The position numbers and the translations under genes were made by a program. Positions 1-38,255 of a DNA stretch of 38,255 bases are shown one piece after another. The stretch is from Butyrivibrio sp. (GTDB lineage: Bacteria; Bacillota; Clostridia; Lachnospirales; Lachnospiraceae), in NCBI GenBank assembly GCA_017413105.1, contig JAFPVA010000188.1:1-38255 (forward strand). Direction: 5' to 3'. Each line of letters opens with the position of its first letter. Positions within the stretch are counted from its first letter, which is position 1. The notes under the pieces were generated by a model. That model made no database searches, had not been told where the DNA came from, and saw only the letters and a list, made by a program, of their open reading frames with translations.

Positions 1-33
1 GATCACTACGAATAAATCGGGAGGAAGATAAAA

Positions 34-2454
34 ATGTTAGTACCTTTAAGTTGGCTTAAAGATTTTGTTGATATAGACATGGAACCCAAGGAACTGGAGA
101 AAAAGCTCTTTGATTGCGGATTCGAAGTAGAAGAGTGCTGGGAAGTTGGTAAAGACGTTTCAAATGTAGTAGTTGGTGAAGTTCTTACCTGCGAGGCTAT
201 TCCTGATACACATCTTCATGTGTGCACAGTTAATGCCGGTGAGCATGGAACTTTCCAGGTATGCTGCGGTGCTGATAATGTTAAGGCTGGCGGCAAGTAT
301 CCTCTGGCACTTGTTGGAGCTACAGTTATTGAGACTGAGAAGGATCACGTTACAGTTATCGGAGTTGCTACAATAAAGAAGGGCAAGCTTCGCGGCTATG
401 ATTCAGAAGGTATGCTCTGTTCAGGTGTTGAGCTTGGCGTATCCGAGGATATGTACCCCGGGGCAGGCTACAATGGACTTCTTGTTTTCCCTGAGGATAC
501 AGAGGTTGGTATCGATGTAAAGCCTCTCCTTGGTCTTGATGACTGGATTTTTGATGTTTCAATCACAGCAAACAGACCTGACTGTCAGAGCATTTACGGT
601 CTTGCAAGAGAGGTTGCAGCTGCTCTTGATAAGCCATTAAAAGAGATTGATCTTAGCTATACAGAAACTGATGTGGAGAATGCGGGCTTTAGCGTAACTG
701 TTGAAGATCCCGACCTTTGTCCAAGATACATAGGGCATTATGTATATGACGTAAAACTTGGCGAGAGCCCTCTCTGGATGAAGAGAAGACTTTCCATGGT
801 TGGCAACAACGCTATCAACAATATCGTTGATATCACAAACTATATTATGAGAGAGCTTGGCCAGCCAATGCATGCTTTCGACGGAAACTTCCTTGAGGAC
901 AACAAGATCGTTGTAAGACGTGCAAAAGAGGGCGAGAAGATCGTAACTCTTGATGAGAATGAGTTTGAGCTTACTACAGATAATCTTGTTATCTGCGATG
1001 GTAAGAAGCCTGTAGCTCTTGCAGGTATCATGGGTGGTCTTAATTCAGAGATCCGTGATACAACAACTACAGTTACATTTGAGGCTGCCAAGTTCATGCG
1101 TGACAACATCCGTAAGAGTTCAAGAGCTCTGGGACAGTCATCTGATTCCTCAGCTGCTTTTGCTAAGGGTGTTTACGAATATACAACTGTTATCGCAATG
1201 AAGAGAGCACTTCACCTTATTGAACAGCTGGGAGCGGGTAAGGTTTCCAAGATTCATGTGGACGTTAATACCGGCAACAGCCTTGAGAAGAAAGAAATGA
1301 AGGCTTCCATCAAGAAGGTTAACGGTGTTCTTGGTATTGAGGTTCCTGAGAATGAGATAAAGAGAATCCTTACAAACCTCAATTTTGAGCCTGTAATAAA
1401 CGGTGATGAGCTCACAATCAAGATTCCTGCTTATCGTGAGGATATGGAGGACTATCCTGATATTTCAGAAGAGCTTATCCGTATGTACGGATATGACCAT
1501 GTTAAGCCTACATTCCTTACAGATGCCGGTGTAACAATGGGCGGCAGAAACCTTAAACAGAAAACTGAGCTTAGAATCAAGAGAGCTCTTTGCGCTCAGG
1601 GCGCTTTCGAGGGAATGCATTATTCATTCTTCTCACCGAGCGATCTGGATCTTTTGAGATTCCCTGAGGATGCTCCTGAGAGAAATGTTATCAGAATTCT
1701 TAACCCTATAAATGAAGACCTTTCTGTTATGAGATCAACTCTTGCAGCTCAGATGATCCATGCAATTGCAAGAAACCAGAAGAAGGGCACATTAGAGGGA
1801 AGAATATTCGAGCTTGCAAACAGATTCGTTCCTAAGTCACTTCCTCTTACAGAATACCCTGAAGAGAAGTCCACCCTTTGCATTGGTATTTTCGGAGATG
1901 GTGAGGATATCTTCACATTAAAGGGACTGGCTGAGAATGTTGCTGGTGCGCTTCACTTAAGCTTCAAGTACGAGCCTACTACAAAGACTTTCCTACATCC
2001 TTACAGAGCAGCTAAGATTACATGTGAGGGAGAAGAAATCGGATATCTTGGACAGATCACATACGAGATCCAGGATGACACTGACATGAGAATTCCTGCA
2101 TATATCTGCGAAATTGATCTCTCAGTACTTGAGAAGTGGTATGGCAAGACACCTAACTATGAGCCACTTCCTAAGTTCCCTGTTGTTAAGCGTGACCTTG
2201 CGCTTATCATGGACAAGACTGTTACCTGCGGAGGGGTTGAAGAGGCAATCTACGGATCATGCAAGTATGTAACTGATGTACATCTCTTTGATGTTTATGA
2301 GGGACTTCCTATTCCTCCGACCAAGAAGAGTATGGCATTCACAATTACCTTCACTCCAAAGGATGAGGAACTGAAGGATGACGCTATAAACGGATTCGTT
2401 GACAAGATGCTGAGAAAACTCTCATTCACAATGGGAATCGAGATCAGATCCTGA
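34..2454 (+). CDS. pheT: Phenylalanine--tRNA ligase beta subunit
   Basis: Cytosolic beta subunit of the alpha2-beta2 enzyme that charges tRNA-Phe. The 806-residue length is normal for bacterial PheT. In order I see the N-terminal SWLKDFVDID start, an EMAP/tRNA-binding-like domain (about residues 40-150), the B3/4 editing region, the B5 domain, a central core (NPINEDLSVMRSTL near residue 560) and a C-terminal ferredoxin-like anticodon-binding domain starting near PLPKFPVVKRDLAL. A GGGAGG ribosome binding site lies about 9 bases before the ATG. pheS would be expected just upstream, outside the window. A strong terminator follows, so this is the end of a pheS-pheT type operon. Nothing looks truncated. 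Confidence 0.97.
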   Translation: MLVPLSWLKDFVDIDMEPKELEKKLFDCGFEVEECWEVGKDVSNVVVGEVLTCEAIPDTHLHVCTVNAGEHGTFQVCCGADNVKAGGKYPLALVGATVIETEKDHVTVIGVATIKKGKLRGYDSEGMLCSGVELGVSEDMYPGAGYNGLLVFPEDTEVGIDVKPLLGLDDWIFDVSITANRPDCQSIYGLAREVAAALDKPLKEIDLSYTETDVENAGFSVTVEDPDLCPRYIGHYVYDVKLGESPLWMKRRLSMVGNNAINNIVDITNYIMRELGQPMHAFDGNFLEDNKIVVRRAKEGEKIVTLDENEFELTTDNLVICDGKKPVALAGIMGGLNSEIRDTTTTVTFEAAKFMRDNIRKSSRALGQSSDSSAAFAKGVYEYTTVIAMKRALHLIEQLGAGKVSKIHVDVNTGNSLEKKEMKASIKKVNGVLGIEVPENEIKRILTNLNFEPVINGDELTIKIPAYREDMEDYPDISEELIRMYGYDHVKPTFLTDAGVTMGGRNLKQKTELRIKRALCAQGAFEGMHYSFFSPSDLDLLRFPEDAPERNVIRILNPINEDLSVMRSTLAAQMIHAIARNQKKGTLEGRIFELANRFVPKSLPLTEYPEEKSTLCIGIFGDGEDIFTLKGLAENVAGALHLSFKYEPTTKTFLHPYRAAKITCEGEEIGYLGQITYEIQDDTDMRIPAYICEIDLSVLEKWYGKTPNYEPLPKFPVVKRDLALIMDKTVTCGGVEEAIYGSCKYVTDVHLFDVYEGLPIPPTKKSMAFTITFTPKDEELKDDAINGFVDKMLRKLSFTMGIEIRS

Positions 2455-2542
2455 CGTATGTTTTATATGACCCATCAGCCGGGCTATGAGTGGACTTAAA
2501 TGCTGGTTTTCGGCTACGTCGTAATTCATTAAAATACAAATA

Positions 2543-2598
2543 AAAAAGAACAAGCTGACTTTCACGAAGTTCAGAGAAGCCAGTTTGTTCTTTTATTT
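2543..2598 (+). terminator. Intrinsic terminator of pheT
   Basis: A long stem pairs AAAGAACAAGCTGACTT with AAGCCAGTTTGTTCTTT (two mismatched or wobble positions) around a loop of about 14 bases, followed by a T-rich run. It lies about 90 bases after the pheT stop. Confidence 0.85.
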
Positions 2599-2650
2599 GT
2601 ATCTTATGAATTATCTCTATAACAATAAAAAGTTAAGGATTCTCATTTTT

Positions 2651-2679
2651 TTGATAATATATATTGCACAAAATATAAT
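2651..2679 (+). promoter_or_regulatory. Promoter for M18 aminopeptidase
   Basis: TTGATA at 2651-2656 and TATAAT at 2674-2679 are separated by 17 bases. Transcription should start near 2686, giving an unusually long 5' leader of roughly 210 bases. Confidence 0.7.
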
Positions 2680-2898
2680 TGTGTGATAAATATGATATCA
2701 GATATTAATAATGCACTAGCAAAAAGAAGTGTGTTATGATAAAACTGTATGTGGGCAAAAGCCACATGCATCATTGGATTATGGGATTATGAAATCTAAA
2801 ATTAACTATGTCTATGCAGTTACAATGCTTTTATGATTTTGGTAATTTGAAGGATTTCTATGATTCAGGAACAATAAGATGAAAGGAGTTTTTTATCT

Positions 2899-4398
2899 AT
2901 GAATAGAAAGAATGTATGGACAACTTATAATGCCACACAGCTTAAGGCTGTAGATAAGTTTGGAGAGGATTACAAGAACTTCCTTGACAATTCCAAGACT
3001 GAGAGAGAAGCAATCGATACAATCGTAAATGATATCGAGGCTGCAGGCTACAGAGAGCTCAACACTCTCATCGGAGGAAAGACTAAGCTCAAGAAGGGCG
3101 ACAAGGTTTATTCAGTTTGGATGAACAAGTCAATTGCTATTTTCCAGATCGGTTCAGAGCCACTTGAGCAGGGACTTAATATTCTCGGTGCACATATCGA
3201 CTCTCCCAGAATGGACGTTAAGCAGAACCCACTTTACGAGGACGGCGGCTTTGCTTATCTTGATACTCACTACTATGGTGGTATCAAGAAATATCAGTTT
3301 GTTGCAAGACCTCTTGCTATCCACGGCGTTTTTGCCAAGAAGGACGGCACAATTGTACAGCTTAACGTAGGTGAGGACGAGGATGATCCTGTATTCTTCA
3401 TTTCAGATCTTCTTATCCACCTTGCACAGGACCAGCTTTCCAAGAAGGCTGCAACAGTAATCGAGGGTGAGGCTCTTGACCTTATCGTTGGCCACAGACC
3501 TTTCGTTATTGAGAGCAAGGAAAAAGAGAAAGCTGAAAAGGCAAACAGCAAGTATACAGCCGGACAGAAGTATGCCATCGAAGCTGAGAAGGCAGAGAAG
3601 GCTGAGAGCGGAAAGGTTTCAGGTGCAGTTCGTCGCGGAGTTTTGGCACTTCTTCATGACCTCTACGGAATCGAGGAAGAGGACTTCATTTCTGCAGAAC
3701 TTGAGATCGTTCCTGCAGGAAAGGCAAGAGATGCAGGCTTTGACAGATCAATGATCATGGGTTATGGACATGACGACAGAGTATGTGCATATCCTTCAAT
3801 GCGCGCTATTTTAGAGGCCAAGAACTTAAAGAGAACAGCTTGCTGTATCCTTGTTGATAAGGAGGAGATCGGCAGCGTTGGTGCTACAGGTATGCAGAGC
3901 AGATTCTTTGAGAACGCTGTTGCAGAACTTATGAACCTTACAAAGGAAGGCTTTAATGACCTTGCACTCAGAAGATGTCTTGCAAATTCCTGCATGCTTT
4001 CTTCTGACGTAAGTGCTGGCTTTGATCCTACATATGCAGCATCATTTGAGAGAAAGAATGCATCTTTCCTTGGAGAAGGCCTTGTATTCAACAAGTTTAC
4101 AGGTTCAAGAGGAAAGTCAGGATCTAACGATGCAAATGCAGAGTATATCGCTGAGATCAGACGTGCACTCGATAAGGATGGCATCGTATACCAGACAGCA
4201 GAGCTTGGTAAGGTTGATGTTGGCGGCGGCGGAACAATCGCATACATCCTTGCACTTTACGGCATGAACGTAATCGATGCAGGTGTTGCTGTTCTCAACA
4301 TGCACGCTCCGTTTGAAGTAATCGATAAGGCTGACCTCTACGAGGCTTATCGTGGATACATCTCATTCCTTCAGAATGTAGACTTCCGCAACCAGTGA
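2899..4398 (+). CDS. M18 family metal aminopeptidase (aspartyl aminopeptidase type)
   Basis: Cytosolic zinc exopeptidase that removes N-terminal residues from peptides; family members often prefer acidic residues. Metal-site motifs of M18 are visible: GAHIDSPRMDVKQNP (first metal His/Asp), DKEEIGSVGATGMQSRF (catalytic Glu pair), GYGHDDRVCAYPS (Asp ligand) and the C-terminal NMHAPFEVIDKADLYEAY with the last His ligand. At 499 residues it exceeds many bacterial members of about 430-460. An extra Lys/Glu/Ala-rich segment near residues 205-240 may be an oligomer-contact insertion. The start is fixed by AAAGGAGT about 10 bases before the ATG. It is monocistronic between its own promoter and terminator. 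Confidence 0.93.
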   Translation: MNRKNVWTTYNATQLKAVDKFGEDYKNFLDNSKTEREAIDTIVNDIEAAGYRELNTLIGGKTKLKKGDKVYSVWMNKSIAIFQIGSEPLEQGLNILGAHIDSPRMDVKQNPLYEDGGFAYLDTHYYGGIKKYQFVARPLAIHGVFAKKDGTIVQLNVGEDEDDPVFFISDLLIHLAQDQLSKKAATVIEGEALDLIVGHRPFVIESKEKEKAEKANSKYTAGQKYAIEAEKAEKAESGKVSGAVRRGVLALLHDLYGIEEEDFISAELEIVPAGKARDAGFDRSMIMGYGHDDRVCAYPSMRAILEAKNLKRTACCILVDKEEIGSVGATGMQSRFFENAVAELMNLTKEGFNDLALRRCLANSCMLSSDVSAGFDPTYAASFERKNASFLGEGLVFNKFTGSRGKSGSNDANAEYIAEIRRALDKDGIVYQTAELGKVDVGGGGTIAYILALYGMNVIDAGVAVLNMHAPFEVIDKADLYEAYRGYISFLQNVDFRNQ

Positions 4399-4448
4399 TT
4401 ATTGAGTCAGATATTCAATAAGCTATAACTATACAGTTGTGTATTATA

Positions 4449-4488
4449 CCCGGACAGATGTAAAGCACGTCTGCCCGGGATTTTTTTG
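4449..4488 (+). terminator. Intrinsic terminator of aminopeptidase gene
   Basis: The arms CCCGGACAGATGT (4449-4461) and ACGTCTGCCCGGG (4467-4479) form a GC-rich stem with a 5-base loop, followed by seven T residues. Confidence 0.9.
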
Positions 4489-4501
4489 CCTTTTTCTAAA
4501 T

Positions 4502-4550
4502 AAACAGTATATAACAGTTGACAACAGTATCGCGCTGTTATACACTGTTT
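4502..4550 (+). promoter_or_regulatory. Promoter embedded in inverted-repeat operator for the GntR-ABC operon
   Basis: The core promoter is TTGACA (4518-4523), a 17-base spacer, then TACACT (4541-4546). It is framed by a 16-base inverted repeat with one mismatch: AAACAGTATATAACAG (4502-4517) and CTGTTATACACTGTTT (4535-4550). The right arm covers the -10 box and the left arm abuts the -35 box. A further AACAG/CTGTT dyad sits between the boxes. The GntR protein encoded directly downstream is the obvious candidate ligand (inference), which implies autorepression. Confidence 0.8.
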
Positions 4551-4565
4551 ATTGGAGGATGAGAT

Positions 4566-4940
4566 ATGCATATTTTACTTAATAAAACCTCAATGGTACC
4601 TATTTATGAGCAGCTTATTGATCAGATCAAGAAGGAGATCATAAGCGGAGAACTTAAGGATGACGAGATGCTTCCATCTGTGAGGACGCTTTCAGGGGAA
4701 CTTCGGATCAGTTCATTAACAGTTAAAAAGGCTTACGACAAACTCGAGGAAGAGGGGTTCGTTATTACTGTTCATGGCAAGGGCACATTTGTGGCGGCCA
4801 CAGATCATCAGCTTGCCATGGAGGCCAGACGTAAGTCGGTGGAGGAAGAGATGGCGGCTGCTATTGATAAAGCCATAGCGCTTGGAATGAGCAAAGAGGA
4901 GATATTGGAGATAGCAACCATCATAATGGAGGAATACTAA
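4566..4940 (+). CDS. GntR family transcriptional regulator, YtrA subfamily
   Basis: A 124-residue DNA-binding regulator. The N-terminal winged helix (residues about 8-78) has the family pattern PIYEQLIDQIKKEIISGEL, LPSVRTLSGELRISSLTVKKAY and EEGFVITVHGKGTFV. The short helical tail (residues 80-124) is typical of the YtrA subfamily, which lacks a large effector domain and is usually encoded with an ABC transporter it represses. A GGAGGATGAGAT ribosome binding site precedes the ATG. The stop codon overlaps the next ATG (TAATG), so it is translationally coupled to the ABC ATPase. Its probable operator surrounds the promoter at 4502-4550. Confidence 0.92.
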   Translation: MHILLNKTSMVPIYEQLIDQIKKEIISGELKDDEMLPSVRTLSGELRISSLTVKKAYDKLEEEGFVITVHGKGTFVAATDHQLAMEARRKSVEEEMAAAIDKAIALGMSKEEILEIATIIMEEY

Positions 4941-5773
4941 TGATTAAGGTTGATAATCTTGTTAAGGAATATGGCGATTTCAGACTTGATGTTTCACTGG
5001 AGATACCGGATGGAACAGTAACAGGACTGATCGGCAAGAACGGAGCCGGAAAGAGCACAACGATAAAATCAATACTGGGCCTCATCAGACCTGATAAAGG
5101 CTTAGTTACTATAAACGGCAGAGAAGTATTTGCACTTACAAACTCTGAGAAATGCATGATCGGAGCCGCAATGTCAGACTCAGGCTTTAGCATGTACTTA
5201 AGCGCAGAGGATGTGATACATATTTTGAAGAAGATGTATCCGCTCTTTGACGAAGCGTTTTTTAGAAAAAAGTGTTCTGAACTGAGTATACCACTTAATA
5301 AGCAGCTTAAGGATTTCTCTACAGGAATGAGAGCTAAGCTCCGCGTTCTCATAGCAATTAGTCATAAGGCAGAGATCCTTATTATGGATGAGCCAACCGC
5401 AGGACTTGATATTGAGGCCAGAAATGAGACACTTGATCTTCTAAGGCAGTACCTTGCGGACAATGAGAACTGTTCAATTCTCATAACATCACATATATCA
5501 TCAGACCTTGAGGGCCTGTGTGATGACATTTATCTGATAAGTGATGGAAAGGTAGTTGTCCATGAAGATACTGATGTTATTCTGGGCAAATACGCACTTC
5601 TTAAGATGGACGAGAAATCATATGAAAATCTTGATAAAGAATATGTCCTTAACACGAAAAAGGATAGCCACGGAGTTGTGTGTCTTACTAATGAGAAACA
5701 ATTCTATGCCGAGAACTATCCGGACATTGTTATTGAAAATGGCAATATAGATGACCTGATTTTATATATTTGA
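4940..5773 (+). CDS. ABC transporter ATP-binding protein (GntR-associated)
   Basis: A single nucleotide-binding domain of 277 residues that energises the permease encoded next. Walker A is GLIGKNGAGKST (near residue 30), the signature region is DFSTGMRAKLRVL (a weak form of LSGGQ), Walker B is ILIMDEPTAGLD and the switch His is in ITSHISSDL. The C-terminal 60 residues are the variable extension common in ABC-2 export ATPases. It overlaps the GntR gene by one base and the following permease reading frame begins at its stop. The substrate cannot be told from sequence. YtrA-type operons are often induced by cell-envelope stress or antibiotics (family knowledge). Confidence 0.9.
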   Translation: MIKVDNLVKEYGDFRLDVSLEIPDGTVTGLIGKNGAGKSTTIKSILGLIRPDKGLVTINGREVFALTNSEKCMIGAAMSDSGFSMYLSAEDVIHILKKMYPLFDEAFFRKKCSELSIPLNKQLKDFSTGMRAKLRVLIAISHKAEILIMDEPTAGLDIEARNETLDLLRQYLADNENCSILITSHISSDLEGLCDDIYLISDGKVVVHEDTDVILGKYALLKMDEKSYENLDKEYVLNTKKDSHGVVCLTNEKQFYAENYPDIVIENGNIDDLILYI

Positions 5774-5793
5774 TGAGTGTAGGAGGTAGAAAA

Positions 5794-6447
5794 ATGCGCG
5801 GACTAATTGAGAAAGACCTTCGTCTGCTGTTTAAGAGAAAGCAGATTTTTGCTGTAATAATTTTTGTTGAAATTATGCTGGGAATAAGCGGTTCAGGCAA
5901 TTTCGCAGTTGTTTATTTTACGATGCTTGCCGGAATCATCGCTGCGGGAACTTTAAGCTATGATGAGTTTGATAACGGATTGGAATTTCTGTTCACCCTT
6001 CCCATAGACAGGAAGACCTATATAAGGGGAAAATACGTGCTCTGCGCTGCCTTCTGCGCAGTGGCCTGGCTAATTTCCATTGGTTTATATGCTATCACCG
6101 AAATGATAAGTGGTCACAATGCAGATATTATTGCAGAGCTTCCGTTGCTTTTTATCATTCTGCCCAGTATGTCTATGATGTCTACTGTAATTCTTCCGTT
6201 GCAGCTGAAATTTGGCTCTGAGAAAGGAAAAGTTGCTCTTTTTGTTATTTGTGGATGTCTGGCTGCTGCTATTGTGCTTATAAAGAATATGTTTTTTGAT
6301 ACTGAGGAAGCTATGCTAAGCCTTGTATACGGATTACAGGGAATATCAATGGGCGCTGTAATACTTGGTTTTACTGCTGTTTGTATACTGGTTGTGTTAA
6401 TAACATATTCTTTGAGTGTAAAGATAATGCAAAACAAGGAATTGTAA
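5794..6447 (+). CDS. ABC-2 type permease
   Basis: Integral membrane partner of the preceding ATPase, about 218 residues with six probable hydrophobic helices. They include IFAVIIFVEIMLGISGSG, VVYFTMLAGIIAAGTLS, YVLCAAFCAVAWLISIGLYA and a C-terminal VILGFTAVCILVVLITYS. The conserved ABC-2 stretch SYDEFDNGLEFLFTLPIDRKTYIRGK is present (about residues 48-75). I chose ATG 5794 because AGGAGGT at 5781-5787 sits 6 bases before it. The frame is open to a TTG at 5770 that has no ribosome binding site. No terminator is obvious after the stop. Confidence 0.85.
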   Translation: MRGLIEKDLRLLFKRKQIFAVIIFVEIMLGISGSGNFAVVYFTMLAGIIAAGTLSYDEFDNGLEFLFTLPIDRKTYIRGKYVLCAAFCAVAWLISIGLYAITEMISGHNADIIAELPLLFIILPSMSMMSTVILPLQLKFGSEKGKVALFVICGCLAAAIVLIKNMFFDTEEAMLSLVYGLQGISMGAVILGFTAVCILVVLITYSLSVKIMQNKEL

Positions 6448-6561
6448 AAAAATTATAATTTTATTTCATTTTGTGTTGACAATTTGAAATTATAGTGCAA
6501 AAATGAGTGAAGTCAGTTAGCTACAGACTGACAAATATTAAAGAAAGCGAGGTAAAGAGTT

Positions 6562-6642
6562 ATGACATTATTCGTGGCGACAAGAACAAGACTATTTAAT
6601 AACCATTTTATGACTTTACCTCGGGATGTTGTGTTCAGATAA
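6562..6642 (+). CDS. Putative 26-residue leader peptide of the ABC exporter attenuator
   Basis: A small ORF with a GAGG Shine-Dalgarno site 9 bases upstream (6549-6552), itself inside protector hairpin arm 1. The peptide begins MTLFVATRTRLF and ends PRDVVFR. Codons 8-10 encode Arg-Thr-Arg, a +X+ motif of the type at which macrolide-bound ribosomes stall (established for erm-type leaders). A ribosome held at codon 9 would sit between hairpin arms 1 and 2 and free arm 2 to form the antiterminator. No other function is suggested. It is analogous in position to the BmrB leader of Bacillus bmrCD, but I do not claim homology. Confidence 0.75.
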   Translation: MTLFVATRTRLFNNHFMTLPRDVVFR

Positions 6643-6689
6643 GGTAGCATTTTAGCTGCGCATATTTGAATATTTACTTGTGTAAGATT

Positions 6690-6731
6690 ATCCCCAGGTA
6701 CAGGATTTGACCGATACCTGGGGATTTTTTT
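6690..6731 (+). terminator. Conditional intrinsic terminator (attenuator) before ABC exporter
   Basis: A perfect 11-bp stem, ATCCCCAGGTA with TACCTGGGGAT, with a 14-base loop and a run of seven T (6725-6731). It lies 58 bases before the exporter start and after the leader ORF, so it would terminate transcription unless arm 3 is captured by 6618-6627. Confidence 0.88.
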
Positions 6732-6788
6732 GTGCATCTTACTTATCCCGAGAATTACTAGTTTTAAGGCTTGAAAGGAGGAATTGAC

Positions 6789-8519
6789 TTGAATACATTA
6801 GGCAGCTACATCAAAAAGCATTGGGCCACCTACACTATGGCCATCGTATTTATGCTTTTTGCAATAGCTTTAGATATGCTGTATCCAAAGATAACAGAAG
6901 TTATTGTTAATGAAGTAATCGTTGCCCGCGATTTTCACAGGCTTTGGATTCTGCTGGCAGCTATACTGCTGATCGGCATAGGACGCAGTATCTTCGGATA
7001 TTTTAAAGAATTTACATTTGATAAGAACTGTATAACCATCGGAACTGAGATGAGAAAGGATCTTTTTGACCACATTCAGGGACTTTCTTTGGACTACTTC
7101 GATGATGCGAACACCGGCGAGCTCATGGCCAGGGTAAAAGATGATATAGACAAGGTTTACCAGATGGTTGGCATGGAGGCAATGCTTGGAATCGAGGTAA
7201 TCCTGAACGTGGTACTGGTATTGTACTTCATGGTTACTATAAATCCGCTTTTGACTCTGCTTCCGGTATTCTGCATGATAATCTGCGGAAGCGCAGCCAT
7301 CATCATGGAGAGGAAGCTTGATAAGGTATACGACGACATCAGTGAGGAGAACGCTGAGCTTACAACCATCGCAGAAGAGAATCTTGCAGGAGTAAGGACA
7401 GTAAAGGCCTTTGCAAGGGAGCAGATGGAGATTGAGAAGTTCAGAAAGCACAACGAGAAGTACTATGACCTCAATATGAAAGAGGCCAAGACTATCATAA
7501 AGTTTTACCCGGTATTCCAACTGGCAGCTATGTTCCTTCCGGTTGCCTGCGCAGTACTCGGAGGTATCTCAGTCATAAGAGGTCACATGAACCTGGGCTC
7601 ACTTACAGCATACATCATCTACAGCCGTAACTGCACATGGCCAATGGAGGAGATTGGATGGATCACAAACGGTTTTTCCAGCTCAATCGCATCTCTTAAG
7701 AAGATCAAAAAGATCTATGAGGAGCATTCAACTCTGGAAGTGAACGAAGCGCCTATACAGGTTGAGAGAATTGATGGAAATATTGAATTTGAGCACGTTT
7801 CACTTTGCTTTGGTGATAAGCAGGTCCTTGATGACATCAGCTTTAACCTTAAGTCCGGCAAGACTCTTGGAATCATGGGAGAAACCGGTTCCGGAAAATC
7901 AACCATCATCAACCTGCTTCAGAGATTCTATGATCCAACCTGTGGATGCATCAGGATTGACGGCGCAGACATTAAGGATATGGATTTAAGCCAGGTAAGG
8001 GCTGCATCAGCAGTAGTTATGCAGGATTCATTTCTTTTCTCGGATTCCATCGAAGAGAACATCAAGATGGGCAGGAGAGATGATATGACGATGAATGAGA
8101 TTGAGGATGCAGCAAGGATTGCCCAGGCTGATGATTTCATAGAGAAGCTTGAACAGTCCTATGAAACTGTAATTGGAGAAAGAGGAGTAGGCCTCTCCGG
8201 AGGTCAGAAACAGAGAATCAGTATTGCCAGAGCCGTATCCAAAAAGGCTCCGATACTGGTACTTGATGATTCAACTTCGGCTCTCGATATGGAGACAGAG
8301 GCTGAAATTCAAAAGACACTTGATACAATCACCGGTGTTACCAGGGTTATAGTTGCCCACAGAGTTTCTGCAGTAAGAAACGCTGATGAGATCATCTATC
8401 TTAAGGATGGTCGCATCGCAGAGAGAGGTACACACCAGGAACTTATGAACAGAAGAGGACTTTACTACGACACCTATGTGGCTCAGTACGGGCCTCTTGA
8501 GAGAAAGAAGGTGAGCTAA
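6789..8519 (+). CDS. Heterodimeric ABC exporter subunit with degenerate ATPase site (BmrC/TM287-like)
   Basis: A half-transporter with an N-terminal six-helix membrane domain (about residues 1-310) and a C-terminal ATPase domain. Walker A is GIMGETGSGKSTI and the signature is the canonical LSGGQKQR. Walker B reads ILVLDDSTSALD, so the catalytic Glu is replaced by Asp, as in the non-consensus subunits of BmrCD and TM287/288. The switch His is kept (VIVAHRVSA). The start is the TTG at 6789, because AGGAGG (6776-6781) is 7 bases ahead; the open frame from TTG 6771 would place that site inside the coding region. The next subunit follows its stop directly. Likely a drug or lipid exporter; the substrate is unknown. 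Confidence 0.93.
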   Translation: MNTLGSYIKKHWATYTMAIVFMLFAIALDMLYPKITEVIVNEVIVARDFHRLWILLAAILLIGIGRSIFGYFKEFTFDKNCITIGTEMRKDLFDHIQGLSLDYFDDANTGELMARVKDDIDKVYQMVGMEAMLGIEVILNVVLVLYFMVTINPLLTLLPVFCMIICGSAAIIMERKLDKVYDDISEENAELTTIAEENLAGVRTVKAFAREQMEIEKFRKHNEKYYDLNMKEAKTIIKFYPVFQLAAMFLPVACAVLGGISVIRGHMNLGSLTAYIIYSRNCTWPMEEIGWITNGFSSSIASLKKIKKIYEEHSTLEVNEAPIQVERIDGNIEFEHVSLCFGDKQVLDDISFNLKSGKTLGIMGETGSGKSTIINLLQRFYDPTCGCIRIDGADIKDMDLSQVRAASAVVMQDSFLFSDSIEENIKMGRRDDMTMNEIEDAARIAQADDFIEKLEQSYETVIGERGVGLSGGQKQRISIARAVSKKAPILVLDDSTSALDMETEAEIQKTLDTITGVTRVIVAHRVSAVRNADEIIYLKDGRIAERGTHQELMNRRGLYYDTYVAQYGPLERKKVS

Positions 8520-10298
8520 TTGGCTAACTCATTTCGTGAAGACGAAAACCTGCAGCATACGGACATGAAAAAAGTCTTCGTGAGAATGATGGGCTATTTA
8601 AAACCTCATATAGGTGAGATTATACCGGTTTTGATATCCCTTGCAGTATGCGTGGGAATCAATCTGGTAAGCCCGCTTTTTATGGAGTACGCAATTGACG
8701 TACATGTTGCAAATAAAAATGTTAAAGGACTGCTGACAGTAGCAGGAATAATAGTTGTTTTAGGACTTATCTACGCAGGGTTTGTAAGACTCAGAATTTA
8801 CCTGATGAACAGGATAGCAAATAAGGTCCTTCTTGATATAAGACAGGAGCTTTATGAGCATGTACAGACTTTGTCATTTACCTTTTTTGACAACAGACCC
8901 ACAGGAAAGATCCTTTCAAGGATAATCGGTGATGTCAACTCGTTAAAAGAAGTTATGGCAAATACAATAACAAACCTGATCCCCAACTTTGTAACAGTAT
9001 TCGGCGTAGTATTTATCATGATGGCAAAGGACTGGAAACTGGCCCTTGGAACTCTTTGTTCCATGCCAATCATGGTGATCAGTATCTGGTGGATCAGGGA
9101 GAGAACCCACAAGAGCTGGCAGGATGTGAGGAAGAAATCCTCAAACATGAATGCCTATGTACATGAGGACATCGCCGGCATCTCAGTGGTTCAGAGCTTC
9201 AATGCTGAGAACGAGACCAAGAAGACCTTCAGAGGCCTTGCCAACGAGCACAGGGATTCATATATCCTTGCCTGCAAGTATTCAGACCTCTTTGGTCCTG
9301 CAATTGATATGAGCTGGGCAATCAGCAGCATGGTTCTGTATATGGTAGCTGTCAGGTTCCTTGGATATACGCAAAGCTCTATCGGTCTTATTGCTGCATT
9401 TGCTACTTATGCAAACATGTTCTGGCGCCCTATTATGGGACTTTCCGGTTACTACAATCAGATGGTTACCAACATGTCAGCAGCTGAAAGAGTATTTGAC
9501 CTTCTTGATACAGAGGCTGAAATTGTGGATAAAGAGGGGGCAGGAGATCTTCCGGATGTTGAAGGAAGAGTTGAGTTTGAGAACGTTGGATTTACCTATG
9601 ATGAAGGCACCAAGGAAGAAACTAAGGTTCTTGATAATGTGAGCTTTTCAGTAGAACCCGGCGAGACCATAGCTCTTGTAGGACCTACCGGTGCAGGAAA
9701 GACCACAATCGTAAATCTTATCAGCCGCTTCTATGATATTCAGAAAGGTAAGATCAAGATTGACGGACATGACCTTACAGATGTTACCATTAACAGTCTT
9801 CGTCGCCAGATGGGTGTTATGACCCAGGATAACTTCATCTTTCATGGCACGGTAAGGGAGAACATTCTGTATGGTAAGCCTGATGCCACTGAGGAAGAGA
9901 TGATAGCAGCTGCTAAGGCTGTAAATGCTCATGATTTCATCATGAAGATGGAAAAGGGCTACGATACAGAACTCAAGGAGAGAGGCGCAGGTCTTTCAAT
10001 CGGTCAGCGCCAGCTCATAGCCTTTGCAAGGACCATGATCTCCATGCCAAAGATCCTTATTCTGGATGAGGCTACAAGTAGCATTGATACTCATACTGAG
10101 ATGTTGGTTCAGCAGGGTATCCAGACTCTGGTTTCCGGAAGAACAAGCTTTGTTATTGCTCACAGACTTTCAACCATCAAAAATGCCAGCCGTATATTTG
10201 TGATAAACGGTGGTGGTATAGAGGAGAGCGGAAGTCACGAGGAACTGATGGCTAAGAAGGGTGCATACTATGACCTGTACATGGCTCAGTTCGCATAA
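8520..10298 (+). CDS. Heterodimeric ABC exporter subunit with catalytic Walker B (BmrD/TM288-like)
   Basis: The second half-transporter, 592 residues, begins at TTG immediately after the previous stop, with AAGGTGAG just upstream. The membrane domain covers about residues 30-330. The ATPase domain has Walker A LVGPTGAGKTT, Walker B ILILDEATSSID with the catalytic Glu, and switch His in FVIAHRLST. Its signature is LSIGQRQ instead of LSGGQ. In heterodimeric exporters the altered signature of one subunit faces the altered Walker B of the other. The two changes here therefore fall in the same degenerate site, strongly supporting a functional heterodimer. A terminator follows. Confidence 0.94.
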   Translation: MANSFREDENLQHTDMKKVFVRMMGYLKPHIGEIIPVLISLAVCVGINLVSPLFMEYAIDVHVANKNVKGLLTVAGIIVVLGLIYAGFVRLRIYLMNRIANKVLLDIRQELYEHVQTLSFTFFDNRPTGKILSRIIGDVNSLKEVMANTITNLIPNFVTVFGVVFIMMAKDWKLALGTLCSMPIMVISIWWIRERTHKSWQDVRKKSSNMNAYVHEDIAGISVVQSFNAENETKKTFRGLANEHRDSYILACKYSDLFGPAIDMSWAISSMVLYMVAVRFLGYTQSSIGLIAAFATYANMFWRPIMGLSGYYNQMVTNMSAAERVFDLLDTEAEIVDKEGAGDLPDVEGRVEFENVGFTYDEGTKEETKVLDNVSFSVEPGETIALVGPTGAGKTTIVNLISRFYDIQKGKIKIDGHDLTDVTINSLRRQMGVMTQDNFIFHGTVRENILYGKPDATEEEMIAAAKAVNAHDFIMKMEKGYDTELKERGAGLSIGQRQLIAFARTMISMPKILILDEATSSIDTHTEMLVQQGIQTLVSGRTSFVIAHRLSTIKNASRIFVINGGGIEESGSHEELMAKKGAYYDLYMAQFA

Positions 10299-10313
10299 TT
10301 CTTTTCAAAAAAT

Positions 10314-10360
10314 AACTACCGGTTGGAATGGGCAAAATCCCACGCCAGCCGGTAGTTTTT
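10314..10360. terminator. Bidirectional terminator between ABC exporter and putP
   Basis: The arms AACTACCGGTTGG and CCAGCCGGTAGTT flank a loop, with TTTTT on the right and AAAAAA on the left. It can serve both the rightward exporter operon and the leftward putP gene. Confidence 0.85.
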
Positions 10361-10380
10361 CGTTGTTTTATAAAATGAAG

Positions 10381-11934
10381 TCAGGACATTTTTGAAACAT
10401 GCTCAAATTTTTTAACCATCTCATCATCCGGTGCAGTTGTAACAAGGCTTACAATAACGATCATAATGATGGCAGTAAGGAATGCAGGTGCAAGTTCGTA
10501 CAGATTCCAGACTCCGCCTATAGGTCTTACGAGATATTTCCAGATAAATACCATAAGTCCGCCGGATATCATACCTGCTATTGTGCCGTATTTATTTGAC
10601 CTCTTCCAATATAGAGACATTATCATAGCAGGTCCAAACACTGCGCCAAAGCCAGCCCATGCGAAGGAAACGATGCTAAATACAGAACTGTTGGGGTTCC
10701 AGGCAATAATTACACCAAAGACAGCCACAGCAATAAGGGTAATTCTTGCTGTAAGCATTGCAGCCCTTTCGGAGAGCTTTATTCCGAAGGTTTCCTGAAT
10801 GATATTTTCTGAAACTGCGGAAGATGCAGCAATGAGCTGTGAATCAGCAGTAGACATCGTAGATGCGAGGATTCCGGCAATTATTACACCAGCGAAAAGT
10901 GCAAATATGAAGTTGTAATTGCTGATCTGATTTGCCAGTACAACAATAAGAGTTTCAGCTTTGGAGGCGCTGGTTGGATTATCGGCCTCAATCAGTGTTT
11001 CAAGGACTCCTGTCTGAGTCATGGCTCTTCCGACAATACCAAGGATTACGGCTACGCCAAGAGAGAATACTACCCATACGGAGGCTATTCTTCTTGAAAG
11101 CTTAAGCTCGGAAGACTTTCTTACAGCCATGAATCTCAATAGGATATGAGGCATTCCAAAGTATCCAAGTCCCCAGCAGAAGGTGGTAACTTTACTGAAA
11201 AGATCATAAGAATCTGCAGATCCGGTAGCATTATTGTAGGTTGCGCTGATATTAAGGTAACCCGGAAGTGCTTTAAGATTTTCGGATACTGCACTAAGTC
11301 CGCCGGCAGTAATGATTCCATAGGAAACAACAAAGAACAGAGCAATCGTCATAACGATGGACTGAATGAAGTCTGTTTTTGACGCAGCCAGGAAACCACC
11401 TGTGGTGGTATAGCCGACGATAATGACAGCAGATACTATCATGGCAAGCTGATAATTTACACCAAATAGTGATGAAAAGAGCTTACCACAGGCAGAAAAG
11501 CCTGAAGCGGTATAAGGAACAAAGAAAATAAGGATAAACGCAGCGCCTAAGCAAAGAAGGATATTGCTGTTATCGTTGAAGCGCTTTTTGAAATAATCAG
11601 GAATGGTAATGGCATCCAGAGATTCTGTGTAGTTACGGAGTCGTCCGGCTGTCAACAGCCAGTTAAGATATGTTCCGACTATAAGACCTGCAGCAGTCCA
11701 ACCTGCGTCAGCCACACCTGAGAAGTACGCAACGCCCGGCACGCCCATGAGAAGATATGAACTCATATCAGATGCCTCGGCACTCATGGCTGTGACAAAG
11801 GGACCGAGTTTTCTTCCACCCAGATAAAAGTCTTTGACGTCGTTGGTGTCCCTGGAACTCACGAAGCCCACAAGTAGCATACCGCAGAGATAGACCAGGA
11901 TTGAGATGATAATACCAATTTGCGATGTTGTCAT
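10381..11934 (-). CDS. putP: Sodium/proline symporter
   Basis: Membrane Na+-coupled proline importer of the solute:sodium symporter family. At 517 residues with about 13 hydrophobic helices, its length is normal. Diagnostic PutP stretches are FYLGGRKLGPFVTAMSAEAS followed by DMSSYLLMGVPG (helix II, with the Asp of the sodium site), the GYTTTGGFLAASKTDFIQ region and ILASTMSTADSQLIAASSA in helix VIII-IX. The start ATG has a purine-rich AAGGAAAAGGGG upstream on the minus strand. It is divergent from queA. A weak minus-strand promoter is possible in 11950-12005. The substrate could be another small amino acid or betaine, but the helix II motif favours proline. Confidence 0.92.
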   Translation of the reverse strand: MTTSQIGIIISILVYLCGMLLVGFVSSRDTNDVKDFYLGGRKLGPFVTAMSAEASDMSSYLLMGVPGVAYFSGVADAGWTAAGLIVGTYLNWLLTAGRLRNYTESLDAITIPDYFKKRFNDNSNILLCLGAAFILIFFVPYTASGFSACGKLFSSLFGVNYQLAMIVSAVIIVGYTTTGGFLAASKTDFIQSIVMTIALFFVVSYGIITAGGLSAVSENLKALPGYLNISATYNNATGSADSYDLFSKVTTFCWGLGYFGMPHILLRFMAVRKSSELKLSRRIASVWVVFSLGVAVILGIVGRAMTQTGVLETLIEADNPTSASKAETLIVVLANQISNYNFIFALFAGVIIAGILASTMSTADSQLIAASSAVSENIIQETFGIKLSERAAMLTARITLIAVAVFGVIIAWNPNSSVFSIVSFAWAGFGAVFGPAMIMSLYWKRSNKYGTIAGMISGGLMVFIWKYLVRPIGGVWNLYELAPAFLTAIIMIVIVSLVTTAPDDEMVKKFEHVSKMS

Positions 11935-12021
11935 GTTTTTCCCCTTTTCCTTTTGTTCATACTCTTTTTCTCTATCAATCTACCACATTAAAGGGATGAA
12001 GTAAATTGGAAATTTGAAAAC

Positions 12022-12049
12022 TTGCGAAAAGAAAATCATCTGCTATAAT
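12022..12049 (+). promoter_or_regulatory. Promoter of queA
   Basis: TTGCGA (12022-12027), a 16-base spacer, then TATAAT (12044-12049) with an extended TGC immediately before it. It lies about 50 bases before the queA start. Confidence 0.78.
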
Positions 12050-12101
12050 GGTACAGTTCGTTAAAAGAAAATGATAAATCGTAAATATAGGAAGAGAAAA
12101 C

Positions 12102-13175
12102 ATGGAAATGAACATAAACGCAGAAGAAAGTGCGAGGCCTCAGGTGGGCCTTAGCACAGCCGATTACTTTTTTGACCTTCCACAGGAGCTTATTGCACAG
12201 GATCCTATGGAAAAGAGAGATGAATGCAAACTGCTTGTTCTTGATAAGGAAACAGGAGAAGTAGAGCATCATATCTTCAGTGAGATAATAAACTATCTTG
12301 AGCCGGGTGATTGTCTGGTGCTAAATAATACAAAGGTCATTCCGGCCCGGCTTCTTGGCGAGAAGGAAGGCACCGGAGCAGCGGTAGAGATTCTTCTATT
12401 AAAAAGAAGAGAAGCAGATGTCTGGGAGACATTGGTAAAACCCGGTAAAAAGTTAAGACCCGGAGCAAGAGTGGCTTTTGGCGGCGGAATCCTAAAAGCT
12501 GAGATTATGGATATCGTGGAAGAAGGAAACAGGCTTGTAAAATTCTATTACGATGGTATTTGGGAAGAAGTACTGGATAGGCTTGGAGAAATGCCGCTTC
12601 CGCCATATATTACCCATAAGCTTCAGGACAAAAACATGTATCAGACTGTCTATGCCAAGTATGAGGGTTCAGCGGCTGCGCCTACAGCAGGACTTCACTT
12701 TACCAATGAGCTTCTTGAAAAGATTAAGGAAAAAGGTGTAGACCTTGCCTATGTTACTCTTCATGTGGGCCTTGGGACTTTCAGACCTGTGAAGGTTACT
12801 AATGTCAAAGAGCACCACATGCATACAGAGTGGTATCAGGTAACACAGGAGGCTGCGGATAAGATCAATAAGGCAAAAGAGACCGGGCACCAAGTAATAT
12901 GTGTTGGAACCACAAGCTGCAGAACAATTGAGAGCGCTGCCGATGAAAACGGAAGACTGACTGAATGCAGTGGAGATACTTCTATATTTATATATCCAGG
13001 GTATAAGTTTAAGGTTTTAGACAGGCTTATTACTAACTTCCATCTGCCTGAATCTACTCTTGTTATGCTGGTTTCAGCACTTGCGGGAAGAGAGCATGTT
13101 CTTTCCGCCTATGACGAGGCTATAAAGGAGCGTTACAGGTTCTTTTCCTTTGGAGATGCGATGTTTATCCGATAA
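12102..13175 (+). CDS. queA: S-adenosylmethionine:tRNA ribosyltransferase-isomerase
   Basis: Cytosolic enzyme that transfers and rearranges the ribosyl group of S-adenosylmethionine onto preQ1-tRNA to give epoxyqueuosine in the wobble position of GUN anticodons. The family hallmarks are [15 protein letters not shown] near the N-terminus, [49 protein letters not shown] and the C-terminal [20 protein letters not shown]. At 357 residues it is about 15 longer than usual, all in the N-terminal extension. An internal start is possible, but GGAAGAG precedes ATG 12102. It stands alone, without other queuosine genes nearby. Confidence 0.96.
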
Positions 13176-13209
13176 GCAAAGTTTATAGCTAAAGAAAAGC
13201 ACGAAGTAA

Positions 13210-13238
13210 TTCACAATTACATTTAAGACGTGTATTAT
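13210..13238 (+). promoter_or_regulatory. Promoter of metQ
   Basis: TTCACA (13210-13215), a 17-base spacer, then TATTAT (13233-13238). About 50 bases remain to the metQ ATG. There is no room for, and no sign of, a SAM riboswitch or T-box. Confidence 0.6.
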
Positions 13239-13287
13239 AAAAACATGAAAAAGATAAAGCAGTAAAAACTGAGGAGGAAAAAGTATT

Positions 13288-14214
13288 ATGAAAAAGAGTA
13301 TTTTTACAAGCATTGTTCTTAGTGGTGTCCTGGCTCTTTCAGCACTTACAGGATGCGGAGATGCAGCAGCAAGTTCAGCACAGGAGACTACAAGCGATAC
13401 AGCACAGACAAGTGAGGTTGCCACAGAGGCACCTGCAAAGGCCGATGGCGATAAGAAGATTTCAGTCGGAGCTACACCGGTTCCTCACGCAGAGATTCTT
13501 GATAACATCGTAAAAGAAGTTCTTGCAGAAGACGGATGGGAGCTTGAAACAGTAGTATTTTCTGACTACGTTCTTCCTAACACATCACTTGAAGAGGGAG
13601 AGCTTGATGCCAACTACTTCCAGACTCTTGGTTATATGAACCAGCAGAATTCAGATGCAGGCCTTCACCTTACAGCAGTAGCAGGTATTCACATTGAGCC
13701 AATGGGCATCTATTCTCAGAAATATAAGTCATTGGAAGAGCTTCCTGATGGTGCATCCATCGGTATTCCTAACGATCCTGACAACGGAGCAAGAGGTGTA
13801 GATCTTCTTGTACAGAAGGGACTTCTTGTATCAAACGGCGGATTTGGAACAGATGCTGACTATACAGAGGATTCTCTTACAAACGATAAGGAAGCTAATC
13901 CTCATGGATATGTGATCACACCACTTGAGGCAGCAAGCCTTCCACTTTCACTTCCGGATCTTGATGCAGCAACAATTAACGGAAACTATGCACTCGAGGC
14001 AAACCTTCCTGCTACATATCCAGCTCTTGATATTGAGGAATTTGATGCAGAGACTACAGTTAAGAGAACAAACTTCCTTGTAGTTAAGCAGGGAAATGAG
14101 GAGTCTGAGAAGACAAAGGCACTTATAAAGGCACTTCAGTCTGAGAAGGTTCAGGACTATATAAATGAGACCTATAAAGGTGCAGTTATCACATCTTTCA
14201 TTGATGCTGAGTAA
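13288..14214 (+). CDS. metQ: Methionine ABC transporter substrate-binding lipoprotein
   Basis: Membrane-anchored solute-binding protein for D/L-methionine. Residues 1-22 form a lipoprotein signal with lipobox LTGC (Cys near residue 23), followed by a Ser/Thr/Ala/Glu-rich linker to about residue 55. The mature NlpA/MetQ domain shows ISVGATPVPHAEILDNI, LEEGELDANYFQ, GIHIEPMGIYSQKYKSL, IPNDPDNGARGVDLL and NFLVVKQGNE. The total of 308 residues is slightly long because of the linker. GAGGAGG lies upstream of the ATG. It precedes metN and metI, so the order is Q-N-I instead of the common N-I-Q; a 259-base gap with a hairpin separates it from metN. Confidence 0.95.
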   Translation: MKKSIFTSIVLSGVLALSALTGCGDAAASSAQETTSDTAQTSEVATEAPAKADGDKKISVGATPVPHAEILDNIVKEVLAEDGWELETVVFSDYVLPNTSLEEGELDANYFQTLGYMNQQNSDAGLHLTAVAGIHIEPMGIYSQKYKSLEELPDGASIGIPNDPDNGARGVDLLVQKGLLVSNGGFGTDADYTEDSLTNDKEANPHGYVITPLEAASLPLSLPDLDAATINGNYALEANLPATYPALDIEEFDAETTVKRTNFLVVKQGNEESEKTKALIKALQSEKVQDYINETYKGAVITSFIDAE

Positions 14215-14302
14215 TCTATTCCTAATAAGATAACATGCGGTTCCATTAGCCGCTTTAACATAGTCATAAAAATCCTACCTACTAATTTAGCCATTACATG
14301 TG

Positions 14303-14337
14303 TGACACGCTACTCATTCGTAGCGTGTCATTGTTTG
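14303..14337 (+). terminator. Hairpin between metQ and metN (partial terminator or processing site)
   Basis: A perfect 11-bp stem, TGACACGCTAC with GTAGCGTGTCA (14303-14330), has a 6-base loop and is followed by TTGTTTG, a poor T run. It may attenuate or stabilise the metQ message so that the binding protein is made in excess (inference). Confidence 0.65.
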
Positions 14338-14420
14338 TTGCACAAGATCGGGAAGCGAATGGATACCAGCCTACTCGATTTTCATTTTTTTATGTGATAT
14401 ATTTTATAGGTGAGTTTTTT

Positions 14421-14477
14421 ATGAAAAGCAGCTATAATCTGCTTTTGTACACTTTGAGAGCGAGAAAAAGAAAATGA
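14421..14477 (+). CDS. Putative 18-codon ORF translationally coupled to metN
   Basis: A small ORF starts at ATG 14421 with AGGTGAG (14408-14414) 6 bases before it. Its TGA (14475-14477) overlaps the metN ATG as ATGA. The peptide starts MKSSYNLLLY and ends in a basic LRARKRK. metN itself has only a weak purine-rich site, so re-initiation from this ORF could drive its translation. The first codons lie in an 8-bp dyad (AAAAGCAG/CTGCTTTT, 14424-14446). It contains no methionine after the start, so it is not a classical Met-codon attenuator. Chance occurrence cannot be excluded. Confidence 0.5.
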   Translation: MKSSYNLLLYTLRARKRK

Positions 14478-15442
14478 TACAGATTCAAAATGTCAAAAAA
14501 TCCTTTAATAATACCGAAGTTCTAAAGGATATATCCATGGAAATAGAAAAGGGCGAAATTTTTGGAATTATCGGGCAATCCGGTGCCGGAAAGTCAACTC
14601 TTTTACGTTGTATAAATGGTCTTGAGAAATATGATCAGGGATCTATTTTAGTAGACGGAATCAAGGTAGATATCAAAGATAAAAAGAATCTTCGAAATTT
14701 GCAGAAAAGAATGGGAATGATATTCCAGGGGTTTAATCTGCTTGAGAGACTTGATGTTTATGCAAATGTTGCGCTTCCTATGAAGTTCTGGGGGATTCCT
14801 ACAAATACTCCTGAAGCAAAAGAAAAGATTCTTAACCTCATCAAACTGGTTGGACTTGAGGAAAAAGCTCATTCCAAGCCCAGAGAGCTTTCGGGGGGAC
14901 AGAAGCAGAGAGTTGCGATTGCAAGAGCACTGGTCCTTGATCCGGATTTTCTCTTATGTGATGAAGCTACAAGTGCGCTGGATCCGGAGATTACAAAGGG
15001 GATTCTGGCTCTTTTGCAGAAGATAAATAGGGAAATGGGCATTACTATCATTGTTGTAACCCATCAGATGGAAGTAGTTAAGCAGATTTGCCAGAAGGTA
15101 GCTTTTCTTAGTCAGGGCAAGGTTCTTGCCGTTGGCAAGCCGGAGCAGTTGTTTGTATGGCCTAAGGAGAGGGAAATAAGAGACTTCCTGAGGGAGGAGA
15201 GCGACAAGCTTCCTACTACAGGCGTTAACGTAAAGCTGTTTTTCTTTGGGGAGGGCAATCAGCGTCCTATTGTAACCCAGATGTCACAGGAGCTTCATAC
15301 AGATTTCAATATCTGTTGGGCAAAGCTTGAGGACTTCCGTGAGGATGTCTATGGTAGTCTTGTGCTGAATATGAACGAAAAAGATCTGGATAGAGCCTGT
15401 GCATTCCTTGATTCCAAGGGCGTGACCTGGGAAGTGATCTGA
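14474..15442 (+). CDS. metN: Methionine ABC transporter ATP-binding protein
   Basis: Cytoplasmic ATPase of the MetNIQ importer. Walker A is GIIGQSGAGKST, the Q-loop is in GMIFQGFNLLERLDVY, the signature is LSGGQKQRVAIARAL, Walker B is FLLCDEATSALDPE and the switch His is in VVTHQMEVV. The C-terminal 75 residues (from about 245) form the NIL domain, which in this family binds methionine and inhibits transport when the internal pool is high. The 322-residue length fits MetN with NIL. Its own ribosome binding site is poor; coupling to the upstream small ORF at 14421 is possible. metI follows 24 bases after the stop. Confidence 0.95.
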   Translation: MIQIQNVKKSFNNTEVLKDISMEIEKGEIFGIIGQSGAGKSTLLRCINGLEKYDQGSILVDGIKVDIKDKKNLRNLQKRMGMIFQGFNLLERLDVYANVALPMKFWGIPTNTPEAKEKILNLIKLVGLEEKAHSKPRELSGGQKQRVAIARALVLDPDFLLCDEATSALDPEITKGILALLQKINREMGITIIVVTHQMEVVKQICQKVAFLSQGKVLAVGKPEQLFVWPKEREIRDFLREESDKLPTTGVNVKLFFFGEGNQRPIVTQMSQELHTDFNICWAKLEDFREDVYGSLVLNMNEKDLDRACAFLDSKGVTWEVI

Positions 15443-15466
15443 TAATCTTATTTTGGAGGAAATATT

Positions 15467-16129
15467 ATGTCTGGTATTTTATCTACTACCGGTATGTGGC
15501 AGATTATATTAACTGCATTTAAACAGACACTGTACATGGTGTTCTGGTCGACTCTTTTTTCTGTGATTTTGGGATTTATCCCTGCAATCATTCTGACGCT
15601 TACAGCGCCTGATGGACTTAAACCCAATAAGCTTGTTTATGAAGTTCTTAGCTTCATTGTGAATGTTTTCAGGAGTTTTCCATTCATAATTCTTTTGGTA
15701 ATTCTCATTCCATTTACAAGAATGGTTGTGGGAAAGGCAATTGGAACCACTGCTTCCATCGTACCTTTGACCGTTTCAGCAATTCCATATATTGCGAGGG
15801 TGTTTGAGACAAGTCTTAGGGAGACCAATCCGGGAGTAATTGAGGCTGCCAGGAGCTTCGGAGCGTCTAATTTCCAGATTCTCATGAGGGTTTATGTGAA
15901 AGAATCTATTCCAAGAATGCTAAATGGCGTGGTTCTTCTGATAATTTCTCTCATTGGTTATTCAGCTATGGCCGGAACTGTTGGAGGCGGTGGAGTAGGA
16001 GATATTGCTATCCGCTATGGTTATCAGCAATATAAGACGGATTATCTGATTGTCTGCTCTATTATCCTTATCGCTTTCGTTCAGGGAGTTCAGATGCTTG
16101 GAAATCATATGTATAAAAAGATGAGCTAA
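15467..16129 (+). CDS. metI: Methionine ABC transporter permease
   Basis: Integral membrane subunit of the methionine importer (called MetP in Bacillus). Its 220 residues carry five or so helices and the type-I importer EAA loop ETNPGVIEAARSFGASNFQI, which contacts MetN. It also has the MetI-typical IISLIGYSAMAGTVGGGGVG followed by DIAIRYGYQQY. TTGGAGGAAAT gives a strong ribosome binding site. It is the last gene of the metQ-metN-metI cluster and ends before a clear terminator. Confidence 0.95.
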   Translation: MSGILSTTGMWQIILTAFKQTLYMVFWSTLFSVILGFIPAIILTLTAPDGLKPNKLVYEVLSFIVNVFRSFPFIILLVILIPFTRMVVGKAIGTTASIVPLTVSAIPYIARVFETSLRETNPGVIEAARSFGASNFQILMRVYVKESIPRMLNGVVLLIISLIGYSAMAGTVGGGGVGDIAIRYGYQQYKTDYLIVCSIILIAFVQGVQMLGNHMYKKMS

Positions 16130-16141
16130 AATGGCATAAAG

Positions 16142-16174
16142 AAACGAGGACTGAAAAATCAGCCCTCGTTTTTC
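16142..16174. terminator. Terminator after metI, shared with the convergent surface-protein gene
   Basis: Arms AAACGAGG and CCTCGTTT with an inner CTGA/TCAG stem and a T run to the right. The minus strand also reads into TTTCTTT after the stem, so it can work in both directions. Confidence 0.85.
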
Positions 16175-16218
16175 AATTAATGAAATATTCTGGCAAGTAC
16201 GCAACCATCTGTTATGCT

Positions 16219-18945
16219 TTATTTCCTGGCTTTACGGGCTCTGTGTCTGTATATCCAGAGATTTGTATAGCATATAGCAGCAAGTACAAGAGCAAGTAAA
16301 ATGACGATGACTATACGTAATATTAATTTATTGATATTGACTGCCTCGTAAGCAATTGAGTACTCTGAGAATTTGTCTGTTCTGAAGGTTATGGTCGTGG
16401 GTTCGTCGTCCAGGTCAGTTAGAATATCAACGTCTCCGTTATGATTTCTAAGTATGCAGAAATTCCAGTTTTTGCCAAGGTATTCAGTTGGAACAGGAAG
16501 AACAACAAGCATTTCGGCACCTGTACGAGTCAGAACTTCACTGTTTCCACTCATGGTTTTCATGACAAAGAAATCAAAATATCTAAGAGGCTTATAGCCG
16601 ACCATTTTTTGCATAAGAGACTTGGTAGCAGCATCTACAGTGTCCGTATTATCGCTTATGCTCACATTAAACAGAATGGGAGTTCCTTCAAAAGCGGATA
16701 GTTTTTCGTCGGCTGAAAGAGTTTTTGATACCACTTCTTCAAAATTCATTATGGAAGGGTTGTCAAAATACAATCCCTGAGCTGTTTCCTGCTGGACTAG
16801 TGCATAGCTGTTATTTACTGATACTCTGATGATTCCGGTCTCATAGGCTTCTTTTAGCAGGGCCATTTCAGAGCTGTCATTTATCAGCCTGCGGACAGTT
16901 TCTTCATCAAGTCCGTGTCTTGCGATAATACTGTTTGGACTGATAGTCTGGTTGGAATCTGTTGCTACTACAGGTGTTTCCTGCGCAGGTACATAGGTGT
17001 CTTCTGCATATTCGCTTCCTTCAAGCTCGGTTACTTCATCTGAGGGGGTATCGAAGAATATGATCTGTTCAGGAATTGCGCCTTCCTGTGCAGTGTCATC
17101 ATTATACTCAGTTTTCGGAGCAGTCGGCTGCTTTTTGACAGCTGAAGTCTGTCCGGTAGTGGAAGCTGACTGTTTTGCCGGTTGAAGTGGAATTTTTTCA
17201 AAGCTTACAGCTATTGAGTGAGCGCCGGTTACATTATTGAAGGTATAGCTACCAAGGGCTCCAATATTCTTTCCATCGACAGCAACAGCAAGAACTCTGT
17301 AGCCGGTGTCAGGAACCATGTTATAGGTAACACTGCCGCCTTCTGTAACTATATAATCGCCACTGGGAACGATTGCGCCGCCTTCATTGGCTATACCGGA
17401 GACGATCTTGTAGGTCTTGGCGGCCTTTTTTCTGAAGGAAGCAGTAATATTAACATCGTAATCAAGAGACTTTATCTCATAGGTTTCGTCATAGGATACA
17501 ATCTGACCATTGATGATCCATCCGGCAAATTCATAGCCATTATAAGGGGTTTCTTTAAGAACAACGCGCTGTCCTCTGTCAAAGGTTCCGGCATAATCTA
17601 CTTTTCCTGAATCGCTTGGAGTGACATTTGCGTAAATCGTGCGCTTTGCTCTTTCAAAAACAGCAGTAATATCACGATCAGAAGTTATGTTGCTTAACTG
17701 AATCGAACTGGATTCGCTGAGTGTCTTGTTATTTTCTACGAATTTGTTAAAAACATATCCGGTATTAGCTTTTGCAGTAATAGTGTAGCTTCCGCCGTAG
17801 CCTACATTGGAGCTGTCTGTAACAGTACCGCCATCTGAAGTATTCACACGGGTCCTGATATAGCAGGTCGCTCTGTTGAATTTAGCAACAAGATTTCTGT
17901 CGGAAGTAACGTTTGTAACATCAAACTGAGCAGCTGTGGAAATGAGGTTACTTCCCTCATACCATCCTGCAAAGGAGTAGTTGTTGTTAGGAGAAGCGGA
18001 TACTCTTACACTTCCACCATTTCTGACAGCGCCTCCGCCGGCTATTGCACCGCCATCAGAAGGACTTGCCTGAACGCTGACCATGTGGTCCACGCTTTGG
18101 ACATTTACCACGGCACCATCGTAATAATATGGATCCTGCACGGAAGTTGCAATGGCTGCAACAGAAGAGGAATCCTCGTCATTTCCTATTGTCAGGACAC
18201 CGCTACTGCTGATAGTAGTAGAGGAAGAGGTGTTTCCTGCTACTGACCAGTATACATTGGGATTATACCCATTTCCGCCGGAAACCTCTGCTTGAAACTG
18301 GTATGACTTTCCTGCGGCAACAGTAACTCTGTCGGGATATACGGTAACATCTGTTATGTATGGATCCTGCGCCCGAATCGATACTGTAACTGTTACCTGA
18401 ACCCTATGGTGTTGTCTTATGTCATTTGCTGAATAAAAGACGTAATTTGCACTATAGTCGCCAGGTGCCAGATCATTGGTTGTATATACCTCGAATCCAA
18501 TCTGAGACCCAGGTGAAAGATTCATGTCCGCTCCACACATAGGCATGATAAAGAATGCTGTTGATGAGTCAAATTCATCCCAGGTTAGTGGAAAGGAATT
18601 GCTACCAATATTTACGATAGAAAACTGAAGCGGATCTATATAATCTCCTTCGTATCTGGTTCCAAAATTCATATTTGGTGTGTAGCAGGTAAGGTTATAG
18701 TCAAAAGGATCGGGCTGGCTTTCGCCGCCACCTTCGTTTTTGGATTCATTACCTCCATCATAGGGATCGCCGTCACTCTGACTGTCACCGCCCTGATCCC
18801 AATCTCCTTCGTTCTGCTCATCAAAGATTACATTAGAATCCTCGCTCGCATAGATTTTTTCTATTTTCGATGTCAAAAAACAACTGATTACAAGGCAGAC
18901 TGCAAGGATGATGGCATTAACTCTGTTAAAAAGACTTTTTTTCAT
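16219..18945 (-). CDS. Large secreted, membrane-anchored repeat surface protein
   Basis: A 908-residue extracellular protein of unknown role. In order: signal peptide (residues 1-34, ending near IYAS); an Asp/Gly/Asn-rich acidic stretch (about 38-82); a beta-sandwich-like domain (83-190, with FGTRYEGDYIDPLQFSIVN); a bacterial Ig-like domain (about 195-285, TVYPDRVTVAAGKSYQFQAE); four InlB-B/Listeria-Bacteroides-type repeats of about 70 residues (288-585, recurring DGGxV, GYxFxGW and ITAxF motifs); a Thr/Pro/Gln-rich linker (586-690); an unrecognised globular region (690-865); one C-terminal membrane helix (LILRIVIVILLALVLAAICY); and a basic RHRARKARK tail. There is no LPxTG motif, so anchoring is by the helix. 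AGGAGGT precedes the ATG. Adhesion or wall-contact is a guess from the domain type. Confidence 0.85.
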   Translation of the reverse strand: MKKSLFNRVNAIILAVCLVISCFLTSKIEKIYASEDSNVIFDEQNEGDWDQGGDSQSDGDPYDGGNESKNEGGGESQPDPFDYNLTCYTPNMNFGTRYEGDYIDPLQFSIVNIGSNSFPLTWDEFDSSTAFFIMPMCGADMNLSPGSQIGFEVYTTNDLAPGDYSANYVFYSANDIRQHHRVQVTVTVSIRAQDPYITDVTVYPDRVTVAAGKSYQFQAEVSGGNGYNPNVYWSVAGNTSSSTTISSSGVLTIGNDEDSSSVAAIATSVQDPYYYDGAVVNVQSVDHMVSVQASPSDGGAIAGGGAVRNGGSVRVSASPNNNYSFAGWYEGSNLISTAAQFDVTNVTSDRNLVAKFNRATCYIRTRVNTSDGGTVTDSSNVGYGGSYTITAKANTGYVFNKFVENNKTLSESSSIQLSNITSDRDITAVFERAKRTIYANVTPSDSGKVDYAGTFDRGQRVVLKETPYNGYEFAGWIINGQIVSYDETYEIKSLDYDVNITASFRKKAAKTYKIVSGIANEGGAIVPSGDYIVTEGGSVTYNMVPDTGYRVLAVAVDGKNIGALGSYTFNNVTGAHSIAVSFEKIPLQPAKQSASTTGQTSAVKKQPTAPKTEYNDDTAQEGAIPEQIIFFDTPSDEVTELEGSEYAEDTYVPAQETPVVATDSNQTISPNSIIARHGLDEETVRRLINDSSEMALLKEAYETGIIRVSVNNSYALVQQETAQGLYFDNPSIMNFEEVVSKTLSADEKLSAFEGTPILFNVSISDNTDTVDAATKSLMQKMVGYKPLRYFDFFVMKTMSGNSEVLTRTGAEMLVVLPVPTEYLGKNWNFCILRNHNGDVDILTDLDDEPTTITFRTDKFSEYSIAYEAVNINKLILRIVIVILLALVLAAICYTNLWIYRHRARKARK

Positions 18946-19091
18946 AGTACCTCCTATGTGAAAAGCTAATACGTAAAGTATTACATATTAATGTTACCAT
19001 CTTACATATACGATATTTAGAAAAATTTTATTAAATTATTTGTATAAAGTGAAGGATACAGCCGAATAAGTGCAACTTGGAGGCCGGCGTA

Positions 19092-19120
19092 TTGTTTCTG
19101 TTTTACCTTTTTGTTACAAA
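19092..19120 (+). promoter_or_regulatory. Promoter of second ABC ATPase/permease pair
   Basis: TTGTTT (19092-19097), a 17-base spacer, then TACAAA (19115-19120), followed 27 bases later by the coding start. The intergenic region 18946-19146 is shared with the divergent surface-protein gene. Confidence 0.5.
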
Positions 19121-19146
19121 GATAGTAGAAGAAAGGAGAGAAGTGT

Positions 19147-19986
19147 ATGTCGGGTGTGATAAGTATCAGAAATCTAACTAAATCCTATGGTAAAAAAAGA
19201 GGTGTCATAGATGTTTCTTTTGATGTGAACGAGGGAGAGATATTTGGATTTATAGGACCAAACGGAGCAGGAAAATCAACAACAATCCGCTCAATGCTGG
19301 GATTTTTGAAATTTAATTCGGGAAATATTGAGATTTTGGGGATGGATAGTGAGAAGAATCACGAGGATATCCTTCGCGAAGTGGGGTATATGCCGTCAGA
19401 AGCTCTTTTCTATCCATCAATGACAGTTTCTGAGGTCATTAAATATGCTGCTGACGTCAGGAAAAAGAACTGCGATGAGGAGGCAGCAAAGCTATGTGAG
19501 CGCCTTAAAGTGGACACTTCCAAGAAGATAAAGGAGTTGTCTTTGGGAAACAGAAAAAAGGTCTCGATAGTATGCGCAATGCAGCACAGACCAAAGCTTT
19601 TCATATTTGATGAACCCACCAGCGGCCTGGACCCTCTTATGCAGAACACTTTTTTTGAGCTGATAAAAGAATATGTGGACCAGGGAACCACCTGCATGCT
19701 TTCGACCCATGTTCTGACTGAGGTAAGCAGATACTGCGACAGAGCTGCAATCATGAGAGAGGGGCACCTTATAAAGACTGACACTGTGGATAATCTTATG
19801 AAGACTTCAGTTAAAAATGTAAAAATCACTATGGACGGAAAACACGAGGAGTATCTGTTTAGGGGAGAAATCAGTGAGCTGGTGAACTCCCTGGCGGGGA
19901 AAAAGATTGAGAATCTTAGCATAGAAGATCCTTCTTTGGAGGACATGTTCATGCACTTTTATGAGGAGAAGGAGGGGATAGGATGA
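19147..19986 (+). CDS. ABC transporter ATP-binding protein
   Basis: A 279-residue ATPase for an ABC-2 type exporter. Walker A is GFIGPNGAGKSTT, the signature region is ELSLGNRKKVSIV (LSLGN in place of LSGGQ), Walker B is LFIFDEPTSGLDP and the switch His is in LSTHVLTEV. A C-terminal extension of about 70 residues follows, as in the CcmA/bacitracin-exporter class. AAAGGAGAG is just upstream. It overlaps the permease by four bases (ATGA), showing translational coupling. The substrate is not predictable; the related BcrA/NatA-type systems export peptides, antibiotics or Na+. Confidence 0.92.
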   Translation: MSGVISIRNLTKSYGKKRGVIDVSFDVNEGEIFGFIGPNGAGKSTTIRSMLGFLKFNSGNIEILGMDSEKNHEDILREVGYMPSEALFYPSMTVSEVIKYAADVRKKNCDEEAAKLCERLKVDTSKKIKELSLGNRKKVSIVCAMQHRPKLFIFDEPTSGLDPLMQNTFFELIKEYVDQGTTCMLSTHVLTEVSRYCDRAAIMREGHLIKTDTVDNLMKTSVKNVKITMDGKHEEYLFRGEISELVNSLAGKKIENLSIEDPSLEDMFMHFYEEKEGIG

Positions 19987-20774
19987 ATGCAATCATTAAG
20001 CGGGAAATGAGGCTGGGGCTCAAAAATCTCCTGATATGGGCGGTGACTGTAGGGGGGCTTGGTTTTATCTGTACTCTTATGTATACAAGCATGGACGGAG
20101 ATATGCAGGAAATGGCCGAGCAGTTTTCCAATATGGGGGCCTTTGCTGATGCCTTTGGAATGAGCACTTTGAGTATCGCGACCCTCAATGGCTTTTTTGC
20201 CACTGAAGTTGGAACGGTACATGGCCTTGGAAGCGCTATGTTTGCTGCCTTTATCGCATCCTGTATGCTATCCAAGGAAGAGGATGGACACACCGGAGAA
20301 TTTCTTTATTCATTGCCTATAGCCAGATGGAAAGCTGTAACGGCCAAGGCGGTGGCTATACTTTTAAATCTTTTGATATTTACACTAATCTGTGGCGCTT
20401 TCTATGTCCTTGGTTTTGCGGTTCTTAAGGAAGATATTCCCTGGGAAAAGATGATAAGGTTCATGGGAAGTATGTGCCTAATGAATGTTGAGGTTTCGTC
20501 TATAGCCTATTTTCTGTCAGCTATATCCAGCAGAAACCGCATGGGAATCGGACTGGGAGTGGCACTTATTGTCTACACCTATGATCTTATGGGAAGAGTC
20601 GTGCCCTCCATGAAGGACTATCTTTTTATCGGCCCCTTTTCCTATACCAATGCGTCTGAAATCTTTGGTGGAATAGATGCTCCCAAATATAGCATTATGG
20701 TTGCATGCATAGTCATTGTGCTTGCCGCCTCGGCAGCTTATGTCACATATACAAGAAGAGATCTTAATGTCTGA
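19983..20774 (+). CDS. ABC-2 type permease
   Basis: A 263-residue membrane partner of the preceding ATPase with six predicted helices. They include LLIWAVTVGGLGFICTLMY, VHGLGSAMFAAFIASCMLS, AVAILLNLLIFTLICGAFYV and the final YSIMVACIVIVLAASAAYVTY. The EEDGHTGEFLYSLPIARWKAV segment (about residues 99-119) is the conserved ABC-2 coupling region. Its start codon overlaps the ATPase stop. A large extracytoplasmic segment (residues 38-75) follows helix 1. A promoter for the next gene begins within 15 bases of the stop. Confidence 0.9.
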   Translation: MNAIIKREMRLGLKNLLIWAVTVGGLGFICTLMYTSMDGDMQEMAEQFSNMGAFADAFGMSTLSIATLNGFFATEVGTVHGLGSAMFAAFIASCMLSKEEDGHTGEFLYSLPIARWKAVTAKAVAILLNLLIFTLICGAFYVLGFAVLKEDIPWEKMIRFMGSMCLMNVEVSSIAYFLSAISSRNRMGIGLGVALIVYTYDLMGRVVPSMKDYLFIGPFSYTNASEIFGGIDAPKYSIMVACIVIVLAASAAYVTYTRRDLNV

Positions 20775-20786
20775 TGCAAAATGGAC

Positions 20787-20815
20787 TTGAGACATTTTGA
20801 CTGTAAGGGTAAAAT
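20787..20815 (+). promoter_or_regulatory. Promoter of the Nudix gene
   Basis: TTGAGA (20787-20792), a 17-base spacer, then TAAAAT (20810-20815), 41 bases before the chosen start. Confidence 0.55.
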
Positions 20816-20856
20816 GGGAATAATATTTTTCCATGAAGACAGGAGGATATGATTCC

Positions 20857-21762
20857 ATGATACAGGACATTCAGCCATATTTTTTGGATAACCATTTTAA
20901 GCCGGACGCAAGGGTTTCTAATGACAGTCAGATCATAATCATTCATGACAAAAGCTTTTTGATAGAGAAAAATGCCGCTGAGAATGAGGGAAGGATAGTA
21001 TTTCCTAAGTGGGACGACTTGGCGGAAAGTATTGACAAAGACGGAATAGAGAAGGATGACTATAGCTTGGATGATGCGGATTTTGCTTATATTTTCAGCA
21101 TCGGTGATGAGGATTTCTTTTTAGCTGTAGCATCAGAGAAAAATTATGAGATTCCCGGGTTTATCTATACTCAGCTTAATTTCATCAGGGGAAAAGAACT
21201 TTCTCCAAAACACTATGTGTTTGCTGCTTTTACGGCGTATCACCTTAATACATGGTATTCTACCTCAGTTTACTGCGGAAAATGCGGAACTAAGAACATA
21301 AACGATTCCAAGGAGAGAGCACGTCGTTGTCCTCATTGCGGTAATGTTACATATCCAAGGATCAATCCGGCTGTCATAATTGGCATAACAGATAAGGAAA
21401 ATAACAAGATTGTCCTGACAAAATATAACAGGGGTTATGCTAATTTTGCACTGGTGGCGGGGTTTACCGAGATTGGTGAGACCATGGAAGGAAACGTCGC
21501 AAGAGAAGTAATGGAAGAAGTAGGCCTTAAGGTCAAGAACATTAGATATTACAAGTCTCAGCCCTGGGGCATCGCCAGCGATATTTTGTTGGGATATTTC
21601 TGCGACGTAGATGGAGATAACACCATATGCATGGATAACGAGGAATTGAAGCTTGCCAAATGGTTTTCGCCGGAGGAGATAGAGCTTCAGCCAACGCCTT
21701 ATAGTCTGACCAATGAGATGATGAGCCTTTTCAAGGACAAGGGCTATGAGGGAACTATATAA
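20857..21762 (+). CDS. nudC: NAD+ diphosphatase-like Nudix hydrolase with zinc ribbon
   Basis: Probably cleaves NAD(H) to NMN(H) and AMP, or removes NAD caps from RNA. The order is N-terminal domain (about 1-130), a four-Cys zinc ribbon (CGKCG...CPHCG, about residues 140-165) and a Nudix domain with the full box GFTEIGETMEGNVAREVMEE followed by VGL. NudC enzymes carry SQPWPFPxS after the box; here it reads SQPWGIASD, so the SQPW part is kept but the PFP part is lost. I chose ATG 20857 (301 residues) because AGGAGG at 20841-20846 precedes it; ATG 20833 has no site. Other dinucleotide substrates remain possible. Confidence 0.8.
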   Translation: MIQDIQPYFLDNHFKPDARVSNDSQIIIIHDKSFLIEKNAAENEGRIVFPKWDDLAESIDKDGIEKDDYSLDDADFAYIFSIGDEDFFLAVASEKNYEIPGFIYTQLNFIRGKELSPKHYVFAAFTAYHLNTWYSTSVYCGKCGTKNINDSKERARRCPHCGNVTYPRINPAVIIGITDKENNKIVLTKYNRGYANFALVAGFTEIGETMEGNVAREVMEEVGLKVKNIRYYKSQPWGIASDILLGYFCDVDGDNTICMDNEELKLAKWFSPEEIELQPTPYSLTNEMMSLFKDKGYEGTI

Positions 21763-21831
21763 TAACTTGTATCTGATAAGCTGTTTTTATTTCTGCCTAT
21801 AAGCTTTCTTTAATTTTATTTATGATAATGC

Positions 21832-21875
21832 TGTGATAGTATCATATTATCAAATAACGAATTGCTTCTATCACA
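21832..21875 (+). promoter_or_regulatory. Inverted repeat in the cysK promoter region
   Basis: TGTGATAG (21832-21839) and CTATCACA (21868-21875) are perfect inverted arms 28 bases apart, with a further TGATA/TATCA dyad inside. The left arm overlaps a possible -10 (TAGTAT 21837-21842, with TTTATT 16 bases upstream). It may be an operator for cysteine-dependent control; the binding protein is unknown. Confidence 0.4.
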
Positions 21876-21909
21876 AAAGATTAAATAATGAAATTGGAGG
21901 AAAAACATC

Positions 21910-22845
21910 ATGGCAGACATTAAAGAAAGCGCATTGGAACTGATTGGGGGAACACCACTTCTTAAACTTAACGGCTATAGCAAGAAAGCAGGAGTAACAA
22001 ATGCTACAATTCTTGCAAAGCTTGAATATTTGAATCCTGCAGGATCAGTAAAAGACAGAGTTGCTCTTAGCATGATCGAGGATGCAGAAAAGAACGGACG
22101 GATCAAACCAGGAGCTACAATAATTGAGCCAACCAGTGGAAATACAGGAATCGGACTTGCAGCAGTTGCGGCAGCAAAGGGCTACAGAGCAATCCTTACT
22201 CTTCCGGATACCATGAGTGTTGAGAGAAGAAATCTTCTTAAGGCCTACGGTGCAGAGATCGTTCTTACAGATGGCGCAAAGGGAATGAAGGGAGCTATCG
22301 CCAAGGCTGAGGAACTTGAAAAGGAAATCGAGGGAGCAGTTATCCTTGGCCAGTTTGTAAACCCTGCTAACCCTGCAATCCACAGATCAACCACAGGTCC
22401 TGAGATCTGGAAGCAGACAGACGGCCAGGTAGATATCTTTGTAGCAGGAGTTGGTACCGGCGGAACAGTAACAGGTGTAGGAGAGTTCTTAAAGGAGCTT
22501 AATCCTGACGTTAAGATTGTTGCAGTCGAGCCCGCAAGCAGCCCTGTACTTACAAAAGGAACTGCAGGACCACATAAGATCCAGGGTATTGGCGCAGGCT
22601 TTGTGCCTGAAACTCTTAACACAAAGGTTTACGATGAAGTTATCGCTATCGATAACGAGGATGCTTTTGCAGAGGGCAAGAGATTTGCCATTTCAGAGGG
22701 AATCCTTGTAGGAATCTCATCAGGTGCCGCTCTTAAGGCTGCTACAATCCTTGCACAAAGAGAAGAAAATAAGGGCAAAAACATTGTTGTTCTTCTTCCT
22801 GATTCAGGAGACAGGTATCTGTCTACACCTCTTTTTGCAGAATGA
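21910..22845 (+). CDS. cysK: Cysteine synthase A (O-acetylserine sulfhydrylase)
   Basis: PLP enzyme joining O-acetylserine and sulfide to give cysteine. The 311-residue length matches CysK. Motifs visible: [24 protein letters not shown] with the PLP lysine, [12 protein letters not shown] for substrate binding, [12 protein letters not shown] for the PLP phosphate, and [11 protein letters not shown] and [10 protein letters not shown] at the C-terminus. TTGGAGGAAAAA gives a strong ribosome binding site. It is monocistronic, with a palindromic promoter region upstream and a terminator downstream. A LysR-type regulator about 1.2 kb downstream could be relevant, but that is only proximity. Confidence 0.97.
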
Positions 22846-22866
22846 TAATCATTTCAAAAAATATGG

Positions 22867-22905
22867 TTGCTCCGAGGCTCATTCGCTTCGGGGCAATTAT
22901 TTTTG
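22867..22905 (+). terminator. Intrinsic terminator of cysK
   Basis: TTGCTCCGAGGC (22867-22878) pairs with GCTTCGGGGCAA (22885-22896), allowing two G-T pairs, around a 6-base loop. A T-rich run follows. Confidence 0.85.
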
Positions 22906-22984
22906 TTCTCAAAGAGAAAGCAGAGCCTTGGATTATGCAGTATAATTGAAGATGTAGCAGATGGAGTGTAGCGAGTGAGCGGGT

Positions 22985-23419
22985 ATGAAAATAGATATTC
23001 AAAAGATTGAGTCCGGTGAGGATGAGGTTATTGTCAGGTACAAGGAGAAGTCTCCAAAGATACAGAGAATATTGGATGTGCTTGGGGCAGATGGCACAAA
23101 GCTCTTTGGGAAAAAAGACGGAGAGACAGTGTCAGTTTCTCCCGGGAGCATTCTTTATATTGAGTCTGTGGACGACAAGGTCTTTGCTTATACCAAAAAG
23201 GAAATAATCAGGTTGGATGGGTCATTGACTACACTTTTGCAGGACCTTAATGACGACAGGTTTTTCAGATGCAGTAAATCCATGATCATAAATATTGATA
23301 AAGTGGACAGGTTAAAGAGCCTTTCCTCAAACCGCATTGATGCAACGATGGAATCCGGAGAGCATATTCTGATTTCCAGGACCTATGCTTCAGAGTTTAG
23401 AAGGACTTTAAGGAGATGA
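22985..23419 (+). CDS. Stand-alone LytTR-type transcriptional regulator
   Basis: A 144-residue regulator: a short N-terminal segment (1-45) without a receiver domain, then a LytTR DNA-binding domain (about 46-144). Landmarks are VSVSPGSILYIESVDDKVFA, LTTLLQDLNDDRFFRCSKSM and INIDKVDRLKSLSSNRI. The upstream stretch has a TATAAT at 22941-22946 without a good -35 box, as expected for an activator-dependent promoter. The ribosome binding site is poor (GAGCGGGT). The next gene, a DUF3021 membrane protein, starts one base after its stop. Such pairs form LytTR regulatory systems in which the membrane protein restrains the regulator (known for Streptococcus HdrRM/BrsRM; applied here by analogy). Confidence 0.88.
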   Translation: MKIDIQKIESGEDEVIVRYKEKSPKIQRILDVLGADGTKLFGKKDGETVSVSPGSILYIESVDDKVFAYTKKEIIRLDGSLTTLLQDLNDDRFFRCSKSMIINIDKVDRLKSLSSNRIDATMESGEHILISRTYASEFRRTLRR

Positions 23420-23420
23420 G

Positions 23421-23906
23421 ATGGTCATGAGTGATAAGAACAATAATAAAGCTAAGACTACACTTTGGGAGAAATATCTTACCAAGGAGATCGGCATAGA
23501 ATTCAAGGCTTGTCTGTATTTCTTTGCCATTTTATTTTTCTACTGTATATACAGAATATGCATCCACATATATGATGCCAGCATTCTTCATATGACGGAA
23601 ATGATATTCACCTGTTATTTTATTGGTTATGCTCAGGTGTATCTGCTTTGGAATTTTGATGAGGCAGATTCCTTTGGGGGAAAAGAAATTTTGGGAATGG
23701 TTCTGTGCACTGCGATTTATAGTATTTTGTCCTATCTCTTTAACTGGTTTGATCACAGGATTGCTTTGACTATTGGCTTTGCGACATATCTTATCCTTAC
23801 CTATGTATGCGTATTCTTTATCTATAAATCTAAAAGACGCATAGATGACAAGCAGCTGAATGAGGATCTTGCGCTGTTCAAAACAGAGCATAAAGATCGC
23901 TCATAA
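23421..23906 (+). CDS. DUF3021-type membrane protein, partner of LytTR regulator
   Basis: A 161-residue membrane protein with four helices: ACLYFFAILFFYCIYRICIHIY, MTEMIFTCYFIGYAQVYLLW, ILGMVLCTAIYSILSYLF and IGFATYLILTYVCVFFIY. The tail is charged and cytosolic (KSKRRIDDKQLNED). This topology and the NWFDHR-like motif between helices 3 and 4 fit DUF3021 proteins, which are nearly always encoded next to a LytTR regulator. AAGGAGATGAG overlaps the end of the regulator gene; ATG 23421 or ATG 23427 could start it. Probably senses a membrane or surface signal and holds the regulator inactive (analogy). Confidence 0.78.
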   Translation: MVMSDKNNNKAKTTLWEKYLTKEIGIEFKACLYFFAILFFYCIYRICIHIYDASILHMTEMIFTCYFIGYAQVYLLWNFDEADSFGGKEILGMVLCTAIYSILSYLFNWFDHRIALTIGFATYLILTYVCVFFIYKSKRRIDDKQLNEDLALFKTEHKDRS

Positions 23907-23949
23907 ACTACAATATTTGAAAGATGGTTTATTGACGAGCAAAAACATA

Positions 23950-23979
23950 TTGACATAGTAGGCAAATCCGTTTTACCAT
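23950..23979 (+). promoter_or_regulatory. Promoter of the LysR-type regulator
   Basis: TTGACA (23950-23955), an 18-base spacer, then TACCAT (23974-23979), 44 bases before the coding start. Confidence 0.5.
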
Positions 23980-24023
23980 AGGTTCAATAACATGATCATA
24001 AAATGTAATCGGAGGAGCCACAA

Positions 24024-24923
24024 ATGACCATTTTGCAGCTTAAGTATGTGATAGCAATCGATGAAGAGTGTTCCATGAGGAGAGCAGCAGACAGACTGTA
24101 TGTTTCACAACCGGGGCTGTCAAGTGCGGTAAGAGATCTGGAAACAGAGCTTGGAATTCAAATCTTTGAAAGAGTTCATAATGGAGTCGTTACTACAGCT
24201 GCCGGCAGTTCTTTTATTGCCCATGCGAGAAGTGTTGTTGAACAGTTTGAGAAGATTGAAGAAAAGTATCTGGACGCCAAGTCCAATAAGGAGACTTTTT
24301 CGGTTTCAATGCAGCATTACACTGTAGCGGTAAATGCCTTCATAGATACAGTAAAAGAATATGATTATGATGAGTATCAGTTCTCGATAAGAGAAACACA
24401 GACCAGCGAGGTAATTGAAGACGTTAAGTCATCAAAGAGTGAAGTGGGTGTAATTGCACTTTCTGAGTTTAACAGAAATACCTTTAAAAAAGTATTTGCG
24501 GATGCATCTCTGGAATTTCATGAGCTTTTTACCAGAAATGCTTATGTTTATCTGAAAAAAGATCATCCTCTTGCAGACAGAGAAGAATTATCTCTTGATG
24601 AACTTCAGGATTACCCCTGCATGGTATTTGATCAGGGAGACAACACTTCTTTTTACTATAGAGAGGAGGCCCTTGCTACTTATGATTACAAAAAAGTTAT
24701 CAGCACCAATGAAAGAGCTACATCTATTGAGCTGATGCTAGGGTTAAATGGCTATGCTGTTGGCGTAGCAATGCTTGGGGATTCATTGAATACTTCAGAG
24801 ATCAAGGTAGTCAAGCTTAAGGAGGATGAGGAATTGACCTTTGGCTATATCACCAGAAAGGGAAAAGAGCTTAGTGATATGGCGAAGACATTTATTGCTA
24901 AGCTGGAAAGCTTTAAGGAATAA
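24024..24923 (+). CDS. LysR family transcriptional regulator
   Basis: A 299-residue regulator. The N-terminal winged helix-turn-helix (residues 1-62) has the classic MTILQLKYVIAI, SMRRAADRLYVSQPGLSSAV and LETELGIQIFERVHNGVVTT. The linker helix covers about 63-90 and the periplasmic-binding-like effector domain about 91-295 (with GVIALSEF, ELFTRNAYVYLKKDHPLAD and GLNGYAVGVAMLG). GGAGGAGC precedes the ATG. The direct target is unknown. Nearby cysK makes a sulfur role conceivable but unproven, since LysR genes usually control divergent neighbours and this one has none. Confidence 0.93.
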   Translation: MTILQLKYVIAIDEECSMRRAADRLYVSQPGLSSAVRDLETELGIQIFERVHNGVVTTAAGSSFIAHARSVVEQFEKIEEKYLDAKSNKETFSVSMQHYTVAVNAFIDTVKEYDYDEYQFSIRETQTSEVIEDVKSSKSEVGVIALSEFNRNTFKKVFADASLEFHELFTRNAYVYLKKDHPLADREELSLDELQDYPCMVFDQGDNTSFYYREEALATYDYKKVISTNERATSIELMLGLNGYAVGVAMLGDSLNTSEIKVVKLKEDEELTFGYITRKGKELSDMAKTFIAKLESFKE

Positions 24924-25056
24924 GCAGTAATTTTGAATTAAGATAACGTGTGTTATGAATTAGAAATGATGGTTGCCCTTGCGCCGAATACTGAAAATGA
25001 GTTATCATAATATTGTGTATGAATTCAGTTAATTCTGTTTTTGCGGGGGAATATAT

Positions 25057-25398
25057 ATGGAAGAGAGAAGAAAAACAAGAAGACTCGATCTTACCGGAGA
25101 AATAATCATCAAAGGTCTTGGAGGAGCAACAGAGGCAGTCGACATTCATATTATTGATGCCTCTACTTCAGGAGTTGGCTTCAAGACTGACAAACAGCTT
25201 ACTATTGGTGATATTTATGAGACAAATCTTACCTTATGGAATAAGGAAGTGATCCCTGTTTTTGTTCAGATAGTGAGAGCAAAGCTTGAAGACGATACCT
25301 ATCATTACGGTGGTGTTTTCATCGGAATGCCTGAGGATGTAAAAATGCGTATTCAGGTATATGAGACAGTAGAAGAAGAAATTGCCAAGCAGGAATAA
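25057..25398 (+). CDS. PilZ domain protein (c-di-GMP effector)
   Basis: A single-domain 113-residue PilZ protein. The two c-di-GMP-binding motifs are present: the N-terminal arginine cluster EERRKTRRLD (RxxxR) and DASTSGVGF (D/NxSxxG) at about residues 38-46. The barrel ends with YGGVFIGMP. A weak GGGGGAA site precedes the ATG. It is probably transcribed alone and ends at a strong terminator. An active-looking EAL phosphodiesterase lies 5 kb downstream, so both ends of c-di-GMP signalling are represented in the window. The output partner is unknown. Confidence 0.87.
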   Translation: MEERRKTRRLDLTGEIIIKGLGGATEAVDIHIIDASTSGVGFKTDKQLTIGDIYETNLTLWNKEVIPVFVQIVRAKLEDDTYHYGGVFIGMPEDVKMRIQVYETVEEEIAKQE

Positions 25399-25415
25399 GT
25401 AGTAGAAATTAATAA

Positions 25416-25454
25416 GACCCAATCGGAAGGATTTGACCTTCCGGTTGGGTTTTT
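25416..25454. terminator. Terminator between PilZ gene and aroA
   Basis: GACCCAATCGGAAGG (25416-25430) pairs with CCTTCCGGTTGGGT (25437-25450), one G-T pair, 6-base loop, then a T run. It serves the PilZ gene and possibly the convergent aroA. Confidence 0.9.
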
Positions 25455-25473
25455 CTAATATACTGAAGAATTA

Positions 25474-26802
25474 TTAAAGTAGATTCTGAAGATCTTTGAA
25501 AAATGAAGGATAGGATATTCCTACGCAGGCATCGTCAAGAATTCTGGTGGTTCCGGAAGCGGCCAGGGCTGCTATGGCAAAGCTCATGGCAAGACGATGA
25601 TCATTATGAGTCTTGATGTCGGTACCTGAAAGCGGCTTTCCACCGTGAATGATCATTCCGTCGTCCGTTGGCTCAACATCGGCTCCCATAGCATTTAAGT
25701 TCTCTACTACAGTTGCAATTCGGTCAGATTCTTTTACCTTAAGTTCTGCAGCGTCCTTTATTATTGTGTCGCAATTGGCTGTTGCTGCAAGAACTGCAAC
25801 CACCGGAAGCTCGTCTATCATTGTGGGAATGTCTTTTCCGCCAATCTCAAATTTTCCATTCTGGTTGCCGTGGAGTTCGCTGTATTTTACCAGAATATCA
25901 GCTCTGGATTCATTGGACTCGTCCAGATTGAGAAGTTCAATATTGGCCCCCATCTGTTTAAGAACAGTTATGATACCGCAGCGGGTCTTGTTAATACCTA
26001 CATTTCTGATAAGAAGTTCGGAACCGGGAACCATCAGGGCTGCAGCAATAAAGTAAGCTGCTGATGAAATATCACCGGGAACATTTATCTTGCATCCGTT
26101 TAAAGGCATTCCCGGTTTCAAAATCGCTACAGCACTGCCATCTCTGGCAACTTCATTGTGAATGTCTGCGCCAAAAGAATTCAGCATTATTTCTGTATGA
26201 TTTCTCGAAAGCGCAGGCTCATAAACACAGGTTTCGCCATCTGCATAGAGTCCGGCAAGAATAATGCAGGATTTGACCTGAGCTGAAGCAACAGGATTTC
26301 GATAATTTATCCCATGCAGTTTTTTGCCGCCGTTTATGTGCAATGGTGCGCAGTCATTTCCGAGAACAGAAGATATATCAGCTCCCATCTGTGTAAGCGG
26401 TTTGATGATCCGGTTCATAGGTCTTTTCTCAATGGACATATCTCCGGTTATATTTGAATCAAATGGCTGTGCAGCCAAAATGCCGGACATGAGCCTGGTA
26501 GTCGTTCCGCTATTTCCTGTATATAGTGTTGTATCAGGAGCAGAGAGACCATGCAGACCTTTGCCGTGAACAGTAATGGTTGGAACACCATTTGTTGGTC
26601 GTATGCTATGGTCAATATGTATGCCAAGCTTTTTAAAGCAGTCGATTGTCGAAAGGCAGTCGGCACTTTCCAAAAAACCTGTGATTTCAGTAGTGCCTTG
26701 GGCAAGAGCACCAAACATAATGCTTCTATGGGATATGGATTTGTCTCCCGGGACAAAGACATCACCTTTTAAAGGGCGCTTTGCCTGCTCTATAGCGATC
26801 AT
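25474..26802 (-). CDS. aroA: 3-phosphoshikimate 1-carboxyvinyltransferase (EPSP synthase)
   Basis: Sixth step of the shikimate pathway: shikimate-3-phosphate plus phosphoenolpyruvate gives EPSP. Its 442 residues are full length. Motifs: VFVPGDKSISHRSIMFGALA (substrate Lys/Ser), YTGNSGTTTRLMSG (PEP-binding loop, Bacillus-like GNSGTT instead of the enteric GNAGTA), MSIEKRPMNRI, VKSCIILAGLYADG, VPGDISSAAYFIAA, and DELPVVAVLAA with KVKESDR. The C-terminus has HNDHRLAMSFAIAALA. ATGGAGGATAAAT provides the ribosome binding site. It follows tyrA by 31 bases on the same strand, so the two form an aromatic amino acid operon. Confidence 0.97.
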   Translation of the reverse strand: MIAIEQAKRPLKGDVFVPGDKSISHRSIMFGALAQGTTEITGFLESADCLSTIDCFKKLGIHIDHSIRPTNGVPTITVHGKGLHGLSAPDTTLYTGNSGTTTRLMSGILAAQPFDSNITGDMSIEKRPMNRIIKPLTQMGADISSVLGNDCAPLHINGGKKLHGINYRNPVASAQVKSCIILAGLYADGETCVYEPALSRNHTEIMLNSFGADIHNEVARDGSAVAILKPGMPLNGCKINVPGDISSAAYFIAAALMVPGSELLIRNVGINKTRCGIITVLKQMGANIELLNLDESNESRADILVKYSELHGNQNGKFEIGGKDIPTMIDELPVVAVLAATANCDTIIKDAAELKVKESDRIATVVENLNAMGADVEPTDDGMIIHGGKPLSGTDIKTHNDHRLAMSFAIAALAASGTTRILDDACVGISYPSFFKDLQNLL

Positions 26803-26833
26803 ATTTATCCTCCATATAAATTGCAGGTGTTAT

Positions 26834-27931
26834 CTATCGTACAGTTACTGTATATCCATCTTTGGATAGTACATCTATGGCCTGTTCAAGACCTTTTTTA
26901 TTGTGAAGCTCAATTCTCAGAGTTCCGCGTTCATACTCTCTGTTATGGACAATTCCTATGTTCTTTATATTGATTGAATGATCAGATAAAAGAACAGCTA
27001 CTTTTGCAAGTCGTCCCGGCTGGTCATCAATCTCAACGTGAAGTACATAGGTTTTCTGGATAGGCCCGCTGGCTATATCCAGAAAGGACTCCCTGTATTC
27101 CCTTGCTGTTGCAAAGAAATTAAATAATTGCTCACTATCATGTTCATCTATAGCAAGTTTTATAGTATAAAGTGAGTCAATATATTTGCTCAGCAGTTCT
27201 GAGATATTGTCAGCGTTGGTATTACAAATCTGTTGCCACATGGTTGGAGACGAAGAAGATATTCTTGTAATGTCCTTAAAGCCTCCTGCTGCAATGGTCT
27301 TCATAAGCTCGTCTTCTGAATCGTTATCTTTTACCAGATTGACGAGAGAAGCTGATATAACGTGAGGAACATGACTTATTGCGGCAGTAATATAATCATG
27401 CTGCTTGTAAGGAACAATAAGAGGTATTGCTCCCATTTTTTTTACCAGATCTCTATATTTCTCAAGCCTTTGCTCATCGGTATTCTCGGTTTTGGTGAGA
27501 ATATAATAGGCATTTTCCAAAAGAGAGGCCTTTGAATTCTTATAACCGATCCTTTCGGTTCCTGTCATGGGATGCCCACCAATAAACTGGTCTTCAAGCC
27601 CCAGTTCTTTAACCTTATCATGTATGCTGTTTTTGACACTGCCAATATCGGTAATAGTTGTTTTTTTATTAAGGAAAGGCTGTATCAATTCAAGATTAAC
27701 GTTGTTCAGCTCTACCGGTGCGCATAAAAAAATGTAATCGCAATCGGAGAATGCAGCTCCTATTTCGTATACCGGCTCATCGATTATTCCGTCAGCCTTT
27801 GCTGCATCAACTGTTTCTCTATGTGGTGTGTAGGCAATGATCCTGCAATTCGGCTCAGCTCTTTTTATCGCTCGGGCCATGGAGCCGCCAATTAGTCCCA
27901 GCCCAACAAAACCATATATCTGTGTATCCAT
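26834..27931 (-). CDS. tyrA: Prephenate dehydrogenase with C-terminal ACT domain
   Basis: Converts prephenate to 4-hydroxyphenylpyruvate for tyrosine synthesis. The N-terminal Rossmann domain has GFVGLGLIGGSMARAIKR. The prephenate-site stretches are IFLCAPVELNN, ITDIGSVKNSI, FIGGHPMTGTERIGY with the catalytic His, and AISHVPHVISASLV. Residues about 295-365 form an ACT domain (YVLHVEIDDQPGRLAKVAVL), which usually senses tyrosine or phenylalanine and gives feedback control. The 365 residues match monofunctional ACT-bearing TyrA of Firmicutes. It is the first gene of the leftward tyrA-aroA operon, with a clear promoter at 27973-28001. Confidence 0.96.
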   Translation of the reverse strand: MDTQIYGFVGLGLIGGSMARAIKRAEPNCRIIAYTPHRETVDAAKADGIIDEPVYEIGAAFSDCDYIFLCAPVELNNVNLELIQPFLNKKTTITDIGSVKNSIHDKVKELGLEDQFIGGHPMTGTERIGYKNSKASLLENAYYILTKTENTDEQRLEKYRDLVKKMGAIPLIVPYKQHDYITAAISHVPHVISASLVNLVKDNDSEDELMKTIAAGGFKDITRISSSSPTMWQQICNTNADNISELLSKYIDSLYTIKLAIDEHDSEQLFNFFATAREYRESFLDIASGPIQKTYVLHVEIDDQPGRLAKVAVLLSDHSINIKNIGIVHNREYERGTLRIELHNKKGLEQAIDVLSKDGYTVTVR

Positions 27932-27972
27932 AAAAGGAATGATCCCCCTAAAATCGCATATTTATACATCTC

Positions 27973-28001
27973 ACTATAACACTGCAACGTACGAAAGTCA
28001 A
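27973..28001 (-). promoter_or_regulatory. Promoter of tyrA-aroA operon
   Basis: On the minus strand TTGACT (28001-27996), a 17-base spacer and TATAGT (27978-27973), about 40 bases before the tyrA start. Confidence 0.75.
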
Positions 28002-28035
28002 TTTTATATATATTTGTGCAAATAGTCTAAAAAGC

Positions 28036-28064
28036 TTGTTTTAGTACGCTGTTTTTAGTAGAAT
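28036..28064 (+). promoter_or_regulatory. Candidate promoter of the EF-G-like gene
   Basis: TTGTTT (28036-28041), a 17-base spacer, then TAGAAT (28059-28064). It leaves a 5' leader of about 160 bases. The leader holds a 25-codon ORF (28071-28148) without a ribosome binding site, and a second TATAAT further down that lacks a good -35 box. Confidence 0.5.
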
Positions 28065-28233
28065 ATTGTTATGAGTTTGTATGGGGAAGAGAACTTCTTT
28101 GTTCAAAAGGCATATTTTAAGCGGTTGGGGGCCAATCTTATAATCTGAAATGTGCACTCGCTTCTTAATAGTGTGTTCTTAATTCTTCGTATTCTCATAT
28201 AAATCCCAATTTATTGCGACTGGAGGACATGAT

Positions 28234-30324
28234 ATGAACGTTTACACGACTGACAAGATTAGGAACGTAGTGCTGCTAGGCCACGGTGGCGCCGGCAAGA
28301 CAAGTCTCTCTGAGGCAATGGCTTATCTTGCTGGCATAACATCAAGGATGGGCAAAGTAGAGGATGGAAACACACTCTCTGATTTTGATAAAGAAGAGCA
28401 GAAGAGACATATTTCCATAAGCACTTCAACAATTCCGTTGGAATGGGATGGTCATAAGATAAATATTCTGGATACTCCTGGATTTTTCGATTTTGTTGGT
28501 GAAGTTGAAGAGGCTATCAGCGTAGCAGATGCAGCAATTATTGTTGTGTCAGGTAAGGCTGGTATTGAAGTTGGTACAGAGAAGGCATGGGATATGTGCG
28601 AGAAATATAAGATTCCGCGTATGTTCTTTGTATCAGACATGGATATCGATGATGTTTCCTATAGACAGGTAGTTCAGGATCTTACTGATAAATACGGCAA
28701 GAAGATGGCTCCTTTCAATCTTCCTATCCGTGAGAATGAGAAGTTTGTCGGCTATGTAAATGTTATCCAAGAGAAGGGATTTAGATGGGAAGGCAAGGAA
28801 GTTGTTGAATGTCCTGTTCCTGAGTACAATCAGGCAAACTTGAAGCTCTGCAAGGATACTTTGGTAGAATCAGTTGCTGAGACTTCAGAAGAGTTCATGG
28901 ACAGATATTTTAACGGAGATACATTCTCAGAAGCAGAAATCAGAGCTGCTGTTCGCTCAAATGTATGTGATGGCACAATTGTTCCTATTGAGATGGGATC
29001 AAGCACTCTCTGCCAGGGTATTTATACACTTCTCGATGATATTGTGAAGTATATGCCAAGCCCTGAGAACCGTAAAATGGCTGGTATCAATACAAATACC
29101 AACGAGATTTTCGAAGCTGATTTCGATTTCTCCAAGCCTAAGACAGCTTTCGTATTCAAGACTATGATCGATCCATTTATTGGTAAGTATTCGCTTATCA
29201 AGGTTCGTTCAGGTGTCCTTAAGCCTGATGATACAATGTTTGTAGCAAATAAGGATGCTGAGGTAAAAATCGGTAAGCTCTACGTACTTCAGGGCAATAA
29301 GGCTACAGAAGTATCCGAGCTTCATGCCGGTGACCTCGGTGCTCTTCAGAAGATAGATGTAGCTACGGGAGATACTCTTTCTACAAAGGCTACTCCGGTT
29401 CAGTATGCTAAGATGGATATTTCACAGCCATATACAGCAATGAGATATCATGCTCAGAATAAGAGCGATATTGACAAGATTGCACAGTCTCTTGCAAAGC
29501 TTGCAGCTGAGGATCAGACTCTTAAGGTTGTAAATGATGCAGAGAATCGCCAGACACTTCTTTATGGTATGGGCGATATGCACCTTGAAGTTGTTCAGAG
29601 TAAGCTCCAGAACATATACAAGGTTGCCATTGATCTTACGAAGCCAAAGGTAGCTTTCAGGGAGACTATCCGCAAGAATGCAGATGTAGAGTACAAGTAC
29701 AAGAAACAGACCGGTGGACATGGTCAGTACGGACATGTTAAGATGCGCTTCGAACCATCAGGTGATCCTACTACTCCATATATCTTTGAGCAGGAAGTTG
29801 TAGGTGGAGCAGTTCCTAAGAATTTCTTCCCTGCAGTTGAGAAGGGTATTGCAGAGTCTGTTCAGAGAGGACCTCTTGCAGCTTATCCTGTTGTTGGAGT
29901 TAAGGCTACACTTTATGATGGATCCTATCATCCTGTAGATTCTTCAGAAATGGCCTTTAAGGTTGCTGCTTCAGGTGCGTTCAAGAAAGGTTTCATGGAA
30001 GCAACTCCTGTACTTCTTGAGCCCATCGTTTCTCTTAAGGTTACAGTCCCTGATGCTTACACAGGTGATGTAATGGGAGATCTTAACAAGAGAAGAGGAA
30101 GAGTTCTTGGTATGAATCCTTCACTTACCGGAAAACAGGTAATTGAGGCTGAAGTTCCACAGATGGAGCTCTTTGGATATAACACCCAGCTTCGTTCTAT
30201 GACAGGTGGAAGTGGTGAATTCGAGTATGAATTCAACAGATATGAGCAGGCTCCTTCAGATGTTCAGGCAAAAGAAGTTGCAGACAGAGCTGATAAGGTT
30301 GCTGCAGCAAATTCTGAGGAATAA
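28234..30324 (+). CDS. EF-G-like translational GTPase with atypical G motifs
   Basis: A 696-residue paralogue of elongation factor G, with all five domains present to the C-terminal SMTGGSGEFEYEFNRYE. G1 is GHGGAGKTS (16-24). Several normally fixed motifs differ. The switch I ERGITI is KRHISIS (57-63). The G3 DTPGH has Phe84 in place of the catalytic His (DTPGFFDF). The G4 NKMD reads SDMD (134-137). These changes suggest slow or absent GTP hydrolysis, or altered nucleotide binding. It resembles the second EF-G (EF-G2/FusA2-like) group, not the housekeeping fusA, which normally sits beside rpsL-rpsG-tufA. It is not a typical Tet ribosomal-protection protein. TGGAGG precedes the ATG; it is a single gene with its own terminator. 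Confidence 0.88.
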   Translation: MNVYTTDKIRNVVLLGHGGAGKTSLSEAMAYLAGITSRMGKVEDGNTLSDFDKEEQKRHISISTSTIPLEWDGHKINILDTPGFFDFVGEVEEAISVADAAIIVVSGKAGIEVGTEKAWDMCEKYKIPRMFFVSDMDIDDVSYRQVVQDLTDKYGKKMAPFNLPIRENEKFVGYVNVIQEKGFRWEGKEVVECPVPEYNQANLKLCKDTLVESVAETSEEFMDRYFNGDTFSEAEIRAAVRSNVCDGTIVPIEMGSSTLCQGIYTLLDDIVKYMPSPENRKMAGINTNTNEIFEADFDFSKPKTAFVFKTMIDPFIGKYSLIKVRSGVLKPDDTMFVANKDAEVKIGKLYVLQGNKATEVSELHAGDLGALQKIDVATGDTLSTKATPVQYAKMDISQPYTAMRYHAQNKSDIDKIAQSLAKLAAEDQTLKVVNDAENRQTLLYGMGDMHLEVVQSKLQNIYKVAIDLTKPKVAFRETIRKNADVEYKYKKQTGGHGQYGHVKMRFEPSGDPTTPYIFEQEVVGGAVPKNFFPAVEKGIAESVQRGPLAAYPVVGVKATLYDGSYHPVDSSEMAFKVAASGAFKKGFMEATPVLLEPIVSLKVTVPDAYTGDVMGDLNKRRGRVLGMNPSLTGKQVIEAEVPQMELFGYNTQLRSMTGGSGEFEYEFNRYEQAPSDVQAKEVADRADKVAAANSEE

Positions 30325-30345
30325 TGTGATATTTGAATGATTTTT

Positions 30346-30382
30346 GAGGACTTAGGTTTTATAACTTAAGTCCTCTTTATTT
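30346..30382 (+). terminator. Intrinsic terminator of the EF-G-like gene
   Basis: GAGGACTTAGGTT (30346-30358) pairs with AACTTAAGTCCTC (30363-30375), followed by a T-rich run. Confidence 0.85.
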
Positions 30383-30428
30383 ATAATATTTTTATTTAAT
30401 ATTATCGATTTTGTGATAACATTAATTC

Positions 30429-32375
30429 ATGATTACTGAAATCTTCAAACCGTATAATTACATAGGCGAATCAGCAGGGCTTATTATGGCGCTGCTTCTT
30501 TTGGCTGTTATGACTTATACAAAGCCTAAAAAGACCTATGTTTATAAGTATGTATTTTATGGGATTGTCTGTTCAATCATCTCTATTATCGTTAATCTGT
30601 CCATTTTGGTGGTTGCTAATCATCCGGAAAAATATTACAACCGTTATGTTTTCATGGGCCAGCTTTTGCTGTTTCTTCTTTTATATAATGCAATTCTGTA
30701 TTTTATCTTTTCCTATGTGAATATGATGTCCATTGTAAGAAGATCCCAGCGTAGGGAGTTCCTTATGATGTATGGACTTTTGAGTCTGATATATCTTATT
30801 GGTGTAGTTATCGAGATAGCTTCAAGAGGTCTCTATACTATGACTCTTGAAGGGATAGACATTGACCATTTTACAAGGTTTTATACCGGTGCAGGGGTTG
30901 TTTGTGCTCTTTTCTGCTTTAATGCTACGCTTTCAAATAAAAAGAATGTATCGAGAGTCATCTGGCATGCTGTTCTTGCCTTCGTTCCAATTGATTTTGT
31001 CATTTTGATCACGCAGATGGCAAGTTTGACCAGATTTCATGCGGTATTTACTGCAATAACATACGTTCCGGTATTTGCAGTGGGCTATATGCTGTTCCAT
31101 TCATATCCCTATGATGAAATAACCGGTGTACAGAGTATTTACGCCTTGAATGCATTTCTTTTTAAAAATCTCGGGAAAAGGAAGCCTTACATAGCCTATA
31201 CAAAACTAATATTTCCGGGCATCGATAATCTGGTAATAGAAAGGGATGATACGCTGCTAAGGGGCGTCAGTGCCTGCAGGAGCATTGAAGCAATCAACAA
31301 TAAAATAAAGATTTACAGAGTAGCCGACAATAAGTATGTGAATGTAATTGACACTGAGGATGAGAAAGATTTTCAGAAATATATTAATCGAATCAGAGGC
31401 ATAATGGATTCTTTGAAGGCTGAATTGCATATGCCTGTCAATTATCTTATGGTGGCGGGACAGCTTCAGCCGGAACTGGATAATCCTATAAAATGCAGGC
31501 AGTTTTTTGAATTTATCACCAGAAGATTTGAAGATCAGAACAGCAGCCACTTTTATATTGTAAAACCGAGTGATTATGACGCATTTAATGAATTTTACGA
31601 GATCAGCAAGACATTGGAAGATATCAGGAATAAGCTTGATCTTGATGATGAGAGAATTGTAGTTTACGCGCAGCCTATATACAGTGTGGATACCGGCAGC
31701 TTTAAGGTGGCAGAGGCGCTTACAAGGCTCAAGCTTGGCGACAGAATGATCAATCCGGATGCTTTTATTCCCATAGCAGAGGCCGGAGGAACAATACATG
31801 CGATTACCTGTATAGTACTTAATAAGGTGTGCAGAGTGATAGAAAGTATCGAGGAATTCTATGACTTTGAAGCGATTTCAATCAATGTCTCGTCAAAAGA
31901 GATATCTCAGCAGAATGCTCATAAGGAGCTATTCGATATAATAAACAGGTATGAATTTGACGTGTCAAAGATCCGACTTGAGCTCACAGAATCAGCTATG
32001 CTTGAGAGCTATGAAATAGCCAATGATAATATGCAGGCTCTTACCAGAGCAGGTGTTCAGTTTTTCCTGGATGATTTTGGAACCGGCTATTCATCACTTG
32101 AACGTGTCATGAATTGTCCGTTCAAAACTATTAAGTTTGACAGAACACTGCTCTACAAATCACTGGATGATGAGCGTATGAATGATATCATGTCCTACAT
32201 GATAGAAGTGTTTAAAAAGAACGGTTTTGTTACCCTGGTTGAGGGTGTTGAGGACGAATCGCAGAACCAATACAGTGTAGAGCATGGATTTGATTACATC
32301 CAGGGTTATCATTACGCAAAGCCTGGTCCAATTGAAGATGTAAAGAAATACTTTAATAGAAAAGCTAAGTTTTAA
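30429..32375 (+). CDS. Membrane c-di-GMP phosphodiesterase: 7TM, degenerate GGDEF, EAL
   Basis: A 648-residue signalling protein. Residues about 15-225 hold seven hydrophobic helices, probably a membrane sensor. Residues about 228-375 look like a GGDEF domain whose active loop is lost (IYRVADNKYVNV, with ADNKY where GGDEF belongs). Residues about 400-640 form an EAL domain with its catalytic set: QPIY...AEALTRL, SINVSSKEIS, RLELTES, LDDFGTGYSS, IKFDRTLL, LVEGVED and QGYHYAKP. It should therefore hydrolyse c-di-GMP, with the degenerate GGDEF perhaps sensing GTP (family precedent). No Shine-Dalgarno site is visible before ATG 30429, which is odd for this window. A PilZ effector gene is 5 kb upstream. 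Confidence 0.9.
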   Translation: MITEIFKPYNYIGESAGLIMALLLLAVMTYTKPKKTYVYKYVFYGIVCSIISIIVNLSILVVANHPEKYYNRYVFMGQLLLFLLLYNAILYFIFSYVNMMSIVRRSQRREFLMMYGLLSLIYLIGVVIEIASRGLYTMTLEGIDIDHFTRFYTGAGVVCALFCFNATLSNKKNVSRVIWHAVLAFVPIDFVILITQMASLTRFHAVFTAITYVPVFAVGYMLFHSYPYDEITGVQSIYALNAFLFKNLGKRKPYIAYTKLIFPGIDNLVIERDDTLLRGVSACRSIEAINNKIKIYRVADNKYVNVIDTEDEKDFQKYINRIRGIMDSLKAELHMPVNYLMVAGQLQPELDNPIKCRQFFEFITRRFEDQNSSHFYIVKPSDYDAFNEFYEISKTLEDIRNKLDLDDERIVVYAQPIYSVDTGSFKVAEALTRLKLGDRMINPDAFIPIAEAGGTIHAITCIVLNKVCRVIESIEEFYDFEAISINVSSKEISQQNAHKELFDIINRYEFDVSKIRLELTESAMLESYEIANDNMQALTRAGVQFFLDDFGTGYSSLERVMNCPFKTIKFDRTLLYKSLDDERMNDIMSYMIEVFKKNGFVTLVEGVEDESQNQYSVEHGFDYIQGYHYAKPGPIEDVKKYFNRKAKF

Positions 32376-32386
32376 TGATATATGAG

Positions 32387-32414
32387 AGGCAGGGTTTCAG
32401 GCCCTGCCTTTTTT
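32387..32414 (+). terminator. Intrinsic terminator of the EAL gene
   Basis: AGGCAGGG (32387-32394) and CCCTGCCT (32402-32409) with a 7-base loop and a run of T. Confidence 0.9.
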
Positions 32415-32432
32415 GTTTGATGGTACAAGCGC

Positions 32433-32466
32433 TTGACATGGATGGTATGATTGTATACAATCATAC
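32433..32466 (+). promoter_or_regulatory. Promoter with perfect 22-bp palindromic operator, citrate synthase/GntR/icd cluster
   Basis: TTGACA (32433-32438), a 17-base spacer, then TACAAT (32456-32461). A perfect palindrome (half site GTATGATTGTA, 32445-32466) covers the spacer and the -10 box, with the TTGTATACAA core typical of FCD-type GntR operators. The GntR protein encoded at 33975 is the likely ligand. A second small palindrome, CAAGCGCTTG (32426-32435), overlaps the start of the -35 box. Confidence 0.85.
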
Positions 32467-32507
32467 AAAAGGTTGTTTATATGTTTTTTTGTTAAGAGGT
32501 TTTCACC

Positions 32508-33950
32508 ATGCAGGATACTAACACATTCCAGAATCGTCCCGTCACTATGAATAACAAAAATAATCTTCTTTCTATAGAAGAGCATATGTATATTCTTGAT
32601 GACGTGGAGAAACCAAATGTCTTCAGAAACATGTTCCCTTATGAGGAAGTCCCAAAGATTCCGTTTAATGACAGAATTGTTCCGCACAATATGCCAAAAG
32701 AGATATGGATTACTGACACTACTTTTAGAGATGGCCAGCAGTCCAGAGCGCCGTATACGACTGACCAGATAGTGCATATTTACGATATGTTTCATGAGCT
32801 TGGCGGTCCAAACGGAATGATCCGCCAGAGTGAATTCTTTTTATATAGTAAGAGCGATAGAGATGCGGCTTATAAATGCATGGAGAGAGGTTACAAGTTC
32901 CCGGAGGTAACCAGCTGGATCAGAGCGTCGGAAGAGGATTTCAAGCTCGTTAAGGCAATGGGAATGAAGGAAACAGGTATCCTTGTAAGCTGTTCCGACT
33001 ATCACATTTTCCTTAAGCTTAAAATGACTAGAAAACAGGCACTTGAGCATTACCTGAGCATTGTAAGGCGTTGCCTTGAAAATGGCATCAGCCCAAGGTG
33101 CCATCTGGAAGATATCACCAGAGCAGATATTTTTGGTTTTGTAGTTCCTTTCTGTTTGGAACTCATGAAGCTTAAGGATGAATATAAGATTCCTATTAAA
33201 GTTCGTGCTTGCGATACCATGGGATATGGAGTAAACTTTTCAGGTGCTGTTATCCCCAGAAGTGTTCAGGGTATCATATATGCCATAAATACTAATGCCG
33301 GAGTTCCCAGTGAGCTTATCGAATGGCATGGACACAATGATTTTTATAAAGCAGTCACAAATTCAACAACTGCCTGGATTTACGGTTGTGCTTCAGTCAA
33401 TACTTCTCTTTTTGGTATCGGTGAGAGAACAGGAAATACACCACTTGAAGCAATGGTATTTGAATATGCTCAGATAAAGGGAACACTTAATGGTATGAAT
33501 ACTACGGTGATCACCGACCTTGCTGAGTATTACGAGAAAGAAATTGGATTTACAGTTCCTGCCAACACTCCGTTTGTAGGCAAGAATTTCAACGTTACAA
33601 GGGCAGGAATTCACGCTGACGGGCTGCTTAAAAATGAGGAAATCTACAACATTTTTGACACAGAGAAATTCTTAAAGAGGCCTCCGGTCAGTGCCGTTTC
33701 CAATACATCAGGTCTTGCAGGCATTGCCCACTGGATAAATGTTCACTACAAACTTCGTGATGAGCATGCATTATCCAAGGCATCGCCGCTTGTAACCAAG
33801 GTAAAAGAATGGGTTGATAAGGAGTACGCTGGGGGACGCGTTACCGTTATGACTGACAATGAGCTGGTTGTTGAAATAGAAAAAGTAAGCAACGAGCTGG
33901 GCATTGAAGTCAAAGAAGGCGAGATAATAGAAAAAGCCGCATCAAAGTGA
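32508..33950 (+). CDS. Probable Re-citrate synthase (HMGL-like / isopropylmalate synthase superfamily)
   Basis: A 480-residue acyl-transferring TIM-barrel enzyme. The catalytic hallmarks are WITDTTFRDGQQSRAPYT near residue 65 (metal Asp and catalytic Arg), RCHLEDITRAD, VRACDTMGYG, and EWHGHNDFYKAVTNS with the two metal His. The second family signature is GIGERTGNTPLEAM. The N-terminal NVFRNMFPYEEVPKIPFNDR extension and the lack of a LeuA regulatory domain resemble the Re-face citrate synthase of Clostridium kluyveri, not true LeuA. The regulator and NADP isocitrate dehydrogenase next door fit a path from oxaloacetate and acetyl-CoA to 2-oxoglutarate. Homocitrate or citramalate synthase is the main alternative. 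The start has AAGAGG upstream. Confidence 0.8.
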   Translation: MQDTNTFQNRPVTMNNKNNLLSIEEHMYILDDVEKPNVFRNMFPYEEVPKIPFNDRIVPHNMPKEIWITDTTFRDGQQSRAPYTTDQIVHIYDMFHELGGPNGMIRQSEFFLYSKSDRDAAYKCMERGYKFPEVTSWIRASEEDFKLVKAMGMKETGILVSCSDYHIFLKLKMTRKQALEHYLSIVRRCLENGISPRCHLEDITRADIFGFVVPFCLELMKLKDEYKIPIKVRACDTMGYGVNFSGAVIPRSVQGIIYAINTNAGVPSELIEWHGHNDFYKAVTNSTTAWIYGCASVNTSLFGIGERTGNTPLEAMVFEYAQIKGTLNGMNTTVITDLAEYYEKEIGFTVPANTPFVGKNFNVTRAGIHADGLLKNEEIYNIFDTEKFLKRPPVSAVSNTSGLAGIAHWINVHYKLRDEHALSKASPLVTKVKEWVDKEYAGGRVTVMTDNELVVEIEKVSNELGIEVKEGEIIEKAASK

Positions 33951-33974
33951 AGGCTTTGAATAAAAGAGGAAATT

Positions 33975-34655
33975 ATGGGAAATAGTGATCTAAAAGATGA
34001 AGTAACTGACAAATATTCACTTAGGGGCCGTGTGTTCCATAGAATAAGAGAAGATATTCTTAATGGAAAATATAAGGACCACGAGGAACTCAGGGAAATA
34101 GCGATAGGTACAGAACTTGGAGTAAGCCGAACACCTGTAAGAGAGGCATTTAGACAGTTGGAGCTCGAAGGGCTTATTCAGATCATCCCCAATAAAGGTG
34201 CTTATGTTACCGGAATCAAGGTAAAAGATATTAAGGATATCTATATGATAAGATCCAAGCTCGAGGGTCTATGTGCGCGTTGGGCATGCGAGAACATCAC
34301 TAAAGAGCAGCTTGAGGAGATGGAAGAGGTAATATACCTTGCTGAATTCCATGCCGCAAGAGGCCACATGGAGCAGATGGCGGAGCTGGATAACAGATTC
34401 CACACCATCATGTACGAGGCATGTAATTCCAAGATGTTGGAGCATCTTTTGAAGGATTATCATCAGTATGTATGGAGAGTGCGTCAGAAGACTCTTTCCA
34501 GCAGCCGCGGTGCTGTGTCTAATGTCGAGCACAAGTTCATCATGGAGGCGATCAAGGAGAACAATCCCGACAAGGCTGAGGAACTTGCCAATCAGCACAT
34601 GCTGAATGCCTACGAAAATATGGTGGACAACGGACTGCTCGATATTTACGAATGA
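33975..34655 (+). CDS. GntR family regulator, FCD (FadR) subfamily
   Basis: A 226-residue regulator. The winged helix (residues about 14-80) has [35 protein letters not shown] and [15 protein letters not shown]. The all-helical FCD ligand domain (about 90-215) carries the metal/ligand positions [12 protein letters not shown] (Asp, His), a conserved [10 protein letters not shown] (His) and ANQHMLNAY (His). FCD proteins usually sense carboxylic acids, so citrate, 2-oxoglutarate or a related acid is a sensible guess here. It lies 24 bases after the citrate synthase gene, with AGAGGAAA before the ATG, and just ahead of icd. It probably represses the cluster through the 22-bp palindrome at 32445-32466. 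Confidence 0.92.
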
Positions 34656-34687
34656 TAGGATGGATTGGAATATTAAGGAGGAGTAGG

Positions 34688-35893
34688 ATGGAAAAAATCA
34701 AGATGGTAACCCCGATTGTCGAGATGGACGGGGATGAGATGACAAGGGTTTTGTGGCAGTTGATCAAAGATAAATTGATTTTGCCATTTGTTGATCTTAA
34801 GAGTGAGTATTATGACCTTGGTCTGAAGCATAGAGATGAGACTGACGATCAGGTTACTGTAGATTCAGCCAATGCTACTTTGAAGTATGGAGTTGCCGTT
34901 AAATGTGCAACCATCACTCCTAACAATGAGCGTGTTGAGGAATATGGTCTTAAGAAGATGTGGAAGAGCCCAAATGGTACCATAAGGGCAATTCTTGACG
35001 GAACAGTTTTTCGTACACCTATTATGGTTAAGGGGATCGAACCAAATGTAAGAACCTGGGAGAGCCCAATTACTCTTGCAAGACACGCATACGGCGATGT
35101 ATACAAGAATGTTGAGATCAGAGTTCCCGGTCCCGGAAAGGCTGAGCTTGTTTTCACAGGAGCAGATGGAAAAGAGATCAGAGAAACAATCCACGAGTTT
35201 GACGAGCCGGGGATCATTCAGGGTGTTCATAACAAGGATTCATCGATCAAGAGCTTTGCAAGAGCATGCTTTAAATATGCTCTTTCCGAGAAGAAGGAGC
35301 TATGGCTCGGAACAAAGGATACAATCAGTAAGACCTACGACAGAAGATTCAGAGAAATCTTTGACGAGATTTTTGAGAGCGAGTTCAAGAAGGACTTTGA
35401 AGAGGCTGGAATTACCTATTTCTATACACTTATTGACGATGCCGTAGCACGTGTTATGAAATCAAAGGGCGGATTTATCTGGGCCTGCAAGAACTACGAC
35501 GGCGATGTTATGAGTGATATGGTTTCTTCTGCTTTTGGTTCACTTGCCATGATGACTTCTGTTCTTGTTTCTCCAAACGGAGTATACGAGTATGAGGCAG
35601 CGCATGGAACAGTTCAGAGACACTACTACAAGTACCTTAAGGGAGAGCCAACCTCAACAAACCCTGTTGCTACCATTTTTGCATGGACAGGTGCACTTCG
35701 TAAGCGAGGGGAACTTGACGGAACTACGGAGCTTATGACCTTTGCGGATAACCTTGAAAAGGCAACACTGTCTGTAATTGAGTCAGGGCGTATGACAGGC
35801 GACCTTGCGCTTATTACAACGCTTCCAAATCCTGTTAAGCTTGGATCAGAAGAGTTCTTGGATGCAATCGCAGAGGAACTAAAGAAATATTGA
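34688..35893 (+). CDS. icd: NADP-dependent isocitrate dehydrogenase
   Basis: Oxidative decarboxylation of isocitrate to 2-oxoglutarate, giving NADPH. It is of the eukaryote-like homodimeric class: [20 protein letters not shown] at the start, [39 protein letters not shown] (substrate Ser/Arg), [20 protein letters not shown] and [19 protein letters not shown] for metal binding, and [12 protein letters not shown] with the NADP-recognition residues. I use ATG 34688 (401 residues) because AAGGAGGAG at 34675-34683 precedes it. The frame is open to 34652, overlapping the GntR stop, but has no site there. It forms a 2-oxoglutarate supply module with the citrate synthase candidate. Confidence 0.96.
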
Positions 35894-35909
35894 TAAAATT
35901 GATGATAAT

Positions 35910-35947
35910 AAAAGAGCATGTCTCAATGAGTGGGACATGCTCTTTTT
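35910..35947. terminator. Bidirectional terminator after icd
   Basis: A 16-bp stem (35910-35925 with 35931-35946, one G-T pair) has a 5-base loop and T/A runs on both sides. It serves icd and the convergent zinc-ribbon gene. Confidence 0.92.
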
Positions 35948-35956
35948 TACGTTAAA

Positions 35957-37231
35957 TTACTTAAAAAGTGACTTACTGATATCAAAATATCCTGTTGAGA
36001 AGGATTTACTTGGATCTTCTTTGCATTCAAAGTTTATGTTTAAGAAAACACTTTTGCCGGACAGATCTTTGTACTCGTCTCCATTTCCGTATGGATATAC
36101 GTAAGTGGCTTTGAAACAATAACCTGATGGAATATAGCTTTTATATAAGCCTGAAGGCTCAACAACCATGTTGTCAACTTTCATTTCCTTACTTGATGCA
36201 TACAGGTTGTAATCAGATTTGTTATTTACTATAACTGTGTAGGCATCACGGGACAGATTGTCTGTATATACAGCGTAAACGTCAACCTTGTCATCTGAAT
36301 AGAGCTCAACATAATCATCATAATCAAACTCAAAAATATAAGAAGCAGTAGTTTTGATTACTGCAGGCTCAGAAGGAGTCTTTTCATAATTGTAGTTGGT
36401 ATTTCTGATCTTGATATCATCAAATACTATTTCTGAAATGAGCTGTTTTGGAACGTTCCTATAGTCTTCATATATCACAACGTCACTGTTTTTCTTGTAG
36501 GTATCGTACATATAAATATACGATGAATTACTGGAAAATCCATTCACAGAATTACTGGAAATAGCTATTTTTATGTCCTCATTCCTGTTATTTTCCACGC
36601 GGAACTCCACAGCTACAGGGCCATCGGGTTCGTTGCTTGAATAATCGTATACTTTAGTATAGAATCCGGTAACAGTTATCTTTACACCGTCGTAATCATA
36701 AATAATCCCGTCGCCATCGACTTTGTAATCAGCCTTTTCATATTTATAATAACTGCCGTCCTTAAGTTTCTCGTTTTTCCTGTATTGGCTCGGGGCATCG
36801 GGAATTGTAACGACTATTGCAAGAACGACTACTGCAAGGATCATCACTATAAGGGCTACTATTGTCCTTTTAATGTTCCTAAGGAGACGCTTACTTTCTT
36901 CCTTAGATTTTTGCTCGCGTGCGGTGATAACCGCTTCTGTGCTTTTGTCGATAAAGCTTTCCGAAACCACATTATGTCTTGATTTCCACTCTTCATCATT
37001 GTTGTATGGAGCTCCACATTGCGGACATATCTGGAATTTTGTGGTATCTATTTGGCTTCCACAATAATCACAGGAAATGACAGGATCTTTGTATGTGATC
37101 TTCTGGACTTGCTCCTGAGCTGCCTTTTTTACTTCAGCGGCACTAAAAGCATTGGCTTTTACCTTAACGTATCTGAATATCTCAACGAACAGAAAAATTA
37201 TAAGTACCAAAAAAACTAACGTAAAAATCAT
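35957..37231 (-). CDS. Zinc-ribbon membrane protein of unknown function
   Basis: A 424-residue protein I do not recognise. The N-terminal membrane helix (residues 2-20, FTLVFLVLIIFLFVEIF) is followed by a cytosolic or linker part with a zinc ribbon (CDYCGS...CPQCGAPY, about residues 54-75), a charged helix rich in Lys/Glu, and a second membrane helix (about 124-146, TIVALIVMILAVVVLAIVV). The 275-residue C-terminal part is rich in Tyr, Asp, Asn and Ser, looks beta-sheet and is probably outside the cell. It contains a pattern (VAVEFRVENNRNEDIKIAIS) like DUF4352/Ig-type accessory domains. Similar two-helix zinc-ribbon proteins are common in Lachnospiraceae, but their job is unknown. AGAGGT is upstream of the start. 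Confidence 0.8.
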   Translation of the reverse strand: MIFTLVFLVLIIFLFVEIFRYVKVKANAFSAAEVKKAAQEQVQKITYKDPVISCDYCGSQIDTTKFQICPQCGAPYNNDEEWKSRHNVVSESFIDKSTEAVITAREQKSKEESKRLLRNIKRTIVALIVMILAVVVLAIVVTIPDAPSQYRKNEKLKDGSYYKYEKADYKVDGDGIIYDYDGVKITVTGFYTKVYDYSSNEPDGPVAVEFRVENNRNEDIKIAISSNSVNGFSSNSSYIYMYDTYKKNSDVVIYEDYRNVPKQLISEIVFDDIKIRNTNYNYEKTPSEPAVIKTTASYIFEFDYDDYVELYSDDKVDVYAVYTDNLSRDAYTVIVNNKSDYNLYASSKEMKVDNMVVEPSGLYKSYIPSGYCFKATYVYPYGNGDEYKDLSGKSVFLNINFECKEDPSKSFSTGYFDISKSLFK

Positions 37232-37388
37232 CGTATTTTTCTAACCTCTAAATTGTTAATAACACCAAAGCATAATTATATACATATGAAATTACAGGTC
37301 AAGAGTGTAAGAAAAATGCTGTAAATCCGCTATTTTTCTGCTATAGTAGATGTTAAGTTTTGTGTGACATCAGGAGGAGACTGCAGTT

Positions 37389-38144
37389 TTGGAGAAAGCA
37401 GATAATTGTATCAGGGCTAGGAAGGCATATTCGCAACTTGGGATAAGCTATATGGTTATTGATTTTGCAGCAATGATGCTGGGGAGCATGTTTGTAACAA
37501 AGGTTTTGGGGTATGAGGATAATGTCATGCCGGATAATATGGAAATCCTGTATGACATTATTATTCGATTTGTGGTAATACTCCCGCTTGTTTACTTAGC
37601 AATAAGGAAATTACCAAGATTTGAGATTGAAAAGAAGAAGCTTGGAATAAAAAACTTTTTGAAATGCGTAAGTGTTGATTGTTCTCTTAAAACTCTGGCC
37701 GCTATTTTTACATTTGCGCTTATCAGTGTGATAAGCGCGGTTACCGGAATTCATACGGTTAACCCGATCATTGCTGATGTATCATCAATGTCAATGCTCA
37801 GGCAGATTTTGGTTGTGTGCATAATAGCACCGGTATTTGAAGAACTTCTATATCGAAAGCTATTGATAGACAGGATCGCGCATTATGGTGAAGTGGCAGC
37901 AATGCTTCTTTCCGGGATTATGTTTGGACTTGCACATGGGAATATTTACCAATTCTTCTTTACGACGGTTGCCGGATGCTTTTTTGCTTTTGTGTATCTT
38001 CGAACAGGGAAGATTCAGTACACGATTTTTATGCATATGATAACGAACTCTTTCAACACAATTATCAGAGTTATAGTGAGCTTAATAGAAGGTAACAATA
38101 AAACTGTTGCATACTTTAGGGTAAATATAGATTCGGAAAAATAA
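37389..38144 (+). CDS. CPBP family intramembrane metalloprotease
   Basis: A 251-residue multi-helix membrane protein of the CAAX protease/bacteriocin-processing (Abi) family. The catalytic motifs are APVFEELLYRKLLI (EExxxR, about residues 155-168), FGLAHGN (His) and FMHMITNSFN (His/Asn). The start is TTG 37389, with AGGAGGAG (37372-37379) 9 bases before it. An extended -10 (TGCTATAGT, 37340-37347) lies upstream. Roles in this family include bacteriocin self-immunity, peptide maturation and prenyl-protein processing. No bacteriocin gene is visible next to it, so the role stays open. Confidence 0.88.
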   Translation: MEKADNCIRARKAYSQLGISYMVIDFAAMMLGSMFVTKVLGYEDNVMPDNMEILYDIIIRFVVILPLVYLAIRKLPRFEIEKKKLGIKNFLKCVSVDCSLKTLAAIFTFALISVISAVTGIHTVNPIIADVSSMSMLRQILVVCIIAPVFEELLYRKLLIDRIAHYGEVAAMLLSGIMFGLAHGNIYQFFFTTVAGCFFAFVYLRTGKIQYTIFMHMITNSFNTIIRVIVSLIEGNNKTVAYFRVNIDSEK

Positions 38145-38148
38145 AAAA

Positions 38149-38215
38149 GGAAAAGCACCTACTTTCATGTTAGGATTAGATTTGCGAGAAAAAATCCAAG
38201 AAAGAGGTGCTTTCC
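38149..38215 (+). promoter_or_regulatory. Long hairpin sequestering the ribosome binding site of the edge ORF
   Basis: GGAAAAGCACCT (38149-38160) and CTTTC (38162-38166) pair with GAAAG (38200-38204) and AGGTGCTTTCC (38205-38215). An inner GGATT/AATCC helix continues the stem. The AGAGG ribosome binding site (38203-38207) is inside the stem, which ends at the ATG. Confidence 0.65.
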
Positions 38216-38255
38216 ATGTATAACAGTATATTACAGTTTATTGAGAATGATATCA
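38216..38255 (+). CDS. Partial ORF running off the window, possible transposase
   Basis: An ATG at 38216 with AGAGG 8 bases upstream opens a frame (MYNSILQFIENDI) that is still open at the window end. Only 13 codons are visible, so no family can be assigned. A hairpin that hides the ribosome binding site immediately after another gene is a device used by insertion sequences to block expression from read-through transcripts. An IS transposase is therefore the leading guess, but it is weak. Confidence 0.4.
   Translation, partial: MYNSILQFIENDI

Follow-up and report, generated by a model that had tools for sequence, protein, structure and literature searches.

We judge it probable that the leader upstream of an ABC exporter gene pair in Butyrivibrio sp. 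is a transcription attenuator that senses slow early translation, with read-through into the exporter when ribosomes are held at the start of a short leader open reading frame (ORF). This reading draws on comparison of the window (the whole 38,255-nucleotide stretch of DNA analysed) with related loci, and it would make the leader a form of ribosome-mediated transcription attenuation working like bmrB-bmrCD and vmlR. An original prediction, made from the window's letters alone, had proposed that a heterodimeric ABC exporter is controlled by transcription attenuation through a leader peptide, with a logic parallel to bmrB-bmrCD. That much is supported here, and a check of sequence and indices found the ORF, protector, antiterminator and terminator all where they had been placed. 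Features beyond that prediction are the coincidence of the protector's 5' arm (arm 1) with the leader's own Shine-Dalgarno (SD) sequence, a 5' hairpin (P0) whose loop pairs with the ORF, a further arm 3' of the terminator (arm 5), and a hairpin at 6633-6640/6664-6671.

All parts of the element lie on the plus strand. The region 6490-6735 folds at -73.9 kcal/mol, compared with -48.6 ± 4.1 kcal/mol for shuffled sequences (z = -6.2; 0 of 200 shuffles as low). A predicted promoter for the leader-exporter transcript (6476-6504; TTGACA, a 17-nt spacer and AAAAAT, with TG before the second hexamer) scored 10/12 in a consensus scan and was one of eight promoter-like sites in 601 bases scanned, compared with 2.4 in shuffles. 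The leader probably begins its own transcript, given that the ABC transporter genes upstream of it end at 6447. This upstream segment (4566-6447) encodes a GntR-type regulator and an ABC ATPase resembling PmtR and PmtA (below cut-off), as well as a third small gene with no family match, and is probably a separate operon. P0 (6512-6532; stem 6512-6518 with 6526-6532, loop AGCUACA) begins 8 nt 3' of the predicted promoter end (6504). Its loop segment GCUAC (6520-6524) is complementary to GUGGC in the Val-Ala codons of the ORF (6574-6578), and the predicted pseudoknot encloses the leader SD and start codon.

The leader ORF (MTLFVATRTRLFNNHFMTLPRDVVFR; 26 codons, 6562-6642, ATG at 6562 and TAA at 6640-6642) has its own ribosome-binding site and precedes the gene it would regulate, as in known leader attenuators. 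Its SD, GAGGT, is contained in arm 1 (cgaggtaaag, 6548-6557), the 5' arm of the predicted anti-antiterminator and a perfect complement of 6614-6623 (10/10 pairs by index check). Arm 2 (CUUUACCUCGGGAU, 6614-6627) has arm 1, arm 3 and arm 5 as alternative partners. The predicted antiterminator (6618-6627 with 6690-6699) forms 9/10 pairs, or 10/11 when U6617-A6700 is added, with C6622 opposite C6695 as its only mismatch in the window; its loop contains hairpin 2':X at the ORF end (6633-6671; 6633-6640 with 6664-6671). The intrinsic terminator (6690-6731) comprises arm 3 (6690-6700), arm 4 (6715-6725) and a run of seven T (6725-6731) whose first T belongs to the stem; the stem is complementary at 11/11 positions, and arm 3 doubles as the terminator 5' arm and the antiterminator 3' arm. 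This terminator was absent from the list of a pattern scan because its 14-nt loop exceeds the scan's loop limit of 8 nt. Helices 1:2 and 2:3 and the intrinsic terminator are predicted to be mutually exclusive, as expected of an attenuator. Arm 5 (uaucccgaga, 6744-6753), 3' of the terminator, is a complement of arm 2, and the exporter SD (aaaggagga, 6774-6782) precedes a TTG start at 6789 that matches the start of its orthologs.

The two genes that follow (6789-8519 and 8520-10298), assigned by sequence motifs and by family and sequence searches, are predicted to encode a heterodimeric ABC exporter with one degenerate site. Loss of the catalytic Glu in one half and a degenerate signature in the other, leaving one degenerate site, is the hallmark of such exporters. 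Subunit 1 carries LDDSTSALD, in which the catalytic Glu is replaced, together with LSGGQ, whereas subunit 2 carries LDEATSSID and the degenerate signature LSIGQ. Both subunits match TM_0288 (3qf4) and YheI/YheH (7m33), the latter of which we take to be BmrC/BmrD, and many eukaryotic multidrug exporters score higher. No NCBIfam cut-off was reached among the best 25 of the 187 (subunit 1) and 186 (subunit 2) matching families.

Presence of the leader coincides with that of the close exporter. Exporter matches (E <= 1e-150) were found in 38 of 79 Butyrivibrio genomes, with an identity of at least 74% in 18 of them and 53% in the next. A covariance model of the 5' half of the element (R1, P0 through the end of the ORF) matched 29/79 genomes at E <= 0.001, 18 of them at E <= 7e-17 (best of the rest, 3.9e-6). 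These 18 are exactly the 18 genomes with an exporter at least 74% identical; each match lies just upstream of the exporter, and the leader ORF was located in all 18/18. Conservation of the ORF and arms in relatives, on which the original prediction had staked itself, was found. Genomes that carry the element include those of B. hungatei DSM 14810 and B. proteoclasticus P6B7. Alignments A1 and A2 comprise 20 leaders, the window included: those of 17 of the 18 Butyrivibrio genomes plus L058, L049 and L050. They exclude L059 (a near copy of L032) and the unoriented minus-strand copies L019, L022, L023, L027, L028 and L031, the first five of which are present as oriented copies; peptide counts (n = 21) add L140, the leader of L031's genome, which A1 and A2 leave out. 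A terminator hairpin before a T run was present in 20/20 folded leaders, including that of the window.

Exporter relatives below 74% identity were inspected by eye. L034 is without such a leader, L035-L045 and L062-L080 carry other leaders, mostly on the same SD/anti-SD plan, and the ORF list of the distant loci L081-L124 holds no such leader. The leaders of L035-L045 (exporters 44-48% identical) are of another type (MLKTRN..VVTSQEFAQ, MIKTRY.., MIRIKV..), with the SD AAAGGAGGTAA, the arm 2 GTTACCTCG and, by eye, two tandem terminator-like hairpins; Lys/Arg-X-Arg/Lys is common near their N-terminus. Among other Lachnospiraceae exporters (L062-L079), ITSAD or ITSAY is the C-terminal sequence of many leaders, for which an anti-SD arm, ATTACCTCC, is the coding sequence, and the terminator 5' arms hold GGTAAT; by eye, the plan is the same and the sequences differ.

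Across the 20 leaders, P0 was paired in 96.3% of cells, with double-sided changes in 6/7 pairs. In A1, the window's own P0 register gave 43.9% owing to a one-column shift of three rows, and it was replaced by the register giving 96.3%. Helix 1:2 was 99.4% paired, and 7/9 modelled pairs were invariant, and such invariance yields no covariation. Within arm 2, UUUACCUCG was identical in 20/20 leaders, and L049 and L050 retain the same nucleotides in a different reading frame; arm 2 is therefore kept as RNA. The original prediction had called for a covariation test of the pairing arms. The terminator (95.1% of cells paired) had 8/11 pairs changed on both sides, whereas double changes in the antiterminator were not above those in shuffles: the structure tested, which took in 2':X plus P0 in the wrong register, had 8 doubly changed cells compared with 5.4 in shuffles (130/500 shuffles reached 8), and sliding it by -1 gave more double changes (29) and an equal covariation score (0.169). 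Covariation of 2:3 is weak. The helix itself was 81.6% paired over 11 positions, with two pairs changed on both sides, and hairpin 2':X was 89.5-98.2% paired over three stretches, likewise with two such pairs. The central 2:3 position was paired in 0/20 exporter leaders and 0/23 leaders of a second family described below, a constant mismatch that perhaps keeps the antiterminator weaker than the terminator. The duplex of arm 2 with the downstream arm 5 beat at least 95% of shuffles in 15/20 leaders, the window included.

The pairing of the P0 loop with the Val-Ala codons of the ORF was complete, with all 100 of 100 cells paired (5/5 pairs in 20/20 leaders) compared with an average of 96.5% in shuffles, of which 0/500 reached 100%. 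Two pairs were changed on both sides, a count reached by 18/500 shuffles; compensatory sets included GUUGC with GCAAC (L049) and GUUAC with GUGAC (L033), and slid versions of the pairing were 20-66% paired. The case for this pseudoknot rests on covariation in the 20 leaders rather than on held-out leaders, for which the test was weak to moderate (shuffles matching the observed pairing: 867 for L140, 257 for L156 and 60 for L249, of 5000 each).

Because the leader SD and arm 1 coincide, a ribosome that is stuck at initiation would mask arm 1 and free arm 2. Folding of the 20 leaders as transcripts cut at arm 3 is consistent with this: 2:3 had at least 7 expected pairs in 15/20 leaders with a ribosome on the AUG, reached at least 5 in 6/20 without a ribosome, and had at most 1.8 in 18/20 with a ribosome at the stop codon. 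Two leaders scored with too wide a terminator (L057 and L060) are both among the five failures in the AUG state. In the window, expected pairs in 1:2 and 2:3, respectively, were 7.1 and 3.8 for the free RNA, 0.0 and 8.8 with a ribosome at the start codon, and 6.1 and 0.0 with one at the stop. When arm 4 was included, 3:4 exceeded 2:3 in every ribosome state, and antitermination must therefore, we infer, be kinetic.

In the mechanism that we propose, helix 1:2 would form on a leader without a ribosome and transcription would terminate; a fast ribosome would cover arm 2 on reaching the stop codon, and transcription would again terminate. A ribosome held at initiation or on the first codons would mask arm 1 and melt the 5' pseudoknot, and the freed arm 2 could capture arm 3 before arm 4 is synthesized, so that the exporter would be transcribed. 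In the read-through RNA, arm 2 could then shift to arm 5. The likely signals would be large-subunit drugs by which early elongation is slowed or blocked; no fixed +X+ stall motif would be involved, and the exporter would then export the inducing drug.

An alternative reading places the signal in the leader peptide. Penultimate Ala, and less so Ser or Thr, favours arrest by chloramphenicol and linezolid (PMC8987054, in the text available), and a conserved Ala (codons 4-10) might serve as that residue in a phenicol/oxazolidinone context stall. [VIL]A was present in 21/21 leaders, compared with a shuffle mean of 5.0 (0/2000 shuffles reached it, relatedness among leaders being ignored). However, the reading of Val-Ala as a phenicol-type motif was weakened once the P0 loop was found to pair with the same nucleotides. 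The Ala codon lies inside the loop-pairing segment, with its compensatory changes, in 18/20 aligned leaders, which suffices to account for its being conserved in those leaders, and Val-Ala conservation is largely explained by RNA because the loop pairs with those codons. The exceptions are L030 and L033, in which Val-Thr codons (GUGAC) are the partner of the loop and Val/Ile-Ala comes later, so that RNA pairing does not explain their Ala, and Ala may be under selection in the peptide. Placing Ala in the P site gave at least 5 expected 2:3 pairs in 8/20 leaders, compared with 6/20 without a ribosome and 5/20 one codon further. In the window, however, the Ala-position footprint (1:2, 7.9) left 2:3 unchanged (3.6-3.7 versus 3.8 free), and only 17/41 second-family leaders have Ala in codons 2-7. 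We regard a phenicol- or oxazolidinone-specific stall as unlikely. RNA pairing can thus pass for a conserved leader-peptide motif, and caution is due when drug specificity is deduced from such peptides.

The original prediction had called the attenuator macrolide-type, with drug-bound ribosomes stalling at Arg8-Thr9-Arg10 and this specific stall driving antitermination. Codons 8-10 of the window leader do encode Arg-Thr-Arg, and +x+ is the motif at which macrolides arrest ribosomes on MefAL (MTASMRLR) and ErmDL (PMC10314930, in the text available). As a conserved signal, however, +X+ was rejected: its count of 4/21 leaders, one of them the window's, is near chance (shuffle mean 2.4; 396/2000 shuffles reach 4), RTR is found in the window leader alone, and +X+ occurs in codons 2-9 of only 3/41 second-family leaders. 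By arithmetic, moreover, a codon-9 ribosome (P site 6586, footprint ~6571-6602) lies between the arms and covers neither, which makes it doubtful that a codon-9 stall alone would block 1:2. Since a ribosome on the AUG would mask arm 1 and one at codon 9 would cover neither arm, the anatomy appears to be best fitted by sensing of ribosomes held at initiation or on the first codons, and the macrolide-specific stall is improbable.

Further support for an attenuator comes from a related chassis that precedes RsgA-like, GNAT-RsgA and ABC-F genes. Weak R1 matches pointed to second-family leaders that share the SD arm, have ACCTCGG near the end of the ORF and a terminator starting CCGTGG, often with a later arm, GGTCTCCATAC, and are followed by genes other than the exporter. 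The pattern AAAGNGAGGTN{40,70}ACCTCGG had 63 matches, exporter leaders included, in 49/79 genomes, compared with 2 for the reversed pattern. A model of this family (R2) was built from 23 leaders (alignment A3; 26 selected, less L157, L159 and L163 after manual removal, with L147 standing in for L148) and matched 53/79 Butyrivibrio genomes and 36/397 Lachnospiraceae genomes (34/334 genera). Some R2 matches are exporter leaders (among them those in G007, G012 and G064, E 3e-4 to 9e-4, and L239). The exporter and second families are linked by their plan and by weak cross-hits and may share descent. The window's own genome (assembly ~95% complete) had no second-family member by the pattern or by R2, and a looser pattern matched one further place in it (C254).

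The 71 distinct leader records were followed by genes for long GNAT-type proteins (23 records), exporters (19), RsgA-like GTPases (16), small GNATs (4), an ABC-F protein (1), a P-loop kinase (1) and other products (4), and no next gene was found in 3; these classes were assigned by sequence patterns in fetched loci only, and near copies remain. Eight representatives were checked against protein families. L195 encodes a ribosomal-protection-like ABC-F protein (score 407.7, cut-off 380), L145 an RsgA (TIGR00157; 155.5, cut-off 100), L147 a single chain with GNAT and RsgA domains, and L152 and L144 GNATs; L143 encodes a P-loop protein with a marginal chloramphenicol phosphotransferase match (22.5, cut-off 22.0), the L171 product has an A/B-hydrolase-like N-terminal domain match, and the L157 product has no family match. 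GNAT-RsgA fusions and RsgA-like GTPases behind a same-plan leader attenuator (L147:1760-3115, L145:1737-2717 and others) are many among the fetched Butyrivibrio and other Lachnospiraceae loci. It is possible that these proteins are ribosome-protection factors, and the shared chassis points to the RsgA-like fusions as candidates for such a role.

Arm 5 paired with the SD of the next gene (at least 2.5 expected pairs) in 25/32 second-family leaders, a count that includes the ABC-F gene and many near copies and has no shuffle control. This complementarity points to additional control at the level of translation, as in vmlR. At the ABC-F locus itself (L195:3-1346, minus strand), arm 5 of the second-family leader pairs with the SD of the ribosomal-protection-like gene. 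As an anti-Shine-Dalgarno arm, arm 5 was rejected for the exporter family, though it fits the second: at most 4/20 exporter leaders had such pairing, L032 among them via another segment, and exporter leader L127 was not counted in the tally.

At somewhat less than an even chance, we suggest that the exporter leader is one branch of an undescribed Lachnospiraceae translation-stress regulon, in which one SD-arm chassis would have spread before efflux exporters, an ABC-F gene and a GNAT-RsgA fusion, the last of which would be a new kind of factor for protecting or repairing ribosomes. Among the exporter leaders, the P0 loop would lock the first codons and so gate leader initiation. Gut and rumen Lachnospiraceae encounter ribosome-targeting drugs, and the chassis shared by exporters, an ABC-F gene and GNAT-RsgA fusions would provide a sequence tag for such a possible regulon.

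The strong conservation and covariation of P0 and its loop-ORF pairing might instead reflect a ligand-binding aptamer, the element being a riboswitch-like switch in which the leader ORF is secondary. Yet P0 is small (7 pairs), the second family is by eye without P0 and nevertheless retains the SD, ORF, arms and terminator, and Rfam release 15 gave 0 gathering-level matches in the window and in 11 related loci, all of which leaves an aptamer very improbable. Matches at a permissive Rfam threshold were sub-gathering and to unrelated RNAs, and we read them as chance. A constitutive terminator with a non-regulatory small ORF, the exporter simply being held low, is scarcely credible: the terminator is favoured in all folds that include arm 4, but the arm 2 core is invariant in two reading frames, the ORF and SD pairing are conserved, arm 5 is present in 15/20 leaders and the related chassis precedes other genes.

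A ribosome-sensing attenuator in this position has counterparts, which we compare using the portions of the cited reports that were available. In Bacillus subtilis, experiments on bmrB-bmrCD showed that leader translation and 50S drugs control read-through (PMC4191407). The Butyrivibrio element resembles this system in having a leader ORF, a predicted anti-antiterminator, an antiterminator and a terminator before a multidrug ABC exporter pair; it differs in that bmrB has 53 codons with the terminator inside the ORF, whereas the Butyrivibrio leader has 26 codons and 47 nt from stop to terminator (PMC4191407). Also unlike bmrB are the use of the leader's own SD as arm 1, the predicted pseudoknot between 5' hairpin and ORF, and arm 5. 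For vmlR of Bacillus subtilis, a ribosome arrested at initiation was found by experiment to be the sensed state (PMC9226507). Shared with vmlR are a uORF in the anti-antiterminator, an antiterminator with a small apical hairpin, an intrinsic terminator and an extra pairing 3' of the terminator in the read-through RNA. However, the vmlR uORF has three codons and the gene is an ABC-F, and its SD is single-stranded before SL-1, whereas the SD of the Butyrivibrio leader is itself the 5' arm (PMC9226507).

Further systems share part of this plan. Leader-peptide attenuation before resistance or efflux genes is common to MefAL and ErmDL, but their +x+ motif is not conserved in Butyrivibrio leaders (PMC10314930). 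The patAB genes of Streptococcus pneumoniae, likewise an ABC exporter pair, are preceded by a terminator for which both an antiterminator and an anti-antiterminator are predicted; the accessible text of that report names no leader ORF and links induction to fluoroquinolones or DNA damage (PMC4319486). The toiL uORF of Escherichia coli topAI is similar in that it senses several classes of ribosome-targeting drugs, but it acts via translation and Rho, whereas the Butyrivibrio leader would act via an intrinsic terminator (PMC12121999). Exporter attenuator leaders are a known kind, since ABC transporters are the family with the most attenuator candidates in a genome-wide survey of premature terminators (PMC2965389). 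Searches of the literature, mostly without subscription journals, returned nothing on this element among Lachnospiraceae or Butyrivibrio leader attenuators and no leader-RNA drug sensor described for gut or rumen Lachnospiraceae.

Two other genes in the window were noted by eye. A large protein encoded at 16219-18945 (minus strand) has, in translation, a signal-like N-terminus and a C-terminal membrane anchor as well as repeated segments, and the 696-residue protein encoded at 28234-30324 looks like an elongation factor G paralogue.
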